Of a stretch of DNA of 64,000 bases, positions 1 to 64,000 are shown piece after piece (position 1 is the first letter of the stretch; every line of letters starts with the position of its first letter). The DNA comes from Advenella sp. S44 (GTDB lineage: Bacteria > Pseudomonadota > Gammaproteobacteria > Burkholderiales > Burkholderiaceae_B), in the NCBI RefSeq assembly GCF_002810445.1, contig NZ_NEXS01000010.1, positions 62,001-126,000 of the forward strand, read 5' to 3'. The notes under the pieces were generated by a model. The model searched no databases and was not told the origin of the DNA. It worked only from the letters and a program-made list of their open reading frames with translations. Both the position numbers and the translations under genes were made by a program.

Positions 1-1
1 T

Positions 2-715
2 CCGCCGCGGGTCACAGCCGACGCCGGCATCGACGCGATGATCCATGGCATTGAATCGTATGTCACCATGGATTCGAACGGATTCGAACGCGGCAACAAT
101 CCGGATCCCGGCTATAGCGGACGTACTCATTTGAGCAAAATGTTTGCCCGCGAATCCATCCGCCTGTGTGCCCAGCACTTGCGACAAGCCTACCGTAATG
201 GCACCGACACACAAGCGCGCATTGGCATGAGTTATGCCAGCGTGTTTGCCGGTCTGTCTTATGGCAGCGCCGGATTAAATGCGGTGCATGGGATTGCATA
301 CAGCATAGCCGGGCTAACGCATGAGACTCATGGCCGTACAAACGCTGTCATCCTGCCTTATGTGCTATATGAATTGCGCGAAACCCGTGCACAGGAGCTC
401 AATGACATTGCCGGCATTTGCGGCATTGCGACAGAACAGCCTGAGACGATACTGCAACTGGTGCAGGAACTTCAGACACTGGTCGGCGAACTGGGCATTC
501 CCAATAACCTGAAGGATTTCGGCATCAGTGAGGCCGATCTGCCGCGCCTGTATTCGGACGCCATGAGCGTGACCCGCTTGCGACATGCGTTTCCGGTTCC
601 TGATACTGCCGATGCGTACCGGCGTATTATTGCAAATGCATGGGACGGCACTTTCTCGGACACGCCGGCACTGTCACTTGTCCAGGACAGCCCGCTTGAA
701 TATACATCGGAATAA
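2..715 (+). CDS. Iron-containing alcohol dehydrogenase, C-terminal part (5' end outside window)
   Basis: The reading frame is open from base 2, so the gene starts upstream and about 237 C-terminal residues are present. Group III (Fe-type) alcohol dehydrogenases reduce or oxidise small aldehydes and alcohols with NAD(P) in the cytosol. The signature ligands are visible: Asp and His in DAMIHGIESYV at the beginning, then the His pair in HGIAYSIAGLTHETHG followed by NAVILP, which matches the D-H-H-H iron site of FucO-like enzymes. Maleylacetate reductase and 4-hydroxybutyrate dehydrogenase belong to the same superfamily, so the substrate cannot be told from this fragment. The next gene on the strand lies about 480 bases on, so the two need not share an operon. 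Confidence 0.85.
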   Translation, partial: PPRVTADAGIDAMIHGIESYVTMDSNGFERGNNPDPGYSGRTHLSKMFARESIRLCAQHLRQAYRNGTDTQARIGMSYASVFAGLSYGSAGLNAVHGIAYSIAGLTHETHGRTNAVILPYVLYELRETRAQELNDIAGICGIATEQPETILQLVQELQTLVGELGIPNNLKDFGISEADLPRLYSDAMSVTRLRHAFPVPDTADAYRRIIANAWDGTFSDTPALSLVQDSPLEYTSE

Positions 716-1194
716 TCCGTCAATTCGCCGGGTCGTAGCGGACTGCCTGCCCGGTGGTCGCGAACTGCCGGACCATACATACGGCCAAAACCACCGGGCT
801 TACGATTTGCTGCAGCCGCAGGCGCACTTGACACTTCACACTTGACTATCATGCGAGTGCGCTGCGCAAAACTCACCGCGGTCGCAAGCACATGTGTCAT
901 TACCAATGTGCCCGTATCAATATCGTTTAACGCCGCGGCAATCGCTTAATGCGGCTGCCTTCGGCCAGTTCAGTCTTCCCTGAGCGGGGCCAATTGCTGG
1001 GAACGCCACGTCTGGCTCCCGCTGCAGAAGATCGCATTTTTCCAATGCATGAGCAGGCTCAACGCCCTGGTCGCTGATCATGAAACACCCAACGCTACAA
1101 CAATTGTAATATCACATCAGTCATATATTTATATTGCATTTCAGTGATATATCAGTTAAATTCAAGAAAAATATATTCGACAAGGAGACGGACA
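716..1194. other. Intergenic region, no supported gene; AT-rich promoter part with an inverted repeat
   Basis: No convincing gene is seen in these 479 bases. The last 100 bases are AT-rich and carry ATATCAC at 1109-1115 facing GTGATAT at 1144-1150, a 7-base inverted repeat with a 28-base gap, just before the Shine-Dalgarno of the next gene. It could be a regulator site, but this is only inferred from symmetry. Confidence 0.3.
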
Positions 1195-2568
1195 ATGGCA
1201 TCAATACCTATTACGCCATCGGATATTTCAGGCCGTATGGAGCGGCTGCCGATGACCAGCTATCAGACCAAGCTTTTCTGTATTATTGCGACGGCCTGGT
1301 TTTTTGATTCGATGGATCTGGGCGTTATGACCTTTATCCTGGGCTCGATCAAAGCCGAATTCGGGCTGACCGTCGCGCAAACAGGCGTCGTGGCCAGCGC
1401 CAGTTTTCTTGGCATGCTGCTCGGTGCGGCGGTCGCTGGCGTGCTGGCAGACAAATTCGGCCGCAAGCCCGTATTTCAGGTCAGCATGGTTTTCTGGGGG
1501 CTGGGCAGCCTGTTCTGTGCGCTTTCCCCTGACGCCAATATGCTGATTGCCAGTCGTATCGTGCTCGGATTTGGCATGGGCATGGAGTTTCCGGTAGGCC
1601 TGTCGATTGTGTCGGAAATTGTGCCCTCCAATCGCCGCGGCAAATACTTGGCAATACTCGAAGGTTTCTGGCCCATCGGCTTTATCTGCTCCGGTCTGCT
1701 CAGTTATCTGCTGCTCGATTCCATTGGCTGGCGTGGCATCTTCTTTGTACTGGCCGTTCCTGCCGTCTTTGTGTTCTATATTCGTCGCCATGTGCCCGAA
1801 TCACCCCGCTGGCTTTCAGACTCGGGACAAAGTGAAAAAGCCGACACCGTCATGACGACCATGGAAAATCATGTCCGCAAAACGCTTGATAACAAGGAAT
1901 TGCCGCCCGTGGTCACGCTGCCTCCCAGCGCCGCCCAGTCCAATAGCGGCAATAGTTTCTCTGAACTGTGGAAAGGCGAATACGGCCGTCGCACGCTGAT
2001 GTTGTGGATCCTGTGGTTCTTTGCGCTCATGGGCTACTATGGCCTGACAAGTTGGCTTGGCGCATTGCTACAGCAGGCGGGATACGAAATCACTAAATCG
2101 GTGCAATACACCGTCACGATTTCGCTCGCGGGCATACCGGGTTTTATCTTCGCTTCGTGGATCATTGAAAAAATCGGTCGCAAGCCCACTTGCGTGCTGT
2201 TGCTGCTTGGCAGTGCGCTCTCCGTGTACATATACGGACACGTGGCCAGCGTCAAGGGCGAACTGCACTATTTGATGATGTCCGGCATGTTCATGCAGTT
2301 CTGCCTTTTCGGCATGTGGTCGGTTCTCTATGCCTACACCCCTGAACTTTATCCAACCCGCATTCGCGCAACGGGCGCCGGCTTTGCGTCAGCTATCGGC
2401 CGGCTGGGCTCGTTCGTTGGCCCATTTGCCGTGGGATTACTGCTGCCTGTCACCGGCCAGACCGGTGTATTCACATTGGGCGCTGTCTCCTTTGTAATTG
2501 CGGCTGCGATTGTAATCCTGCTGGGCGTAGAGACCCGTGGACGGGCGCTCGAAGACATTTCCGGATAA
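1195..2568 (+). CDS. MFS transporter, metabolite:H+ symporter type
   Basis: A 457-residue, 12-helix carrier of the major facilitator superfamily, expected in the inner membrane and driven by protons. The start is placed at the ATG at 1195 because AAGGAGA lies just upstream and MASIPITPSDISGRMERLP begins there; an earlier in-frame start at 1144 has no such site. The N-terminal motif RMERLPMTSYQ, then FDSMDLGVMTF, and the loop DKFGRKP between helices 2 and 3 are typical of the branch holding aromatic acid and niacin (NiaP-like) carriers. A second IEKIGRKP-like loop marks the C-terminal half. The hydroxylase-like gene follows 49 bases later and may be cotranscribed. The substrate is unknown; an organic acid or a niacin-like compound is possible. 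Confidence 0.85.
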   Translation: MASIPITPSDISGRMERLPMTSYQTKLFCIIATAWFFDSMDLGVMTFILGSIKAEFGLTVAQTGVVASASFLGMLLGAAVAGVLADKFGRKPVFQVSMVFWGLGSLFCALSPDANMLIASRIVLGFGMGMEFPVGLSIVSEIVPSNRRGKYLAILEGFWPIGFICSGLLSYLLLDSIGWRGIFFVLAVPAVFVFYIRRHVPESPRWLSDSGQSEKADTVMTTMENHVRKTLDNKELPPVVTLPPSAAQSNSGNSFSELWKGEYGRRTLMLWILWFFALMGYYGLTSWLGALLQQAGYEITKSVQYTVTISLAGIPGFIFASWIIEKIGRKPTCVLLLLGSALSVYIYGHVASVKGELHYLMMSGMFMQFCLFGMWSVLYAYTPELYPTRIRATGAGFASAIGRLGSFVGPFAVGLLLPVTGQTGVFTLGAVSFVIAAAIVILLGVETRGRALEDISG

Positions 2569-2617
2569 GGCCGGCGCATAGCCTGGCGATTCAGATTTTA
2601 TTTGAGGAGTAATTATT

Positions 2618-3436
2618 ATGATGACCGAAAGACAGCGAAAATTTCGCGAACAGTATAAAAGCGATATCAGCCCCTTGTATAACGGACTGGTGCATATCGG
2701 TGTGATGTATGTGGTGGGCATTGCGGCAGTCATCTATTGCCTGTCGCAATTGACAACAGCAACCTGGGAATACCTATTGATTATTCCCGTCTTTCTGGCG
2801 GGCAATTTCGTGGAATGGGCCATGCACACCTGTGTGATGCACAAGCGCATCAATGTGTTCGCCCTGCGGGCCATTTACGAAAGACACACCCGGCAGCATC
2901 ATCAGTATTTTACAGACAATGACATCACGATTGATTCGAGCAAGGAGTTCAGGATTGTATTTTTCCCATGGCGCGTGCTGCTGACCCTTGGGGTCGGCGG
3001 CCTGGTTCTGGGTTACCTGGCTTCAGTCATTATCAATCCCAACGCCGGATATATTGTTTTCCTGACCATGGTCATGCAATATATGATCTATGAAACGTTC
3101 CACTATTGCTGCCATGTGCACGATAACTGGTTCGTCCGGAATGTGCCGTTTATCAACACCATCCGGCGCCATCATACCGCCCATCACAATATGGGATTGA
3201 TGATGCATTACAACATGAACCTGACCTTCCCGATCGCAGACTGGTTCATGAAAACCAGTGATCTGGACCGCGGACTGCTGGGCCACCTGTTCAATGGCTA
3301 TAGCGAAAAACATATCAAGGAAGAGCTCAAGCCTATCATCAAGAAATATCGCAACGATGATGCCAGTGTCAGCCTTGACGGACCCAATCTGACGTCGGAC
3401 GAACAGAAAACATTGAATCGGGCAATGGCGCGCTAA
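2618..3436 (+). CDS. Fatty acid hydroxylase/sterol desaturase superfamily membrane protein
   Basis: A 272-residue integral membrane protein with the histidine clusters of the fatty acid hydroxylase superfamily, which binds a di-iron centre and hydroxylates or desaturates lipids. Visible clusters are HTCVMH around residues 70-75, HTRQHH around 90-95, FHYCCHVHDNW, and RRHHTAHHNM in the C-terminal half. Several hydrophobic stretches separate them. Start at 2618 follows a GAGGAG site; 2621 is an alternative. It follows an MFS gene on the same strand and is closed by a strong terminator, so the two may be one unit. Lipid substrate and product are not deducible. Confidence 0.8.
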   Translation: MMTERQRKFREQYKSDISPLYNGLVHIGVMYVVGIAAVIYCLSQLTTATWEYLLIIPVFLAGNFVEWAMHTCVMHKRINVFALRAIYERHTRQHHQYFTDNDITIDSSKEFRIVFFPWRVLLTLGVGGLVLGYLASVIINPNAGYIVFLTMVMQYMIYETFHYCCHVHDNWFVRNVPFINTIRRHHTAHHNMGLMMHYNMNLTFPIADWFMKTSDLDRGLLGHLFNGYSEKHIKEELKPIIKKYRNDDASVSLDGPNLTSDEQKTLNRAMAR

Positions 3437-3474
3437 GGCCCGCGCAGACGAGCCAGCCTGCCTGTTCGGCTTGT

Positions 3475-3504
3475 GCCCTGTCCTGACCGACAGGGCTTTT
3501 TATT
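3475..3504 (+). terminator. Intrinsic terminator after the hydroxylase gene
   Basis: A perfect 8-bp stem GCCCTGTC/GACAGGGC with a 6-base loop is followed by TTTTTATT. It sits 38 bases after the hydroxylase stop and overlaps the last codons of the convergent D-aminoacylase gene. Confidence 0.9.
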
Positions 3505-4972
3505 GCACGGTATCGGCGGGCAGATGTTCCCGGCGCAGCACTTTTCCGGGGCGCTGTCCGCTCGGCCTACCCTCTTCCCACACAACGCTCCCATTGACCA
3601 GAACGCCTGCAATACCGATGGACGCGGCTACGGGTTGGGCAAAAGTTGCTGCCTCGCCCACTGTTTGCTCGTTGAAAATGGTCAGATCAGCAAATGCGCC
3701 CTGTCGAATGACGCCTCGATCGATCAGTCCAAACTTGCCAGCAGTCAAGCCGGTCATCTTATGCAGCGCCTTTTCCAGGGAAAACAACCCCAGGCCCCGG
3801 CTGTAATGACCCAATACCCGAGGAAAACTCCCCCATAAGCGCGGATGGGGTTTTTCATCATGAGGCAGCCCGTCGGTGCCGATCATCGTATCGTCAAAGC
3901 GTAGTATCCGTTGCACATCGGCATCATCCATTCGATAGTAAATGGCACCTGCGGGCAACAGTTTCTCGATGGCCTGTTCAGTGCTGAGGTTCATCCTACG
4001 TGCAATTTCCGACAAATCAAGTCCGGCCATCTCAGGCAGGCTTTTTGACCAGGTCACCGTCACCCGTGTCGAGTTGGCTACCAGCTTTGCCGATAAAATC
4101 GTAGACGAGGCATCATATGGATAGCAATCCAGGCAAATAGGTTGCCGTGTCATATGGTCGGCAATGTGCGCCAGCGTTTCGGCCGAGCGGCCATGATTTT
4201 GAACGCCCACTACCTTATGGTGTGAAATAACAACGGGCACGCCAACCTGCCTGCCGATAAGAAACGACTCATCCAGTGACTCGATAACACGATCCCCTTC
4301 GTCGCGCATATGCGTGCAATAAATGCCGCCATAGCGCGCTAGCGGTTCGCACACCTCGATTACCTCCTGCGTAGGCGCTGCCACCGCTGGAGGATAGACC
4401 AGGCCCGTGGACACGCCAATTGCCCCGGCCTCCATGGCTTCGATGACCAGTTCCCGCATCGCTGCTATTTCGCTTGCGGTCGCCGCTTTGGTGACATCGT
4501 CCATGGTAGCGACGCGCAGGGTCGAATGACCGACCAGCATGGCGCAATTGGTGGCAGCCGGTCGAGCGCTCAGCGCATCCACATATTGCGCAAAGCTGCG
4601 AAACCGGAACCAGCCTCCCTGCTCATCCAGCAGATTCAACGGAGGCGTTACCGGGTCGGGAATGTTGCGGGGCATTGGTGCCAGGGAAATACCACAATTT
4701 CCGCCAATAACGGTTGTGATTCCCTGGCTTACTTTCGGCGACATATCACCATCTGACAACATTAACCTGTCATCGTGGGTATGGGCGTCGATGAATCCCG
4801 GGGATACTATCAGGCCGCTGGCATCAATCACCTTGTCAGCCGTCGCCCGCGACAAATCGCCAACGTGCGCGATGCGCTCACCCGAGATGGCAACGTCAGC
4901 GGAAAAACGCGCGCTGCCGGTACCATCGACTACGTCGCCATTGATAATCAAAACATCATAATGTGTATTCAT
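3500..4972 (-). CDS. N-acyl-D-amino-acid deacylase (D-aminoacylase family)
   Basis: A 490-residue amidohydrolase-superfamily enzyme that would hydrolyse N-acyl-D-amino acids to the D-amino acid and a carboxylate. The N-terminus carries the beta-sandwich start (DVLIINGDVVDGTGS) and the metal motif HTHD near residues 64-67; the metal-site cysteine is in GGNCGIS, and the conserved Asp in MIGTDGLPHD. Length matches the D-aminoacylase family (about 480-500). The start at 4972 follows an AGAGG site. It is the last gene of the long minus-strand unit with a peptide importer and a D-amino acid dehydrogenase-like gene, which supports a role in scavenging acylated D-amino acids. Dihydroorotase-like or allantoinase activity is less likely given the HTHD context. 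Confidence 0.85.
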   Translation of the reverse strand: MNTHYDVLIINGDVVDGTGSARFSADVAISGERIAHVGDLSRATADKVIDASGLIVSPGFIDAHTHDDRLMLSDGDMSPKVSQGITTVIGGNCGISLAPMPRNIPDPVTPPLNLLDEQGGWFRFRSFAQYVDALSARPAATNCAMLVGHSTLRVATMDDVTKAATASEIAAMRELVIEAMEAGAIGVSTGLVYPPAVAAPTQEVIEVCEPLARYGGIYCTHMRDEGDRVIESLDESFLIGRQVGVPVVISHHKVVGVQNHGRSAETLAHIADHMTRQPICLDCYPYDASSTILSAKLVANSTRVTVTWSKSLPEMAGLDLSEIARRMNLSTEQAIEKLLPAGAIYYRMDDADVQRILRFDDTMIGTDGLPHDEKPHPRLWGSFPRVLGHYSRGLGLFSLEKALHKMTGLTAGKFGLIDRGVIRQGAFADLTIFNEQTVGEAATFAQPVAASIGIAGVLVNGSVVWEEGRPSGQRPGKVLRREHLPADTVQ

Positions 4973-5029
4973 TTCTGACCTCTACAAGAGTCGCTGCGCG
5001 GCGCGACGGACATCACCCCACGCAAAAAA

Positions 5030-6712
5030 TCACGCCGGATTTGCCGCTTCAGACACGGCCCGAAAGTTCTGGAAGTCCCAGTGTCTTCCAGGCGCGGCAT
5101 CGATAAGCGATCGGGTATACGGCTGCGTGGGCGCTGTCAACACGGTATGGGCTGTGCCGGATTCGACAATTGTTCCCCGCTGCATGACGATAATGGAATC
5201 GCAAATCTGGGCGGCGACCCGCAAGTCATGGGTAATAAACAGCACGCCCACACCCGTGCGTTGCCGGACCTGGTCCAGTAGTTCAAGCACCTGAGCCTGA
5301 ACCGACACATCGAGCGCAGACACCGCCTCGTCGGCTACGAGGATATCAGGCTCCAGCGCCAGCGCCCTGGCAATACAGATACGTTGTCGCTGCCCGCCGG
5401 AAAATTGATGGGGATAGCGCTGTAACGAATCATTGCCCAGTCCCACCAGTTGCAGCAGCCCAGCCGCCTTATCCATCGCTGCTCCTTTCGAGAGCCCGAA
5501 ATTGAGCAGTCCCTCGATAATTGAATCGCCTACGGTCATACGCGGATTCAGGGAACGATAGGGATCCTGAAACACAATCTGGATGCGCTGACGCATTGGC
5601 CGCAATTGGCTCCCCGAGAGCTGTGCGATGTTCTGATCCTTAATGCAAATTTGTCCGGATGTCGGTTGCAGCAGCCGGACAATACAGCGAGCAACCGTTG
5701 ACTTTCCGGAGCCTGATTCGCCCACAATGCCAACAATCTGGCCACGATTTAAAGTCAAATTAATATTGTCTGCCGCAGTGATATGGCGTCCAGTCCCCAA
5801 GAGTCGCTTCTCGGAATAGGTCTTGGACAAGCCGGATACTTCCAGCACCGCTTCTCCAGTGTGCTCCTCGCGCAGCCTGGGAACCAGACTGGGCACCGAC
5901 GACACAAGCATGCGACTGTATGCATTAGCGGGGTTTCTCAGGATATCGTCACGTGTTCCTGTCTCCATGATTTCGCCCTTATTCATCACCACAATCCTGT
6001 CGGCGATCTCTGCAACAACGCCAAAGTCATGCGTAATAAATAGCACCGCCATATTATTCTTGACCTGCAGTTCACGTATGAGCGTCAGGATTTGCTTTTG
6101 CGTAGTGACATCCAGTGCCGTGGTCGGTTCATCGGCGATCAGCAACCGCGGCTGCAAAATAAGTGCCATAGAGATGATCACCCGCTGGCGCTGCCCGCCT
6201 GACAACTGATGTGGATATGCTTCGTAGATGCGCTGTGGATCCGGCATGTGAACCGATTCGAGCATCAGCAATACTGCCTGGCGCCGCTGTTTTGCCAACA
6301 TATTGCTATGGATGCGCAGTACCTCATCAATTTGACGACCAATCTTCTGCACTGGATTCAGTGCGGTCATCGGCTCCTGGAAAATCATTGACATCTTGGT
6401 AGCTCGCAGTTCGCGCAAGCGCTTCGCATCTGCCTTGAGCACATCTTCGCCATCCAACAGTATGCTGCCGTCACACACTTGCAGACTCTCTCTGTCCAGC
6501 AGACCCATCACGGAATAGGAAGATACTGATTTTCCTGAGCCGGACTCACCGACGACACAGAGCGTTTCTCCGGCCGATACATCGAAGCTAATGTTATTGA
6601 CGATCCGCTTTGGCGTAGCGGTACCCGCATGCGCAACGCGCACAGACAGACCGCGTACCTGCAGCACTGGTTGGGCAGTGCTTCCCCTGTTTTTCATGGT
6701 GTCTTGGTTCAT
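5030..6712 (-). CDS. Dipeptide/oligopeptide ABC importer, fused double ATPase
   Basis: A 560-residue protein with two complete ABC ATPase domains in tandem (DppD-DppF or GsiA type), which powers the importer encoded upstream. Each half has a Walker A GESGSGKS, a signature SGGQRQR and a Walker B followed by ADE (LLIADEPTTALD and ILVADEAVSALD). The oligopeptide-type C-terminal extensions follow each half (PYTRSLIDAAPG near the end). Its ATG overlaps the stop of the DppC-like gene by four bases, so the two are translationally coupled. Fused ATPases are common in glutathione and D-peptide importers (GsiA, DdpDF-like). Substrate is inferred from neighbours only. Confidence 0.92.
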   Translation of the reverse strand: MNQDTMKNRGSTAQPVLQVRGLSVRVAHAGTATPKRIVNNISFDVSAGETLCVVGESGSGKSVSSYSVMGLLDRESLQVCDGSILLDGEDVLKADAKRLRELRATKMSMIFQEPMTALNPVQKIGRQIDEVLRIHSNMLAKQRRQAVLLMLESVHMPDPQRIYEAYPHQLSGGQRQRVIISMALILQPRLLIADEPTTALDVTTQKQILTLIRELQVKNNMAVLFITHDFGVVAEIADRIVVMNKGEIMETGTRDDILRNPANAYSRMLVSSVPSLVPRLREEHTGEAVLEVSGLSKTYSEKRLLGTGRHITAADNINLTLNRGQIVGIVGESGSGKSTVARCIVRLLQPTSGQICIKDQNIAQLSGSQLRPMRQRIQIVFQDPYRSLNPRMTVGDSIIEGLLNFGLSKGAAMDKAAGLLQLVGLGNDSLQRYPHQFSGGQRQRICIARALALEPDILVADEAVSALDVSVQAQVLELLDQVRQRTGVGVLFITHDLRVAAQICDSIIVMQRGTIVESGTAHTVLTAPTQPYTRSLIDAAPGRHWDFQNFRAVSEAANPA

Positions 6713-7617
6713 GATTTTTTCGCCATTCTTGGATCCAGTACATCACGCAATACATCACCCAGAACATTGACGCAAAGCAATGTCAGCGCGAGCAGAATAC
6801 CGGGATACAGAATCAGCCCCGGCAGCATGCGAAAATACATGCGCCCCTCGGACATCATGTTGCCCCACGATGGAATTTCGGGCGGCAGCCCGGCCCCCAG
6901 GAAACTGAGTGTCGCTTCGGTAAGGATGGCCGCCGCAAAAATATACGTACCCTGAACGATCAGCGGCGCAATCGTATTGGGAATCATATGGCGCCACAAA
7001 ATTGTCCGAACTCTTGTTCCAAGAGAAACAGCCGCTTCAACATATGGCTCAGAACGAACCGAAAGAATCACGCCACGCACCAGGCGTACAACGCGTGGAA
7101 TCTCGGGGATGGTAATGGCCACCAGAACAGTGATCAAACTGCCTCCGGTGAGGGACACCAGAGCAATGGCCAGTAAAATGCCTGGGATCGCCATAATCCC
7201 ATCCATGACCCGCATGATAATGCCGTCGGCAAAGCGAAAATAGCCCGCGATCACGCCAATCAGCAGCCCGGCGATCAGGCTCATCACAGTGGCGCCGATC
7301 CCGACAATCAGCGATACCCGGGCGCCGTAAAGCGCGCGCGAATAGGTATCACGTCCGAAAGCATCGGTTCCCAGCCAGTGTGCCGACGAGAGTTTGGCCA
7401 GTCGCTCGGCCGGATTAATGGCCACGGGATCAACGGTACCCAGCATCGGGGCAAACACGGCCACAACAATGATAAGCAAGAACAATACAAATGCAATTAG
7501 CACTGGAATACTTCTAAGCGCTGCGCGCAGCTGTCCCGCTAAAGTGGAATGAAGTTCAGCAAGAGGCTGGCCAGGGCCCGAAGCGGACAGCGGGTCTGAC
7601 GAGAGTGGAACTGTCAT
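6709..7617 (-). CDS. Dipeptide-type ABC permease, DppC family
   Basis: A 302-residue inner-membrane permease of the DppC/OppC type. A short cytoplasmic N-terminus leads to a first hydrophobic helix (FVLFLLIIVVAVFAPML), then the family motif HWLGTDAFGRDTYSRALYG and a five-helix permease core with the EAA loop EAAVSLGTRVRTILWRHMIP. Start at 7617 has AGGAC five bases upstream. It lies 9 bases after the DppB-like gene and overlaps the ATPase gene, so all three are one transport complex. Confidence 0.93.
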   Translation of the reverse strand: MTVPLSSDPLSASGPGQPLAELHSTLAGQLRAALRSIPVLIAFVLFLLIIVVAVFAPMLGTVDPVAINPAERLAKLSSAHWLGTDAFGRDTYSRALYGARVSLIVGIGATVMSLIAGLLIGVIAGYFRFADGIIMRVMDGIMAIPGILLAIALVSLTGGSLITVLVAITIPEIPRVVRLVRGVILSVRSEPYVEAAVSLGTRVRTILWRHMIPNTIAPLIVQGTYIFAAAILTEATLSFLGAGLPPEIPSWGNMMSEGRMYFRMLPGLILYPGILLALTLLCVNVLGDVLRDVLDPRMAKKS

Positions 7618-7626
7618 GATAGTCCT

Positions 7627-8568
7627 TTAATAACGGATTCTGGGATCAAAGACCGTATACAGCAGGTCAACAACGAGATTGATCAGAATGTACACGAAGG
7701 AAAAAAGCAGTATTAATCCCTGAATGACGGGGTAATCACGGGCCAGCACCGCCTCGACAACCAGTCGTCCCAGCCCGGGCAGGTTGAAAACGGATTCGGT
7801 AACCACAACGCCGCTGATCAGAGATGCAATGCCAATGCCTATCACGGTGACAATCGGTACAGCTGCGTTGCGCAAAGCATGCCGCATCAATACCGATTTT
7901 TCTTTCAGGCCCTTGGCACGTGCCGTACGGATATAATCGTCGCCCATGACTTCAATGATGCTGCTGCGTGTGATGCGAGCGATCAGCGCCACATAAATGG
8001 CACTGAGCGCCAGCGTCGGCAGAATCAGTCGCTGCGCAAACGGCAGCAACCCCGCTGACAACGGCTTATAACCCTGTACTGGCAACCAGTCCAGCTGTAT
8101 GGCGAAAAAGTAAATAAGTAAATAGCCAACGACAAAGGTGGGAATCGAAAACCCCAGCACAGACAGGCTCATGATCAACCGATCCAGTATTTTTCCCTGA
8201 CGCCAGGCGGCAATGACGCCCAGTGGTATCGCGATGACCACCGTCAGAACAATTGTTGAGATCGCCAGCGCCAGCGTTGGCCCCATTCTTCCCGCGATCA
8301 TATCCAGGACTGGTGTGCCGGACAACAGCGAAACGCCCAGATCCCCCTGGAGCAGGCGCCCCACCCAAACAATAAATTGCGTGTATATCGGTTGATCTAG
8401 CCCCATAGCTTGGCGAATTTGCGCAAGTTGCGCCGCAGTTGCATCGTCTCCCGCAATAATGGCCGCAGGATCACCGGGCGTCAGTCGCAGAATCGCGAAA
8501 ATGACGATGGCAACCATAAAGATAACCGGCAGTGTGGCTACGAGTCGACGGGCAATGTAAGTTAGCAT
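7627..8568 (-). CDS. Dipeptide-type ABC permease, DppB family
   Basis: A 313-residue permease subunit. It begins MLTYIARRLVATLPVIF, the usual DppB N-terminal helix, followed by LRLTPGDPAA and the periplasmic loop with GLDQPIYTQFIVW. The EAA loop reads DDYIRTARAKGLKEKSVLM followed by RHALRNA, and FNLPGLGRLVVEAVLARDYPV is also family-typical. It pairs with the DppC-like subunit encoded next and sits 7 bases after the binding-protein gene, so the order is binding protein, DppB, DppC, ATPase. Confidence 0.93.
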   Translation of the reverse strand: MLTYIARRLVATLPVIFMVAIVIFAILRLTPGDPAAIIAGDDATAAQLAQIRQAMGLDQPIYTQFIVWVGRLLQGDLGVSLLSGTPVLDMIAGRMGPTLALAISTIVLTVVIAIPLGVIAAWRQGKILDRLIMSLSVLGFSIPTFVVGYLLIYFFAIQLDWLPVQGYKPLSAGLLPFAQRLILPTLALSAIYVALIARITRSSIIEVMGDDYIRTARAKGLKEKSVLMRHALRNAAVPIVTVIGIGIASLISGVVVTESVFNLPGLGRLVVEAVLARDYPVIQGLILLFSFVYILINLVVDLLYTVFDPRIRY

Positions 8569-8575
8569 AACGTAC

Positions 8576-10171
8576 TCACTCGCCCGACTTCTTCATGTTC
8601 CAGAACACCGTTACCGGAGAAGGCAAGACGTCGGACAGTTTGGTGCTGTATGCGGCTGGAATAAGGAACTGCCCCAATGGTGCGACCACCCCTTCGTCAA
8701 TAACCAGCTTTTGTAACTGGGCCGTGATCTTCTTGCGCTCAGCATCATCCTTGGCACGGGCAAATTCCAGCCGCAATGATTCAATTTCCGGGACATCCGG
8801 CCAGCCTGCCCAGGCTTTTGTTCCATTTGCCGCGATCGTTGTGTTGCCGAACGGATCGCCGCTGGTCGCCAGAATGCTGTACGTGGAAAAGATATTCCAG
8901 CCACCCTCGGCCGGCGCTTTTTGGTTACTTTGCTGAGTTGCTACTGTCTGCCAATCCATGGTCTTCATATCGACTTTGAAACCAGCCTTGCGCAACGCGT
9001 CGCCAATGACTATCGGTTGTGCAGACAGCATAGCAATATCGGTTGGCTGCAAAATGACAACCGGTGTGCCATCATAGTTAGCCTGTTTGAGCAACTCCTG
9101 TGCCTTTTCTATATTGCTCTGCTCGACCATGTCTTTTCCATAGTCGTTTTCATAGGGATTGCCACAACCGAAAACCGCAGCACACGGTTTGTAGTATTCC
9201 GGATTGCCGACCAGCGCTTTAAGCACATTTTCCTGACCCACTGCGTACATGGCTGCCTGACGGATTAACCGGTTGTTGAACGGCGCATGCAGGTGATTGA
9301 AGCGGAAGTACGTCCAGGCCCCTAGTTTATCCAGTACCTCTACCTTGATATTGTCCTGATCCTGGACCATGGGCAGCAGGTCGAAAGGCACTTGCTGAAT
9401 AAAATCGATTTCCTCATTCATCAAGGCATTGATCGGAGTCATCTGATCCGGCATGGCAACCCATTGCACGCGATCGACGTTAACCACTTTGCCTCCAGCG
9501 GTCCAGCTGGCAGGCTCGTTGCGAGGCTTGTATTCATTATTGCGTTCATACACGACTTTTAGTCCCGGCCTGAATTCCGACTGCACAAATTTGAATGGAC
9601 CCGACCCGATGTATTCCGTAATCGGCGTGGACGATGGTGTCTGAGCGATGCGTTTCGGCATCATGAACGCCGGGCGCGAACTGAGCTTGGCCAGCCCGGA
9701 GAGCAGCAATGTGGTCGGTTCCTTCAGACTGATCTCAAATACTTTGCTGTCGATGGCCTTAATCTCTGCCACCATCGTCATCAATACCTGGCCGGTAGAG
9801 TCTTTTTCGGCCCAACGCTTGATAGAGGCCACGCAGTCTTCCGATGTCACCGGTGTGCCATCATGCCACTTGAGGCCGTCCCGCAATGTAAAGGTATAGG
9901 TTTTCCCGTCGTCCGACTCACTCCAATCGGCCATTTGCGGCTGGATCTTGAAACTGGAGTCGGTACCCAGTAAGGTGTCATAAATCATGTAGCCGTGGTC
10001 ACGAGTCATGAATGCGGTACTGACTACGGGATCCATGACCCGCAAACCTGATTGCATCACGGCAGTGACTGTTTGTGCCTGAACGGCCGGCACACAAGAC
10101 AAGATAGTCGACAGTGCTATGCCCAATGCCATCTTCTTTAAAGTGGTCAATTCCTTGGCCTTGTACATCAT
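8576..10171 (-). CDS. Peptide-type ABC substrate-binding protein (SBP family 5)
   Basis: A 531-residue periplasmic solute receptor of the DppA/OppA family. A signal peptide is visible (MALGIALSTILSCVPAVQAQ), followed by VMDPVVSTAFMTRDHGYMIY and the family-5 region YTFTLRDGLKWHDGTPVTSE. The start has AGGAG upstream; the two adjacent ATG codons at 10171 and 10168 are both usable. It is the recognition subunit of the importer encoded immediately downstream. Family-5 proteins bind peptides, glutathione, opines or nickel; the neighbouring D-aminoacylase and flavin dehydrogenase suggest a D-amino acid derivative, which is inference. Confidence 0.92.
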   Translation of the reverse strand: MMYKAKELTTLKKMALGIALSTILSCVPAVQAQTVTAVMQSGLRVMDPVVSTAFMTRDHGYMIYDTLLGTDSSFKIQPQMADWSESDDGKTYTFTLRDGLKWHDGTPVTSEDCVASIKRWAEKDSTGQVLMTMVAEIKAIDSKVFEISLKEPTTLLLSGLAKLSSRPAFMMPKRIAQTPSSTPITEYIGSGPFKFVQSEFRPGLKVVYERNNEYKPRNEPASWTAGGKVVNVDRVQWVAMPDQMTPINALMNEEIDFIQQVPFDLLPMVQDQDNIKVEVLDKLGAWTYFRFNHLHAPFNNRLIRQAAMYAVGQENVLKALVGNPEYYKPCAAVFGCGNPYENDYGKDMVEQSNIEKAQELLKQANYDGTPVVILQPTDIAMLSAQPIVIGDALRKAGFKVDMKTMDWQTVATQQSNQKAPAEGGWNIFSTYSILATSGDPFGNTTIAANGTKAWAGWPDVPEIESLRLEFARAKDDAERKKITAQLQKLVIDEGVVAPLGQFLIPAAYSTKLSDVLPSPVTVFWNMKKSGE

Positions 10172-10241
10172 GATATTTCTCCTGTACTAAATATAAAGGG
10201 CTGGCGCATCTGACACATAAGTCATCTGTAGCCAGTACAAG

Positions 10242-11504
10242 CTACTGCGTCCTGCGTAAAGGTTCGAAAAGCGTGTTCGAGAGTTTTGGTGGGTCGCCTG
10301 AGAGCCGGTCCGCAAGCAATGCAGCGCTTCCTGCGGCCAGTGTGAAGCCGAGCGCACCATGGCCTGCATTGATCCATAAATTTTGCAATGCGGTCTGCCC
10401 GATCAACGGCTTGCTATCGGGACGCGCTGGTCGCAAGCCTGCCCATGCCTGTGGCTCGCCAGCCGGGCGCAATGCGGGTAAATAGTGGCCTACTGCCAAT
10501 TTGAGGCTGGCAATACGCCGGGGACTGATCTGCGAGGAGTTCTCGCCAATGTCCACCATTCCGGCAACACGCAGGTGGTTACCCAGTCTTGCGTATACCA
10601 CTTTGTTATGCACGTCACTGACACTAACGAGAGGCGCCTCACTTTTCTCTGTCAATTGGTAAGTCAGGCTATAACCCTTGAGCGGATAAATATGGGGATT
10701 GAATCCCACCTGCCGGGCCAGTGTTTGCGCACCAATCCCATTGGCGATTACGTAGGCGTCTGCTGTCATATCGCCTGCCGGTGTTTCCAGCCCCACGACG
10801 CGGGCGCCTTTGTGCTGCACTCGCAATACCTGCGTATCGTAGACGAAGTCCACTTTGGCCGCCCCGCCACGCAACGTCCGTTCCAGCTCAAGGCACAGTG
10901 CCTGGCAATCGCCGGCATCTTCGCTGCGTGTGAAAATACCGCCAGCAATTCTGTCCTGAATACCCCGCAGCGCCGGTTCAAGCTCCAGACACCCATTTCG
11001 GTCCAGCGCGACTTGGACAGACCCCAGGCTGGCCTGATAGTCCATCTGCTTTCTGGCTGACTCATACGAACCGGGATCCTGATACACCAGCAGTTTTCCG
11101 CAGTTGCTGAAGTTAAACTGCAGCATTTCGTCTGCAATCAGCTGGTGCACCATTTGCTTGCTGTACAGGCCCAGCGCCAATAACTCCTCTGTCGTCTTTT
11201 GGCTTGTTTTCCTACGACAGGCAGCCAAAAATGCCATGGCCCAGCTCCACTGCTGTGGATCGGCACGCAGACGAAATGACAACGGGGATTCGGCATCGAA
11301 CAGCCATACCGGCAATTTGGGCAGAACCGCCGGCTCAGCCAGCGGTGCCACAAAGCTGTAGCTCAACTGGGCGCCGTTGGCGTTGCTCGTGGCCAGGCCT
11401 GGCCCAGCGTTGGCGTCGACCACCGTAACTCGATGACCTTTTTTTGCCAGATAATAGGCGCTTGTCATGCCGATGATACCCGCACCAATCACAATAATAT
11501 GCAT
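10242..11504 (-). CDS. FAD-dependent D-amino acid dehydrogenase-like protein (DadA family)
   Basis: A 420-residue flavoprotein of the DAO superfamily that would oxidise a D-amino acid to the 2-oxo acid and pass electrons to the respiratory chain. The start is set at 11504: MHIIVIGAGIIGMTSAYYL begins the FAD-binding Rossmann fold and GGAG lies just upstream, while the longer frame into the preceding gene adds unrelated sequence. The C-terminal FAD motif is GLRPARPDSKPLIG and then NLWINAGHGALGFTLAAGS. The preceding TPP-enzyme gene ends 13 bases before, so the genes are cotranscribed. DadA itself is about 432 residues; hydroxyproline or opine oxidases of the same family are alternatives. Confidence 0.88.
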   Translation of the reverse strand: MHIIVIGAGIIGMTSAYYLAKKGHRVTVVDANAGPGLATSNANGAQLSYSFVAPLAEPAVLPKLPVWLFDAESPLSFRLRADPQQWSWAMAFLAACRRKTSQKTTEELLALGLYSKQMVHQLIADEMLQFNFSNCGKLLVYQDPGSYESARKQMDYQASLGSVQVALDRNGCLELEPALRGIQDRIAGGIFTRSEDAGDCQALCLELERTLRGGAAKVDFVYDTQVLRVQHKGARVVGLETPAGDMTADAYVIANGIGAQTLARQVGFNPHIYPLKGYSLTYQLTEKSEAPLVSVSDVHNKVVYARLGNHLRVAGMVDIGENSSQISPRRIASLKLAVGHYLPALRPAGEPQAWAGLRPARPDSKPLIGQTALQNLWINAGHGALGFTLAAGSAALLADRLSGDPPKLSNTLFEPLRRTQ

Positions 11505-11517
11505 GCTGACTCCGCCA

Positions 11518-13191
11518 TCATCGCGTTGAGTTTGCACGTTCGCGCAATTTCTCAATCGTCGCTGACGCAGAAATATATTGCAGGCTGGTTCGGACCGAAA
11601 CAACAGTCGGCTGCCTGGCTGCAAGCGCGGTGCGCAACGCCTCGTCAACTTGCGAGCTATCATTGACACTAATGCCCAATGCGCCGAAATCTCGTGCCAG
11701 TGCCGCGAAATCCGGATTGCGCAACCCCGTGGCGCTCACACGCTCAGGAAAATGTTTTTCCTGATGCATGCGAATAGTGCCGTAGGCACTGTTATCGGAT
11801 ATGACAAGTATTGGATTGACGCCGTACTGAATGGCGGTGGCCAGCTCATTGCCTGTCATCATAAATCCGCCGTCGCCGACGAAACAGACAACCTGCCGCT
11901 CCGGATATCGCAGGCTCGCCGCAACGGCGGCCGGTACGCCATATCCCATCGCTCCGGAAGACGGTGCTACCATTTTCCTGCCTCCTCCGAAACGCAATAA
12001 ACGTTGCACCCATCCACCAAAATTGCCTGCGTCGATCGTAATAATCGCGTCATCGGCCAGCAAACGATTGGCCGCCTGCACGACACTGGAAAATACCACA
12101 CCGTCTTCGGCATCGCCGGGCCCGTGCCAATCGGCCAGCGACTGCGCCACCTGATGCAGTTTCCTGCTCCAGGCCTCATGGTCCGGATCTCTGCTTGCGG
12201 GCGCGAATTTGCGCAAGTCCATGAGAAAGGTGTCCGGGTCAGCCACCAAGCCTGCGTCTGTCTTGCGCAACGCCCCCAATGCAGATGCGTCCGGCCATAC
12301 ATGAACCAATGGCTGGGCCGGATGCGGCGCCGCTGGGAAAACGTATCCCTGAGTTGTCACGTCGCCCAGTCGGGTACCGACCGCGATGACCAGATCTGCC
12401 TGACCGACCGCCTGGGCCAGAGCAGCCGGCGCGCCATAGGCCAAGTGCCCGGCAAACAGCGGATGATCGTTGGCTAGCAGGTCGGCGTGCCTTACTGCTG
12501 TCGCAACGGGAATGCCAAAAGCCTCGGCTGCGGACTGCAGCGCCCTTTGGCCTTCCTCGTTCTTAAGCAATCCGCCGGCAATAATCAGCGGCCGGCGTGC
12601 CTTGGCGATCATACTGGCAACCTGTTTGAGCGATGAATCCGAAGCCGCGGCTGCCGGTAAGGGAAGGCGATAGCCCCTTTCGCCCTCTACCATGTCTTCC
12701 AGCATATCCTCTGGCAACGCAACAATAACAGGCCCCGGCGTGCCGCTGCAGGCGTAATGAAACGCGCTGGCAACACGATCGGCCAGTTGGTCCGCGTCAT
12801 TGACTTCAATGACCCATTTGGCCATGCTTCCAAACACCTGTCCATAGTCAACTTCCTGAAAGGCGGCCATATGGCGATGTGCCCTTTCGACCTGTCCGAC
12901 AAAGAGCACCAGCGGTACCGCATCCTGTTGCGCGGTATGTACCGCAATCGCCGCATTCATTGCCCCGGGACCCCGACTGACCATTGCGACACCAGCACGG
13001 CCAGTCAAGCGTGCGTCAGCGATCGCCATGAAACCGGCGCCTCCTTCATGGCGACATGTCACCACGTCAATGCCGACATAGTCCGCCAGCGCATCCAATA
13101 CATTCAAATAGCTCTCGCCGGGTACGCAAAATACCCTGTCTATCTCATGCGCCTTCAAAACCTCAATCAATACATCCGCTGCTCTTTGCAT
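11518..13191 (-). CDS. Acetolactate synthase-like thiamine pyrophosphate enzyme
   Basis: A 557-residue three-domain TPP enzyme. The N-terminal PYR domain has the catalytic Glu in CRHEGGAGFMA, the middle domain has the IIAGG and GTRLGDV stretches, and the C-terminal PP domain has the TPP/Mg motif GDGGFMMTGNELATAIQYG ending in SDNSAYG. Such proteins decarboxylate 2-oxo acids and sometimes transfer the product to a second oxo acid. Its position directly before the DadA-like gene suggests it handles the 2-oxo acid made from a D-amino acid. It lacks any nearby IlvH-type regulatory subunit, so it is probably not the biosynthetic acetohydroxyacid synthase. Exact reaction unknown. Confidence 0.85.
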   Translation of the reverse strand: MQRAADVLIEVLKAHEIDRVFCVPGESYLNVLDALADYVGIDVVTCRHEGGAGFMAIADARLTGRAGVAMVSRGPGAMNAAIAVHTAQQDAVPLVLFVGQVERAHRHMAAFQEVDYGQVFGSMAKWVIEVNDADQLADRVASAFHYACSGTPGPVIVALPEDMLEDMVEGERGYRLPLPAAAASDSSLKQVASMIAKARRPLIIAGGLLKNEEGQRALQSAAEAFGIPVATAVRHADLLANDHPLFAGHLAYGAPAALAQAVGQADLVIAVGTRLGDVTTQGYVFPAAPHPAQPLVHVWPDASALGALRKTDAGLVADPDTFLMDLRKFAPASRDPDHEAWSRKLHQVAQSLADWHGPGDAEDGVVFSSVVQAANRLLADDAIITIDAGNFGGWVQRLLRFGGGRKMVAPSSGAMGYGVPAAVAASLRYPERQVVCFVGDGGFMMTGNELATAIQYGVNPILVISDNSAYGTIRMHQEKHFPERVSATGLRNPDFAALARDFGALGISVNDSSQVDEALRTALAARQPTVVSVRTSLQYISASATIEKLRERANSTR

Positions 13192-13211
13192 TATTTTCTG
13201 CTTCCCTGAAT

Positions 13212-13853
13212 TTACGTTGAACCTTTAACACGCTCAAGATCGGCCAAAGCCTGAGTACGCAGATTTTCAGGAAAACCGGCCTGAATGATCTGCTCAAGTG
13301 CAGCATATAGCCGCTGCCAGCCCGCGTTTGTCCTTAACGACACACCCAGGAAATGGCTTTCTGTTCTGGATCGCAACATCATGTACAACACGCCTGCCAA
13401 CATAATGCTGACGACCGCCGGCACGTCCAGATCCTGCGTCAAACCGTCTACCCGATCAATGAACGACCTTGCCGCCTTCTCGCGCCGCTGCGCCAGCTGT
13501 TCAGTAACCTCGTTTAGTTCAATGAGCTCCCAGCGCCGAATTTCCCTCAGGCTTTCATTGTGGGCAAGCGCTTCGATCTGGGCATGAAGCATTGACAGAA
13601 TCAGCGCCGCAGGCGTTTGCTGGCTGGACTCCTCATCCTTGAGAAGGCCAGCCCTGGCTGTCCAGAAGTCCTGCTCCTGCATCCAGGCAAGCAACAGTCC
13701 CGGCATACCGTCAAAGTAGCGATAGATCAGCTCCTTGCTGACTCCTGCGCGTTTGGCGACTGCATTGATTCCCACCCCCACCATGCCAGTTTCCGTAATC
13801 TGTTCTTCCAGCGCATTCAACAGTCTTCTCTCGGTATTTTTACGACGAGACAT
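13212..13853 (-). CDS. TetR-family transcriptional regulator
   Basis: A 213-residue protein with an N-terminal TetR helix-turn-helix: MVGVGINAVAKRAGVSKELI then YRYFDGMPGLLLAWMQ, and an all-helical C-terminal ligand-binding part with a hydrophobic MLAGVLYMMLRS segment. The start at 13853 has GAAGG eight bases upstream and overlaps the end of the preceding gene by 14 bases. It is encoded inside the unit it probably controls; a TGACC-4-GGTCA palindrome overlapping a promoter at 14826-14839 is a good candidate operator. The inducer would be an intermediate of the pathway. Confidence 0.9.
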   Translation of the reverse strand: MSRRKNTERRLLNALEEQITETGMVGVGINAVAKRAGVSKELIYRYFDGMPGLLLAWMQEQDFWTARAGLLKDEESSQQTPAALILSMLHAQIEALAHNESLREIRRWELIELNEVTEQLAQRREKAARSFIDRVDGLTQDLDVPAVVSIMLAGVLYMMLRSRTESHFLGVSLRTNAGWQRLYAALEQIIQAGFPENLRTQALADLERVKGST

Positions 13854-14769
13854 TCGCTGACCTTCTTATGACGACCATGGCAGAGACCGGCTCCAGACTC
13901 TCAAGGACGATGCCATCCTCTACTTGTGCGATCAGCTCGCTGATGGCATGACCGATGACGCAGCCGGCACGCCAGACTGGCGTACCAAGGTAAATGGCCG
14001 TAAAACGACCGGCCAAATAGGACGCCTGCGGGTTGGCCGTTTCGATCAGACGTATCTTTCCGTCGGCATCCAGATGGATTGCATCGTTTTGTGCCGTTCG
14101 CAAAGATACCCTTTGCCCCATCGACAGAAGTTGATATCGGCCCGCGGCGCCCCCCAGGCATTCCCAGGCAAGACTGCCCACGGCATCCTTTGTTCCGTGC
14201 ATAAAGTAAATTGAGTTATGCTGTAACGCCAGTTGCCTGTCGCCTTCGCGGCGATGAACGCAGCCAAGATCCGCCCTGGCTGCGACCCGCTGGCTGTTTC
14301 CCCAACCTATACACCCTTGCGCATCAACTGCGATCAGACCGGCATCGCTTTCGCTATTGGCTTTGAGCACGACATCGACCGAATGCTGCGGCGTCTGTCC
14401 GTCCGCCATTCTGCGCAGCACAGACTGATTCAAGGGCTCGCCATCGCCTCCCGCGAGATTGGGCAGGCGATGTCCAGTAACCAGACCGATGTCATCAATG
14501 CCCGGAAGGAATTGTTGCAGCGGCTCCGGCCTATGAGGGCCGCTGGAGATCGCCGCAGCGCGTGTAGCAAGCAGCCACTCATCCGGAATCGTCAATTGGG
14601 TCACCCCACCGGTTTGGGTTGTACAGTGGTGAACTTTTCCATCGTCCAGCATCACGGAAAATACGGCAAAGCCGCCGATAGCACCTCTACCGAGCAATTC
14701 TGCGGCACGCACTGCAGCAAGCACTGATTCGCCCGCATTGGTACCGCTGGCGGCTATTCCAATTGTCAT
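13840..14769 (-). CDS. Conserved-looking protein of unknown function, first gene of the D-amino acid unit
   Basis: I do not recognise this 309-residue protein with certainty. It begins MTIGIAASGTNAGESVLAAV and continues GRGAIGGFAVFSVMLDDGK, a glycine-rich start reminiscent of Ntn-hydrolase or isoaspartyl-peptidase-like folds, but no catalytic residue can be assigned safely. No signal peptide or membrane segment is visible, so it should be cytosolic. Start at 14769 is preferred over 14793 and 14841 because the protein-like sequence begins there. It is the promoter-proximal gene of a unit with a D-aminoacylase and a peptide importer, so a hydrolase acting on the imported compound would fit; this is inference. 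Confidence 0.6.
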   Translation of the reverse strand: MTIGIAASGTNAGESVLAAVRAAELLGRGAIGGFAVFSVMLDDGKVHHCTTQTGGVTQLTIPDEWLLATRAAAISSGPHRPEPLQQFLPGIDDIGLVTGHRLPNLAGGDGEPLNQSVLRRMADGQTPQHSVDVVLKANSESDAGLIAVDAQGCIGWGNSQRVAARADLGCVHRREGDRQLALQHNSIYFMHGTKDAVGSLAWECLGGAAGRYQLLSMGQRVSLRTAQNDAIHLDADGKIRLIETANPQASYLAGRFTAIYLGTPVWRAGCVIGHAISELIAQVEDGIVLESLEPVSAMVVIRRSANVSS

Positions 14770-14825
14770 AAAAGATCCATTGCTTGGTGTCATTTGGCGG
14801 CAATAAAAGGCACGCCTGGCAAAAT

Positions 14826-14865
14826 GTGACCGGGTGGTCATATTAAAATACTAACACCATGACAA
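14826..14865 (-). promoter_or_regulatory. Candidate sigma-70 promoter with overlapping TetR-type operator
   Basis: Read on the minus strand there is TTGTCA (14860-14865), 17 bases, then TATGAC (14837-14842). The -10 overlaps the palindrome TGACC-GGGT-GGTCA at 14826-14839. It lies 57 bases before the first gene of a unit that encodes a TetR protein, so it may be the autoregulatory site. No other gene or strong signal was seen in the 14770-15185 gap. Confidence 0.5.
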
Positions 14866-15185
14866 TCGAAATAACAAGCGTATTTTTCTAGGGAAATACC
14901 CGCATGAAAACGTTGAATAGATGCAAAACAGAACGAGATAAAAAAGGAAAAATCTCGTGCAAATTCGGAAAACCCTTACGCAAAAAACTGCTTCCGATTA
15001 CCCCCTGATTTGGATCAAAAGCCGCCATGCTCTTTGTTCTCGACTTACAGTCGGATCTGACAAAATAGAGCAAAAGCAACGCAGACAAATGATGCCAATT
15101 TACGTCAATATGCCGCTAAAGCCTTGCGCCATCCGCAAATGCCAGTTGTAATTAAGAAGTCAAGCAAACTGCAAGGGTTCGGCCA

Positions 15186-17018
15186 ATGTTACAGCACATC
15201 GTTTTTGTCTTTTTGCTCTTTATTTCTGCTCCTGCCCTTGCTGCGTGCGATAGTCCGATCAAATTTGCGTCGCTGACCTGGGAAAGCGGCCAGTTCACAA
15301 GCGCTGTTTTGCGTCTGATTGCCGAACGGGGTTATCAATGCCAGACAAGCGAAATACCCGGTTCTGGCCCGGCTCAGGAAAATGCGCTGTCGCAGAATGA
15401 TATTCAGGTTATTGGAGAAGTGTGGGTTGGCCGCTCCGACATCATGAACAAGGCCCTGCAGGAGAATAAGGCCGCCATGGTGGGCGATACGCTCAAAGAC
15501 GGAGCCCAGCAGGGCTGGTATGTGCCAGATTATGTCTGGGAGGAAAATCCGCAGCTTCGCTCCTACAAGGACCTTGAAAAGTTTTCCAAGCTGTTTCTGG
15601 ATTCCGCAAGCGGTCCCAAGCCTCGCTTTATGAATTGCCCTTCTGGCTGGACGTGTGAAATATTCAACACCCGCCTGCTGCGCACAACCGGCCTGGATCG
15701 TACTTTCGATAATGTCCATCCCGGCACCGGCGCCGCGCTGGATGCAGAAATTTCCTCGGCTTATGAGCAGAAAAAACCTCTGCTCTTTTATTACTGGCAG
15801 CCGACAGGGCTGATGGCCAAGTACAAATTTAAGGCGCTGCAGTTTCCCGAAAACGAATCGGAATGCTGGGAGAGCCTGCTTGAGAAAGACAGCGATAAAA
15901 ATTGCGTTACCGGTTTTCCCATATCGAATCTGTCTATTGCCGTTTCCACACCGTTCAAGGAGCAAAATCCGCAGCTGATGCAGTTCTTTGAAAAAATACA
16001 GTTTTCTGCCGATCAGCTTAACGGCGCCATTTTGCAAATGACCGAAAACAAGCGCGACGGCACGCAGCAGGCGGAACGATTCCTGAAAGAAAACCCGCAA
16101 GTATGGGAGCAATGGGTCAGCCCCGAGGCGGCATCCCGATTACACGCATGGACCGGACAGACGGCGGCGGCAAGCAGCATTTTTCCTGACTGGTCCATCC
16201 AGAACAAACTGAACAGCGGACTCAAGTCGGTCGTGGGAACCTACGGGGAATCATTTCGGCAGGTTAGCGGTTTTTTAACCCGTTACTTGCTCAGTCCTAC
16301 GGTACAGGCGCTCTCGGCAATTCCGGCATGGCTGCTGATTGTGCTAACTGCCGTGCTCGCCTGGCACAGCACACGCTCTATCATTTTCGCGGCATTGTGC
16401 GCTATCGGGCTTTACGTCATTGGTGCTTTCGGTTTATGGATTGCGTTGCTGCAAACGCTGGCGCTGTTGATATGCGCTGTCATTATTACAGTCGTTATAG
16501 GAATACCTATAGGGATTTTTGTTGCCGGGCGCCCGCGCTTCTACCGCGTGTTGCAGCCGGTACTGGACGTGATGCAGACGATGCCGAGCTTTGTCTATCT
16601 GATCCCGGTGCTGATGCTGTTTGGCCTTGGCAATGTGCCTGCGCTGTTCGCAACTGTCATTTATGCCATTGCACCGCTGATCCGATTGACCGCCCTGGGC
16701 ATCCTGCAAATCAGTCGCGAAATGCATGAGACAGGTACGGCGTTCGGCACCAACCGCTGGCAGATGCTGCGCTGGGTTATTCTGCCACTGGCCAAGCCCA
16801 GCATCATGGCGGGTATTAACCAGGCGGTCATGATGTCGCTCTCCATGGTGGTGCTGGCATCCATGATTGGCGCCCCGGGCCTTGGCGAACAAGTGCTGGA
16901 GGCCGTGCAGACCCTCAATGTCGGCCAGGGGGTGCAGGCTGGCAGCGCCATTGTGATTCTTGCCGTCATTATTGATCGGATAACCCAGGCTTACGGCAAC
17001 CGCAGGAGAACGCGATGA
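15186..17018 (+). CDS. Glycine betaine/choline-type ABC importer, fused binding protein and permease
   Basis: A 610-residue fusion. A signal peptide (MLQHIVFVFLLFISAPALAA) leads into an OpuAC-type binding domain to about residue 285 (IKFASLTWESGQFTSAVLRL; EVWVGRSDIM; WYVPDYVWEENPQL). After a linker, a hydrophobic permease domain from about residue 360 holds the family region LQPVLDVMQTMPSFVYLIPV and an EAA-like loop METGTAFGTNRWQMLRWVILP (written here as its core TAFGTNRWQMLRWVILP). Such importers bring in quaternary amines such as betaine, choline, proline betaine or carnitine for osmoprotection or catabolism. Fused forms exist (OpuAB/ChoW-like), though the usual fusion places the permease first. 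The ATPase gene overlaps its stop by four bases. Confidence 0.85.
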   Translation: MLQHIVFVFLLFISAPALAACDSPIKFASLTWESGQFTSAVLRLIAERGYQCQTSEIPGSGPAQENALSQNDIQVIGEVWVGRSDIMNKALQENKAAMVGDTLKDGAQQGWYVPDYVWEENPQLRSYKDLEKFSKLFLDSASGPKPRFMNCPSGWTCEIFNTRLLRTTGLDRTFDNVHPGTGAALDAEISSAYEQKKPLLFYYWQPTGLMAKYKFKALQFPENESECWESLLEKDSDKNCVTGFPISNLSIAVSTPFKEQNPQLMQFFEKIQFSADQLNGAILQMTENKRDGTQQAERFLKENPQVWEQWVSPEAASRLHAWTGQTAAASSIFPDWSIQNKLNSGLKSVVGTYGESFRQVSGFLTRYLLSPTVQALSAIPAWLLIVLTAVLAWHSTRSIIFAALCAIGLYVIGAFGLWIALLQTLALLICAVIITVVIGIPIGIFVAGRPRFYRVLQPVLDVMQTMPSFVYLIPVLMLFGLGNVPALFATVIYAIAPLIRLTALGILQISREMHETGTAFGTNRWQMLRWVILPLAKPSIMAGINQAVMMSLSMVVLASMIGAPGLGEQVLEAVQTLNVGQGVQAGSAIVILAVIIDRITQAYGNRRRTR

Positions 17019-17899
17019 GTACGGAAACCATTGACAATACCGCAGCCACCGTGCCAACCGGAGCAGGCAGTCCCGGCATAGACAAACATTTTATTCGTCT
17101 TCAGAATATCAACAAGGTATTCGGCGACCGCCACAGCAAAGCCATGACGATGCTGCAACAAGGTTCGGACAATGAAGAAATTACCGCGAAAACCGGCTGT
17201 CATGTTGCATTAAGAAATATCAACCTGGAAATCCCTTCAAACGGCATTTATTGCATCATGGGTTTATCCGGTTCGGGCAAGTCCACGCTCTTGCGCCATA
17301 TCAATCGCCTGATTGATCCGGACACAGGAACGGTCCAGATTCAGGATGTGGACGTGACGGCACTTTCGATTCCCGACCTGCAGAAATTCCGACAAAAGCG
17401 CATCGCCATGGTCTTTCAGCATTTCGGTCTGCTGCCTCATTTCACCGTACAGCAGAACGCCGAATTTGCCTTGCGGGTACGTGGCGTGCCCAAGCGGGAG
17501 CGCGCAGAGCAGGCGCGCTACTGGTTGAACGAAATGGAACTGTCCGGTTACGAAACGCATTATTATGATGAGCTTTCAGGCGGCATGCGTCAGCGTGTCG
17601 GCCTGGCGCGTGCGCTCGCTGCAGGCACCGACATTCTACTGATGGATGAACCCTTCTCGGCACTCGATCCCCTGATTCGGCGCAAGCTGCAGGCTCTGCT
17701 GCTGGAGTTGCAAGACCGACTGAACAAGACAATTGTGTTTATTACCCATGATGTGGATGAAGCTCGGACGCTGGGCGGGACCGTTGCCCTGCTAAATCAG
17801 GGCAGTCTGATTCAAAGCGGCAGCCTGCAAGAGATGGCGGAAAATCCCGCAGACGAATATGTCGCCAGTTTTTTTACGACTGACGCCGAAACACCATGA
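17015..17899 (+). CDS. Glycine betaine-type ABC importer ATPase (ProV/OpuAA family)
   Basis: A 294-residue ATPase with Walker A GLSGSGKST near residues 83-91, Q-loop MVFQHFGLLPHFTV, signature DELSGGMRQRVGLARAL, Walker B ILLMDEPFSALDP and the switch His in VFITHDVDEA. The N-terminal extension with NKVFGDRHSKAMTMLQQG resembles ProV. There are no C-terminal CBS domains, which ProV and OpuAA use to sense ionic strength, so gating by osmolarity may differ or be absent. It is translationally coupled to the fused permease gene upstream and to the TfoX-N gene downstream by four-base overlaps. Confidence 0.93.
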   Translation: MSTETIDNTAATVPTGAGSPGIDKHFIRLQNINKVFGDRHSKAMTMLQQGSDNEEITAKTGCHVALRNINLEIPSNGIYCIMGLSGSGKSTLLRHINRLIDPDTGTVQIQDVDVTALSIPDLQKFRQKRIAMVFQHFGLLPHFTVQQNAEFALRVRGVPKRERAEQARYWLNEMELSGYETHYYDELSGGMRQRVGLARALAAGTDILLMDEPFSALDPLIRRKLQALLLELQDRLNKTIVFITHDVDEARTLGGTVALLNQGSLIQSGSLQEMAENPADEYVASFFTTDAETP

Positions 17900-18303
17900 G
17901 CGTTTCCAGAGACTTCCTTGAGTATGTGCTTGATATGCTGACACCCCTGGGGCCCATTACCACCCGCAAAATGTTCGGCAGTGTCGGGCTGTACTTTGAG
18001 GGACAGATGTTTGCGATCGTCAGTAGCGAGAACCGATTCTATGTCAAGTCCGACAGCCATACCCAGGCACAATTCGACAAATCCGATTGCCCGCCACTGA
18101 CCTATACCAGGCAAAAATCAAACGGCGACAGCAAGACAATCGCGCTTTCATTTTACGCGCCGCCTGAACCGATACTGGATGATCGACAACAAATACTGGA
18201 ATGGGCGCAACTGGGGCTGCAAGCGGCGGCACGCGTGCCGCAAAAGAAGCAGAGCAAGCCGTCAGCAGGCTCACCAGCGGCTCAATACCGGCGACGCAAG
18301 TGA
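17896..18303 (+). CDS. TfoX N-terminal domain protein
   Basis: A 135-residue protein whose first 100 residues match the TfoX/Sxy N-terminal domain: LTPLGPITTRKMFGSVGLYFEG (core TTRKMFGSVGLYFEG), then MFAIVSSENRFYVKSD and a PPLTY-like stretch. The tail is basic and rich in Gln, Lys and Arg. Stand-alone TfoX-N proteins are common in proteobacteria and mostly uncharacterised; the full-length TfoX/Sxy protein regulates competence, but the C-terminal domain is missing here. Its ATGA start overlap with the betaine ATPase gene shows that it is part of the transporter operon, which is an unusual partner. Confidence 0.85.
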   Translation: MSVSRDFLEYVLDMLTPLGPITTRKMFGSVGLYFEGQMFAIVSSENRFYVKSDSHTQAQFDKSDCPPLTYTRQKSNGDSKTIALSFYAPPEPILDDRQQILEWAQLGLQAAARVPQKKQSKPSAGSPAAQYRRRK

Positions 18304-18354
18304 GGCAGACTTGCTGACCCGGATCAACGACAGCCCTGGGTCAGCACACCATTG

Positions 18355-20322
18355 TCAATACAGTACTTCCGGCAGCCACAGACCTATTTTTGGGAATATA
18401 TACAATAGAATCAATGCCAATATCTGTATCCCCATAAAGGGCAACATTCCCATAAATATCTGGTTCAGCGTCACATGAGGGGGCGCGACGCCTTTGAGAT
18501 AAAATGCCGACATGGCAACGGGCGGTGAAAGAAATGCAGTCTGCAGATTCAGCGCAACCAGAATACCGAAAAAGAGCGGATCAATATTGTAATGCGCCAG
18601 CAACGGCAGGAATATCGGCATGAAAATAACGATAATTTCTGTCCACTCCAGCGGCCAGCCCAACAAAAATATCACGATTTGCGCAAGTATCATAAACTCC
18701 AGTGGCGTCAGATCCATGGACACGACCCAGGTGTTGATGATTTCCTGGCCACCCAGCAACGCAAAAGCGGCAGAGAAAATACTGGAGCCGACAAACAGCC
18801 AGCACACCATGGCGCTGGTTCTTGCCGCCAGATAGACCGATTCCTTGAGCATGGGCATATTCAACCGTCGGTAGCACAGGGCCAGCAGGATGCCGCCAAA
18901 AGCTCCCATGGCCGCTGCTTCCGAAGGCGTAGCAAAGCCAAAGACAATACTGCCCAGTACCGCCATAATCATAATTGCCAGCGGGAAAAACGACGCCAGC
19001 AGCATTTTGAAAATTTCCAGCCGGACAAAAGTGAACCAGGCGTAGAAAGCAATCATCAGCACTAGCCCGGCGGCAAACACCATCCAGAAAGTGGGCGGCA
19101 CCGTTGGCGCGTCTGCCCCCGTCTCGCTGGAAGGCGCTACTGCGCTCTGTTCAGAATTGGCGGGCGTGACGCCCGGAGGTTCCGCTACCGTCCCCGGCGG
19201 CTCGGAAACGCCTGCCGAGGGTTCAGCCTGTGAGGCACCAGGCGGCTCTGCAAGAGACTCTGGTGGTTCGGTCAGCCCTGAACCTTCCGGCTCCTGCAAC
19301 GAACCCGCATACTGTACCGTTGACGGCGCATCAAGCGAGCCTAGCTCCGTCAACGTGCTGGCCTGTTGTGTGGTGGGCAGTGACAGTTTGTAGCTAAGCC
19401 CAATCGCGCAGGCAAACATGAGGGCGGGAATCAGGGTAATAAACAGTTGCTTCAGTATGGCAGAGACCGGAATGCCGCTATTGCGCTCGCCCTTCAGGGC
19501 ATGCAGCAAGCCCGGGAGCGCCTTGTTGCTGATACTGTTTTTGATGGTGTCAGCAAGTTGGGGCAACGGGATCCGGCGGTCTTCCTCTGACAAGGGAGGC
19601 GCCCAGGCAGGTTTTATTTTTGCCACCATAATAATGTACAACACGTACATGCCGGCAAGCATGAGACCCGGGAAAAACGCCGCCGCATATAATTTGACGA
19701 CCGATACCCCCGCCACGGCGCCATACACAATCAACAATACCGAAGGCGGGATCATAATTCCGAGGCAGCCGCCTGCAGTAATCACACCCGCCGACAGTTT
19801 GACGTCATACCCTGCCTTGAGCATAGCCGGCAAAGCCAGCAGACCCATGAGCGTGACCACGGCCCCAACGATACCGGTAGCTGTTGCAAACACAGCGCAG
19901 GTAATCACAGTTGCCACAGCAAGCGAACCGGGAATTTTGGCCATTACCAAGTGCAGGCTTTTGAATAGCTTTTCGATCAGATTTGCGCGTTCAACCAGAT
20001 AGCCCATGAAAATGAACAGCGGAACGGCAATCAGTACATCATTTGTCATGACGGCGTAAGTGCGCAGCACCATCAAGTCGAGTGTCTGCTCTATGGCAAG
20101 CTTGGGCCCCATGGCCCGATAGGCAAAAAGCGTGAATATGACGCCCATGCCCATCAGCGTGAATGCCGTGGGAAAACCCAGCATGATGGTGACCACAATT
20201 AATGCCAGCATCAACAGCCCCAGATGACCATTGGTAATATCGGCAGGGGCGGGCATAAAGATAACCAGGGCCGCCACAATCGCAATCAGAATACTGATAC
20301 CAAACCAGGCCTCTTTTCTCAT
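18355..20322 (-). CDS. TRAP transporter large permease subunit (DctM family) with a Glu-Pro repeat insertion
   Basis: A 655-residue inner-membrane protein; most DctM subunits are about 430. The first half has family motifs FPTAFTLMGMGVIF, PLFIFMGYLVERANLIEKLF and the TRAP signature GIMIPPSVLLIVYG; the second half has GFATPSEAAAMGAFGGILLA, SAFALLGGQEII and the end motif LSPPVAMSAFYLKGVAPP. Between them residues of about 314-410 form a hydrophilic loop full of EPPG repeats. The extended central loop is known in the mannitol/chloroaromatic-type TRAP subfamily, but the repeat is odd. The start overlaps the small-subunit stop by four bases. With DctQ and DctP genes it forms a sodium-driven importer, probably for an organic acid. 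Confidence 0.92.
   Translation of the reverse strand: MRKEAWFGISILIAIVAALVIFMPAPADITNGHLGLLMLALIVVTIMLGFPTAFTLMGMGVIFTLFAYRAMGPKLAIEQTLDLMVLRTYAVMTNDVLIAVPLFIFMGYLVERANLIEKLFKSLHLVMAKIPGSLAVATVITCAVFATATGIVGAVVTLMGLLALPAMLKAGYDVKLSAGVITAGGCLGIMIPPSVLLIVYGAVAGVSVVKLYAAAFFPGLMLAGMYVLYIIMVAKIKPAWAPPLSEEDRRIPLPQLADTIKNSISNKALPGLLHALKGERNSGIPVSAILKQLFITLIPALMFACAIGLSYKLSLPTTQQASTLTELGSLDAPSTVQYAGSLQEPEGSGLTEPPESLAEPPGASQAEPSAGVSEPPGTVAEPPGVTPANSEQSAVAPSSETGADAPTVPPTFWMVFAAGLVLMIAFYAWFTFVRLEIFKMLLASFFPLAIMIMAVLGSIVFGFATPSEAAAMGAFGGILLALCYRRLNMPMLKESVYLAARTSAMVCWLFVGSSIFSAAFALLGGQEIINTWVVSMDLTPLEFMILAQIVIFLLGWPLEWTEIIVIFMPIFLPLLAHYNIDPLFFGILVALNLQTAFLSPPVAMSAFYLKGVAPPHVTLNQIFMGMLPFMGIQILALILLYIFPKIGLWLPEVLY
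19093..19383 (-). repeat. Degenerate ~21-bp tandem repeat coding Glu-Pro-Pro-rich heptads inside the TRAP large subunit
   Basis: The translated loop shows successive units TEPPESL, AEPPGAS, QAEPSAGV, SEPPGTV, AEPPGVT, so the DNA repeats with a period close to 21 bases. It is flanked by low-complexity Ser/Thr/Ala sequence. The reading frame stays open across it. Confidence 0.7.
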
Positions 20323-20942
20323 GTTTTATCCCCTTGTTTTGCGATGTACCTGTCGGCTTCCTGGATATCGGCATCTGTCACATTGACCATGTCTTTCAGT
20401 TTATCGACATCGACCTCTTCAACGTCAATATCCCGGGAGGGCCAGTCGCCATCACGCAGGCACTGCACACAACGTACAACCTCGACGATGCCCTGTGTGA
20501 TCAGCGCAAAACCGGCAATGGGGATGATTGCCTTGAATGGATAAATAGGCGGGCCGTCTGCTGTAATCGTGGAATGCTCATTGATGGCAAAAGACTCGGA
20601 CGCATAGTTATATCCAGCCCACACCAGGGCAATGACGCCGGGGAAGAAAAATAAGATATACAGAAGGAGATCAAGCAGTGCCTGCAGGCGTGGTGGAAAG
20701 AATCCGTAGAGCACATCACCGCGCACGTGGCCGTTCTTGCCCAATGTATAGGCGCCCGCCATCATGAACAAGGCGCCATACAACATATTCATGACATCAA
20801 ATGCCCAGGCGTGCGGATTTTTGAAGGCATAGCGGGAGAAAACTTCGTAAGTGACAAACAGCGTGAGGATCAGTGCACACCAACCGAACAGCTGTCCGAT
20901 CCAGGTATTGACCTGATCAATACGGTGGAGAACTCTTTTCAT
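20319..20942 (-). CDS. TRAP transporter small permease subunit (DctQ family)
   Basis: A 207-residue four-helix membrane protein. Start is placed at 20942 (MKRVLHRIDQVNTWIGQLF), eight bases after AGGAG, rather than an upstream in-frame start without such a site. The family motif WAFDVMNMLYGALFMMAGAY and the conserved GHVRGDVLYG are visible, and a long acidic C-terminal tail (DIDVEEVDVDKLKDMVNV) extends into the cytoplasm. It forms the membrane complex with the large subunit, whose start overlaps its stop. The binding-protein gene is upstream, separated by a GC-rich stem-loop. Confidence 0.9.
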   Translation of the reverse strand: MKRVLHRIDQVNTWIGQLFGWCALILTLFVTYEVFSRYAFKNPHAWAFDVMNMLYGALFMMAGAYTLGKNGHVRGDVLYGFFPPRLQALLDLLLYILFFFPGVIALVWAGYNYASESFAINEHSTITADGPPIYPFKAIIPIAGFALITQGIVEVVRCVQCLRDGDWPSRDIDVEEVDVDKLKDMVNVTDADIQEADRYIAKQGDKT

Positions 20943-21109
20943 GAACAAACTCCTGGGACAGAGCAATGAACAATCCCTCGCGCCGAATACGGGTTGTCAT
21001 TCATGGGCGGCTGAGGCAATTTCCAACGATCGCACTGCATCTGCCATAGAGCAAGCAAATCCAGACATCATCCGGTCATAGCGGCCAGCCCCCGACGCGA
21101 CAGGAACCG

Positions 21110-21132
21110 GCGCCGGCACGTCTGGCCGGCGC
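21110..21132 (-). other. GC-rich stem-loop between the TRAP binding-protein and small-permease genes
   Basis: A perfect 8-bp stem GCGCCGGC/GCCGGCGC with a 7-base loop lies 15 bases after the binding-protein stop. There is no T tract. Such structures often stabilise the upstream transcript or cause partial termination so that the binding protein exceeds the permeases; that role is inferred. Confidence 0.55.
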
Positions 21133-21146
21133 GATCTGTCGGGTGG

Positions 21147-22301
21147 CTAGCCCGCTGCCTTCTTCACAAAGTAATGGTTGTAGGCCATACGGCGATTGTT
21201 GTTGGTATCCATATCCCAGGCCACCGCCCGCTCGGCAAACTTACGCTGCGACTGTTCAATCTCCTTGAACAGCGCATTGTTTTCCGCTTTCTTGGCGATG
21301 ATGTCGTCCCAGGTCGTCAATTGCTGTTGCAGGATGGCGTCCGGCGTCTTGTAGAACTTGACGTTGTCCTCCGTTTTGAGCTTGATATAGTCCTGGGAAT
21401 AACGGTCAATCGCTTTCCACGACATATCAGCCGAGGCCGCTTCGACTGCGTTCTGAATAATGGCCTTCATTTTGTCGGGCAAGCTATTGTATTTGTCCTT
21501 GTTGAAGGTAATTTCAAATGTCTCGGAAGATTGGTGAAAGCTTTGCAACATGCAGACCTTCGACACATCCGGAAAACCCAGCAGCCGGTCTGACGATGCG
21601 TTATTGAACTCGGCACCGTCCAGCAGGCCGCGATCCAGTGCTGGTACAATTTCCCCGCCGGGCAACGCATTCACGGCCGCCCCCATGGCTGTAAACAAAT
21701 CAATGGCCAGCCCATTGGTACGAAACTTCAGGCCCTTCAAGTCATCTGCTTTCGCGATGGGTTTTTTGAACCAGCCCAGCGCTTGCGTTGGCATAGGGCC
21801 ACTCAGAAAAGATACGACATTGCCGCCAATCGATTCATACAACTTGGCCAGCAGTTCCTTGCCCCCACCGTATTTATGCCAGGACAACAGCATATTGGCG
21901 TCCATGCCAAATGCCGGCCCTGACGAAAAGAGGGCCAGTGCGTTCTGCTTGCCGTAGCTGTAACCCAATACACCGTGTCCGCCATCCAGCGTGCCTTTGG
22001 ACACCGCATCCAGCAAGGCAAAAGCAGGCACCACCGCCCCCGCAGGCAGCACTTCAATCTTAAGTTCACCACCGGTCATGTCATTGACTTTTTTTGCAAA
22101 ATCATTGGCATACTCATGGAAAATATCGACAGTCGGCCAGGTACTCTGAAAACGGAAATTAATGGGTGTCTGTGCACTCACAATGGCTGGAAATCCCATC
22201 CCCGCCGCGGCGACCGAACCGGCTGCTGCTCCTCCCAGAAACCTGCGACGTGATGATTTTGGCGTTGCTGTCTGACGTTTTTTCGCGATGCGATTTATCA
22301 T
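21147..22301 (-). CDS. TRAP transporter substrate-binding protein (DctP family), Tat-type signal
   Basis: A 384-residue periplasmic receptor. The N-terminus has a twin-arginine motif (SRRRFLGGAAAGSV, Arg at 18-20) and a cleavage-like FPAIVSAQ, so export folded through Tat is likely. The mature part shows RFQSTWPTVDIFHEYANDFA and the DctP motif KAIDRYSQDYIKLKTEDNV near the C-terminus; PGGEIVPALDRGLLDGAEF is typical of the mannitol/chloroaromatic (TakP-like) group that binds 2-oxo acids or aromatic acids as calcium salts. Start has AAGGAG upstream. First gene of the TRAP operon. Confidence 0.92.
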   Translation of the reverse strand: MINRIAKKRQTATPKSSRRRFLGGAAAGSVAAAGMGFPAIVSAQTPINFRFQSTWPTVDIFHEYANDFAKKVNDMTGGELKIEVLPAGAVVPAFALLDAVSKGTLDGGHGVLGYSYGKQNALALFSSGPAFGMDANMLLSWHKYGGGKELLAKLYESIGGNVVSFLSGPMPTQALGWFKKPIAKADDLKGLKFRTNGLAIDLFTAMGAAVNALPGGEIVPALDRGLLDGAEFNNASSDRLLGFPDVSKVCMLQSFHQSSETFEITFNKDKYNSLPDKMKAIIQNAVEAASADMSWKAIDRYSQDYIKLKTEDNVKFYKTPDAILQQQLTTWDDIIAKKAENNALFKEIEQSQRKFAERAVAWDMDTNNNRRMAYNHYFVKKAAG

Positions 22302-22751
22302 AATTGTCTCCTTTGTACCTGTAATCTATTCATTGTTTATCGTTTTTCATACATGTTACAAACTGCGACTGCAATGAAGTTTATACGCACAGAATCCAGC
22401 GTTGTCAAGAAAATTCAGTTAGCTGTAAGCACACTTGTAATTTGCTGACTTTCGGTGTGCGCCGCTGACGTCAGCTCGCCATACGCGCTGCCGATTCCTG
22501 ACACGGGCTACAAGAGCAGCCCTGGCGGTCCGGCAATGCGATTACAATTGCAATATCCCCAGGAAAACCCCATGCCCCTCGTCCATGCCTGCACACGGCG
22601 CTGGACGATTGCAGATCATTTTTGAACAGCAACTGAACCGTCGTCTGCTCTGCCCAAAAGCGTCATTGTCAACGGAGCATGAATTTCCCGCGCAGATTTA
22701 AAAAAGCACGGATAACCTGCCAAGCCCTTAACCGTCAGATTGGTAGGTTAC
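22302..22751. other. Intergenic region upstream of the TRAP operon; palindrome at its edge
   Basis: No gene is supported. The part next to 22302 should hold the TRAP promoter, but no clear -35/-10 pair was seen. At 22741-22757 a 17-base palindrome (TGGTAGGT, one base, ACCTACCA) overlaps the stop codon of the TonB receptor gene; without a T tract it is not an evident terminator. Confidence 0.4.
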
Positions 22752-25187
22752 CTACCATTTATAGCGTACAGACGCATGCACTTTACGCCCCTGGCCATAA
22801 AAGCATTGAAGGGAATTGAGGCAATAGCCAATATACGTTTTGTTGAACAGATTGGAGGCGGTCAACTGCAGCGTCATGCCCTTCAGGCTGGGAGAAAAAT
22901 GCTCGGCATCATAACGGATAGATGCATCGACCAGCGTTCTTGCCGGCAGTGCCAGCGTGTTATCAGCATCCCCAAAATTTGATCCCTGGTATCGCAAGCC
23001 GGTTGCCAAATGCAATGCTGAAAATGGGCTGTACTCCATCCATAACGCCGCCTGGTGACGCGGCACTCGTTCCAGTGATTTACCCTGAAGCGTGCGGCCC
23101 GTAGCGTCCTGATTTGCGTTGACCATCTTCGAATTCAGATAGGCATACGAAGCAATCATATCCAGAGACTCATTAATATTGGCTTTGGCTTCGAGTTCGA
23201 TCCCGCGCACACGTGCCTCACCTGACTGCACCAGGAAACCGGAATGCATTGGCTCCGGATCGGGCGTGGTCATATTGCGTTGCCTGATTTCGAACGCCGA
23301 CAGGGTAATAAAACTCTTGCGCCCTGTCGGTTGGTACTTGATTCCCGCTTCGATCTGCTTGCCACGCATCGCTTTGAACTGGGCCCCCGAAAAGTCGGTA
23401 CCATCTTCTGGTTCAAAAGAGGTACTGTAGCTGACGTAGGGCGCCATGCCGTTATCGAACAGGTAAGCCAGCCCTACCCTTGCCGTCCAAGCCGTTTCCT
23501 GCTGTTTGGCCCGAACATTGGCGGGTATCTGGTTTAACGTACGCGAATGTGCGGAGTCATAACGGGCGCCCAGGGTGGCAACCCAACGGTTCCACCGTAT
23601 CTGGTCCTGAAGGTACGCGCCCAGTTGTTCTCGGGTCTGTCTGTAATCAATACGTGGGATGAGGTCGGGAGACGCCACGTTGTAGTCGGGATCCAAAATA
23701 TCCAGGGGCCGGTCATATGGACCAGAGGAAAATTTGTATGCATCATCCAGGTTCATATAGTCAACGCCGGCCAGGACCGTATGTCGCGCCGCGCCCATAT
23801 AAAAATCTGCCTGCAGATGCGTATCGACCGAGAGCACGTTGGCCCGGGCCCGCCCACGCGTTCCCACTCGGCTCAGATAGCGCGATGTCGGATCCAGCAT
23901 GTATCCAGGGCTGGCCTGCATTGTCACATCGACCTTGTTGTACTGCAGATTCTGACGCAGCGTGAAAATATCATTGATTACATGTTCGAATTCATAGCCC
24001 AGCGCCATTTGCTTGCGCTCATACCCATCAAAATTCGGCTGCCCCAGGTTCTCGGTCCGTGAAATCCTGCCGTAAGGGCTGTCATAAAGGGTACCGACAG
24101 CCGGCAGCGCCATGTAATCGGTCAGCGTCTTGTCCTGCTGATAATGAGAAAACACTGTCAGGCGCGTGCCTTCACCCAGCTTCCAGCTCAGGGATGGCGC
24201 AATAAAGACACGACGGTCAAACCCTTCATCTACCTGGCCGTTGCCATCGCGTGCGAGTCCGGTCAGGCGATAAGAAAACCGCCCCTCCTCGTCAATAGGG
24301 CCGGTAAAGTCAAAGGCGCCCTGCTTGCGGTCATGACTGCCAACGCTAGCAGTGATCTCATGCATGGGCGTATCCAGCGGCTGTTTGGTCATCATGTTCA
24401 CGATACCGCCAGGTGTGTTTTGTCCGTACATGACAGACGCCGGGCCCTTGAGGATATCAATCCGTTCCAGCCCATACGGTTCAATGCGCAACATCGCGGC
24501 ACTGTACGCGCCGAAAGGCAGCTTTGACCCATTCAAATTCTGTTTCAGATAAAAACCACGGCTGTGAAGTACATCATTACGTGTATCGCTATCGCCAAAG
24601 GAGGCGAGCACACCAGGCGTATAACGTACGGCATCAGTCACGCTTTGCGCCCCCTGGGCGGCAATCAGGTCTTTGGTCACCACGTTGACGGTTTGTGGAG
24701 TCTCGAGCAAAGACACAGGGGTTTTCATGGCCGTCGCATCGTTCACTGCGATATAGCCGTCCACCGTACGGCTGTACATTTCGTCAATGGCATACACCAA
24801 GTCCAATGTCGCCACAGCAGGCTCGGCCCCCACCGAACTGTGCTGCCGGGGTCTTGCCACCAGGTTATACGTGTTGTTATCTTGCCGGATTGCCCGCAAG
24901 CCCGTACCCTGCAGTAGTCGGCTGAAGCCTTCGTCAAGAGTATAGCGGCCATGGAGTGCAGGCGCCTGTCTGCCCGCCGTCAAGGAGGAAGGAAAAACCA
25001 TCGCTACGCCAGACTGCAGCACAAACTGGTTAATTGACCGGGTCAGGGGCCCCGCAGCAATTCGGTACTCCTGCAACACTTCTGTTGAACCATCTTGTGC
25101 TAAAACCACCTGTGTGCCCAGGCATAAAAGCGCCAGCACGCCTGCGCAGCTGCCCACCAGCCGAGAACTTCTGTTTTTGAAACTCAT
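22752..25187 (-). CDS. TonB-dependent siderophore receptor with STN signalling domain
   Basis: An 811-residue outer-membrane receptor of the FpvA/FhuE/FoxA kind. After a signal peptide ending TQVVLAQ, an STN domain spans about residues 40-110 (YRIAAGPLTRSINQFVLQSG), then the plug (ETPQTVNVVTKDLIAAQGAQ; LKGPASVMYGQNTPGGIVNM) and a 22-strand barrel ending RKVHASVRYKW. The STN domain is used to signal to an anti-sigma factor, and a FecR and a FecI gene lie directly upstream on the same strand. Ligand is a ferric siderophore, identity unknown; no siderophore synthesis genes are in the window. Confidence 0.93.
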   Translation of the reverse strand: MSFKNRSSRLVGSCAGVLALLCLGTQVVLAQDGSTEVLQEYRIAAGPLTRSINQFVLQSGVAMVFPSSLTAGRQAPALHGRYTLDEGFSRLLQGTGLRAIRQDNNTYNLVARPRQHSSVGAEPAVATLDLVYAIDEMYSRTVDGYIAVNDATAMKTPVSLLETPQTVNVVTKDLIAAQGAQSVTDAVRYTPGVLASFGDSDTRNDVLHSRGFYLKQNLNGSKLPFGAYSAAMLRIEPYGLERIDILKGPASVMYGQNTPGGIVNMMTKQPLDTPMHEITASVGSHDRKQGAFDFTGPIDEEGRFSYRLTGLARDGNGQVDEGFDRRVFIAPSLSWKLGEGTRLTVFSHYQQDKTLTDYMALPAVGTLYDSPYGRISRTENLGQPNFDGYERKQMALGYEFEHVINDIFTLRQNLQYNKVDVTMQASPGYMLDPTSRYLSRVGTRGRARANVLSVDTHLQADFYMGAARHTVLAGVDYMNLDDAYKFSSGPYDRPLDILDPDYNVASPDLIPRIDYRQTREQLGAYLQDQIRWNRWVATLGARYDSAHSRTLNQIPANVRAKQQETAWTARVGLAYLFDNGMAPYVSYSTSFEPEDGTDFSGAQFKAMRGKQIEAGIKYQPTGRKSFITLSAFEIRQRNMTTPDPEPMHSGFLVQSGEARVRGIELEAKANINESLDMIASYAYLNSKMVNANQDATGRTLQGKSLERVPRHQAALWMEYSPFSALHLATGLRYQGSNFGDADNTLALPARTLVDASIRYDAEHFSPSLKGMTLQLTASNLFNKTYIGYCLNSLQCFYGQGRKVHASVRYKW

Positions 25188-25261
25188 AGACCCCTCACTG
25201 TTTTTGCGTTGTGTATAAGTTATGACGGATCACAATCGCAAAGTGACAGGCCGAATCGGCA

Positions 25262-26266
25262 TTATTCTTTCTTTGTTATGGTCACGGCCCATGGCATATA
25301 TTGGCGAACCTCAATTGGCAGCGTCCGACCCAGAATATTGAGCGCCTGTCCGCTGTCATCAATCGGGATTACGCCCGAAACCCGAATACCTTCCAGTTTT
25401 CTCTCGTCATACCACATCACCCCCATGTGATACGCCTTGAGCACATACAGCACCCGGCTCAGCGGCTGATTATCCAGAGCGAGATAACCCTGTGCCCATG
25501 ATGCCGGATCGCTGTACCCCGACGTTTCCATCCGAGATACGGTGTCAGCACTCAGCGTAGCGCTCTGGCCCCGCTTCAAATCTGCACATGCTGGAGGCAG
25601 CTTGCTCTGCGGGCAAGCTCTGACATTGGATTCGATTACGCTAACTTGTGTTTTGTTACCCAGCAACGACACGGTATAACGGGTGCCCAAAGCTGTCGCC
25701 GTCCCTTGCTCTGTTTGAATGATAAAAGGTCTGTTATCACGATCATGATTGACCTGAGCCAGAATCTGACCGTCCCGCAACACGATCCTGCGTTCGGTGC
25801 TGCTATATCGCACGTCCACGGCAGTGCGGGCATCCAGTGTCAGTTCGCTGCCGTCCGCAAGCGTCACTATCTCACGCTGGGCCAGACCGGTGTGGTGGTC
25901 GGCCAGCAAATGCAGATGCATCACTTCAGACAGCAACACTGCCACGCCAGCGCAGCAAATAGCTGCGCCAAGTGTTCGCTTTACCCGACGTTTGCCGCGC
26001 TTTTGTGCAGCCAGATTTGCCATGGCGGCCTGAGCCGGCTCGGCAGCCTTTCCTTCCAGATCGTCGAAATTGCGCCACAATGTCTCCAGCCGTCGCCAGG
26101 CCAGATCGTGGGTGGCATCTGCCTGTCGCCATTGGCGGCACTGCGCGCGCTCCTGCTCGCTCACATCCGCTTCCTGTAGCCGTACGAACCATTGCGCTGC
26201 AACCGCGACAACTTCGGCAGATGGTTCACAGTCCCGCGCCAAAAGATCAGCGACCGAATTTCCCAT
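25262..26266 (-). CDS. FecR-type anti-sigma/signal transducer
   Basis: A 334-residue inner-membrane protein that passes the signal from the receptor to the FecI-type sigma factor. The cytoplasmic N-terminus has the FecR pattern VAAQWFVRLQEADVSEQERA and WRQADATHDLAWRRLETLW, one membrane segment (AAICCAGVAVLLSEVMHLHLL) and a periplasmic FecR domain (LADGSELTLDARTAVDVRYS; GYLALDNQPLSRVLYVLKAY). Start at 26266 is chosen because it abuts the sigma gene stop and leaves a normal N-terminus; 26284 is an alternative that overlaps the sigma gene. It sits between the sigma factor and receptor genes, the usual order. Confidence 0.88.
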   Translation of the reverse strand: MGNSVADLLARDCEPSAEVVAVAAQWFVRLQEADVSEQERAQCRQWRQADATHDLAWRRLETLWRNFDDLEGKAAEPAQAAMANLAAQKRGKRRVKRTLGAAICCAGVAVLLSEVMHLHLLADHHTGLAQREIVTLADGSELTLDARTAVDVRYSSTERRIVLRDGQILAQVNHDRDNRPFIIQTEQGTATALGTRYTVSLLGNKTQVSVIESNVRACPQSKLPPACADLKRGQSATLSADTVSRMETSGYSDPASWAQGYLALDNQPLSRVLYVLKAYHMGVMWYDERKLEGIRVSGVIPIDDSGQALNILGRTLPIEVRQYMPWAVTITKKE

Positions 26267-26267
26267 G

Positions 26268-26786
26268 CTACGCAACGCCCGCATCGCTAAAAACCAGTGT
26301 GTAACATTGCAAAAGTGCAGCAGACAGATACTGACGCACGCGGCTGACAGACACACCAAGGTGTGCAGCGACCTGCGCATGTGTCTGACCTTCGAGCCGC
26401 ACCATGAGAAACGCCATTCGCGCCTTCGGCGGCAAGGTCTCCAGCCACTGACTGACCAGCGCCAGTGTCTGCGCCGCCTGGACTATTGTTTCTGCCGAAG
26501 GCGCCGTATCCGTCCCATGCACATGAACCCAGGACTCGCAAAACAACCGGGCTACCATACGGCTGCGCGAATCATCGATCATCAGGCGCACGGCTGTGGT
26601 CGTCAACCAGGCACGAGGCTCGCGCAGGACAGGAACCGGGCTGCCTAGCAAACGACAGAACGTATCCTGAGCAAAATCTGCAGCGTCATGGGAACTGCCC
26701 AGCTTACGGTGCAGCCACCGTACCAGCCATGGATAGTGCTGTACATAAAGCAGGCCGATATCATCGGTCGAAAGCAAATTGGACAT
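26268..26786 (-). CDS. FecI-type ECF sigma factor
   Basis: A 172-residue ECF sigma factor. Region 2 is visible in YVQHYPWLVRWLHRKLGSSH and DAADFAQDTFCRLL, region 4 in LPPKARMAFLMVRLEGQTHAQ and VAAHLGVSVSRVRQYLSAAL. It should recruit RNA polymerase to the receptor gene when the ferric siderophore is bound, released by the FecR protein encoded next. A strong Fur-box match lies 45-63 bases upstream of its start, which suggests repression by iron. Confidence 0.92.
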   Translation of the reverse strand: MSNLLSTDDIGLLYVQHYPWLVRWLHRKLGSSHDAADFAQDTFCRLLGSPVPVLREPRAWLTTTAVRLMIDDSRSRMVARLFCESWVHVHGTDTAPSAETIVQAAQTLALVSQWLETLPPKARMAFLMVRLEGQTHAQVAAHLGVSVSRVRQYLSAALLQCYTLVFSDAGVA

Positions 26787-26830
26787 TGGGAATCGGCTCC
26801 AGCAATGGCGTTGGCAACATCGGATTAAAT

Positions 26831-26849
26831 AATAATGATTCTCATTATA
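26831..26849. promoter_or_regulatory. Fur box upstream of the FecI-type sigma gene
   Basis: AATAATGATTCTCATTATA agrees with the 19-base Fur consensus (GATAATGATAATCATTATC) at 15 positions, with both ATAATGAT and TCATTAT arms intact. It lies 45 bases before the sigma gene start and about 530 bases from the divergent oxygenase gene. Confidence 0.85.
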
Positions 26850-27230
26850 GATTGAATTTTATCGTTAATGAAAGCGATTTGTGTTGCCTACATACCATAT
26901 ACATTTATACGACACTCTTATGAGTACCGATAAAATGGCTCCGGGACTTGCGCTTGGCCTCAAATCATGCGGTTAAGATGGCAGGCATGAAAACCACCTA
27001 TTATCGACACTTATTTCATACGGAATAACGTCAAGTGTCATATGTTTACCCCTGATTTTGTCTTTTGTCTTATTCCTATTTCAATCGCAAGTAGCGGATT
27101 GTCGGGTTGCAACGCGCTGTCTACACTCTGTATATTGCCGTCGCTCCCACGCAAGCGGCCTACCCAGCCCGGCACGAACAGCCCTATCGGGGCTCCTGGT
27201 TCGCCAGCGCGTATGAGTATTGGTGCAGCT

Positions 27231-27376
27231 AACGGAAAAGGGGGAAAGGGAACGGGACAGGACTGAGACGGACAAGTCAGAACGGACAGTATAGGAAGCA
27301 ACAATATAGGAAGGAACGGGCCAGGGACGAACGGAACTGGATCGGCCAAGATAGAAACGAACTGGATAAGGACACA
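27231..27376 (+). repeat. Purine-rich degenerate repeat tract in the leader of the oxygenase pair
   Basis: About 146 bases with very few pyrimidines on the plus strand, built from recurring GGACA, GGAAC, GAACGGA and TATAGGAAG units with spacing near 14-16 bases (TATAGGAAG twice; GAACTGGAT twice). It ends at the Shine-Dalgarno AAGGA of the first oxygenase. It belongs to the 590-base gap 26787-27376, in which a 74-codon and a 122-codon frame exist on opposite strands but neither has a ribosome site or recognisable sequence. Confidence 0.6.
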
Positions 27377-28114
27377 ATGAACGGACGCGGATCCAATAAA
27401 CTTCAAGCAAGCTGCGCTGCCACGATCGAGAACGCAGACTGGTGCGCACTTGAGTATTCACTAAACCAATACGGCAATGCGATCTTGCCAGGCCTGCTGG
27501 CCGCTGACCAATGTGAAGCGCTCGCTGCCGGCTATGACCGCGAACAAGCCTATCGAAGTCGTATCGTTATGGCCCGTCATGGATTTGGCCGCGGTGAATA
27601 CAAGTACTTTGCCTACCCGCTACCCGCCGTGCTGGACCAATTGCGTCAACGACTCTATCCGCATCTTGCCCCAATCGCCAATCGCTGGAGCCAGCAACTC
27701 AAATTAAATGTGCATTACCCACCAGCGCTGGATACGTTCCTGGCGCAATGCCATGCTGCCGGCCAGACCCGGCCCACCCCGCTGATACTACAATATGGGC
27801 CAGGCGACTATAACTGCCTGCATCAGGACTTATATGGCGACCATGTTTTTCCTTTGCAGGTGGCGATTCTGCTGTCTGCACCAGAACGGGATTTTACCGG
27901 CGGCCAGTTCGTCATGACGGAAACCGCCGCAGCCAGCCAGCGAGCAGAAGTCATTCCGCTGCAGCAAGGCGATGCGCTTATTTTCACTGTTAATCACCGA
28001 CCTGCGCCCGGCAAGCGCGGTGGCTTTCGCAAAGTCATGATGCGTCACGGCGTGAGCGTCGTGCACAGCGGCAGGCGTAACACATTGGGAGTCATTTTCC
28101 ATGATGCCTGTTAG
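27377..28114 (+). CDS. 2OG-Fe(II) oxygenase superfamily protein (first of a tandem pair)
   Basis: A 245-residue cytosolic protein with the iron facial triad and 2-oxoglutarate Arg of the superfamily: HQD at residues 149-151 in NCLHQDLYGDHVFPLQ, the distal His 224 in MMRHGVSVVHSGRR and Arg 234 ten residues later. The stretch PERDFTGGQFVMTE is also typical. Such enzymes hydroxylate or demethylate a substrate with O2 and 2-oxoglutarate; this uncharacterised branch (DUF2086-like, from memory) has no known substrate. ATG at 27377 follows AAGGA. It stands divergent from the FecI system, behind a purine-rich leader, and 27 bases before a paralogue. Confidence 0.85.
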   Translation: MNGRGSNKLQASCAATIENADWCALEYSLNQYGNAILPGLLAADQCEALAAGYDREQAYRSRIVMARHGFGRGEYKYFAYPLPAVLDQLRQRLYPHLAPIANRWSQQLKLNVHYPPALDTFLAQCHAAGQTRPTPLILQYGPGDYNCLHQDLYGDHVFPLQVAILLSAPERDFTGGQFVMTETAAASQRAEVIPLQQGDALIFTVNHRPAPGKRGGFRKVMMRHGVSVVHSGRRNTLGVIFHDAC

Positions 28115-28141
28115 GCGAATCGCTTCCTCAAAGGCGTTCCC

Positions 28142-28939
28142 ATGACTACCCTCACACACAGAATAAATCAGCTGGACTGGGCTCGCATCGCGACTGACCT
28201 GGACGACGAAGGCTACGCCCTGCTGCCCGGATTGTTGTCCAGGGCTCAGGTTCAGACCCTGGCCAACCCATTAAGCGACCAGATCAGCGAGCCGTTAAAT
28301 AGACAGATAAATGACCTGGCGCGACACCACATTTTGTTGACACCGTGCGCACCGGGCGGCGGCCGGCTGTGCTTTTTTAATGACCCAATGCCAGAGGTGC
28401 TCGCTATTTTGCGCAAGCAGCTCTATCACCATCTGGCACCCATCGCTAGTCGATGGAACAACATACTGGGGCACGGCCACCACTATCCCGACACACTGGC
28501 GCGCTTTCTTCAGTCTAACAGCAATGCCGATCAGAACAAGCAACTGTCGCATCTGCACCGATTACAGGAATCAGAGTATATCGCCCTGCATCAACGCAAC
28601 AACGGCAAGCTCGTGTTCCCGTTTCAAGCAGCACTGCTGCTGAGCGATCCGCAGCGGGATTTTCGTGGTGGCGAGCTGGTCATGACAGAACAGCGTCCAC
28701 GCATGCAGTCACGCCCCATTGTCCTGTCGCTACGGCAGGGTGATGTCGTCATCATGAGCACAGGGCACCGTCCCTTCAAGGGAAGCAAGGGCTTTTACCG
28801 CGTCAATATGAAACATGGCGTCAGTCGTGTACGCAGCGGCCAACGCATTGGGCTGGCGCTTTTTTTCCATCATGCGCCCGATAACGACCATGGGCAACTG
28901 CATATTCAGGGCACACGACTTGACGGCGATCTGTCCTGA
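28142..28939 (+). CDS. 2OG-Fe(II) oxygenase paralogue lacking the Asp iron ligand
   Basis: A 265-residue paralogue of the preceding gene product: shared blocks include LYPHLAPIANRW/LYHHLAPIASRW, the VFPFQAALLLSDPQRDF region, GGELVMTEQRP, GHRPF and KHGVS. The distal His 225 and Arg 235 are kept, but the HxD motif reads HQR (residues 150-152, codon CGC at 28595-28597), so one of the three iron ligands is lost. GAC to CGC needs two changes, which makes a read error unlikely. It may be a pseudoenzyme or partner of the first protein, or use another ligand. The frame is intact and has an AAAGG site, so it is not simply decayed. Confidence 0.8.
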   Translation: MTTLTHRINQLDWARIATDLDDEGYALLPGLLSRAQVQTLANPLSDQISEPLNRQINDLARHHILLTPCAPGGGRLCFFNDPMPEVLAILRKQLYHHLAPIASRWNNILGHGHHYPDTLARFLQSNSNADQNKQLSHLHRLQESEYIALHQRNNGKLVFPFQAALLLSDPQRDFRGGELVMTEQRPRMQSRPIVLSLRQGDVVIMSTGHRPFKGSKGFYRVNMKHGVSRVRSGQRIGLALFFHHAPDNDHGQLHIQGTRLDGDLS

Positions 28940-29006
28940 TGGCAAACCAAGGCAAAGCAACCGTGCCGGCAAACGATAGGCCTGATTGATATAGACCGCT
29001 GTTGGC

Positions 29007-29038
29007 GATGAGCTTTACTGATGATGAGCTTTACTGAT
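29007..29038. repeat. Two perfect 16-bp direct repeats
   Basis: GATGAGCTTTACTGAT occurs twice head to tail in the short gap after the oxygenase pair. No coding or transposon context is seen. Confidence 0.8.
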
Positions 29039-29089
29039 GATGGCGTCGTCGAAGACGAGCGTGGTTGAAGGTTCGGCGTATCAAAGGGC

Positions 29090-29114
29090 GACTGTGTTCA
29101 ATTGTGCCACAGTC
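29090..29114. other. Stem-loop between convergent oxygenase and carbonic anhydrase genes
   Basis: GACTGTG and CACAGTC pair over an 11-base loop in the gap between converging genes. There is no T run on either side, so a role in termination is uncertain. Confidence 0.35.
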
Positions 29115-29156
29115 AGGAGTATTCAACCGCTTCGGTCGGGATCCCCCTGGGTCTTA

Positions 29157-29792
29157 TTATTCTGAATAAGGCACGAACTCGCCTGATTCGGCATCGCGTA
29201 TAAACAGCACGCCTGTAGCGACACCGAAATAAGCACCGTGCAGTTGCAGGGTCCCGGCCTCTACGCGTTCGCTTACCGCCGGGAATGTCATCAGGTTAGC
29301 CAGACTGTACTCGACGACAGCCCACTCCAGCTGCCGGATCCAGCCCTGGCTATCTGGCGTGGGTGGCCCGAGCCGGTCTACAACCGGTGCAATCTGCGAC
29401 ATCCATTTACCGATGAAATTGCGCTTGGTCAAAGGAGCTGCCTTGTTGGCAAAGGCTGCGACACCGCCACAACTGGCATGACCCAATACGACAATATGTT
29501 TGACCTGTAGCGCATTGACGCCAAATTCAATGGCGGCACTGGTGCCGTGATACGACGTTTCGACATCGGGCTCACAGGGCGGCACCAGATTGGCAATATT
29601 ACGCACCACGAACATTTCACCCGGACCTGCATCAAAAATGGTCTCGGGAGCCACCCGTGAGTCCCCGCAGCCGATGACCATGATTTCGGGATGCTGGCCA
29701 CTTTGTCCAAGCTGTTCATATCGGGCGCGCTCGCGTTCAAGCCGGCCATGAAGAAAAGAAACATAGCCGTCGGTCAATCGTGGGGGGAACAT
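29157..29792 (-). CDS. can: Beta-class carbonic anhydrase
   Basis: A 211-residue zinc enzyme interconverting CO2 and bicarbonate in the cytosol. The zinc site is in VIGCGDSRVAPE (Cys and the Asp-Arg dyad) and VVLGHASCGGVAAF (His and Cys), as in E. coli Can. Length fits. The start is set at the ATG at 29792, with AGGA five bases upstream; the ATG at 29798 would overlap that site. It is divergent from the Mn2+ riboswitch-terC unit with its own short leader. The symbol follows the E. coli family name. Confidence 0.93.
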   Translation of the reverse strand: MFPPRLTDGYVSFLHGRLERERARYEQLGQSGQHPEIMVIGCGDSRVAPETIFDAGPGEMFVVRNIANLVPPCEPDVETSYHGTSAAIEFGVNALQVKHIVVLGHASCGGVAAFANKAAPLTKRNFIGKWMSQIAPVVDRLGPPTPDSQGWIRQLEWAVVEYSLANLMTFPAVSERVEAGTLQLHGAYFGVATGVLFIRDAESGEFVPYSE

Positions 29793-29951
29793 ATTCATCC
29801 TGCGTTCAAAATTAAAAGTGTGATTATTTTACTCTTATTTTTTTTGCTCCCAGGGTGCCAAATGCCCTATCGGTTCATCAGAAACCATGAATATCCCGAA
29901 TGAACGCGAAAAAAATGCCGGTCAAAGCACAAAAAACCACGAAAAAAAAAC

Positions 29952-29979
29952 TTGACAGCACCGTTATCGCGGCTATACT
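29952..29979 (+). promoter_or_regulatory. Sigma-70 promoter of the riboswitch-terC transcript
   Basis: TTGACA at 29952-29957, a 16-base spacer and TATACT at 29974-29979 make a near-consensus promoter. Transcription should begin around 29986, just before the riboswitch aptamer. Confidence 0.85.
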
Positions 29980-29985
29980 TTGAAT

Positions 29986-30110
29986 CATCAAGGGGAGTAG
30001 CTTCTTCCGCCGCATCGTCATTACGGCTGTCATGCAATTATTCGCAGACGCCCGGTGCCCGGGCAACATCCATGTTGCAGCAAGACCTTGCCATCAAGGG
30101 CAAGGTCCAT
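29986..30110 (+). promoter_or_regulatory. yybP-ykoY (Mn2+) riboswitch
   Basis: The aptamer hallmarks are present: AAGGGGAGTAGC at 29990-30001 as the first conserved segment and GCAAGACCTTG at 30080-30090 as the second, with CAAGG (29989-29993) able to pair with CCTTG (30086-30090) as helix P1. Between them lie the two arms with ATCGTCATTACGG and a CCGGTGCCCGGG hairpin. The 3' P1 strand can instead form GACCTTGCC/GGCAAGGTC (30084-30092 with 30099-30107), a competing 9-bp hairpin. The class binds Mn2+ and commonly precedes terC/mntP-type genes, as here. Confidence 0.88.
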
Positions 30111-30125
30111 CTTCTGATAGTGAAT

Positions 30126-30162
30126 GGCCTGTGTCCTTGCGGATCAGGCCGTTTTGTTTTGT
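30126..30162 (+). terminator. Terminator in the expression platform of the riboswitch
   Basis: GGCCTG (30126-30131) pairs with CAGGCC (30145-30150), with further TCC/GGA pairing inside, and is followed by GTTTTGTTTT. It lies between the aptamer and terC, so Mn2+ binding would be expected to control read-through. Confidence 0.75.
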
Positions 30163-30267
30163 CTGATGCTCCTCTCAGTCTTCCGGTGTGCCTTTGGGTT
30201 TCACCGGCATGGCAGGCGCCCGATCCGTTCCATTCCAACATTCAATTAGACGGATTCATGGTGAATT

Positions 30268-30978
30268 ATGCTTGAACTATTACAGACACTAAGCTGGACA
30301 GCAGTCTTCCAGATTATCATGATCGATATTCTGCTTGGCGGCGACAATGCCGTCGTCATTGCGCTGGCTTGCCGCAACCTGCCGGCCAAACAACGCATGC
30401 GCGGTATTCTTTGGGGCACCGCCGGCGCCATTGTCCTTCGGGTCGCCCTCATTGCTTTCGCGCTGACATTGCTGACTATACCCTTCCTGAAAATCGTCGG
30501 TGCCCTGCTGCTACTATGGATCGGCATCAAATTGCTGATTCCGGAAGAGGATGCGCATGGCAATATCCAGGGCGGCACAACAGTTTTCTCTGCTTTCAAG
30601 ACGATACTCATTGCCGATTTTGTAATGAGCCTGGACAATGTCATCGCCATTGCCGGTGCGGCCCAGGGCGCGAATCCGGAGCACCAGATCGGATTGGTGA
30701 TTTTCGGCCTGATCGTCAGCGTGCCTATCATTATCTGGGGTAGCACAATTGTTCTGAAGCTGATTGACCGTTTCCCAAGCGTCGTGCTGCTTGGCGCCGC
30801 ACTGCTGGGCTGGATTGCCGGCGGCATGCTAATTACCGATATCTTCATTGTGGAACGTTTTGGTGAGCCTTCGGCAACGGTCAAGCTGGCTGCGGAAATT
30901 ATCGGCGCAGTGCTGATCGTGGTGGTGGGACGCACAATCGCCAAACGTAAAAAAGCAGCGGCCCTTAGCAGCATCTGA
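30268..30978 (+). CDS. TerC/Alx-family integral membrane protein, probable Mn2+ exporter
   Basis: A 236-residue protein with seven or so membrane segments. TerC motifs are clear: IDILLGGDNAVVIALACRNLP near the N-terminus and FVMSLDNVIAIAGAAQG in the middle, each with the acidic DN pair thought to bind the metal. RIALIAFALTLL-like helices and a basic tail (KRKKAAA) follow. The family member Alx of E. coli affects Mn2+ homeostasis and is under the same riboswitch class, so a role in Mn2+ export or metalation of exported enzymes is likely. The ribosome site GGTGA is weak, which fits control in the leader. Confidence 0.9.
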   Translation: MLELLQTLSWTAVFQIIMIDILLGGDNAVVIALACRNLPAKQRMRGILWGTAGAIVLRVALIAFALTLLTIPFLKIVGALLLLWIGIKLLIPEEDAHGNIQGGTTVFSAFKTILIADFVMSLDNVIAIAGAAQGANPEHQIGLVIFGLIVSVPIIIWGSTIVLKLIDRFPSVVLLGAALLGWIAGGMLITDIFIVERFGEPSATVKLAAEIIGAVLIVVVGRTIAKRKKAAALSSI

Positions 30979-30983
30979 TACTG

Positions 30984-31030
30984 CGTTGTGCGCGCAAGGG
31001 CTTGTTTTACAAGCCTGATCACGCACAACG
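30984..31030 (+). other. Two-tier stem-loop after terC
   Basis: Outer stem CGTTGTGCG (30984-30992) pairs with CGCACAACG (31022-31030); an inner hairpin GGCTTG-TTTTA-CAAGCC lies at 30999-31015. No T tract follows. It could protect or terminate the terC message together with the T-tailed hairpins at 31116 and 31205. Confidence 0.55.
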
Positions 31031-31115
31031 GATCTCGGCCATTAAGACCGGCCGCAATCCAATAACCAGGCCGATAGCGCTAAGTGCTTCGGCAAATCAC
31101 GGCCGTTTTCTACTA

Positions 31116-31293
31116 TGACATCTGCATTAGTTCAGATGTCATTTTTTTGCATAAAACCTGCATTTCTGGCCCATGTCGATGACCAAACGGTTGAATGCAC
31201 TCAGTGACATCTGCATGACTTCAGATGTCATTTTTTTGCCTGAAGCCTTGCTCTATTGGCGCATGCTAATGGCCAGACGGTTGAATGCGCTCA
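31116..31293. repeat. 89-bp tandem duplication including the end of the AhpD-like gene and a terminator-like hairpin
   Basis: Copy 1 (31116-31204) and copy 2 (31205-31293) align along their length. Each starts with TGACATCTG paired to CAGATGTCA and a T tract (TTTTTTT), an intrinsic terminator on the plus strand, and ends in a stretch that encodes on the minus strand the last residues of the neighbouring AhpD-like protein. In copy 2 that is the true C-terminus (SAFNRLAISMRQ); in copy 1 an untranslated relic can still be read as SAFNRLVIDMGQ. Confidence 0.75.
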
Positions 31294-31684
31294 TCAAGGC
31301 AATGGCAAAACTCAAATCGGAAATTTGCGCATCGCTAAAATGCAACTTGAGCCGCTCAAAATCATCATCTGGCGCGCCCGTGCGATCCACATGCGTGAGC
31401 GCCTCGGTCCATGCCAGCGCCGCACGTTCGCGATCATTGAAGCGATGGCTGGCACGCCATCCGGCCACGCTATCGAGCTTGGCATCGGTGATATCCCCGG
31501 TTCGCAGTTCCCGGGTATGCATTTCCAGACAAAAAGCGCAGCCATTGATCTGTGACATGCGTAACCATACCAACCCGATCAGTTGCTTGCCAAGGCTGCT
31601 CTTTTCCACCGCCTTTTTGGTAGCCTGCAGGCCTTGGTAAGCCTCGGGTGACAGCGTCCAGTACGACAAGCGAAGGGTATTCAT
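31253..31684 (-). CDS. Carboxymuconolactone decarboxylase/AhpD-like protein
   Basis: A 143-residue protein of the AhpD-like fold. The redox motif CAFCLEMH (CxxC plus His) marks the peroxidase-like branch, followed by HTRELRTGD, ASHRFNDRERAALAWTEALT and the conserved terminal helix. Such proteins are often called alkylhydroperoxidase AhpD family core domain proteins; whether this one reduces peroxides is untested. Start at 31684 (MNTLRLSYWTLSPEAY) follows GGAG; the frame extends 13 codons upstream without support. Its 3' end lies in the second copy of an 89-bp tandem duplication. Confidence 0.87.
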   Translation of the reverse strand: MNTLRLSYWTLSPEAYQGLQATKKAVEKSSLGKQLIGLVWLRMSQINGCAFCLEMHTRELRTGDITDAKLDSVAGWRASHRFNDRERAALAWTEALTHVDRTGAPDDDFERLKLHFSDAQISDLSFAIALMSAFNRLAISMRQ

Positions 31685-31878
31685 ATAAACAATCTCCGGA
31701 TAAGGGCCGACCGACGCTGGCAATCACATCCCATGCCTAAAGGCCTGCGAAATGCGCTCGCGCCGGGCCAGCAAGTAAAGTGAGCACTATAGCGAAGCGG
31801 TGGCCCGGCGCACAGGGTCAAGAATCAACAAATGCAATAGGCCATGAATGTGCCCAGGCCACGTACTTTCGATGACTA

Positions 31879-31900
31879 AATATGCCTCCGGTTGCATATT
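31879..31900. promoter_or_regulatory. Inverted repeat upstream of the XRE regulator gene
   Basis: AATATGC and GCATATT face each other over 8 bases in the 370-base gap between the AhpD-like and XRE genes. A site for the XRE protein is possible; no other gene was seen in 31685-32054. Confidence 0.4.
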
Positions 31901-32054
31901 CACTTGAAAGCATATATCATTGAGCCCCTTAAGATGCACGCAACAGGCATTTTTAAGATTGCCACACTATGATGCTATTGCTGGGGGAATCCCGATACGC
32001 AAGATCGGGCCCGATACCGCACCCATGCACGTTTCTTTATGCAAAGGCCAAACC

Positions 32055-32438
32055 ATGCCCAAAAAATCCTGCAAAGAGTCGATGCCTTGTTCTGATCGCC
32101 AGGCAGGCAAAGACCAAAAGCGTTCACGACCGGAACAACTGCCGGCGCGGGTTGTTGGAACGCTCAAAGACTTGCGCAAGGCAACCGGACACACCCAGGA
32201 AGACCTGGCCATCGCACTGGATATCGGTCAGGGCACGATCTCGCGCATAGAGAAACGCAGCGACATGCTGGTGTCCACTTTGCAGCACTACATCGAAAGC
32301 CTTGGCGGGAAGCTGCAGATCGTGGCCACATTTACCGACCGGCCCCCCATTTTGGTGGAACGGCTGGGCAAGAAAATACCACCCCATCAAAAAGGGACTT
32401 CTATGAATTCACAAGCTATGACAGCTGCTGACACCTGA
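32055..32438 (+). CDS. XRE-family (HTH) transcriptional regulator
   Basis: A 127-residue DNA-binding protein. The helix-turn-helix is LRKATGHTQEDLAIALDIGQ followed by GTISRIEKRSDMLVSTLQHY, and the C-terminal YIESLGGKLQIVATFTDRP is typical of HigA/antitoxin-like XRE proteins. No partner toxin gene is adjacent. The start at 32055 has AAAGG seven bases upstream; the frame continues upstream to 31920 without a ribosome site. It ends six bases before nspC, so it likely shares the polyamine operon and may control it. Confidence 0.82.
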   Translation: MPKKSCKESMPCSDRQAGKDQKRSRPEQLPARVVGTLKDLRKATGHTQEDLAIALDIGQGTISRIEKRSDMLVSTLQHYIESLGGKLQIVATFTDRPPILVERLGKKIPPHQKGTSMNSQAMTAADT

Positions 32439-32444
32439 TACACC

Positions 32445-33548
32445 ATGCAAACGCTTTCTACTCCTTATTACCTGATCGATAAATCTGCCCTGCTGCGCAA
32501 CCTCCAGGTTATTGATTACATTCGTGAGCAATCCGGCGCCAAAGTACTGCTGGCGCTCAAATGCTTTGCCACCTGGTCAGTGTTCGATCTGATGCGCGAA
32601 CATATGGACGGCACGACATCGTCATCATTGTATGAAGTCAAGCTCGGGTTTCAGAAATTTGGCGGCGAGACGCATGCCTACAGTGTGGCGTTTGCAGACC
32701 ATGAAATAGATGAAGTGATTGCCAATTGCGACAAAATCATTTTCAACTCAATAAGTCAGCTGACACGCTTTGCGTCAGCTGCAGCCGGCAAGCCTGTCGG
32801 TCTGCGTCTGAATCCGGGTGTCAGTTGCGCCGGCTTTGACCTGGCCGATCCGGCCCGCCAGTTCAGTCGACTAGGCGAGACCGACCCGGCGCGTATTCTG
32901 TCGGTGCTCGATCAAATCGATGGAGTGATGATTCATAACAATTGTGAAAACGGTGACTTTGCACGATTCGACCAATTGCTCACGCAGGTGGAAAACAATT
33001 ATGGCGCCATCCTGCCTCATCTTAAGTGGGTCAGTCTGGGCGGCGGTATCAGCTTTACGGCAGCAGGCTATCCGCTGGACGCGTTTTGCGAGCGGCTGCG
33101 CCAATTTGCGCAGCAGTATAACGTTCAGGTATACCTGGAGCCCGGAGAGGCTGCTGTGCGTCACAGCACGACGCTACAGGTGAGCGTTCTGGATATTGTC
33201 TTCAATGAAAAGCATCTAGCAATTGTTGACAGCTCTACCGAAGCGCATATGCTGGATCTGCTGATTTACCGGGAAACCGCGCCAGTCGGCGATGGCAACG
33301 GCGAGCATGAATACACAATCTGCGGTAAAACCTGCCTTGCGGGAGATATTTTCGGCGAAGGCCGCTTTGCCCAGCCCCTGAAAATCGGCGATCGCATCGC
33401 GATTGGCGATGCCGGTGGCTACACTATGGTGAAGAAAAACTGGTTCAACGGCATTCATATGCCTTCCATTGCCATCAAGGATAAAGATGGTTCCGTGCGC
33501 GTAGTGCGCGACTTTTCCTTTGACGACTACGTCAGCAGCCTGTCCTAG
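32445..33548 (+). CDS. nspC: Carboxynorspermidine/carboxyspermidine decarboxylase
   Basis: A 367-residue PLP enzyme of the alanine-racemase-fold decarboxylases. The PLP lysine is in LLALKCFATWSVF near residue 41, and the family sequences SSSLYEVKLGFQKFGGETHA, GLRLNPGVSCAGFDLADPA and the C-terminal CGKTCLAGDIFGEG are visible. It removes the carboxyl group from carboxyspermidine or carboxynorspermidine, the last step of the alternative polyamine route used where AdoMet-dependent spermidine synthesis is missing. The partner dehydrogenase is encoded next, 40 bases on. Gene symbol by family. Confidence 0.92.
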   Translation: MQTLSTPYYLIDKSALLRNLQVIDYIREQSGAKVLLALKCFATWSVFDLMREHMDGTTSSSLYEVKLGFQKFGGETHAYSVAFADHEIDEVIANCDKIIFNSISQLTRFASAAAGKPVGLRLNPGVSCAGFDLADPARQFSRLGETDPARILSVLDQIDGVMIHNNCENGDFARFDQLLTQVENNYGAILPHLKWVSLGGGISFTAAGYPLDAFCERLRQFAQQYNVQVYLEPGEAAVRHSTTLQVSVLDIVFNEKHLAIVDSSTEAHMLDLLIYRETAPVGDGNGEHEYTICGKTCLAGDIFGEGRFAQPLKIGDRIAIGDAGGYTMVKKNWFNGIHMPSIAIKDKDGSVRVVRDFSFDDYVSSLS

Positions 33549-33588
33549 GCCAGCGCTGTCTGTCATTAAAAAACTGGGGGATTATCCA

Positions 33589-34974
33589 ATGAAACGCAAC
33601 GTACTTATCATCGGCGCCGGCGGCGTCGCCCACGTCGCAGCACACAAATGCGCACAGAATAATATTTTACTTGGCGACATTCATATCGCATCGCGCACCG
33701 TGGCCAAATGTGAAGCTATTATTACCTCTATCCGCGACAAAGGCAGCAAGCATGGTCCGGGCCGCCTGCAGGCGCACGCGCTGGATGCCCTGGACATTGA
33801 AGCGACCAAAAGGTTGATCCGCGAAACCGGCAGCCAGATTGTCATCAATGTTGGCTCGCCTTTTCTGAACATGTCAGTCATGAGCGCCTGCATAGAAACG
33901 GGCGCAGCCTATCTGGATACCGCCATTCACGAGGATCCCGATAAAGTATGTGAAACGCCTCCCTGGTACGGTAATCATGAATGGAAACGACGCGATGCCT
34001 GCAAAAATGCCGGCGTCACCGCATTGCTGGGCGTTGGGTTCGATCCCGGCGTTGTCAACGCCTATGGCCGTTTCGCGCTGGACACCTATTTTGATCAGGT
34101 TGACTCGATCGACATTATCGATATTAACGCCGGCAGCCACGGTCGATACTTTGCAACCAATTTCGATCCGGAGATCAATTTCCGTGAGTTCACCTCTACC
34201 GTCTGGTCATGGGAGCAGAACCGCTGGAAAGCCAACCATATGTTCGAGCACAGCAAGCAGTGGGAGATGCCCGTGGTTGGCACGCACACGACATACCTGA
34301 CCGGACATGATGAGCTGCATTCGATGTCAAAACACCTGGGCGTTCCCAACATCCGCTTCTGGATGGGCTTTGGCGACCACTACATCAATGTTTTCAACGT
34401 CCTGAAAAACCTGGGTTTGCTGTCGGAAAAACCGATACGTACTGCGGAAGGGGACGAGATTGTTCCCCTCAAAGTGGTCAAGGCGGTGCTGCCGGATCCC
34501 GCATCTCTGGCCCCGGGATACACGGGAAAAACCTGCATTGGTGACCTGGTCAAGGGCACGAAAAATGGTGTGGCCCAGGAAGTACTTGTCTATAATATTT
34601 GTGATCATGAAGAAAGCTACGAAGAAGTCGGCAGTCAGGCTATTTCGTACACAGCAGGCGTGCCCGTTGTTGCAGCCGCCATGTTGATTGCAGATGGCAT
34701 ATGGGATGTCGGACACATGGTCAATGTAGAAGAGCTTGACCCGGCGCCGTTCATTGAGCTGATGAACCGGATGGGACTTGTGACGCGGGTGTGTGACGCC
34801 AAAGGCGATCGGGTGCTGGAGCCGCAAAAGGAGCTGTTGATGCTGGACAAAGAAGCAGCGGCAGACGATGCGGTAGCGTTTGACTATTTTTCCGAAGAGC
34901 AGGCCGTGCTTGCAAAAAACCCGGCATCCCATCAACATGACATGATGACAGGGCGCCAAAGCCTGACCGGCTGA
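33589..34974 (+). CDS. Carboxyspermidine/carboxynorspermidine dehydrogenase (saccharopine dehydrogenase family)
   Basis: A 461-residue NAD(P)-dependent enzyme. The N-terminal Rossmann motif is VLIIGAGGVAHVAAHKCAQN, followed by the saccharopine dehydrogenase pattern INVGSPFLNMSVMSACIETG and AYLDTAIHED; GVGFDPGVVNAYGRFALDTY is also typical of this branch. It condenses a diamine (putrescine or diaminopropane) with aspartate semialdehyde and reduces the product, which NspC then decarboxylates. Start at 33589 is chosen from the Rossmann motif and the GGGGG run eight bases before; the frame overlaps nspC upstream without reason. Which polyamine is made cannot be read from sequence. Confidence 0.9.
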   Translation: MKRNVLIIGAGGVAHVAAHKCAQNNILLGDIHIASRTVAKCEAIITSIRDKGSKHGPGRLQAHALDALDIEATKRLIRETGSQIVINVGSPFLNMSVMSACIETGAAYLDTAIHEDPDKVCETPPWYGNHEWKRRDACKNAGVTALLGVGFDPGVVNAYGRFALDTYFDQVDSIDIIDINAGSHGRYFATNFDPEINFREFTSTVWSWEQNRWKANHMFEHSKQWEMPVVGTHTTYLTGHDELHSMSKHLGVPNIRFWMGFGDHYINVFNVLKNLGLLSEKPIRTAEGDEIVPLKVVKAVLPDPASLAPGYTGKTCIGDLVKGTKNGVAQEVLVYNICDHEESYEEVGSQAISYTAGVPVVAAAMLIADGIWDVGHMVNVEELDPAPFIELMNRMGLVTRVCDAKGDRVLEPQKELLMLDKEAAADDAVAFDYFSEEQAVLAKNPASHQHDMMTGRQSLTG

Positions 34975-34995
34975 TTATTTGGCAATAATATCCAT

Positions 34996-35322
34996 TCAGT
35001 AAAGAAAGCGTCGACCCCCAACCACCCATGCCGGGGTTGACGCCGTGATTCGCGGGACGCATTGCTCATTCGAATGAAGGGTCAGTTCAATCCTCAACGC
35101 TTCATACGCGTCCGGAAGTGACCGCTGTAACAGCGCCAGTTGACGCACAATGGGCTCCGATTTTTTTGAGCCGATTCCAGATATCCCGCCCCGCTTTTGT
35201 CTTTCGTAGAGGTCAATCTGATAGCTAAACACATCGTTATCGATTGACGATACGCTGGTACGCGCAGCTCTCCTCCTCAGGCCACCGGCTATAGATGGCG
35301 TACGGGGGCGGGGGAGAGCCAT
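34996..35322 (-). CDS. Possible small protein of unknown function after the IclR gene
   Basis: A 108-codon frame beginning MALPRPRTPSIAGGLRRRAAR eight bases after the IclR stop. Its second half (RQLALLQRSLPDAYEALRIE) looks helix-forming and protein-like, but no family is recognised and the ribosome site is poor. It may be a relic of a longer gene. Confidence 0.3.
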   Translation of the reverse strand: MALPRPRTPSIAGGLRRRAARTSVSSIDNDVFSYQIDLYERQKRGGISGIGSKKSEPIVRQLALLQRSLPDAYEALRIELTLHSNEQCVPRITASTPAWVVGGRRFLY

Positions 35323-35330
35323 AATGACGC

Positions 35331-36092
35331 TCACAAGGCCGAGCGGATCGTAGACCCAGTGCGCCGCAATGGTCCCAAATATTTTTCGACAGCCTGTGCC
35401 TGGGTAATCTGGCCAGCAGGAAGACTTATATTGATCGCGGCCAGTGCCTTGCCTTCCAGATCTTTCACGGTAATAGCCAAACCGCAAATCGCTTCATCTA
35501 GCTCTGCATCGACCCACGCATATCCCTGCTCTCTAGTCCGCTCGATTTCAGCGCGCAGCTTTTCACGGTCGGTAATAGTCTGGTTCGTCAGTCGCTTAAG
35601 TGGTGCGGTATCAAGAAAACCGTCGATAACTTCCTGCTCCGATTCGGCCAGCAGCGCCCGCCCCATGGAAACCGCATTGGCCGGCAGACGGCTGCCCAGC
35701 GTCGGACTGGATCGAAGAATTTTATAGGTCGGGATTCTGACTACATAGACTATCTCGTTTCCATCTAGGATCGACATCGCGCATGATTGCTGAATGGATT
35801 GGGACAACTCCTCCAGCTCCAATTGTGCCTGCCGCCAAAACGGCAAAGAGTAAAAATAAGAAAGCCCTAGATTGAGCGCTTTGGGCGTGAGTGCGTACCC
35901 TCGCCCCACGGTACTGGTATAGCCGAGATCTGTCAGCGTAAGCAGGTAGCGTTTGACAACTGACCGACTCAATCCGGTATCTTCGGCAACACCCGCGATA
36001 TTCATCCCCAGTTTGCTGCGACCCAACGACTCAATCACCTGCAATCCCCGTGCAAAGGTGCGCACGAATGACTCACTATCCGGACTCGCCAT
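35331..36092 (-). CDS. IclR-family transcriptional regulator (PcaR/PobR-like)
   Basis: A 253-residue regulator. The N-terminal winged helix is FARGLQVIESLGRSKLGMNI then AGVAEDTGLSRSVVKRYLLT, and the IclR effector domain follows with GSRLPANAVSMGRALLAES and YAWVDAELDEAICGLAITV. The form is that of PcaR/PcaU/PobR, which control aromatic-acid or 3-oxoadipate genes. The start has AGGAGAG seven bases upstream. It is divergent from the CoA module, whose products include 3-oxoadipate-type thiolase and CoA-transferase, so it is the obvious regulator. Confidence 0.92.
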   Translation of the reverse strand: MASPDSESFVRTFARGLQVIESLGRSKLGMNIAGVAEDTGLSRSVVKRYLLTLTDLGYTSTVGRGYALTPKALNLGLSYFYSLPFWRQAQLELEELSQSIQQSCAMSILDGNEIVYVVRIPTYKILRSSPTLGSRLPANAVSMGRALLAESEQEVIDGFLDTAPLKRLTNQTITDREKLRAEIERTREQGYAWVDAELDEAICGLAITVKDLEGKALAAINISLPAGQITQAQAVEKYLGPLRRTGSTIRSAL

Positions 36093-36241
36093 ATTCCACT
36101 CTCCTGCTCATTCATTTAAAGCCGTCTAGCATACCCGACAGCCCCGCCCAATAGAAGCAATAGGCCCATCTGTATGGTCATATCGGGCATCGTATCGTCC
36201 ACTTTTTTCTTGAAATGCAAAACAAATGTGTATTTATACCA

Positions 36242-36270
36242 TTGACACGTCCGATAAAGCTATCTAGAAT
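36242..36270 (+). promoter_or_regulatory. Sigma-70 promoter of the CoA module
   Basis: TTGACA at 36242-36247, a 17-base spacer and TAGAAT at 36265-36270, giving a start near 36277, about 76 bases before the first gene. Close to consensus and in the right place for regulation by the divergent IclR protein. Confidence 0.8.
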
Positions 36271-36280
36271 AGTTCGTACA

Positions 36281-36310
36281 GCGGTTATCAACAACCGCCT
36301 AGCGGTTGTT
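36281..36310 (+). promoter_or_regulatory. Three-armed inverted repeat in the leader of the CoA module
   Basis: GCGGTT (36281-36286), AACCGC (36293-36298) and GCGGTT (36302-36307) follow one another; the middle arm can pair with either neighbour. The second pairing extends to a 9-bp stem AACAACCGC/GCGGTTGTT with a 3-base loop and a short T run. It could be a double IclR operator next to the transcription start or a leader attenuator. Confidence 0.55.
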
Positions 36311-36352
36311 TTAAATAACAGCATATTTCGTTCATTCATACCGGAGGCATAT

Positions 36353-36823
36353 ATGGAATATAAGTACGACACCGATTTTTGGGCAGGCAATACAGCCCGG
36401 AAGATCTGGGACGATATCGTCCCCGGTGCCCCACGCGAGACAATCCCGTACACCCTGACAAAGGAAGCGATCCACAAATTATGTAAAGCAACAGGCGACA
36501 TGAATCCTTTGTATGTGGATGAGGACTACGCCAAAACAACCAAATGGGGAGGTCTGATCGCACCACCCTCCATTCATGTATTGCTCATGTTTTCATGCAC
36601 GCCCAACGACGACTGGATGCGCAGCCCGGGAACGATTAACGCAGGCCAGTCTTGGAGCTACAACGTGCCGGCCCGTCCGGGAGACGTCATTACGTTGCAA
36701 GCCCGCGCGCTAGACAAGTTCATCAAAGGAAATCGTTTATTTGCCATTCATGACAACGTTTTCTTTAACCACAACAACGAAGTTATTTGCTCCGGCCGTG
36801 GCTGGACTATCCGACCGATGTAA
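36353..36823 (+). CDS. MaoC/FAS1-like dehydratase domain protein, first of a pair
   Basis: A 156-residue hot-dog-fold protein. It has the shape of the FAS1-like MaoC dehydratases: LTKEAIHKLCKATGDMNPLY (D and N near the hydratase motif), DEDYAKTTKWGGLIAPPSIH and a C-terminal RPGDVITLQARALDKFIKGN. These enzymes hydrate enoyl-CoA or dehydrate 3-hydroxyacyl-CoA esters. Start at 36353 has GGAGG five bases upstream. A second, shorter MaoC-like gene follows 10 bases later, so the two probably form a heteromer as in other two-subunit hydratases. First gene of the CoA module. Confidence 0.85.
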   Translation: MEYKYDTDFWAGNTARKIWDDIVPGAPRETIPYTLTKEAIHKLCKATGDMNPLYVDEDYAKTTKWGGLIAPPSIHVLLMFSCTPNDDWMRSPGTINAGQSWSYNVPARPGDVITLQARALDKFIKGNRLFAIHDNVFFNHNNEVICSGRGWTIRPM

Positions 36824-36833
36824 GGAACAAGAC

Positions 36834-37268
36834 ATGGAAAATACATTCGACATCAAAGAAGGCCTGCAAATCAAAGGAACGCCCTTTGCACCGACCCGTG
36901 AAACAATCTGGGAATTCTGCGAAGCATCTCTGGATTACAACCCCCTGCACTGGGATGATAAATACATGGAGTCGGACTTTGGCAAGACAAATTTCGGCGG
37001 AATCATCATGCATGGCATGTCCAACTTCAGCCTGATCACCAAAATGATGACCGATTGGGCATTGCCACTTGGCGGCACTCATCGCCGTTTGGAAACACGC
37101 TGGAAGTCTCCAGTGAAACCAGGCGACACGATCACTCCCAATGGGGTAGTCAAAATTATTAAGAAAACGGAAAAAGCCCACTGGGTTGTTGTCTCAGTTG
37201 CAGTAACAAACCAGCAAAATACGCTCGTGGCTGAAGGAGAAGCCATGGTGGAATTTTCTGACGCTTAG
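36834..37268 (+). CDS. MaoC-like dehydratase/hydratase domain protein, second of a pair
   Basis: A 144-residue single hot-dog protein with TRETIWEFCEASLDYNPLHW, DFGKTNFGGIIMHGMSNFSL and RWKSPVKPGDTITPNGVVK, the MaoC pattern. The D-N-H trio of the hydratase motif (DYNPLH) is present, so this subunit could carry the catalytic residues. Start at 36834 follows AAGGA. It is placed 10 bases after the first MaoC-like gene, in an operon ending in thiolase and CoA-transferase, which argues for hydration of an enoyl-CoA in a degradation pathway. Confidence 0.87.
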   Translation: MENTFDIKEGLQIKGTPFAPTRETIWEFCEASLDYNPLHWDDKYMESDFGKTNFGGIIMHGMSNFSLITKMMTDWALPLGGTHRRLETRWKSPVKPGDTITPNGVVKIIKKTEKAHWVVVSVAVTNQQNTLVAEGEAMVEFSDA

Positions 37269-37325
37269 AAGCGTAAAACCCGTGCCGTCTACCTGACGGC
37301 CCTATTCTTATTCTGGAGACACGTC

Positions 37326-38297
37326 ATGAAACAAATAATTTATATAGTCGGCTGGGTATTTGCTGCTTTAGCGTGTACCGCCGCAGCGGCAGCCAGCTAT
37401 CCCGATAGAGCTGTGACCATCGTTGTTCCGTTTCCTGCCGGCGGCACCACAGACGTGCTTGCCAGGCACTTGGGCAAAGCGTTGTCCGAAAAATGGGATC
37501 AGCCAGTCGTTATTGAAAACAAAAGTGGTGCCAGCGGCACGATTGGATCTGCGGATGTTGCCCGTAGTAAGCCAAATGGATATAGATTAATGGTTACTGC
37601 CACACACCATATCATTAACCCCACCTTGCTCAAGGACACGATTCCTTATGACACCAAGGCGGCATTCAGCAATATCGCCATGGTAGCGTCAGTGCCTAAT
37701 GTATTGGTCGTCAATAAAAATTTCGAGGCAAAAACCGTACAGGACCTGATCAAGATAGCCAAAGAAAAGCCGGGGTCGATCAATTTTGGTTCCGCCGGAA
37801 TAGGTGGCGCCAACCATTTATCCGGTGAGCTGTTTGCACACATGGCGGGAATTAAGTTAACCCATATCCCGTACCGCGGCGCTGCCCCTTCCCTGAACGA
37901 TCTGCTGGCCGGCCAGATACCGGTGATGTTCGATTCGGTGCCAGGTGTCCTGGCCCATATCCAGTCCGGGGCCTTGCGTGCACTTGGCGTGACCTCAAAA
38001 GAGCGGGTCCCTCAACTTGAGGATACGCCCACGATTGCCGAGGCTGGGGTGAAAGGCTTTGAAGCCGTCTCAATTTTCGGCTTATATGGACCAAAAGACA
38101 TCCCGGGCGCTGTGCTGGAGCAAATTTCAAGCGATGTCAGGACTGCTCTTCAATCTGAAAACATCAAAAAGCAATTTGCCACGCTGGGCGCAACACCGGG
38201 AAACATGCCACAGCCAGAATTTGATGCTTATATAAATAAGGAAATCGATAAATGGTCGGAAGTCATCCAGCAGGCCAATATCACCCTTCCGAAATAA
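37326..38297 (+). CDS. Bug/TctC-family periplasmic binding protein
   Basis: A 323-residue tripartite tricarboxylate transport-type receptor. A signal peptide (MKQIIYIVGWVFAALACTA and AAAASYPDR) precedes the Bug core YPDRAVTIVVPFPAGGTTDV and ENKSGASGTIGSADVARS; the TctC features GSAGIGGANHLSGELF and IPYRGAAPSLNDLLAGQIPV follow. Bug proteins bind carboxylates and are greatly expanded in Bordetella and relatives. No TctA/TctB membrane genes are near, as usual for orphan Bug genes. It lies inside the CoA module and probably binds the substrate of that pathway. Confidence 0.93.
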   Translation: MKQIIYIVGWVFAALACTAAAAASYPDRAVTIVVPFPAGGTTDVLARHLGKALSEKWDQPVVIENKSGASGTIGSADVARSKPNGYRLMVTATHHIINPTLLKDTIPYDTKAAFSNIAMVASVPNVLVVNKNFEAKTVQDLIKIAKEKPGSINFGSAGIGGANHLSGELFAHMAGIKLTHIPYRGAAPSLNDLLAGQIPVMFDSVPGVLAHIQSGALRALGVTSKERVPQLEDTPTIAEAGVKGFEAVSIFGLYGPKDIPGAVLEQISSDVRTALQSENIKKQFATLGATPGNMPQPEFDAYINKEIDKWSEVIQQANITLPK

Positions 38298-38326
38298 CAG
38301 AATTAGTATTAACAGGATAAAACACC

Positions 38327-39589
38327 ATGTTGAAGAATATTCTTAATCAGTCTGGAAAAGGCAGCGACGATAAGGCCCTATCAAATATCCGTGTGCTCGA
38401 TCTGACGCGTATTCTTGCCGGGCCTTGGTGTACACAAAATTTAGCCGACCTCGGGGCCGAGATAATCAAGATCGAACGGCCGGGAAACGGCGACGATACC
38501 CGAGCCTGGGGCCCTCCTTGGCTACCTGGTCAACAAACGGATAGGCCTGCAGACTCATCTTACTATTCTGCAGCCAACCGCGGAAAGCGTTCATTGACAC
38601 TTGATATCACTACTGAGCAAGGCCAGGCACTGATCAAACGGCTGGCCAAAATAAGCGACGTATTTATAGAAAATTTTAAAGTCGGAAACTTAAAAAAATA
38701 CGGGCTGGATTACGAATCCATACGTAAGGAAAATCCCCAAATCATTTATTGCTCTATAACAGGCTTTGGTCAGGATGGCCCCTATTCGCATCGACCCGGT
38801 TACGATTTTGTATTCCAAGGCATGGGCGGAATGATGAGCATCACCGGAGAAAAAGACAGTCTTCCGGGCGGGGGCCCTCAGAAAGTGGGCATCGCCCTGG
38901 CCGATATCATGACCGGTATGTATTCCACTATTGCGGTGCTAGCGGCGATCAATCACCGAAACAAATCGGGTCAGGGTCAATATATCGATATGTCACTGCT
39001 CGATTGCATTGTGGCCCTGGGCAGCAACCAGATTACGGGCTATTTTTCCAGTGGCAATGTGCCTGCAAGAATGGGAAACGCCCACATGAGCCTGGTCCCC
39101 TATGGTGTTTATCCCACACATGACGGCCACATCATCATCGCTATCGGCAATGACGAGCAGTGGCAACGCTACTGCTCCGTCATCGATCGTCCTGATCTTG
39201 CCAGCGACGACGGTTTCACCAAAGTCACGGGCCGCATAGTCAACCGGGAGCGCCTTGACGTCAATCTGAATCAAACCATGCAAACCCGCAGCTCAGCCGA
39301 CTGGCTGGAAGAGCTTGAGAAAAACGGTGTACCTTGCGGTCCCATCAACAACTATGAGCAGGTATTCCAGAACGAACAGGTCATCCATCGCAAGTTAAAA
39401 GTCGATCTGGAACGCGAAGATGGCGCCCGTATCAGTGCCGCCGCTTCCCCGCTGCGATTGACGAGTACACCCCCGACTTACGACCTGCCTCCTCCTATCG
39501 TTGGCCAACATACAGATGAGATATTGCAACAGCTATTGAATGTCGACGATGAGGAGCTGGCTCAATTACGCAAATCATGCGTGATATGA
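38327..39589 (+). CDS. Family III CoA-transferase (CaiB/BaiF)
   Basis: A 420-residue class III CoA-transferase, which moves CoA between an acyl-CoA donor and a carboxylic acid. Family landmarks are VLDLTRILAGPWCTQNLADL near the N-terminus, SYYSAANRGKRSLTLDI, and the catalytic aspartate expected in RPGYDFVFQGMGGMMSITG. The C-terminal CGPINNYEQVFQNEQVIHRK is also conserved. It is the most likely activating enzyme of the pathway, converting the imported acid to its CoA ester for the MaoC-like pair. Its true substrate is unknown. Confidence 0.92.
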   Translation: MLKNILNQSGKGSDDKALSNIRVLDLTRILAGPWCTQNLADLGAEIIKIERPGNGDDTRAWGPPWLPGQQTDRPADSSYYSAANRGKRSLTLDITTEQGQALIKRLAKISDVFIENFKVGNLKKYGLDYESIRKENPQIIYCSITGFGQDGPYSHRPGYDFVFQGMGGMMSITGEKDSLPGGGPQKVGIALADIMTGMYSTIAVLAAINHRNKSGQGQYIDMSLLDCIVALGSNQITGYFSSGNVPARMGNAHMSLVPYGVYPTHDGHIIIAIGNDEQWQRYCSVIDRPDLASDDGFTKVTGRIVNRERLDVNLNQTMQTRSSADWLEELEKNGVPCGPINNYEQVFQNEQVIHRKLKVDLEREDGARISAAASPLRLTSTPPTYDLPPPIVGQHTDEILQQLLNVDDEELAQLRKSCVI

Positions 39590-39626
39590 GCAGCGCGTAA
39601 ATCCAATTTTTGAAAAGAGAGATTTC

Positions 39627-40841
39627 ATGAGCAATCTGATGCAAGACGCCTTTATTTGCGACGCTATTCGCACGCCCTTTGGACGCTATGGCGGAGCACT
39701 GTCCACGGTGCGCACCGATGACCTGGCCGCCATGCCCATTGCGGCCCTGATGCAGAAAAATGAGCAGATTGACTGGTCGGCAATCGATGATGTCATCTTA
39801 GGATGTGCCAACCAGGCCGGCGAAGACAATCGCAATGTCGCCCGCATGGCCACATTATTGGCAGGCCTTCCGGTCCAGGTGCCCGCCTCTACACTGAATC
39901 GCCTATGCGCTTCCGGGCTGGACGCCATTGGTACAGCGGCTCGCGCGATCAAAAGCGGGGATGCACATATGATGATTGCCGGGGGTGTCGAGAGCATGTC
40001 GCGTTCACCGTATGTCGTGGGCAAGGCGTCTACCCCGTTTTCCCGTCAGCAACACATGTTCGACACCACGCTGGGCTGGCGATTCGTCAATCCGCTGATG
40101 AAACAGAACTTTGGCATCGACTCAATGCCTGAAACTGCCGAAAACGTTGCAACGCAATTTGGCATCTCCCGTCAGGACCAGGACGCGTTTGCCTTTCGCA
40201 GTCAACAACGAGCAACCCAGGCGATCATTGCCGGCCTGTTCGACAAGGAGATTATACCCGTTACCATTTCCAACAAAAAATCTGAACAGACCATTGTCAC
40301 TCGCGATGAACACCCACGTGAAACAAGTTTGGACAAGCTTGCACAACTCAAGCCAATTGTCAGGAACGATGGCACCATCACCGCCGGAAATGCATCCGGA
40401 GTCAATGACGGCGCATGTGCCGTGCTGCTTGCCTCTGGCGATGCATCAATAAAATATGGCCTTGAGCCCAGAGCCCGTGTCGTTGGCATGGCTTTCGCAG
40501 GTGTTGAACCCAGAATCATGGGCTTTGGTCCTGCGCCTGCCGTACGCAAGGTGCTTGCCCTGACCGGTCTGCATATAAACGATATTGATGTGATCGAACT
40601 CAATGAAGCATTTGCCGCGCAGGCGCTGGCCGTGACACGTGATCTCGGCTTGGCTGACGATGCGGCACATGTCAATCCAAACGGCGGCGCCATTGCCCTG
40701 GGCCATCCGCTAGGCGCGTCCGGCGCCAGATTGGCAATGACGGCAGTCAACCAGCTACACCGGAGCGGCGGACGCTATGCACTTTGCACCATGTGCATCG
40801 GCGTGGGGCAAGGTATTGCACTCGTGCTGGAACGAGTGTGA
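39627..40841 (+). CDS. Thiolase, 3-oxoadipyl-CoA/acetyl-CoA acyltransferase type
   Basis: A 404-residue thiolase that cleaves a 3-oxoacyl-CoA with CoA to acetyl-CoA and a shortened acyl-CoA. The active-site Cys is in TLNRLCASGLDAIGTAARAI, the His in NPNGGAIALGHPLGASGARL and the second Cys in CTMCIGVGQGIALVLERV. The form resembles PcaF (RTPFGRYGGALSTVRTDDLA near the start), so 3-oxoadipyl-CoA is a candidate. It follows the CaiB-type transferase gene by 37 bases and precedes the two CoA-transferase subunit genes. Confidence 0.93.
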   Translation: MSNLMQDAFICDAIRTPFGRYGGALSTVRTDDLAAMPIAALMQKNEQIDWSAIDDVILGCANQAGEDNRNVARMATLLAGLPVQVPASTLNRLCASGLDAIGTAARAIKSGDAHMMIAGGVESMSRSPYVVGKASTPFSRQQHMFDTTLGWRFVNPLMKQNFGIDSMPETAENVATQFGISRQDQDAFAFRSQQRATQAIIAGLFDKEIIPVTISNKKSEQTIVTRDEHPRETSLDKLAQLKPIVRNDGTITAGNASGVNDGACAVLLASGDASIKYGLEPRARVVGMAFAGVEPRIMGFGPAPAVRKVLALTGLHINDIDVIELNEAFAAQALAVTRDLGLADDAAHVNPNGGAIALGHPLGASGARLAMTAVNQLHRSGGRYALCTMCIGVGQGIALVLERV

Positions 40842-40868
40842 ACGATCGCAGCGACATGGGAGCAGGCC

Positions 40869-41543
40869 GTGATTAATAAAATATGCGACAGCGCGCTTGA
40901 AGCTGTCAATGACATTCCCGATGGGGCGACGATCCTGGTGGGGGGATTCAGTGGCGCAGGCGTACCGGACCTGCTTATCAGCGCGTTACTCGAGCATGGC
41001 GCGACAGACCTCACACTGGTCCACAACAATGCCGGCAACGCTCTGCTGGGCGTGGCCAGGCTCCTGGCCGCGGGTCGTGTCAGAAAAATGATATGTTCAT
41101 TCCCCCGCTCCTGGGAATCTCATGTTTTCGAGGGCCTGCATCGAGAGGGAAAAGTTGAGCTGGAGTGCGTTCCACAAGGCACGCTCGCTGAACGGCTTCG
41201 TGCGGGCGGCTCAGGCCTGGGTGGAATATTCACACCGGCTGGCTTCGGTACTGATTTAGCACACGGCAAAGAGACCCGTGTGATCGGAGACCGTGGCTAC
41301 ATTTTTGAACACGCCTTAACTGGCGACTTTTCTTTGGTCAAGGCACGTCATGCCGACCGGTGGGGCAATCTCCAATACCGCATGACTGCACGCAACTTTG
41401 GCCCGGTCATGTGCATGGCAGCAAAAACCACCATCGTAGAAGTCGACGATGTGGTTCCGTTGGGCATGATGGACCCCGAGACCATTGTGACATCGGGCGT
41501 TTTTGTTCAAAGAGTGATCAATATTAAAAAGGCAACACAATGA
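40869..41543 (+). CDS. 3-oxoacid CoA-transferase, subunit A
   Basis: A 224-residue alpha subunit of a class I CoA-transferase (ScoA/PcaI/AtoD type), beginning with GTG at 40869. It shows DGATILVGGFSGAGVPDLLI, then GGIFTPAGFGTDLAHGKETR and the RTARNFGPVMCMAAKTTIVE-like core (MTARNFGPVMCMAAKTTIVE). It needs the subunit B encoded with a four-base overlap downstream. With the thiolase gene before it, this could be the 3-oxoadipate:succinyl-CoA step, but succinyl-CoA:acetoacetate transferase is equally possible. Confidence 0.9.
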   Translation: MINKICDSALEAVNDIPDGATILVGGFSGAGVPDLLISALLEHGATDLTLVHNNAGNALLGVARLLAAGRVRKMICSFPRSWESHVFEGLHREGKVELECVPQGTLAERLRAGGSGLGGIFTPAGFGTDLAHGKETRVIGDRGYIFEHALTGDFSLVKARHADRWGNLQYRMTARNFGPVMCMAAKTTIVEVDDVVPLGMMDPETIVTSGVFVQRVINIKKATQ

Positions 41544-42214
41544 GCGAGTGGCAAACTGTTTCTCGAGAACATATGGCAAGACGTGTCGCGCAAGACGTTT
41601 TCCCCGGCGCAGTGGTCAATCTCGGTATTGGAATGCCTGAACTGGTGGGAAACTATTTTATGGCGCAGGACGAGATCATCGTCCATACTGAAAACGGCAT
41701 TATCGGATCCGGCCCGATTGTTGATGGCAGCCTGCAAGACTTTGACCTGATCAATGCAGGACGCAAGACAGTCAGTCTCGCTTCCGGTGGCCATTTTGTG
41801 GATCATGTGGATTCATTTGCGCTGGTGCGCGGCGGACATCTTGACATCACCATACTTGGCGCCTTTGAGGTGTCCGCTGCGGGAGATCTGGCAAACTGGT
41901 CCACTGGCGCAGACGCAAATTTGCCGTCCCCTGGCGGGGCGATGGATCTGGTCGTGGGCGCGCGTAGTGTATTTGTCATGATGAATCTTTTTGGAAAGAA
42001 CCAGCAACCGAGGCTCGTTGAGCAATGCTCACTGCCATTAACAGGCGCACGCGTTGTAAAACGTCTTTACACAGATCTTGCTGTCTTTGCGCTTTCAGGC
42101 GCTGCTCCCACCGTGCTGGAACTGGCTCCAGGAACAAGCCTGGATGAGCTATCGAGGCGATTGGGTTTTGCACTGCAGCCAGCGCCCGCTGGCATCGGGA
42201 ATTATAGCTGCTGA
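41540..42214 (+). CDS. 3-oxoacid CoA-transferase, subunit B
   Basis: A 224-residue beta subunit (ScoB/PcaJ/AtoA type). The catalytic glutamate that forms the CoA thioester is in VHTENGIIGSGP; VVNLGIGMPELVGNYF at the start and GAMDLVVGARSVFVMMNLFG are also conserved. The start overlaps the subunit A stop (ATGA). A strong terminator about 108 bases downstream ends the seven-gene CoA module. Confidence 0.92.
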   Translation: MSEWQTVSREHMARRVAQDVFPGAVVNLGIGMPELVGNYFMAQDEIIVHTENGIIGSGPIVDGSLQDFDLINAGRKTVSLASGGHFVDHVDSFALVRGGHLDITILGAFEVSAAGDLANWSTGADANLPSPGGAMDLVVGARSVFVMMNLFGKNQQPRLVEQCSLPLTGARVVKRLYTDLAVFALSGAAPTVLELAPGTSLDELSRRLGFALQPAPAGIGNYSC

Positions 42215-42321
42215 AGCAGGCAGACGACTGCCGATGCCGGGGTTGAGCGCCAGAATGCGCTTGATATGAAAACTCAGCTTCCACCCCCTGCCGGCATGAA
42301 GAGCAAATACCCCGACACATA

Positions 42322-42349
42322 GAAAAAGGCTGATATTCAGCCTTTTTCT
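42322..42349 (+). terminator. Bidirectional intrinsic terminator
   Basis: AAAAAGGCTGA and TCAGCCTTTTT make a perfect 11-bp stem with a 3-base loop (42323-42347). The A and T tails allow it to work for the CoA module on the plus strand and for nicF on the minus strand. Confidence 0.92.
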
Positions 42350-42411
42350 TTATAGAGCCTGATCAACAGGATCAGTAGTCAAGTGCCACACGACGGCGGG
42401 CTGGTGAACTA

Positions 42412-43032
42412 TTACACCCCTACCAGCCGCATCGCCTGCTCCCGATCCGCTACGGTGGCATACTTCTGCTTCATATCAAACAGGTTCGCCTCATGCGGTG
42501 CCAGGGCACGATCGCCCACGCAATCGGCGACCACCAACGGGCGAAATCCCAGTTGCATGGCATCCACCACCGAAGCACGTACGCAACCACTGGTGACAGC
42601 ACCTGCAACCAGCAGGGTTTTGACGCCGCGCTGAGTCAACCAGGCGGCCAGCGACGTGCCGAAAAACGCCGATGGCACATTCTTGCGTACGATCAGCTCG
42701 CCCTGCGCCGGTGTCAGTTGCGGCACAATCTGGCTATTGGGTTCATTTTCAAGTAAGCCCAGCATGCCGGGAACTTTAATACTGAAAATATTATTGTCGG
42801 CGCCATCGTCTGCATACACAATGCGACTGTGAGCCACAGGCCAGCCTTGCTCGCGCGCTGTTTGCAGCAGCTTCTGCGTGTTCTCGATCGCCTCGGGAAT
42901 ATTGCCGCCGCCAAACACGTCGGGATCAGCAAAGCCGTTGACCAGGTCGATGATGAGCAGACCATAGGGCGCAATGGGTTGAAGCTCTGCGCCAAAGCCC
43001 TGTTGCTGATAGACCGAATCGTCCTTACTCAT
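42412..43032 (-). CDS. nicF: Maleamate amidohydrolase
   Basis: A 206-residue isochorismatase-like hydrolase that converts maleamate to maleate and ammonia, the fourth ring-cleavage-branch step of nicotinate degradation. The catalytic Asp is in YGLLIIDLVNGFADP, the Lys in VRKNVPSAFFGT and the Cys in LLVAGAVTSGCVRASVVDAM. Start at 43032 is set by homology-like beginning MSKDDSVYQQQGFG; the frame continues 56 codons upstream into nicX without reason. It overlaps the nicX stop by eight bases and closes the minus-strand nic unit. Confidence 0.92.
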   Translation of the reverse strand: MSKDDSVYQQQGFGAELQPIAPYGLLIIDLVNGFADPDVFGGGNIPEAIENTQKLLQTAREQGWPVAHSRIVYADDGADNNIFSIKVPGMLGLLENEPNSQIVPQLTPAQGELIVRKNVPSAFFGTSLAAWLTQRGVKTLLVAGAVTSGCVRASVVDAMQLGFRPLVVADCVGDRALAPHEANLFDMKQKYATVADREQAMRLVGV

Positions 43033-44071
43033 TACCGCCCCCGTCCAGTACCTTGCCGTTACGCACGACATCCACGCCATCCAGTTTGACCGTGCAGTGA
43101 CGCAAGGGAATATCAATATGGCATGCCGTGGTTCGGCTGCCGCCCGCCTCGTTGTTGGGGCCCAGGGAGAACAAGAAATTCCCCTCGAAGGCGCGTGCAT
43201 CCATGCCTATCGTGTTTTCGCGGTCATACAGACCCAGTGTGGACCAATACGCACGCGGTTGCAGTCCCCAGCCGATATGGGAAATGGCGTAGCCTTCCGG
43301 ATCGTTGAAGGACTTCATGTATTCATCCAGCAACTGGGCATCGATGCCGCCTTCTATACGGGTGGCGTAACCCTGTTCCACCGTCAGGATAATGGGATCG
43401 GCAACGTATTTTTTCTGGGGCAATAAGATATCGCCTTTATCAATCACAATACGCCCTGTGGCCCCGCCTTCGTTCGGCCAGGTCAAAGTAAAGCCGCTGG
43501 GCCAGTGGTCCCAGCGCCCGGGCTCATCAACATAACCATACTCGCTGATTGCCGGAAACTCACCCAGCGGGCAACGCAAATCGGTGCCAGCCTCGGAAGT
43601 GATATGCATTTGCTGCGATTTGGCAATCAGCGCAGAGGCCGCTTTGACGCGCTGGCGGTCTGCTTCGATAGGCACTGTACGAACCAGAATTTCCGGTGGT
43701 TCCACGGCCAGCAGGATTTTGGTGCCGCTTTCAAGAATTTCACTTTGTTCTGGTGAAAACAGCAAGGTCATCAGGTCCAGCACAAGATCGCTGGCCTTGA
43801 GCGCAGCAATGGCCGCCTTATTGCCGGTCAGCGGTGTGGTGCCCAAATAGGCCAGCGCGTCGCGGCTTAATGCTTTTTCTGCGTTGACCGGCGGCAAATC
43901 CAGCCGATTAACAATAGCGCCCTTCGAGTGCGCTGCAATGGTTGCGCAAGAGAGGGTTTGCGGATGCGTTGATGTGCTGGTCAGGATCGTAACGGTCTGC
44001 CCGGCTTCAAGATTGGACAGGGTCAATACCTTTTGCCATGCCTCGATAAGTTGGTAATCGCTTACTGCCAT
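43025..44071 (-). CDS. nicX: 2,5-dihydroxypyridine 5,6-dioxygenase
   Basis: A 348-residue non-haem Fe(II) extradiol-type dioxygenase (M29-peptidase-like fold) that opens 2,5-dihydroxypyridine to N-formylmaleamate. Length matches the 350-residue Pseudomonas putida NicX. The iron ligands of that enzyme can be placed in ISHIGWGLQPRAYW (His) and GGSRTTACHIDIPLRHC (Ser, His, Asp). Start at 44071 (MAVSDYQLIEAWQKVL) follows GAGG seven bases upstream. It lies between nicD and nicF on the minus strand. Confidence 0.93.
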   Translation of the reverse strand: MAVSDYQLIEAWQKVLTLSNLEAGQTVTILTSTSTHPQTLSCATIAAHSKGAIVNRLDLPPVNAEKALSRDALAYLGTTPLTGNKAAIAALKASDLVLDLMTLLFSPEQSEILESGTKILLAVEPPEILVRTVPIEADRQRVKAASALIAKSQQMHITSEAGTDLRCPLGEFPAISEYGYVDEPGRWDHWPSGFTLTWPNEGGATGRIVIDKGDILLPQKKYVADPIILTVEQGYATRIEGGIDAQLLDEYMKSFNDPEGYAISHIGWGLQPRAYWSTLGLYDRENTIGMDARAFEGNFLFSLGPNNEAGGSRTTACHIDIPLRHCTVKLDGVDVVRNGKVLDGGGNE

Positions 44072-44129
44072 AATAGTCCTCATGAAAGTGCGTGCTGCCG
44101 GCCTGGCCCGCAGCACGGGTGCGGCAGGC

Positions 44130-44954
44130 TCAATCGAGCCGGGCTCCCAGGAAATCGCCAAAGGCGGCATAGAAGCCGGCCTCGTTATCCCAGGGGATCA
44201 TGTGTCCCGCATCATTGACCCTGGAAACCGTCAGCCCTGGAATCAGTGCCGAGATTTCCTGGACGTCTTCATCAAGGACTACATCGCCGCGCTCTGCCGT
44301 CATTAACATGACCGGAACCTTGATTTGCGGGAAGTTGGCGTGGACGTCATCATTCTGAAAATCATTGAAGCTTTGGATAATGGCTCGCTCATCGCAGGTA
44401 TGCAGCCATTGGGCCCGCAGTTGCAGTTGTTCTTGCGTCCAGGTGGGGCAAAAGGCGCGCATCGCTTCGGCGTCGCACCCCTTGCGAGCCATGGCCATGG
44501 AATCGACATACCAGGGCAGTTTGGCCGGATAGGCGCGGCGGCCCGGACCCGAGACCGGCGGGTCTACCATGACCAACGCCTCAAGACCTGCAGGGGCACT
44601 GCTGGCCGCACGTGCGCCGATACGCCCGCCCATGGAGTGACCGATCAGGATATAACGGCTCAGGCCCAGGGCTTTGGCAAACTCAACCACATCGGCAGCC
44701 TGGGCGTCCAGACCGTAATCCAGCGTATCGGACGCCTCGCTCAGGCCTCGGCCCCGGACATCCAGTATGTATGTGTCGAACTGGCGGGCAAAGCGCTCTC
44801 CAACAAACCCCCAGGTCACCGCCGGGCTGGTAATGCCCGGAATAATGATGACCGCAGGACGATTCGCCCTTTCACCTTCGTTACCGCCATAGCGCAGATA
44901 ATGCTGCCGGATACCATTGGCCGATATATTGGCGCCATATAGATAATGACTCAT
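44130..44954 (-). CDS. nicD: N-formylmaleamate deformylase
   Basis: A 274-residue alpha/beta hydrolase that removes formate from N-formylmaleamate to give maleamate. The nucleophile Ser is in the elbow ILIGHSMGGRIGARAA, the acidic residue is probably in the AERGDVVLDEDV region and the His in VNDAGHMIPWDN. It begins MSHYLYGANISANGIRQHYL, close to known NicD. It sits 58 bases upstream of nicX and 21 bases after nicB2 in the minus-strand nic unit. Confidence 0.92.
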   Translation of the reverse strand: MSHYLYGANISANGIRQHYLRYGGNEGERANRPAVIIIPGITSPAVTWGFVGERFARQFDTYILDVRGRGLSEASDTLDYGLDAQAADVVEFAKALGLSRYILIGHSMGGRIGARAASSAPAGLEALVMVDPPVSGPGRRAYPAKLPWYVDSMAMARKGCDAEAMRAFCPTWTQEQLQLRAQWLHTCDERAIIQSFNDFQNDDVHANFPQIKVPVMLMTAERGDVVLDEDVQEISALIPGLTVSRVNDAGHMIPWDNEAGFYAAFGDFLGARLD

Positions 44955-44975
44955 TCAATCTCCCTTAAATAAAAA

Positions 44976-47255
44976 TTACGTGCCGGCCAGCGCAGGTATT
45001 GCGCCGTTCAGACCGGCCAGTTGCAGCGCCTCGCGTACGACCTGGGGCGTAAACGGCGCCTGGTAAAAGCGCAAGCCACAGGCATCGAACAAGGCATTAG
45101 CCACGGCGGATGCGCCGGGCACCGAGGCCGACTCACCGGCCCCCATGGGCGGCTCATCCTGCCTGTCCATCAATACGACCTCAATAGGTGGAACGGCAGT
45201 AAAGTCAATAATTTTGTAGGCACCCCACTCTGCCTGTACGGTGCCGTTGGCATCGAAACTGACCTGTTCATACAGGGCCCGGCTGAGCGCCTGGATCACA
45301 TTGCCATGCAATTGGTGACGTACCCCCGCAGGATTGACCATTTGCCCGGTGTCCTGACCAACCACGATATGGTTCAGCCGGATCTCACCGGTACGGGCAT
45401 TGACGCTGATATCTGCAACCCATGCTGACCAGGCTGCACCAAATCCGGGAAACGTGGAATGAATATAGCGGGCGTAAGATACACCTCGTCCGTGCAGCCA
45501 TCCATCAGCATCGGGCGTTCCCCTGCTGCCGGGCTTACCGGGCTGCCAGCGCGCCCGCTCGCCCACAGCCAGCAGCAACTCCTGGGCGCGCTTGTCGGCC
45601 GATAGATTTTTCACGCGAAATGCCAGCGGGTCGGCCTGCGCCTCGAACGCCAGTTCATCAATAAAGCAGTCATGGGCAAATGAATTGGGCAGTGCCGAGA
45701 CCCCCCGAAGCCAGGAGGCGCGCACAATGGTTGCCATATCGTTGCAGACAATTTTCTGGCTCGGATAGTCATAAGGCGGCACTGCGGTGCGATCACCCAT
45801 TTGCAGACTGCGTGGCAACGCCGGTTCTTTGCCCGTAAGCAACAGCGCCAGGAGCGGTCCATCGTTTGATGGGTAATGCGTAGTGAAGTCGTAATGCCGC
45901 AGATTGCCTTGTGAATCAATCGAGCCCTGCACGTCCATCAGCTGCGCAGCACCCTTGGGTTCCCAGCCATGCTCCTGCTCGCGGCTCAACTGCACACGAA
46001 CCGGGACACCGGCGTGCTGTGAAAGAAGCAGTGCGTCGGCACAAACGTCATCGGCACAATTGCGGCCATAGCAGCCTGCAGCCTGCAGGCGGATAATCTC
46101 AATCTGCGCTTCGTCAAGACCACTGAGCTGGCTCAGATGCACTCTTAACATATGCGGATTTTGCGAACCGGACCAGACCCTGACATGACCGGCGCCGTAA
46201 TCTGCAACAGCGCATGAAGGCCCAATGGATGCGTGCATCTGGTACGGCCACACATAGGTTCGTTTCAAGTCGGCTTTGGCCAACGGCAGTGGCACGTGCT
46301 CGGCTTGCGTATCCTGCAAGATGCGTTCGGTCATAGGCTGGCGCCGGATGGCCGCCTGCAGGTCGCGCAGATCTTCAAGCGCTGGAATCGGCTTCCATTG
46401 GACTTTGAGCGCCTGCGCCGCACGGATGGCATGTTCTTCGCGGCGCGCCACCACGCCAATAAAATCGCCTTGGACGATGACTTTGATATCGGAACTGATG
46501 TGCTGCACCGAAGCCGTGTCAACGGCGATCAGACTGTGGCCGATGAAGCTGCCGGTGTCACGTCCGACATACGGAGGACGCACCACACGGGCATGCCACA
46601 TGCCCGGCACGCGCACATCATGCACATACTCGAAAAGGCCCATCGCTTTGGCAGGAATATCCACGCGAGGTTGCGATTGCCCGACAATTTTCAGCGCCTC
46701 GGGCGGCTTGACCCGGACCTCGTCCTGCAAATACTCGCGGTATTTTTTGCCTTTGAGCAAACACCAATAGTCAATAGCATGTCCGTGGGCCGATCGGATT
46801 TGCCCATCAACGACAAACAATTGCGCAGCACTGACATTCCACCTCTTTGCCGCCAGATCCACTAGAATATGGCGGGCCTGCGCTGCGGCACGGCGCAAAG
46901 GCTGGGCAGTAATCTGAATGGAAGCACTGGCAATGGTCGGCCCCTGGTTGGGCGAGGCATCGGTGTGCCCCAGCACCATCTGGACCGCGTCCATTGGCAC
47001 ATCCAGTTCATCGGCAACAATTTGCGCCAGCGCAGTCTGGATACCAGTCCCCAGATCAACATGTCCGCAGAAAGCCCTGATCCATCCCTGCTCGGAAACC
47101 GCCACGAATATATCGTCATACGCCTGCAAATAGGAAGACACAACGCCGGGCTGTCCCGGCGCAGGCGGCGCAGGCACGGCAGGTGTACGCAATATCAGCA
47201 ACGTGCCGACAGACTCCAATAACCGTTGTTGCTCTGTGCGAGGTGCCTTATACAT
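44976..47255 (-). CDS. nicB: Nicotinate dehydrogenase, molybdopterin subunit (NicB2)
   Basis: A 759-residue molybdopterin-binding large subunit of the xanthine dehydrogenase family that hydroxylates nicotinate at C6. The domains in order are an aldehyde oxidase-like N-terminal part (GHVDLGTGIQTALAQIVADE), the VGQSQPRVDIPAKAMGLFEY transition and the Mo-binding part with AAGCYGRNCADDVCADALL; the catalytic Glu is in PMGAGESASVPGASAV near the end. No cytochrome domain and no Tat motif are visible. In P. putida NicB is one 1187-residue protein with cytochromes; here the function is divided with the divergent gene at 48011, the nicB1/nicB2 arrangement I recall from Bordetella. Confidence 0.85.
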   Translation of the reverse strand: MYKAPRTEQQRLLESVGTLLILRTPAVPAPPAPGQPGVVSSYLQAYDDIFVAVSEQGWIRAFCGHVDLGTGIQTALAQIVADELDVPMDAVQMVLGHTDASPNQGPTIASASIQITAQPLRRAAAQARHILVDLAAKRWNVSAAQLFVVDGQIRSAHGHAIDYWCLLKGKKYREYLQDEVRVKPPEALKIVGQSQPRVDIPAKAMGLFEYVHDVRVPGMWHARVVRPPYVGRDTGSFIGHSLIAVDTASVQHISSDIKVIVQGDFIGVVARREEHAIRAAQALKVQWKPIPALEDLRDLQAAIRRQPMTERILQDTQAEHVPLPLAKADLKRTYVWPYQMHASIGPSCAVADYGAGHVRVWSGSQNPHMLRVHLSQLSGLDEAQIEIIRLQAAGCYGRNCADDVCADALLLSQHAGVPVRVQLSREQEHGWEPKGAAQLMDVQGSIDSQGNLRHYDFTTHYPSNDGPLLALLLTGKEPALPRSLQMGDRTAVPPYDYPSQKIVCNDMATIVRASWLRGVSALPNSFAHDCFIDELAFEAQADPLAFRVKNLSADKRAQELLLAVGERARWQPGKPGSRGTPDADGWLHGRGVSYARYIHSTFPGFGAAWSAWVADISVNARTGEIRLNHIVVGQDTGQMVNPAGVRHQLHGNVIQALSRALYEQVSFDANGTVQAEWGAYKIIDFTAVPPIEVVLMDRQDEPPMGAGESASVPGASAVANALFDACGLRFYQAPFTPQVVREALQLAGLNGAIPALAGT

Positions 47256-47304
47256 TTTTAGCAGGTATCCGGATCATGCGTGTTTGGATAAAAGGGTTAA
47301 CTAA

Positions 47305-47313
47305 AGTGTACAC
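47305..47313. promoter_or_regulatory. Candidate NicR operator near nicB2
   Basis: AGTGTACAC, containing the palindrome GTGTACAC, about 50 bases upstream of the nicB2 start. The same core occurs before nicC and a related AGTGTGTAAAC before nicA. Another partial copy, AGTGTAAACT, is at 47381-47390. Confidence 0.6.
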
Positions 47314-47489
47314 GCTATATAGAAATGATTAAACAGGAAACACCGATCTTGCAAAAAATCGGGAACAATGCATAATTCGCAGTGTAAACTCTCGTTATAT
47401 TTCGGAAAAACTAGTGAAAACCCGCGAAAATAACAAGTTGATACATGCTTGCCCCCTAACGCGAAATTCTTTGTTTGATCTCATAATTA

Positions 47490-47504
47490 AAGTGTGTAAA
47501 CTTA
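47490..47504. promoter_or_regulatory. Candidate NicR operator upstream of nicA
   Basis: AAGTGTGTAAACTTA, about 25 bases before the nicA start, differs in one core base from AGTGTGTACAC upstream of nicC. Position over the promoter fits repression by the MarR-type NicR encoded at 50959-51441. Confidence 0.65.
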
Positions 47505-47528
47505 TTATTGCTTGACACCTCTTGCGCA

Positions 47529-48014
47529 ATGAATATGAATCCTACCTCTGCCCGCCCCTTTATCCTATCGGTCAACAACCAGAGCCACACCGTGTCAGTC
47601 GAGCCTGACTCCCCGTTGCTTTATGTCCTGCGTAATGACCTGGCACTCAACGGCCCCAAATTCGGCTGTGGGCTGGGCGAATGCGGCGCCTGTACGGTCC
47701 TGGTCGATGGCGTGGCTGCGCGCGCCTGCGTGATTCCGGTCAGTGTTATCGAAGAACGCGAGGTGACCACCCTTGAAGGACTCAGCGAAAATGGCCGACC
47801 CAATGCCGTTGCACAGGCTTTTATTGATAACCAGGCTGCGCAATGCGGTTACTGCCTCAACGGCATGATCATGACGGTGCAGGCCCTATTGAACCGCAAT
47901 CCCCAGGCCAGTGAAGGACAAATTCGTAACGAACTGCGTCATAATTTATGCCGTTGCGGCACCCATGTGGAAATCATGGCAGCGGCAATTGCAGCGGTCA
48001 GGAGGCAGCCATGA
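47529..48014 (+). CDS. nicA: Nicotinate dehydrogenase, 2Fe-2S subunit
   Basis: A 161-residue electron-transfer subunit. The plant-type 2Fe-2S cluster is in CGLGECGACTVLVDG and the second cluster in QCGYCLNGMIMT and LCRCGTHVEIMAA. It pairs with the molybdenum and cytochrome subunits to hydroxylate nicotinate to 6-hydroxynicotinate. Start at the ATG at 47529 (or 47535); an upstream TTG at 47508 is unlikely because it falls beside the operator. The stop overlaps the nicB1 start (ATGA). Confidence 0.92.
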   Translation: MNMNPTSARPFILSVNNQSHTVSVEPDSPLLYVLRNDLALNGPKFGCGLGECGACTVLVDGVAARACVIPVSVIEEREVTTLEGLSENGRPNAVAQAFIDNQAAQCGYCLNGMIMTVQALLNRNPQASEGQIRNELRHNLCRCGTHVEIMAAAIAAVRRQP

Positions 48015-50902
48015 GCCAGGATCTGGCTACGCCGGCCGCTTCGGGCGCCAGCCCCCTGCCGCACAACAATGGCTATACGGATCTGACAGTACCGTCGGGC
48101 GCGCAACTGCTACACGGTGTCGTACTGCGGCCGCCGAACTGGGCACAAGACATTCAAACAAACCATGTTGCTCAATTGCAGTCGCTCGATAGCGAGCGCG
48201 CCGCCCGCGTGCCGGGCGTGGTTCATTGCGTCGCCCGAGGCAGCTTTGTCGGCGTCGTGGCCGCCCAGCGCGCGCAGGCACAGCAGGCCTGCGCATTGCT
48301 TGACGCAAGCTGGCTTACGCCGCTTGCGTCCGGTGCTCAGTTGCAAACAACAAGAGAGCAACCGGCCACCGCAGCGACAGCGGACACGGTCCGGTCTGCG
48401 ACCCGCTATGAATGGAAAAACCATCAGGCAAACGATACTCCCGATTGGGCCATCGCATGGCATCAGAACGATCAGATTACAGTTTGGGTTAACACCTGTC
48501 GCACTGCGGCGCTTGAACATGAACTGGCGACGCTGCTGGGACTGTCGCCCGAGTCTGTCAGGATTGTGCAGCATGGCGAGCAAACCCACGATGGCCTGCA
48601 GACGGCGGTTGAAGCCGCGCTTCTGGCCTGGGGGCTGCACCACCCGGTCCGCGTTCAGGCCGCTCATGCTCCCGCCCCACTAGCATTGGACGTTAACGAA
48701 CAGCATGGTGCCACAGGCGAACGACAACGCCCGCGCGACCTGCAGCAATGGCGCATCAATGCCCTGGACCCGCGCGGCCCTTCCATTGCCGGCCGTTTAT
48801 GCGGTCTGGACAATACGTCGATTGGCGGCATGACATTGCTCACCGAGTATGGCACCGCGCCCGTCGCCACAAGCGATACCAACCTGGTCACCACCGATCC
48901 ATACAGCTACATGGCGGCCACGGTTTTTGCGCAGGAATCGCACTTCGACGAATACTGCGGGATTCATCAGCTGGATCCCGTACAAGCCCGCCTGGAACAG
49001 ATCAGCAGCGACCGGGGGCAGCAACTGATCAAGCGGGTCGCACAACAGGCCGGCTGGGACACAGGGGCCCCGGCTGTTCCGACAGCGAAAGCAACAGGCC
49101 TTGGTCGCGGCATCGCCTATAGCCACATCGTTGATAACGACAGGAATCCACCCCAGGAAATGTGGTCGGCTTGGGCCGTTGAACTGGCCGTGGATTCGCG
49201 CAGCGGCGCGCTTTCGGTAAGCAAGCTGACGGTGGGTCATGACGCCAACCACACACAAGCGCCGTCTGCCAGTACCCCGCAAGCGCAGCGTGCCCTCAAA
49301 GACCGCCTGGGCAAATGGACGCAATCGCTTTTAGGACAGGCAGGATATAGCAACAGCGCCGCATCGCATGCACAAGATGAGCCACGCGATGTGGCGCTGC
49401 CGGAGGTACAGGTTGTCAACAGCACGCGCTCGCTGGATCAGCCCGTTGCCTGGGGCCCTAGCGTGGAACTGCCCGCAGCGGCGGCCATTGCCAATGCCAT
49501 CTATAGCGCGACCGGGCTGCGCATCCGCGAAACGCCCTTCACCCTGCCCACACTGTCTCTGGACGCGCAGCAACCATCAAAACGCAGCGGACGCTGGCGT
49601 AAAAGCTGGCTGGGGGGCCTGATGACTGCCGCTGCCAGTACCCTTGTGGTTGCCGCAGCGTGGCGTCCCAGCATCCCGCCCGTGAGTCGGGTCGACACTT
49701 CCATTTTTTCCGCGCAGGCGATTGAGCGCGGCCGGCTGGTCGCCATTGCCGGCGACTGCATGGTGTGCCATACGGCGCCGGACGGACAGACTAACGCCGG
49801 CGGCCTTGGGCTGGAGACACCCTTCGGTACCATCTACACAACCAACATAACACCAGACCGGGAAACCGGTATCGGCGCCTGGTCATATAAAGCGTTCGAA
49901 CGCGCCATGCGTGAAGGCATTCATCGTGACGGCAAGCATTTGTACCCGGCCTTTCCCTATACCGCCTACGCAAAAATGTCCGATGAAGACTTGCAATCGC
50001 TTTATGCCTATTTGATGACCCAGCCGGCAATCGCGGCGCCAAATAAGCAAACGCAACTGCCCTTCCCCATGAACCTGCGACCCCTGATTGCAGGGTGGAA
50101 TATGCTGTTTCACCGGGACCGGCAAGCCTACGCGCCAGATCCCGAGAAAAGTCCGCTCTGGAACCGCGGCGCCTATCTGGTAAACAGCAGTGGACATTGC
50201 GCCGCCTGTCATACGCCACGCAATGCGCTGGGTGCCGAAAAATCAGGGAAGAATAACTTTCTGGCCGGTGGCTTTGCCGACAACTGGGAAGCGCCGGCGC
50301 TTAACAAGCTGTCGTCCTCTCCGATCCCGTGGACAGAACAGGAACTGTTTCAGTATCTGCGCACCGGCTATTCTCCGTTGCATGGGGTCGCCGCCGGGCC
50401 GATGGGACCGGTTGTTGCGGGACTGGCGCAACTGCCCGAAGCCGATGTGCAGGCCATGGCCCATTACCTGGCCAGCCTGAATCCGGCGGCAGCCGAATCG
50501 CAAAGCAGTCATGCTGCAATGGCCGCCAGGCTGGAGGCGGCCAGCCAGACGAGTGAACAGACGCGACTGATGCCAGGCGAAACGCTATTTAACGGGGCCT
50601 GTGCGGTCTGTCACGATTCAGGCAGCGGACCGGTATTATTTGGCGCGCGGCCCTCGCTTGCCCTGAACAGCAATCTGCACAGCGACCACCCGGACAATGT
50701 GATCCAAGTGCTGATGCATGGCATTACCCAACCGGCACAGGCAAACTTAAGCTCAATGCCTGGGTTCAAAAACAGCATGAGTGATGCGCAAATGGAATCT
50801 CTATTGCAGTACATGCGCGCCCGCTTTGCGCCGGACAAACCAGCCTGGAATGATTTGCGTGAAAAAATTGCGAATATCAGGCAACAGCCCGGGCACCGTT
50901 GA
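48011..50902 (+). CDS. nicB: Nicotinate dehydrogenase subunit with three cytochrome c haem sites (NicB1)
   Basis: A 963-residue protein. Start at 48011 has GGAGG five bases upstream and overlaps the nicA stop. The first 530 residues are a short, degraded relative of the molybdopterin subunit (RGIAYSHIVDNDRNPPQEMW; SVELPAAAAIANAIYSATGL) without the usual GxGE catalytic Glu; then a membrane anchor (SWLGGLMTAAASTLVVAAAW, about residues 535-555) and three haem-c sites: CMVCH at 583-587, CAACH at 730-734 and CAVCH at 864-868. It would pass electrons from the Mo/Fe-S part to the respiratory chain, as the NicB C-terminal half does in P. putida. Confidence 0.87.
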   Translation: MSQDLATPAASGASPLPHNNGYTDLTVPSGAQLLHGVVLRPPNWAQDIQTNHVAQLQSLDSERAARVPGVVHCVARGSFVGVVAAQRAQAQQACALLDASWLTPLASGAQLQTTREQPATAATADTVRSATRYEWKNHQANDTPDWAIAWHQNDQITVWVNTCRTAALEHELATLLGLSPESVRIVQHGEQTHDGLQTAVEAALLAWGLHHPVRVQAAHAPAPLALDVNEQHGATGERQRPRDLQQWRINALDPRGPSIAGRLCGLDNTSIGGMTLLTEYGTAPVATSDTNLVTTDPYSYMAATVFAQESHFDEYCGIHQLDPVQARLEQISSDRGQQLIKRVAQQAGWDTGAPAVPTAKATGLGRGIAYSHIVDNDRNPPQEMWSAWAVELAVDSRSGALSVSKLTVGHDANHTQAPSASTPQAQRALKDRLGKWTQSLLGQAGYSNSAASHAQDEPRDVALPEVQVVNSTRSLDQPVAWGPSVELPAAAAIANAIYSATGLRIRETPFTLPTLSLDAQQPSKRSGRWRKSWLGGLMTAAASTLVVAAAWRPSIPPVSRVDTSIFSAQAIERGRLVAIAGDCMVCHTAPDGQTNAGGLGLETPFGTIYTTNITPDRETGIGAWSYKAFERAMREGIHRDGKHLYPAFPYTAYAKMSDEDLQSLYAYLMTQPAIAAPNKQTQLPFPMNLRPLIAGWNMLFHRDRQAYAPDPEKSPLWNRGAYLVNSSGHCAACHTPRNALGAEKSGKNNFLAGGFADNWEAPALNKLSSSPIPWTEQELFQYLRTGYSPLHGVAAGPMGPVVAGLAQLPEADVQAMAHYLASLNPAAAESQSSHAAMAARLEAASQTSEQTRLMPGETLFNGACAVCHDSGSGPVLFGARPSLALNSNLHSDHPDNVIQVLMHGITQPAQANLSSMPGFKNSMSDAQMESLLQYMRARFAPDKPAWNDLREKIANIRQQPGHR

Positions 50903-50958
50903 CGGCGGTCAAAATATGCCGCCAGGCCTTTACCCAGGCGGCATTCCGGGCTGGTCGC

Positions 50959-51441
50959 TTATTCGCCGTGTAGACCGCTGGCGTTCATCTTTTGCAATAA
51001 ATACACAATAGCCACCTGCTCGGCAGGATTGAGCCTTCCCATGGTCAGCCGGCTGATTTCCCGAGCACGCGGAATCGTGCGCGACAACAACGCTTCGCCT
51101 TCGGTAGTCAGGCTGGCGATCACTTTGCGTTTATCCAGCCTGCCAGGCGAGAGCGCAATCAGGCCGCGCGCTTTCAGGCGGTTGATGATACCCCTGATGG
51201 TCGCCTGATCAATCGCTGTGGCCTCTACCAGCTCCGCCTGGGAACTGCGCCCTCGGTCCCGCAAGGCGCACAGCGTGACAAACTGAATGGCCGTCAGCTG
51301 GTCATCGCCCACATTCTGTTGAAAAATGGCCGTGTGACGCTGCACCGCCTTGCGCAATAAGTGTCCGACCTGCTGGGTTACATCATACGGCGCGCTGGAA
51401 CGCTCTGCTTCTGCTTCAGGTTGCTCGTGTTTTTTGGACAT
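50959..51441 (-). CDS. nicR: MarR-family repressor of the nic genes (BpsR-like)
   Basis: A 160-residue MarR protein with the winged helix TAIQFVTLCALRDRGRSSQA, ELVEATAIDQATIRGIINRL and RGLIALSPGRLDKRKVIASL. NicR in Pseudomonas and BpsR in Bordetella repress the nic genes and are relieved by 6-hydroxynicotinate. The gene lies convergent to nicB1 and divergent from nicC; AGTGTGTA-type motifs flank it and the nicA-nicB2 gap. Orthology to BpsR is inferred from position and family. Confidence 0.9.
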   Translation of the reverse strand: MSKKHEQPEAEAERSSAPYDVTQQVGHLLRKAVQRHTAIFQQNVGDDQLTAIQFVTLCALRDRGRSSQAELVEATAIDQATIRGIINRLKARGLIALSPGRLDKRKVIASLTTEGEALLSRTIPRAREISRLTMGRLNPAEQVAIVYLLQKMNASGLHGE

Positions 51442-51629
51442 AGTTCGGCTGCTCGTTTATTGACATAGTTAAGCGGTAATGTTGGTGCATCTAAAACTGT
51501 CACTCGATATTACTGATTATTAAGTATACCCGCTGGCGATACATGCACCTGGCAGCGTGACCGGTGGCCCATGAAGCCATCGCGTCCGAAAAACCGCAAG
51601 CGATGGCCGGGTTTGAATGCACATTTGTA

Positions 51630-51643
51630 GCTTACACACTATT
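51630..51643. promoter_or_regulatory. Candidate NicR operator in the nicR-nicC gap
   Basis: GCTTACACACTATT, whose reverse complement AATAGTGTGTAAGC matches the AGTGTGTAAAC motif before nicA. It lies about 190 bases upstream of nicR, in a 590-base gap (51442-52031) otherwise without a gene. Confidence 0.5.
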
Positions 51644-51938
51644 TAATAGTATATAGCAATCATCATTAGCCGGACATAAAGCGCGTTAATAATGCCAATA
51701 TTTGAGGCGGTGACGCGGGCACACGTCATTGACACTGCGGTCGCCATTGCCATTGCACGCGGCCGGCATCAACAGCCAAATTCAATACGGGTATTGTTGT
51801 TTCCATTGATAATCATCGGAAAATTTCAGTTGTGAATTGAACCTGAGGGCACAGGCACCATCGCCTGCTTAAATTCATATTGTGACAGACAACGCCCTGT
51901 TTATTTTTATTACATCAAATTGGCTCGCATACTCGTAA

Positions 51939-53189
<1,251 letters not shown>

Positions 53190-53281
53190 CTAACTGCCCG
53201 GATCCGGATGGCCTGTTCAACGCCTGTCATCCGGCTCTATTGTCTGTCATACGGACCCCTATCTCCCAGGAGACTTTTGAC

Positions 53282-54598
53282 GTGAATACGACCACTTCAA
53301 ACCCACCATTGCTCCAAACCGGCGAAACAAACCGGGATCTTTATACAAAAATTACCTGGCGCCTTATTCCTTTTCTGTGTTTTTGCTACCTTGCTGCATA
53401 CTTGGACAGGATCAATGTTGGTTTTGCCAAATTGCAAATGGTGGAAGACTTGCAATTTAGCGTCACCGCCTACGGCCTGGGTGCGGGTCTGTTCTTTGTC
53501 GGCTACATTATTTTCGAAGTGCCCAGCAATCTGATTCTGGAAAAAGTGGGTGCGCGCATGTGGATCGCCCGCATCATGATCACCTGGGGCATTCTGTCTG
53601 GCCTGACCATGTTCGTAACAACGCCTACGCAGTTTTACACGTTGCGGTTTATCCTTGGCGCCGCCGAGGCAGGCTTTCTACCGGGCGTGCTGTATTACCT
53701 GACGACGTGGTATCCGACTTATCGCCGCGGGAAAATCATTGCCCTTTTCATGATCGGTCTGCCGCTATCGAGCGTCATTGGCGGGCCCATTTCAGGCTGG
53801 ATCATGAACCATTTTGACCAGATGCATGGCTTGCGTGGCTGGCAGTGGTTGTTCCTGCTCGAATCCATTCCAAGTGTCTTGCTGGGCATCCTGACCTTCT
53901 GGGCCCTGCCTGACAATCATCACAAGGCCAAGTGGCTTAGCAAAGAAGAGCGAACGCTGCTGCAGCGTGATCTGGATCACGACAATGCCGAAGGGAAACA
54001 CAGCAAACATTCATTCAAAGACGGTTTTTTCAATATCAAAGTATGGATGCTGGGCAGTATTGATTTTTCCATTCTGCTGGGCGCCTATGCCATCGGTTTC
54101 TGGATGCCGTCGTTTATCCGTAACGCCGGGGTGGCAGATACCTTTGACATAGGTTTGCTCACGGCCATTCCCAGTATTGCGGGTGTGATTGGCATGCTGG
54201 CCATCGGCGCCAGTTCTGATCACTATCGTGAGCGTCGCTGGCATTTGTCGGTCCCTCTGACGGTAGGCGCAATTGCGCTAACCTGCAGCACCTTTGTCTC
54301 TAGCAATCTGATCCTGACCGTTGTGACCTTTACCATTGCCTCTTGCGCATTGCTGGGTGCGGTGCCGGTCTTCTTCAGCCTGCCTGCGACCTTTCTTAAA
54401 GGCACTGCCGCGGCTACCGGTTTTGCCCTGGCTTGCTCCATCGCCAACATTGCCGGTCTGGTCAGCAATTCACTGATCGGCTGGGCAACCGACTTGACAG
54501 GCACCGCGCATGCCGCCTTATGGTTCTTTGCCATTTGCCTTTTGTTCAACGCCGTTCTGGTGATGGCAGCGTTCCCAGCCAGACTGGTTAACCGCTAA
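53282..54598 (+). CDS. nicT: Putative nicotinate/6-hydroxynicotinate MFS transporter
   Basis: A 438-residue 12-helix MFS carrier of the anion:cation symporter group, which contains NicT of P. putida. The N-terminal core WRLIPFLCFCYLAAYLDRIN and VGFAKLQMVEDLQFSVTAY are group-typical. Start is set at GTG 53282, which has AGGAGA seven bases before it; an upstream TTG at 53240 has none. It follows nicC by 92 bases in the same direction and should import the substrate of the cluster. Confidence 0.87.
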   Translation: MNTTTSNPPLLQTGETNRDLYTKITWRLIPFLCFCYLAAYLDRINVGFAKLQMVEDLQFSVTAYGLGAGLFFVGYIIFEVPSNLILEKVGARMWIARIMITWGILSGLTMFVTTPTQFYTLRFILGAAEAGFLPGVLYYLTTWYPTYRRGKIIALFMIGLPLSSVIGGPISGWIMNHFDQMHGLRGWQWLFLLESIPSVLLGILTFWALPDNHHKAKWLSKEERTLLQRDLDHDNAEGKHSKHSFKDGFFNIKVWMLGSIDFSILLGAYAIGFWMPSFIRNAGVADTFDIGLLTAIPSIAGVIGMLAIGASSDHYRERRWHLSVPLTVGAIALTCSTFVSSNLILTVVTFTIASCALLGAVPVFFSLPATFLKGTAAATGFALACSIANIAGLVSNSLIGWATDLTGTAHAALWFFAICLLFNAVLVMAAFPARLVNR

Positions 54599-54628
54599 TC
54601 ACAAATGTAAAGTTGTTGCACAATGAAA

Positions 54629-54668
54629 TAAAGCGCCTGCGATCCGCATATGGTCGCAAGCGCTTTTT
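54629..54668 (+). terminator. Intrinsic terminator after nicT
   Basis: AAGCGC (54631-54636) plus TGCGA (54638-54642) pair with TCGCA (54654-54658) plus GCGCTT (54660-54665), followed by a T run. It closes the nicC-nicT unit; the next gene is convergent. Confidence 0.85.
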
Positions 54669-54774
54669 AGTTTCTGAGCGCTCTAAGCCTAATGAACAGC
54701 ACGGAACAACAAAGCGCCCACAGAGCGGCACTCCAAAAGCAGGGCTAAACGACCACCGTTGCAGGTGCAGCGGT

Positions 54775-57018
54775 TTAATCGAGCTGGAACGGAAGATTGC
54801 GTATCGACTTGCCCGTGATACTGGCAATGGCATTGGCAAATGCCGGCGCCAGCGGCGGAAGCCCGGGCTCTCCCATGCCGGTCGGAGGCTGCGCGCTCGG
54901 CACGATATGCACGTCAATATCGAAGGCATCGGTAATACGCGGCACGCTGAAGTCACCGAAATTACTCTGCTGCACCTGCCCATCCTTCAATGTAATGGCA
55001 GCCCCGGGCAAACACATGGACAAACCCATAATGGCGGCACCCTGCACCTGGGCTTGCACGCTGCGCGGATTGACCGCCAGATTGCAGTGCACGCCGACGG
55101 TCGCCCGATGCAACACCGGCTTGCCGTCTTGCACCGAAGCCTGCACCACGTACGCCACCACCGAACTAAAGGACTCGTGAACCGCCACGCCCCACGCGCG
55201 CCCGTCTGCCAATGGCGTTTTGCCATAGCCGCTTTGCTCGACCGCCAGTTGCAGCGCGGCCTTGTGGCGAGGGCTCTGGTCGCCGAACAGCGCCATCCGG
55301 TAAGCAACCGGGTCCTGTCTGGTGGCGCGTGCGATATCGTCGATCAGCGTTTCCATCACGAAGGCCGTATGGGTAGAGCCAACACTGCGCCACCATAAAA
55401 CCGGCACATTGACTTTGGGATGATGCACGGTCAGTTGCATCGGCAGCGGATAGGGATCGCGCATTCCTTCCGTGGCGGTCGAGTCGATCCCATTTTTTAT
55501 CATTCCCGCCTCAAATAAGGTACCCGCGACGATAGACTGGCCGACCAGCGCGTGTTCCCAGGCCAGCACCTTGCCCTGGTCATCAAAGCCGATACGCGCG
55601 CGGTGAAGATGCATGGGGCGGTAGTAGCCGCCCTTGATGTCGTCCTCGCGGCTCCATAGCGTGCGTATCGGACCATTGAGCCCCGCGGTACGTGCGGCAT
55701 TGGCCACTTCACAGGCCATCACGACAAAATCGCTGGTGCCCACCCCGCGTCGGCCAAAACCGCCGCCGGCCGTCTGCACATGCACCTGAACCTGCTCGGG
55801 CTGCAGTCCCAACACCCGGGCCGCCGCCGCGCCATCAGTACCCGGAATTTGTGTGCCAACCCATAGCTGGGCATCATCCTGGCCCAACTGGACCGTACAA
55901 TTGAGCGGTTCCATGGCTGCATGGGCCAGATACGGAAAAATAAATTCCGCTTCCAGTTGATGAGGCGCTGTTGCCAGGGGCGACATATCCGCTTCGAACT
56001 GCCGGGGACCAGGCTGCCCTGCCAGTTCGCGATACTGGGCCAACTGCTTTTCGCTATCGACCTTCTCGACACTGGTCGTATCCCACTGCAGCTTGAGCGC
56101 ATCACGCCCCTGCGTCGCTTGCCAGTAGCCATCGGCAACGACTGCGACTCCTTGACCGCCGCCATCTAATGCCACGCGCAACACGGCTTTAACGCCCCTG
56201 ACAGCGCGCGCCGCCGAATCGTCAACCGAAGTCAGTTTCCCGCCAAATACGGGCGGACGCGCCACCACCGCTGTCAGTTGTCCTGGCAGGTGCATGTCGA
56301 TTCCGAAATCCTGCTTTCCGCTGCTTTTGGCTTCGGCATCGATGCGCGTGGTGGCCTTGCCGATAATCCGAAATTGCGCGGGATCCTTGAGCGTCACGGT
56401 CTCCGGCACGGGTAGCGCCATGGCCGCTTGCGCCAGTTCACCGTAACCGGCCTTTCGTCCCTCTGGGCCAAGCACCATGCCGGTTTCGGTGCGCAGCGTG
56501 GCAACATCCACGTCCCAACGCTCGGCTGCCGCAGCTATGAGCATAGCCCGGGCACGTGCGCCAAGCTCCCGGTACTGCGTGTAACTGTGCTTGATTGCTG
56601 TTGAGCCTCCGGTCAAGTGTATGCCGAACAGCGGATCGTGATAGGCGACATCGTTGCTGCCGTTACGGCTGCGCACCAGACTCCAGTCTGCGTCAAGCTC
56701 TTCGGCAAGAATCATGGGCAGGCCAGTCTGAACGCCCTGCCCGAACTCCAGGCGATTAATGGTCACTGTGACCTCGCCGCTAGGTGCAATATGCACGAAC
56801 GCAGACGGCTGCTGCGTTGGCTTGAGCGTCGGGGCTGCAGTCCCGGTATCCTGCTGCGCCATGAGCAAATGAGGAAACGCGCCCAATGCTAGGCCGCCTG
56901 CGCCAACCATCTTCAGGAAACGGCGACGGGTAGGCGTTGCGTGGTCGTTGTCTGGTTCCCGCTCCAGAATGTGTTGCAATGCGCGGGGCAATTCGTTTTG
57001 GTAAGTTTTATTTGACAT
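54775..57018 (-). CDS. Molybdopterin-binding hydroxylase large subunit, Tat-exported (IorB/isoquinoline-oxidoreductase type)
   Basis: A 747-residue large subunit of the xanthine-dehydrogenase family. The N-terminus carries a twin-arginine signal, TRRRFLKMVGAGGLALGAF, so the enzyme is probably periplasmic, unlike nicB2. Family parts are GEVTVTINRLEFGQGVQTGL, VQTAGGGFGRRGVGTSDFVV, WWRSVGSTHTAFVMETLIDD and the catalytic Glu in PPTGMGEPGLPPLAP. Such single-chain large subunits (isoquinoline 1-oxidoreductase, aldehyde dehydrogenases) hydroxylate N-heterocycles or oxidise aldehydes. ATG at 57018 is preferred to a TTG two codons earlier. Substrate unknown; the small subunit gene is directly upstream. 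Confidence 0.9.
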   Translation of the reverse strand: MSNKTYQNELPRALQHILEREPDNDHATPTRRRFLKMVGAGGLALGAFPHLLMAQQDTGTAAPTLKPTQQPSAFVHIAPSGEVTVTINRLEFGQGVQTGLPMILAEELDADWSLVRSRNGSNDVAYHDPLFGIHLTGGSTAIKHSYTQYRELGARARAMLIAAAAERWDVDVATLRTETGMVLGPEGRKAGYGELAQAAMALPVPETVTLKDPAQFRIIGKATTRIDAEAKSSGKQDFGIDMHLPGQLTAVVARPPVFGGKLTSVDDSAARAVRGVKAVLRVALDGGGQGVAVVADGYWQATQGRDALKLQWDTTSVEKVDSEKQLAQYRELAGQPGPRQFEADMSPLATAPHQLEAEFIFPYLAHAAMEPLNCTVQLGQDDAQLWVGTQIPGTDGAAAARVLGLQPEQVQVHVQTAGGGFGRRGVGTSDFVVMACEVANAARTAGLNGPIRTLWSREDDIKGGYYRPMHLHRARIGFDDQGKVLAWEHALVGQSIVAGTLFEAGMIKNGIDSTATEGMRDPYPLPMQLTVHHPKVNVPVLWWRSVGSTHTAFVMETLIDDIARATRQDPVAYRMALFGDQSPRHKAALQLAVEQSGYGKTPLADGRAWGVAVHESFSSVVAYVVQASVQDGKPVLHRATVGVHCNLAVNPRSVQAQVQGAAIMGLSMCLPGAAITLKDGQVQQSNFGDFSVPRITDAFDIDVHIVPSAQPPTGMGEPGLPPLAPAFANAIASITGKSIRNLPFQLD

Positions 57019-57030
57019 ATGCAATTCCGA

Positions 57031-57504
57031 TCAGGCAAGGGTTTGGGCGGCATCGGCGATGGCAGCGCGAATGCGGACATAAGTGCCACAGCGGCAGATA
57101 TTGCCTGCCATGGCTGTGTCAATTTCGTCTGCCGTGGGCGGTGCGCCCTTGGGCCGGCTCTTGAGAAAGGCGGTCGCGCTCATGATCTGGCCGCTCTGGC
57201 AGTAGCCGCACTGCGCCACATCATGCTTGACCCAGGCGGCATGGACAGCGGCGCCAACCGGATCGCTGCCATCTGTCACCGCTTCAATGGTCGTGATTTT
57301 TTTGTCCTTGGCTGCAGAAACAGGCGTGACACAGGAACGAATAGCCTGGCCATCCAGGTGCACGGTACAGGCGCCGCAAAGCGCTGCACCACAACCGAAT
57401 TTCGTGCCGTTCATTTGCAACGCATCGCGCAACGCCCAAAGAACCGGCGTGCCGGGGTCGACGTCAACGGTGTGGTCGCTGCCATTAATATTGAGGGTGC
57501 TCAT
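57031..57504 (-). CDS. 2Fe-2S small subunit of the Tat-exported molybdenum hydroxylase
   Basis: A 157-residue iron-sulphur subunit: FGCGAALCGACTVHLDGQ binds the plant-type cluster, QCGYCQSGQIMSATAFL and ICRCGTYVRIRAAI the second. Start at 57504 (MSTLNINGSDHTVDVDPGT); the frame runs on upstream for 126 codons without meaning. It lies 12 bases before the large subunit gene and lacks its own signal, so it is probably exported in complex with the large subunit (hitch-hiker mode, known for this family). Confidence 0.92.
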   Translation of the reverse strand: MSTLNINGSDHTVDVDPGTPVLWALRDALQMNGTKFGCGAALCGACTVHLDGQAIRSCVTPVSAAKDKKITTIEAVTDGSDPVGAAVHAAWVKHDVAQCGYCQSGQIMSATAFLKSRPKGAPPTADEIDTAMAGNICRCGTYVRIRAAIADAAQTLA

Positions 57505-58104
57505 GGTGTGATTGCGCTCCATAAATAGACTGCATCGGGGGATTCGCAACGTCTTGCATCGACGAAGGAATAAAAAAGTGACATCGGATTGAACATGTTG
57601 CCGGTGGCCACATGCACTACCAGGGCCGGACTGCGTGCGGCCGGTTGTCGAACTGCGCGGCTTATGCCTTGTGCCTCGTATTCGCAGCAAGCAAAGGCGG
57701 CATTGGGCAGGCGTGCTGTGATTTAAGCCTATTATAAGTACGGTTCTGTCCGGCCGATTGCACAATTTTCCGTAATCTTTGCCTATTTCGCCGAGCGCAC
57801 TGTCCATCGCCATCTGCGCGCAGAACCTGGTCGCCACTATCAGCCAATAACCGCATCGCATTACGGTATTTCGGTCAGGCATGCCTTTATGGCTGTTATT
57901 GCCTTTTTCACTGGATTTTGGCGGTGTACCTACCCAGCTGCGCGGGCACTTGCAGCGCTTGCCGGCCGTTTGGACACATGTCGTATTTGAAGGATTGGAG
58001 GCGTTGCATGAGGATAGTAAAAACCGGGGACGACTACGCCGTCCGCGCTACCTTTCCTTGCACAGAAGGACGAAGTTTGCCGCGCACTTGATCAATCGAT
58101 GTCA
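57505..58104. other. Gap between the hydroxylase operon and the AraC gene
   Basis: These 600 bases hold no supported gene. The part next to 57504 should contain the hydroxylase promoter, but no strong -35/-10 pair was recognised. A 27-codon frame with GGAGG at 58008 is present on the plus strand and is not accepted. Confidence 0.3.
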
Positions 58105-59019
58105 TCATTGCGCCGGCGCACTGATCTCGGGCTGTGAAAGCTCGCCTGTCATGACTCGCATGCGCTTGATATCGCGTTGCGGAGGAGCGCCAAAAAGACG
58201 ACTGTATTCGCGATTAAACTGTGAGGCGCTTTCATAACCGACCAGCCCGCCCACATGGCCGGCATCCAGATTCTGATTGAGCATCAATTGCCGCGCCTGC
58301 TGCAATCGCAACTGCTTCTGATACTGCAACGGACTCATGCCGGTAATGGCGCGAAAATGGTGGCGGAACGTAGACGAGCTCATGCCGGCCCTGGCCGCCA
58401 GTTCGTCGGCCTGCATCGGCTGCGTATAATTTTGTTTGAGCCAGGCCACGGCCCTGGCGATTTTCTGACTGGGCGAACCGACAGCCGCCAGATGCAGCAA
58501 CTGTGGGCCGTGTGGGCCGGTCAGCAGGCGAATCGTGATTTCCTGCTGGACCAGTGGCGCCAGCCGCGGCGCCAATGCCGGTTCATTCAGCAGATTGACC
58601 AGTCTCATTAACGCGTCAGATAAAGCGCTATCCATCTTTTGCACCGTCACGGGCAGACAGGCGCTGTCCTTGCCGGGTCCCAGCAATTGCATCTCAGTAG
58701 CAAGCTGCACAATGGAATGAGCATCCAGCGCCAGCATCAGACCAAGAAACGGCTGCTGCATACTAGCCTGTGTAACGCGCGAGAGCACGGGCAGATCAAT
58801 GGTGGCCAGCAGACATTGACTGGGACCATAGTCGACCACGCGGTCAACGAGCGTGACCTGCTTGGCCCCCTGGGCGACAACGCCCAACCCGAAACCATAA
58901 ACGCAGTGCAGCGGCTCGGTGGGTGACTGGCGGCGATGGAACGTCAGGGACGGGATAGCCGTGGCGTGATCCCCCTCGGTATGCGCAAACGCGTCGATTG
59001 CCTGTGCCAGGGCACTCAT
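58105..59019 (-). CDS. AraC-family transcriptional regulator
   Basis: A 304-residue regulator. The AraC helix-turn-helix pair is at the C-terminus: MQADELAARAGMSSSTFRHH with FRAITGMSPLQYQKQLRLQQ and AGHVGGLVGYESASQFNREY, then the usual FGAPPQRD. The N-terminal part (HCVYGFGLGVVAQGAKQVTL) is the AraC_N type (PF06719-like) seen in regulators of oxidoreductases. Start at 59019 has GAGG eight bases upstream. It is encoded upstream of the molybdenum hydroxylase pair on the same strand and is likely its activator. A GTGTACAC palindrome lies 34 bases before the start. Confidence 0.9.
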   Translation of the reverse strand: MSALAQAIDAFAHTEGDHATAIPSLTFHRRQSPTEPLHCVYGFGLGVVAQGAKQVTLVDRVVDYGPSQCLLATIDLPVLSRVTQASMQQPFLGLMLALDAHSIVQLATEMQLLGPGKDSACLPVTVQKMDSALSDALMRLVNLLNEPALAPRLAPLVQQEITIRLLTGPHGPQLLHLAAVGSPSQKIARAVAWLKQNYTQPMQADELAARAGMSSSTFRHHFRAITGMSPLQYQKQLRLQQARQLMLNQNLDAGHVGGLVGYESASQFNREYSRLFGAPPQRDIKRMRVMTGELSQPEISAPAQ

Positions 59020-59050
59020 TATGTGACCTCGAAAGTTGATGATATTGCGC

Positions 59051-59062
59051 AAGTGTACACGA
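59051..59062. promoter_or_regulatory. NicR-like motif upstream of the AraC gene
   Basis: AAGTGTACACGA contains GTGTACAC (59053-59060), the same 8-base palindrome as in the sites upstream of nicB2 and nicC. One chance copy is expected per 64 kb, and another is inside the CoA-transferase gene near 38428, so this one may be accidental. Confidence 0.35.
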
Positions 59063-59244
59063 CCCATTTGGCCCATGCTGAACCTGGCAAGCGTTTATGA
59101 CGCCTGCTGGTATCTTGTCTTAACCCTATGTCGATTGTGATTATGCGCATGCCAAAGCAAGCCTGACCAGTCCTGATCACAGCTGCAATCATAGTTTCGG
59201 CTACGCCCTTGGCTATAATACCGGATCATGCATGGAGCCACGAT

Positions 59245-60450
59245 TTGACCAAGACCGATAAAAACGTAAAGCTGCTTCAGATCCCTGGCGTTGTCTCACT
59301 GCTTTGGGTCATCGCGCTTGGCATCGGAAGCTTTAGCCTTCTTCTGCCCCTGTCCCCGGCCTGGGCGATCAGAGGCGGCGCCAGCGAAGCGGCCGCAGGC
59401 AGCGTGACTGCAATTCTCATGGCCTTTACCATCCTTACCCAATTGTCGGTTAACTGGGCGCTCAAGCGCTTCGGCTGGGCCGCAGTACTGGGTGCCGGCC
59501 TATTCTGCCTTGGTGCGCCTGCCCTATTGCAAGCGACATCATTGGGTCTGCCAGCCCTTCTAATATCGAGCGCTGTGCGCGGAATCGGTTTTGGCATATT
59601 GACCGTGGGCGGAGCAACAGCCATCGCACTGCTTGTGCCGGCGGCGCAGCGTGGTGCGGCGGTTGGCATCTACGGCCTGGCGGTGGCAGGCCCGCAGCTT
59701 GTCCTTGTCTCGTCGGCTCCCATACTTGAGCAGCATTTGGGAAGGCTGCTGATCACGTTGCTTGCCACCCTGCCCGTACTTGGCCTGTTCTGGACAAGCG
59801 CGCTCGGGCGACTGTTGAATGATCGAACACGATCAGCAGACGCCCCGAACGCAGAAAATACAAAAGCGCCCCAGTCTACGCTCACCCTGATACTTCCGGT
59901 CTTGTTATCACTCTTCATCGTGACCAGCAGCGGCGGCGCCATATTGACCTTCGCCAGTCAAATCACGGCCGATGCATCATCTGCGACCATCGCGCTGCTG
60001 TGCCTGACCGGCTTTGCAACGCCCACCCGCTGGGCCTTCGGCTCCATGAGTGATCGTTATCCGACCAAGTATCTGATCCTGGGATTGGCAGTGGTCTGCT
60101 TCCTGGCCATGGCTGCGCTTAGTGCTTCCTTGCTAAGCTCAAGTATTGCCCAGGGCCTGCTGCTGCTTTATCTTGGAAGTACTCTGCTGGGTGTCTCCTA
60201 CGGCGGGATGCAAAGCGCCACACTGGTTTGCGCCTATCGGCTGGCAGGTAATGCTCACCTGGCCCGGGTTTCGGTGCTTTGGAATGTGACGTTCGATCTG
60301 GGCACCGGGGTCGGCGCAATGCTGACCGGCCTCATCGCAGCAACCACGGGATTTGCGGCCGCTTTCGGCTTTCTTAGCGTCGCAGCAATCGTGAGCGCAC
60401 TTGTGGTGATAAAAACCCTTAAGCCAACGGCAATGTCAGATCCACATTGA
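59245..60450 (+). CDS. MFS transporter
   Basis: A 401-residue 12-helix carrier of the major facilitator superfamily (MFS_1 type, arabinose-efflux/cyanate-permease-like). No ATG is near the front; a TTG at 59245 with GGAG seven bases upstream gives MTKTDKNVKLLQIPGVVSLL, and another TTG at 59209 lies over a TATAAT at 59214-59219 that is likely the promoter. Visible helices include PALLISSAVRGIGFGILTVG and LLYLGSTLLGVSYGGMQSAT. No partner gene suggests the substrate. Confidence 0.82.
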   Translation: MTKTDKNVKLLQIPGVVSLLWVIALGIGSFSLLLPLSPAWAIRGGASEAAAGSVTAILMAFTILTQLSVNWALKRFGWAAVLGAGLFCLGAPALLQATSLGLPALLISSAVRGIGFGILTVGGATAIALLVPAAQRGAAVGIYGLAVAGPQLVLVSSAPILEQHLGRLLITLLATLPVLGLFWTSALGRLLNDRTRSADAPNAENTKAPQSTLTLILPVLLSLFIVTSSGGAILTFASQITADASSATIALLCLTGFATPTRWAFGSMSDRYPTKYLILGLAVVCFLAMAALSASLLSSSIAQGLLLLYLGSTLLGVSYGGMQSATLVCAYRLAGNAHLARVSVLWNVTFDLGTGVGAMLTGLIAATTGFAAAFGFLSVAAIVSALVVIKTLKPTAMSDPH

Positions 60451-60458
60451 TGTTGGCC

Positions 60459-60563
60459 TGCGATTGATCGATGTCAGTCTGGCGCTGATTGCTGACCTGG
60501 AACCGATTGCTGTTGACTTCAGAACGCTTGATATTCGCAAGGGACCGATTGCTGTCGACGCAG
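60459..60563. repeat. Degenerate 21-bp tandem repeat between the MFS and ilvD genes
   Basis: About five units with a 21-base period; CCGATTGCTGTTGAC at 60503-60517 and CCGATTGCTGTCGAC at 60545-60559 are two units apart, with GATTGCTG also at 60487. One frame reads as heptads LALIADL, EPIAVDF, RTLDIRK, GPIAVDA, but no gene is supported. Confidence 0.6.
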
Positions 60564-60602
60564 GCATGCCCAGTATGCACATTGCCCGCAGCGCGACAGT
60601 TC

Positions 60603-62288
60603 CTAGAAATTATCGAGCACGGCGCCAGTGCTTGCCGGCGACGCATTGAACGCAAATTTGGCTTGAACGCCCCGCGTATAGCGGGGCTTGGGCGCCGTCC
60701 ACTTTGCCCTGCGCGCGTCGATTTCCGTGTCGGCAACATTCACCTGCAACAACAGCTGGTGCGCGTCAATCGTGATGGAATCGCCTTCCTGAACCAGGGC
60801 GATCGTTCCACCGATGGCCGCTTCAGGCGTTACATGCCCCACGACCATTCCCCATGTCCCGCCCGAGAAGCGCCCGTCGGTTATCAATCCGACAGAGTCA
60901 CCCAGCCCCGCACCAATCAGCGCGCCCGTCGGGGCCAGCATTTCCGGCATGCCCGGGCCGCCCTTGGGACCCAGATAGCGCAACACCATGACATCGCCAG
61001 CCTGAATCTTGCCGTCCATGATGGCTTTGAGCGCGGATTGCTCATCGTCAAACACGCGCGCCGGGCCGGTAATGACCGGATTTTTCAAACCCGTTATTTT
61101 TGCCACTGCGCCGTCGGGCGACAAATTGCCCTTGAGGATGGCCAAATGGCCTTGCCGGTACAAGGCCTTATCAATTGTCATAATGACCTGTTGATCTGCC
61201 GCGGGAGTATCCGGTACGTTTTGAAGCACCTGGGCAATAGTCTGACCTGTAATCGTGATGCAGTCGCCATTGATCAGTCCCGCATTCAACAGGATTTTCA
61301 TCACTTGCGGCACGCCGCCTGCCTTGTGAAAATCCACAGCAAGATAGTGCCCGCTAGGCTTCAGGTCACAAATGACCGGGACGCGCTGACGTACACGCTC
61401 GAAGTCGTCAATACGCCAGTCTACGCCTGCCGCGTGAGCAATCGCCAATATATGCAACACTGCATTGGTAGACCCCCCGGTCGCCATGATGACGCTGACC
61501 GCATTCTCAATCGACTGGCGGGTCACGATATCTCGCGGCTTCAGATCGTGCTCGATCGCCTTGAGCAGGACCCGCGCCGACTCGGCGGCAGAGTCCGTTT
61601 TCTCATCGTGCACATTGGCCATCGTGGATGAATACGGCAGGCTCATGCCCATGGCTTCAAATGCCGAACTCATGGTATTGGCGGTGTACATGCCGCCGCA
61701 AGAGCCGGGGCCGGGAATCGCATGCAACTCGATCTGCTTGAGCTGCTCGTCGCTCATACGGCCCGCTGCGTTCTCGCCAACGGCCTCAAACACACTAACG
61801 ATGTTCAGGTCTTTATTGTTCAAGCGTCCTGGCAAAATCGTGCCACCGTACACATAGATGGAGGGTACGTTGGCGCGCAGCATGCCCATCATGCCGCCGG
61901 GCATGTTCTTGTCACAGCCGCCAATGACAACAACCCCATCCATCCACTGTCCTTGCACGCAGGTTTCAACGCAGTCGGCAATGACTTCGCGTGAAACCAG
62001 CGAATATTTCATGCCTTCAGTGCCCATGGCCATGCCGTCTGAAATGGTAGGCGTACCAAACACCTGGGCATTGCCACCTGACGATTCAATGGCTTCGATC
62101 GCCGCATCGGCCAGCTTTTGCAGGCCACTGTTACAGGGCGTGATGGTGCTGTAGCCATTGGCCACGCCCACCATGGGTTTGTCGAAATCTTCTTCCTTGT
62201 ATCCCAAAGCGTAATACATGGAGCGGTTCGGCGCGCGAGCCGGACCCTGGGTAATATTTGCGGAGCGCAGACGTTTGGATGAGGTCAT
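60603..62288 (-). CDS. ilvD: Dihydroxy-acid dehydratase
   Basis: A 561-residue cytosolic enzyme of valine, leucine and isoleucine synthesis that dehydrates 2,3-dihydroxy-3-methylbutanoate and its homologue to the oxo acids. Cluster and metal-binding cysteines are in [32 protein letters not shown] and [20 protein letters not shown]; the [19 protein letters not shown] motif and the end [20 protein letters not shown] are typical of IlvD. The [4Fe-4S] versus [2Fe-2S] type cannot be decided here. It stands alone, convergent with the MFS gene. Confidence 0.95.
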
Positions 62289-62738
62289 GGCCTTCCTTTT
62301 TGGTATGAGGGGGATGAAAAGCCGGCGCGACAGGCCCGGCTTCGTACGATGAACTCAAGTTTACGTCATTGTCGGCCACGCGTCGCGATCGCAGGGCCTG
62401 GCTCGCAGAATCGGCCTGCCTGGCCCGGTCAATGTCTTTGACCAAAATCAGAGTGACAAGTGACAAGCGGCAAGCAGCAAGCCATGAAATTATATCGATT
62501 TTGAATACTCGCGCCGTAACGCTAAATCTGGCCGTGATTCGTTGACTCCATCATGTCAATCGCCCGGGCCGTTTTAATAATTCAATAAATTTTGAACGGT
62601 CTGATCACGATTGCAAGGAATCGAGAACCCGTTGTGAGATACGGCAACGATGCCATATCTCACCATATGCGGTCTGCAACAGGCCTTGCACTACTGACTT
62701 AAGAAGTCTGCATTTGCAACGGACCTGCCGCAATCAGA
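62289..62738. other. Gap upstream of ilvD; long stem-loop inside
   Basis: No gene is supported in these 450 bases. A strong hairpin at 62634-62663 pairs GTGAGATA with TATCTCAC and, inside, GGCA with TGCC, with a 4-base loop. It is about 75 bases downstream of the lipoprotein gene, but no T tract accompanies it. Confidence 0.45.
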
Positions 62739-62960
62739 TTATGGCTGTGTTGCAGGCGCTTGTGCGGCGGGCATGGAGTCTGAACCCTGCATTGGCTCAG
62801 TAGTTGTAGTGGGAGCGGTTGACTCCATGGGCGCAGTCGCTCCTGCAGTTGGTTCGGTTGTGGCACCGGAATCATAGCCATTGCCTGCACAACCGGCCAG
62901 TCCGATCACGCCTGCAACAGTGGCAACCATAAACAGTGAGCGAGTCAATTTTTTCGTCAT
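62739..62960 (-). CDS. Small lipoprotein with a Thr/Ala/Pro/Glu-rich tail
   Basis: A 73-residue protein. A lipoprotein signal peptide is clear: basic MTKKLTR, hydrophobic SLFMVATVAGVIG and lipobox LAGC, with acylated Cys after about residue 23. The mature part is low-complexity (TTEPTAGATAPMESTAP, then TTTTEPMQGSD), probably unstructured in the periplasm. AAAGGAAAG precedes the start at 62960; the frame extends upstream without cause. Similar tiny entericidin-like lipoproteins are common but the function is unknown. Confidence 0.75.
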   Translation of the reverse strand: MTKKLTRSLFMVATVAGVIGLAGCAGNGYDSGATTEPTAGATAPMESTAPTTTTEPMQGSDSMPAAQAPATQP

Positions 62961-63233
62961 ATAACTTTCCTTTGAAGATGCGTTTACAAATCTAGCGTCC
63001 CCATTGTTCGCACTTTCAAAGGGCAGGTCATTACAGAGCATCATTAAATACGTGATTTTGTAATCGCAGAAAGCACCGATTTTTCCCGTTTTATTTTGTA
63101 TATGGATGATTCGCAACGAAAAAAGCCGGCAAGAGACCTGAGTGCCGGTGTCTTACTCTTTAACGATTTAAGAACGAATATACGTAACATTAAGCGTTCA
63201 GCGCGTTTTTTGGCGTGCCAAGAACCTTATTGC

Positions 63234-64000
63234 TCAACGGGTGCCCGTTGTTGCAAAGAAGACCTTTTCGTCGGGATGTGAAACATGAACACCGAAACCG
63301 GTTTCCCCCTGGGCGAGGTCCGGGCGCAGCGTTAACTCCGGAATGCAATAGTCCCCGGCGTTCTGCTTGCGAAACGCAATGGGCTCTGCAGTCCAAAGCG
63401 TATCCAGCCGCTGTCCGAGTTCATCGCACACATTGGCAAACGCCGCAGCATCGATCTTACCCGTGCGGTAGATCACATGCGGTGGCAGCACATCAAAGCC
63501 TGGATAAAACAGAATACCGTGCTGAATGGGAAACAGGATGTCATTGATGGGGCCATTAATGCCACGCGGCTCATAGTGCGACGGCCAGCCACCGGCGGTT
63601 ACCACCAGCATGGCGCGTTTGCCGGCCAGCACCCCTTGCCCGAAACGGTCGCCCCAATGGGTGTCCGAGTGCTCCCCCACGCCGTAGGCAAAACCGTAGG
63701 CATAGACGCGATCGACCCAGCCTTTGAGAATCGCCGGCATTGAATACCACCAAAGCGGAAATTGCAAAATGACCGCATCGGCCCACAGCAGCTTATTTTG
63801 CTCCTGTTCAATGTCGATGCTTTGCGTGCCGTTCTCGAACGCCTGCTTGGAATCATAAGAAGGATCAAAGCGCGCGCCCGGTGTCGGTGAGCGATTGTCC
63901 TGGGGATCCAGTGCCGGCTTCCACTGCATGGCATACAAATCCGAGACCTGGACCGTATGGCCTGCAAGCGCCAGCCGCTGGACAACAAAATTTTTTATCG
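63234..64000 (-). CDS. NAD(P)H:quinone oxidoreductase, flavodoxin-fold (MdaB/KefF type), 5' end outside window
   Basis: The frame runs off the right edge of the window, so about 255 C-terminal residues are present and the start is missing. The family core is FPLWWYSMPAILKGWVDRVY, the active-site stretch of NQO1/MdaB/KefF-type FMN or FAD quinone reductases, with VVTAGGWPSHYEPRGINGPI, and the N-terminal side reads RLALAGHTVQVSDLYAMQW. Such enzymes make two-electron reductions of quinones or electrophiles in the cytosol. Regulator or partner genes are not visible here. Confidence 0.88.
   Translation of the reverse strand, partial: IKNFVVQRLALAGHTVQVSDLYAMQWKPALDPQDNRSPTPGARFDPSYDSKQAFENGTQSIDIEQEQNKLLWADAVILQFPLWWYSMPAILKGWVDRVYAYGFAYGVGEHSDTHWGDRFGQGVLAGKRAMLVVTAGGWPSHYEPRGINGPINDILFPIQHGILFYPGFDVLPPHVIYRTGKIDAAAFANVCDELGQRLDTLWTAEPIAFRKQNAGDYCIPELTLRPDLAQGETGFGVHVSHPDEKVFFATTGTR

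Follow-up and report, generated by a model that had tools for sequence, protein, structure and literature searches.

Two adjacent genes of Advenella sp. S44, which we call A and B, probably encode one oxygenase of the alkylation (Ada) response that has been split into two chains. We hold with moderate confidence that A would be the catalytic chain and B an inactive partner supplying a loop to it. Single-copy PF09859 enzymes of Ada operons resemble the pair in their family, in their ada/alkB neighbourhood, in the loop of B and in the iron site of A; they hold both features in one chain, whereas in Advenella the two are parted between two chains.

Two PF09859 paralogues in Advenella

The pair lies on the plus strand of the 64,000-nucleotide stretch of DNA that was analysed (the window). 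Gene A (27377-28114) encodes an oxygenase of 245 aa with an intact HQD...H...R site, and gene B (28142-28939) a predicted pseudo-oxygenase of 265 aa. Both reading frames are intact; B starts 27 nt past the stop codon of A, and the two genes are in the same frame. Against the PF09859 'Oxygenase-NA' profile A scored 264.5 and B 227.2 bits (Pfam cut-off 26.2), which makes both of them members, and they were the sole two family matches genome-wide. The earlier note on this DNA had called them homologous, and they are (40% identity over 245 aligned columns, E 4e-51). Its reading of the active-site residues also agrees with the translation. A has H149-Q150-D151 (codons at 27821-27829), H224 and R234, and so would possess the whole iron triad HxD...H and the 2-oxoglutarate (2OG) Arg. 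B has H150-Q151-R152 (28589-28597), H225 at the distal iron ligand place (28814-28816; kept in B, gone in some relatives) and R235 at the 2OG-binding Arg place (28844-28846; present in 59/59 B rows), and it lacks the triad, with R152 (CGC, 28595-28597) at the place of the iron-ligand Asp.

AlkB, too, takes part in the alkylation response as a 2OG-Fe(II) oxygenase, and its gene is often the neighbour of A, but it belongs to a different Pfam family (PF13532), whose profile matched neither A nor B at E up to 1. Searching the PDB by sequence yielded best E values of only 0.13 and 0.32. The best-scoring relative of B with a named record was from Advenella incenata (67% over residues 1-263), with the partial gene of Advenella sp. 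FME57 (74%) next. A scan for B relatives across genome contigs kept 80 of 384 loci. By tblastn, the B protein of locus L045 had no match in phage records, and B protein found 88 matches in plasmid records. Among open-licence papers we found none on this bacterial family under the names PF09859, DUF2086 or Oxygenase-NA.

A has lost a loop that B retains

B contains an Arg-rich loop between two core strands, TEQRPRMQSRP (residues 182-192, 28685-28717), which is near-invariant in its clade: 60 of 61 B rows had exactly these letters and the remaining one VEQRPRMQSRP. At the aligned place A reads TETAAASQRA (residues 181-190, 27917-27946), and A genes in general have TETAAASQ-RA and similar. The same loop was found in 54 HQD rows, mostly single-copy genes, from phyla that include Pseudomonadota, Myxococcota, Acidobacteriota, Nitrospirota and Cyanobacteriota. 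Because single-copy HQD enzymes carry the QRPRMQSR loop, it is A that has lost it, and a motif newly gained by B is ruled out. A third type, C, which has HQD (CCLHQD) and is frequently found after B, has the loop replaced by TESDPKKPGRA and similar. The tree by which A, B, C and the single-copy types were grouped omitted both the iron and the loop columns. The earlier note had made no mention of this reciprocal loss, in which A is without the loop common to B and the single-copy enzymes.

Typing by script of 306 distinct members, from loci up to L253, gave 72 with both Asp and loop, 124 with Asp and no loop, 108 with the loop and no Asp, and two with neither, the counts referring to distinct 65-residue cores rather than genomes, with partial rows and rows below 60 bits skipped. 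By eye, one of the last two (L178) retains the loop as ERRPRLQSC and the other (L167) is an interrupted gene, so that no intact typed member was missing both elements. Inspection by eye also counted L112 (EQRTRMQS) as loop-kept, left L137 (TQQTPRAQSKA) borderline and identified L183 as a fragment. The loop is altered in some single-copy enzymes, namely L137 and G937 (EQVPRAQSK), and in some of genus g16 its last Arg is replaced by S or C.

On a free tree of Asp-kept copies (111 of 203 rows, below 80% identity) loop loss took four changes; a single loss is compatible with the data, since placing A and C together gave a p-AU of 0.876, in a test that swept L137 into that group. The Acetobacter plasmid NC_021976.1 (L255) carries ada, a loop-less HQD copy, a loop-bearing HQD copy and alkB, in that order; its row of genes also includes a DNA-3-methyladenine glycosylase.

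Ada and AlkB neighbourhood

Neighbours were counted if they lay on the same strand and no more than 400 bp away, with an Ada cut of 250 bits; the loci differ in length, and the counts are lower bounds. Single-copy-type genes (n = 74) had Ada upstream in at least 29 cases, Ada downstream in at least 7 and AlkB downstream in at least 30. A genes (n = 106) had AlkB downstream in at least 59 and Ada downstream in at least 7, with no upstream Ada, and for B genes (n = 111) Ada was upstream in at least 45 and AlkB upstream in at least 7. It looks as if a gene between ada and alkB had been duplicated, A remaining beside alkB and B beside ada. Genes for an AlkA-Ada-Ogt fusion, for AlkB and for an Ogt-like methyltransferase recurred around B, as did one for a small protein whose match to the Ada zinc domain stayed below threshold. 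Of 111 B genes, 26 had the gene of this small protein (L045:5501-6034 and homologues; 20.2 bits against a cut-off of 23) directly downstream, and 13 of 19 C genes had it upstream.

Neither ada, which has one Ada zinc domain (contig C11), nor alkB (contig C15) lies near the Advenella pair. Comparison of Advenella loci revealed a conserved 20-bp element upstream of A, TTTCAATCGCAAGTAGCGGA (27079-27098, plus strand), a putative Ada-responsive promoter element. It was identical in five of the six Advenella A-B loci read and had two mismatches in the sixth; its summed identities came to 98 of 100 where the median was 61, which places it among the best conserved of the 460 20-mers compared in the region upstream of A. 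It includes AAT and GCAA; the available part of the source gives these letters for boxes A and B of Ada in E. coli (PMC4437013). The first half of the element, TTCAATCGCAA, occurs seven times in the 4.3-Mb genome, against once for the reversed control: as an inverted pair ∼50 bp upstream of the first ada ATG, where an open frame on the opposite strand also spans the pair, once before A-B, and four times within longer coding frames. Directly before alkB there was no copy of the 20-mer at up to six mismatches. Because promoter letters are common to A-B and ada, and because relatives of the pair are members of ada operons, the Advenella pair is probably part of the Ada regulon.

Between the element and the start codon of A the window is purine-rich and loosely repetitive (27210-27376), aligning poorly with other Advenella loci; Tandem Repeats Finder reported a 15-bp repeat unit at 27286-27317. 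A perfect 16-bp tandem repeat, GATGAGCTTTACTGAT, follows directly after B in 2.2 copies (29007-29042). The pair is flanked by a FecI/FecR pair upstream and a carbonic anhydrase gene downstream, both on the opposite strand. The opposite strand upstream of A (22752-26786) holds a TonB-receptor-like gene, so judged from its translation, a FecR gene (PF04773) and a FecI-type sigma factor gene.

Co-occurrence of A and B

Every one of the 49 genomes reached via B loci also encoded an HQD copy, an inactive homologue thus co-occurring with one that bears an active site, as in the fungal TlxIJ pair discussed below. In 43 of them the HQD copy was of A type with at least 400 bits; the other six had a C-type or loop-bearing HQD copy (G443, G445, G461, G462 and G471) or one with an altered loop (G429, EQRPHMQP). 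The tandem order A-B recurs in many genomes. The earlier note had asked whether B always stands next to an HQD copy. Presence in the same genome held throughout, but adjacency did not: B and the HQD copy were on separate contigs in G456, G470, G446 and G429, far apart on one contig in G457 (418 kb) and G027 (1.9 Mb), and distant or on separate contigs in some Cupriavidus.

Three censuses extended the comparison. In the window's order, 36 of 399 genomes had a family match. All six B genomes among these (G000, G012, G022, G162, G252 and G414) had a loop-less A, and 28 of the 30 single-match genomes had HQD together with the loop, the rest being the borderline L137 and a remnant in G139. This remnant, from genus g42 (L143; G139:C1:1681400-1681510), is short and has B-like letters, LKYAISRVRSGYRIGLEL. 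One single-match family member, G566:C13:270572-271258, is reported with one in-frame TGA.

In the window's family, 98 of 268 genomes had a match and 63 an A-type copy of at least 400 bits. B was read in 61 of these 63, a count that includes eight genomes read via loci with identical contig coordinates and one (G006) in which B lies as two pieces on contig ends. The two A-bearing genomes without B were G558 (100% complete) and G503 (78% complete). A third genome, G544 (99% complete), had a loop-lost HQD copy of the kind seen in genus g55 and no partner that we found; as its genus has very degenerate partners, one may have been overlooked. Loop-less HQD copies for which no loop-bearing partner was found thus number three (G558, G544 and G503). 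In the class census 17 of 370 genomes, the window's own among them, had a match, 12 with HQD and loop; the remainder included the borderline G937 and fragments in G775 and G917. G1060 had a loop-less A and a C with no visible B, and its contig ends at the expected place of B. Seven B genomes (G429, G440, G441, G444, G445, G461 and G462) also held an HQD copy with the loop or nearly so.

These patterns bear on what B may do. The genomes in which A and B are distant or on separate contigs, the strongly conserved Arg-rich loop and the Ada gene just upstream of B in 45 of 111 cases would also suit a B that binds nucleic acid or lesions in the Ada response as a non-catalytic protein, and does so independently of A. 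Such a role would leave unexplained why A has lost the exact element that B retains, and few A-bearing genomes lack B (2 of 63 in the family census); we regard it as unlikely, but as deserving real weight. Co-occurrence and tandem order could also reflect a B that inhibits or allosterically regulates A, with the loop as a docking surface, and on these data an inhibitor and an activating partner look alike. The loop, however, is common to single-copy HQD enzymes, which makes it more likely a component of the working enzyme than a new docking site, and we think a regulator distinctly improbable.

The iron site of the B clade

The Asp-less copies fell on one side of a branch, 59 of 150 distinct members, with an SH-aLRT support of 100 and no Asp-bearing row among them; the tree omitted the iron columns and used distinct rows with at least 190 aligned residues from the 80 kept loci and the first relatives. 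With more rows added the clade had 61 members. B homologues that mostly retain Asp, which the earlier note had named as the sign of simple decay, are therefore not what the clade consists of. The note had asked whether the HQR form is conserved as a clade; the clade was borne out and the HQR form was not. The triad was HQR in 34 of the 59 rows, HRH in six, HQQ and HQS in three each, HQH, HRR and HQC in two each, and otherwise one of seven singletons. The distal His was present in 58 of these rows and the 2OG Arg in all 59, and a Tyr that is invariant across the 91 HQD rows (Y140 of A) was Leu in 58.

A larger set of 109 distinct Asp-less rows, from which the broken L167 was left out, had at the Asp place R in 43, H in 37, Q and S in five each, Y in four, C in three, N in two, and W and G in one each, with eight rows lacking an aligned letter there. 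The first His could not be aligned in 44 of the 109, and the second His place held Q in 17 and L in five of 110 rows (L167 included). All three ligand places are altered in, for example, L198, L199, L201-L203, L205, L218, L221, L224-L226, L232, L233, L237 and L238, and the iron region is unrecognisable in L188-L197, yet EQRPR-Q-R or a near form is retained in both groups. The loop is also kept by many B copies of the Achromobacter-like genus g4 in which the first His is replaced by Leu, Ile, Met, Thr or Ala and the second by Gln. Ten genomes of genus g55 have a partner that is short or unalignable at the iron region and retains EQRPR-Q-R or a near form, and all 10 HQD copies fetched have TEQRAGHPAQA, TEQIAGQPARA or similar at the loop place. 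As far as the sequences tell, the iron site of the B clade is freed from constraint, with no new conserved site in its stead.

One could take B for an active enzyme whose metal site has changed, to either two His plus Arg or a halogenase-like open site, since most rows of the 59 have H150, H225 and R235 and R is commonest at the Asp place. Nine different residues at the Asp place, the His ligands missing in many members and the Tyr-to-Leu exchange argue against it. HQR as a conserved new metal site, and with it Arg as a conserved new ligand, is ruled out. The Ala or Gly typical of halogenases was likewise not seen in B, which has R, and among the 109 rows there was a single G (L111) and no A. 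Because the Asp place varies and one or both His ligands are missing in many members, a changed working iron site of the halogenase kind, one of two readings offered by the earlier note, is unlikely for the clade, and we consider an active B very improbable; the other reading, an inactive paralogue as partner, is the best supported.

Pairwise NG86 comparisons of the window copies with those of A. incenata, G008, G007 and G006 gave dN/dS values of 0.07-0.12 for A and about 0.23-0.34 for B, the G006 row of B covering 188 codons only and a fifth relative, G003, being excluded for saturated dS. B is under constraint, as the earlier note had supposed from its intact frame, but evolving faster than A. 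Simple decay of B, which its faster evolution and the degenerate form that is the only one seen in part of genus g55 might recall, is contradicted by loop conservation across the clade, by open frames in 108 distinct loop-bearing copies and by these dN/dS values, and can practically be dismissed.

Structure models and known systems

The AlphaFold model of B (pLDDT 89.2, pTM 0.88) places loop 182-192 as the turn joining strands 179-184 and 191-195; going by strand order, it would lead from the fourth core strand to the fifth. The best Foldseek match of this model was P. putida prolyl-4-hydroxylase (PDB 4j25; E 5e-9, TM 0.47), which in its first row shares 13% identity with B and differs in having a protein substrate; another entry on the list, 4iw3, is the complex of this hydroxylase with EF-Tu. 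A linked A-B model reached pLDDT 84.3 and pTM 0.72 over 520 residues with a forced 10-residue linker, five paired rows and no extra A rows. We judge that two randomly placed domains would give a lower pTM; the value is no more than suggestive of an A-B contact, within the limits that the linker and shallow alignment set on its reading.

Top Foldseek matches of the linked model were OGFOD1 and Tpa1 (TM 0.26-0.32). In the part of the source available, the catalytic DSBH domain of these proteins comes first and a second DSBH domain, which lacks a metal site, comes after it (PMC4396695). They are eukaryotic ribosomal prolyl hydroxylases with both domains fused in one chain, whereas A and B are separate chains, and their domain arrangement disagrees with the linked A-B model.

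A further parallel is given by fungal Fe(II)/2OG oxygenases. The accessible portion of the report describes TlxI/TlxJ and TlxC/TlxA as heterodimers of an active chain and a catalytically incompetent homologue; a loop of TlxI, the incompetent chain, is indispensable for binding the substrate, while TlxJ alone is weakly active and the TlxI/TlxJ pair resembles a homodimeric relative (PMC12141560). That pair is a fungal natural-product heterodimer, whereas a complex of the bacterial pair is a predicted one, and, going by the same portion, TlxI is without the 2OG Arg, whereas B retains this Arg and is without the iron Asp. Because TlxJ alone is weakly active, calling the A-B partnership 'obligate' may be too strong. 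Going by these partial sources, an oxygenase of the 2OG type working with a pseudoenzyme is a kind already known, from fungal natural products and, in fused form, from eukaryotic ribosomal hydroxylases.

A proposed split oxygenase of the Ada response

We propose that the ancestor was a single-copy PF09859 enzyme of a form still common today, with an HQD-H-R site and an EQRPRMQSR loop, often encoded between ada and alkB. After duplication of its gene, A would have given up the loop but retained the iron site, and B would have done the reverse. A would then be the catalytic subunit and B a catalytically dead pseudo-oxygenase that binds A, its loop acting in trans, where it would most likely grip a nucleic-acid substrate or shape the active site of A. 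Nucleic-acid binding is suggested by the three Arg in the loop, by the operon and by the Pfam description of the family as oxidative methylation of damaged DNA. In Advenella the pair would be expressed from adjacent genes, probably induced by methylated Ada. The working enzyme would need one iron site and one loop, possibly from different chains, and once the gene is duplicated one chain may lose either element while the other retains it. H225 and R235 count against a split enzyme, as a dead protein need not keep them and most B members have them. More tentatively, and with slightly more doubt than belief, we suggest that reciprocal degeneration has produced a widespread two-chain DNA/RNA alkylation-repair oxygenase, with the iron site in one paralogue and the loop that it needs, acting in trans, in the other.

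If this is true, a bacterial repair enzyme exists in single-copy, intermediate (Acetobacter) and fully split forms, all in living species. A split enzyme would put a name to a branch of the Ada response that has gone unstudied, and would explain why these genes are paired; the natural series of whole, half-split and split enzymes and truncated partners would show how a single enzyme comes to consist of two chains. For finding the substrate, the conserved loop would offer a direct handle.
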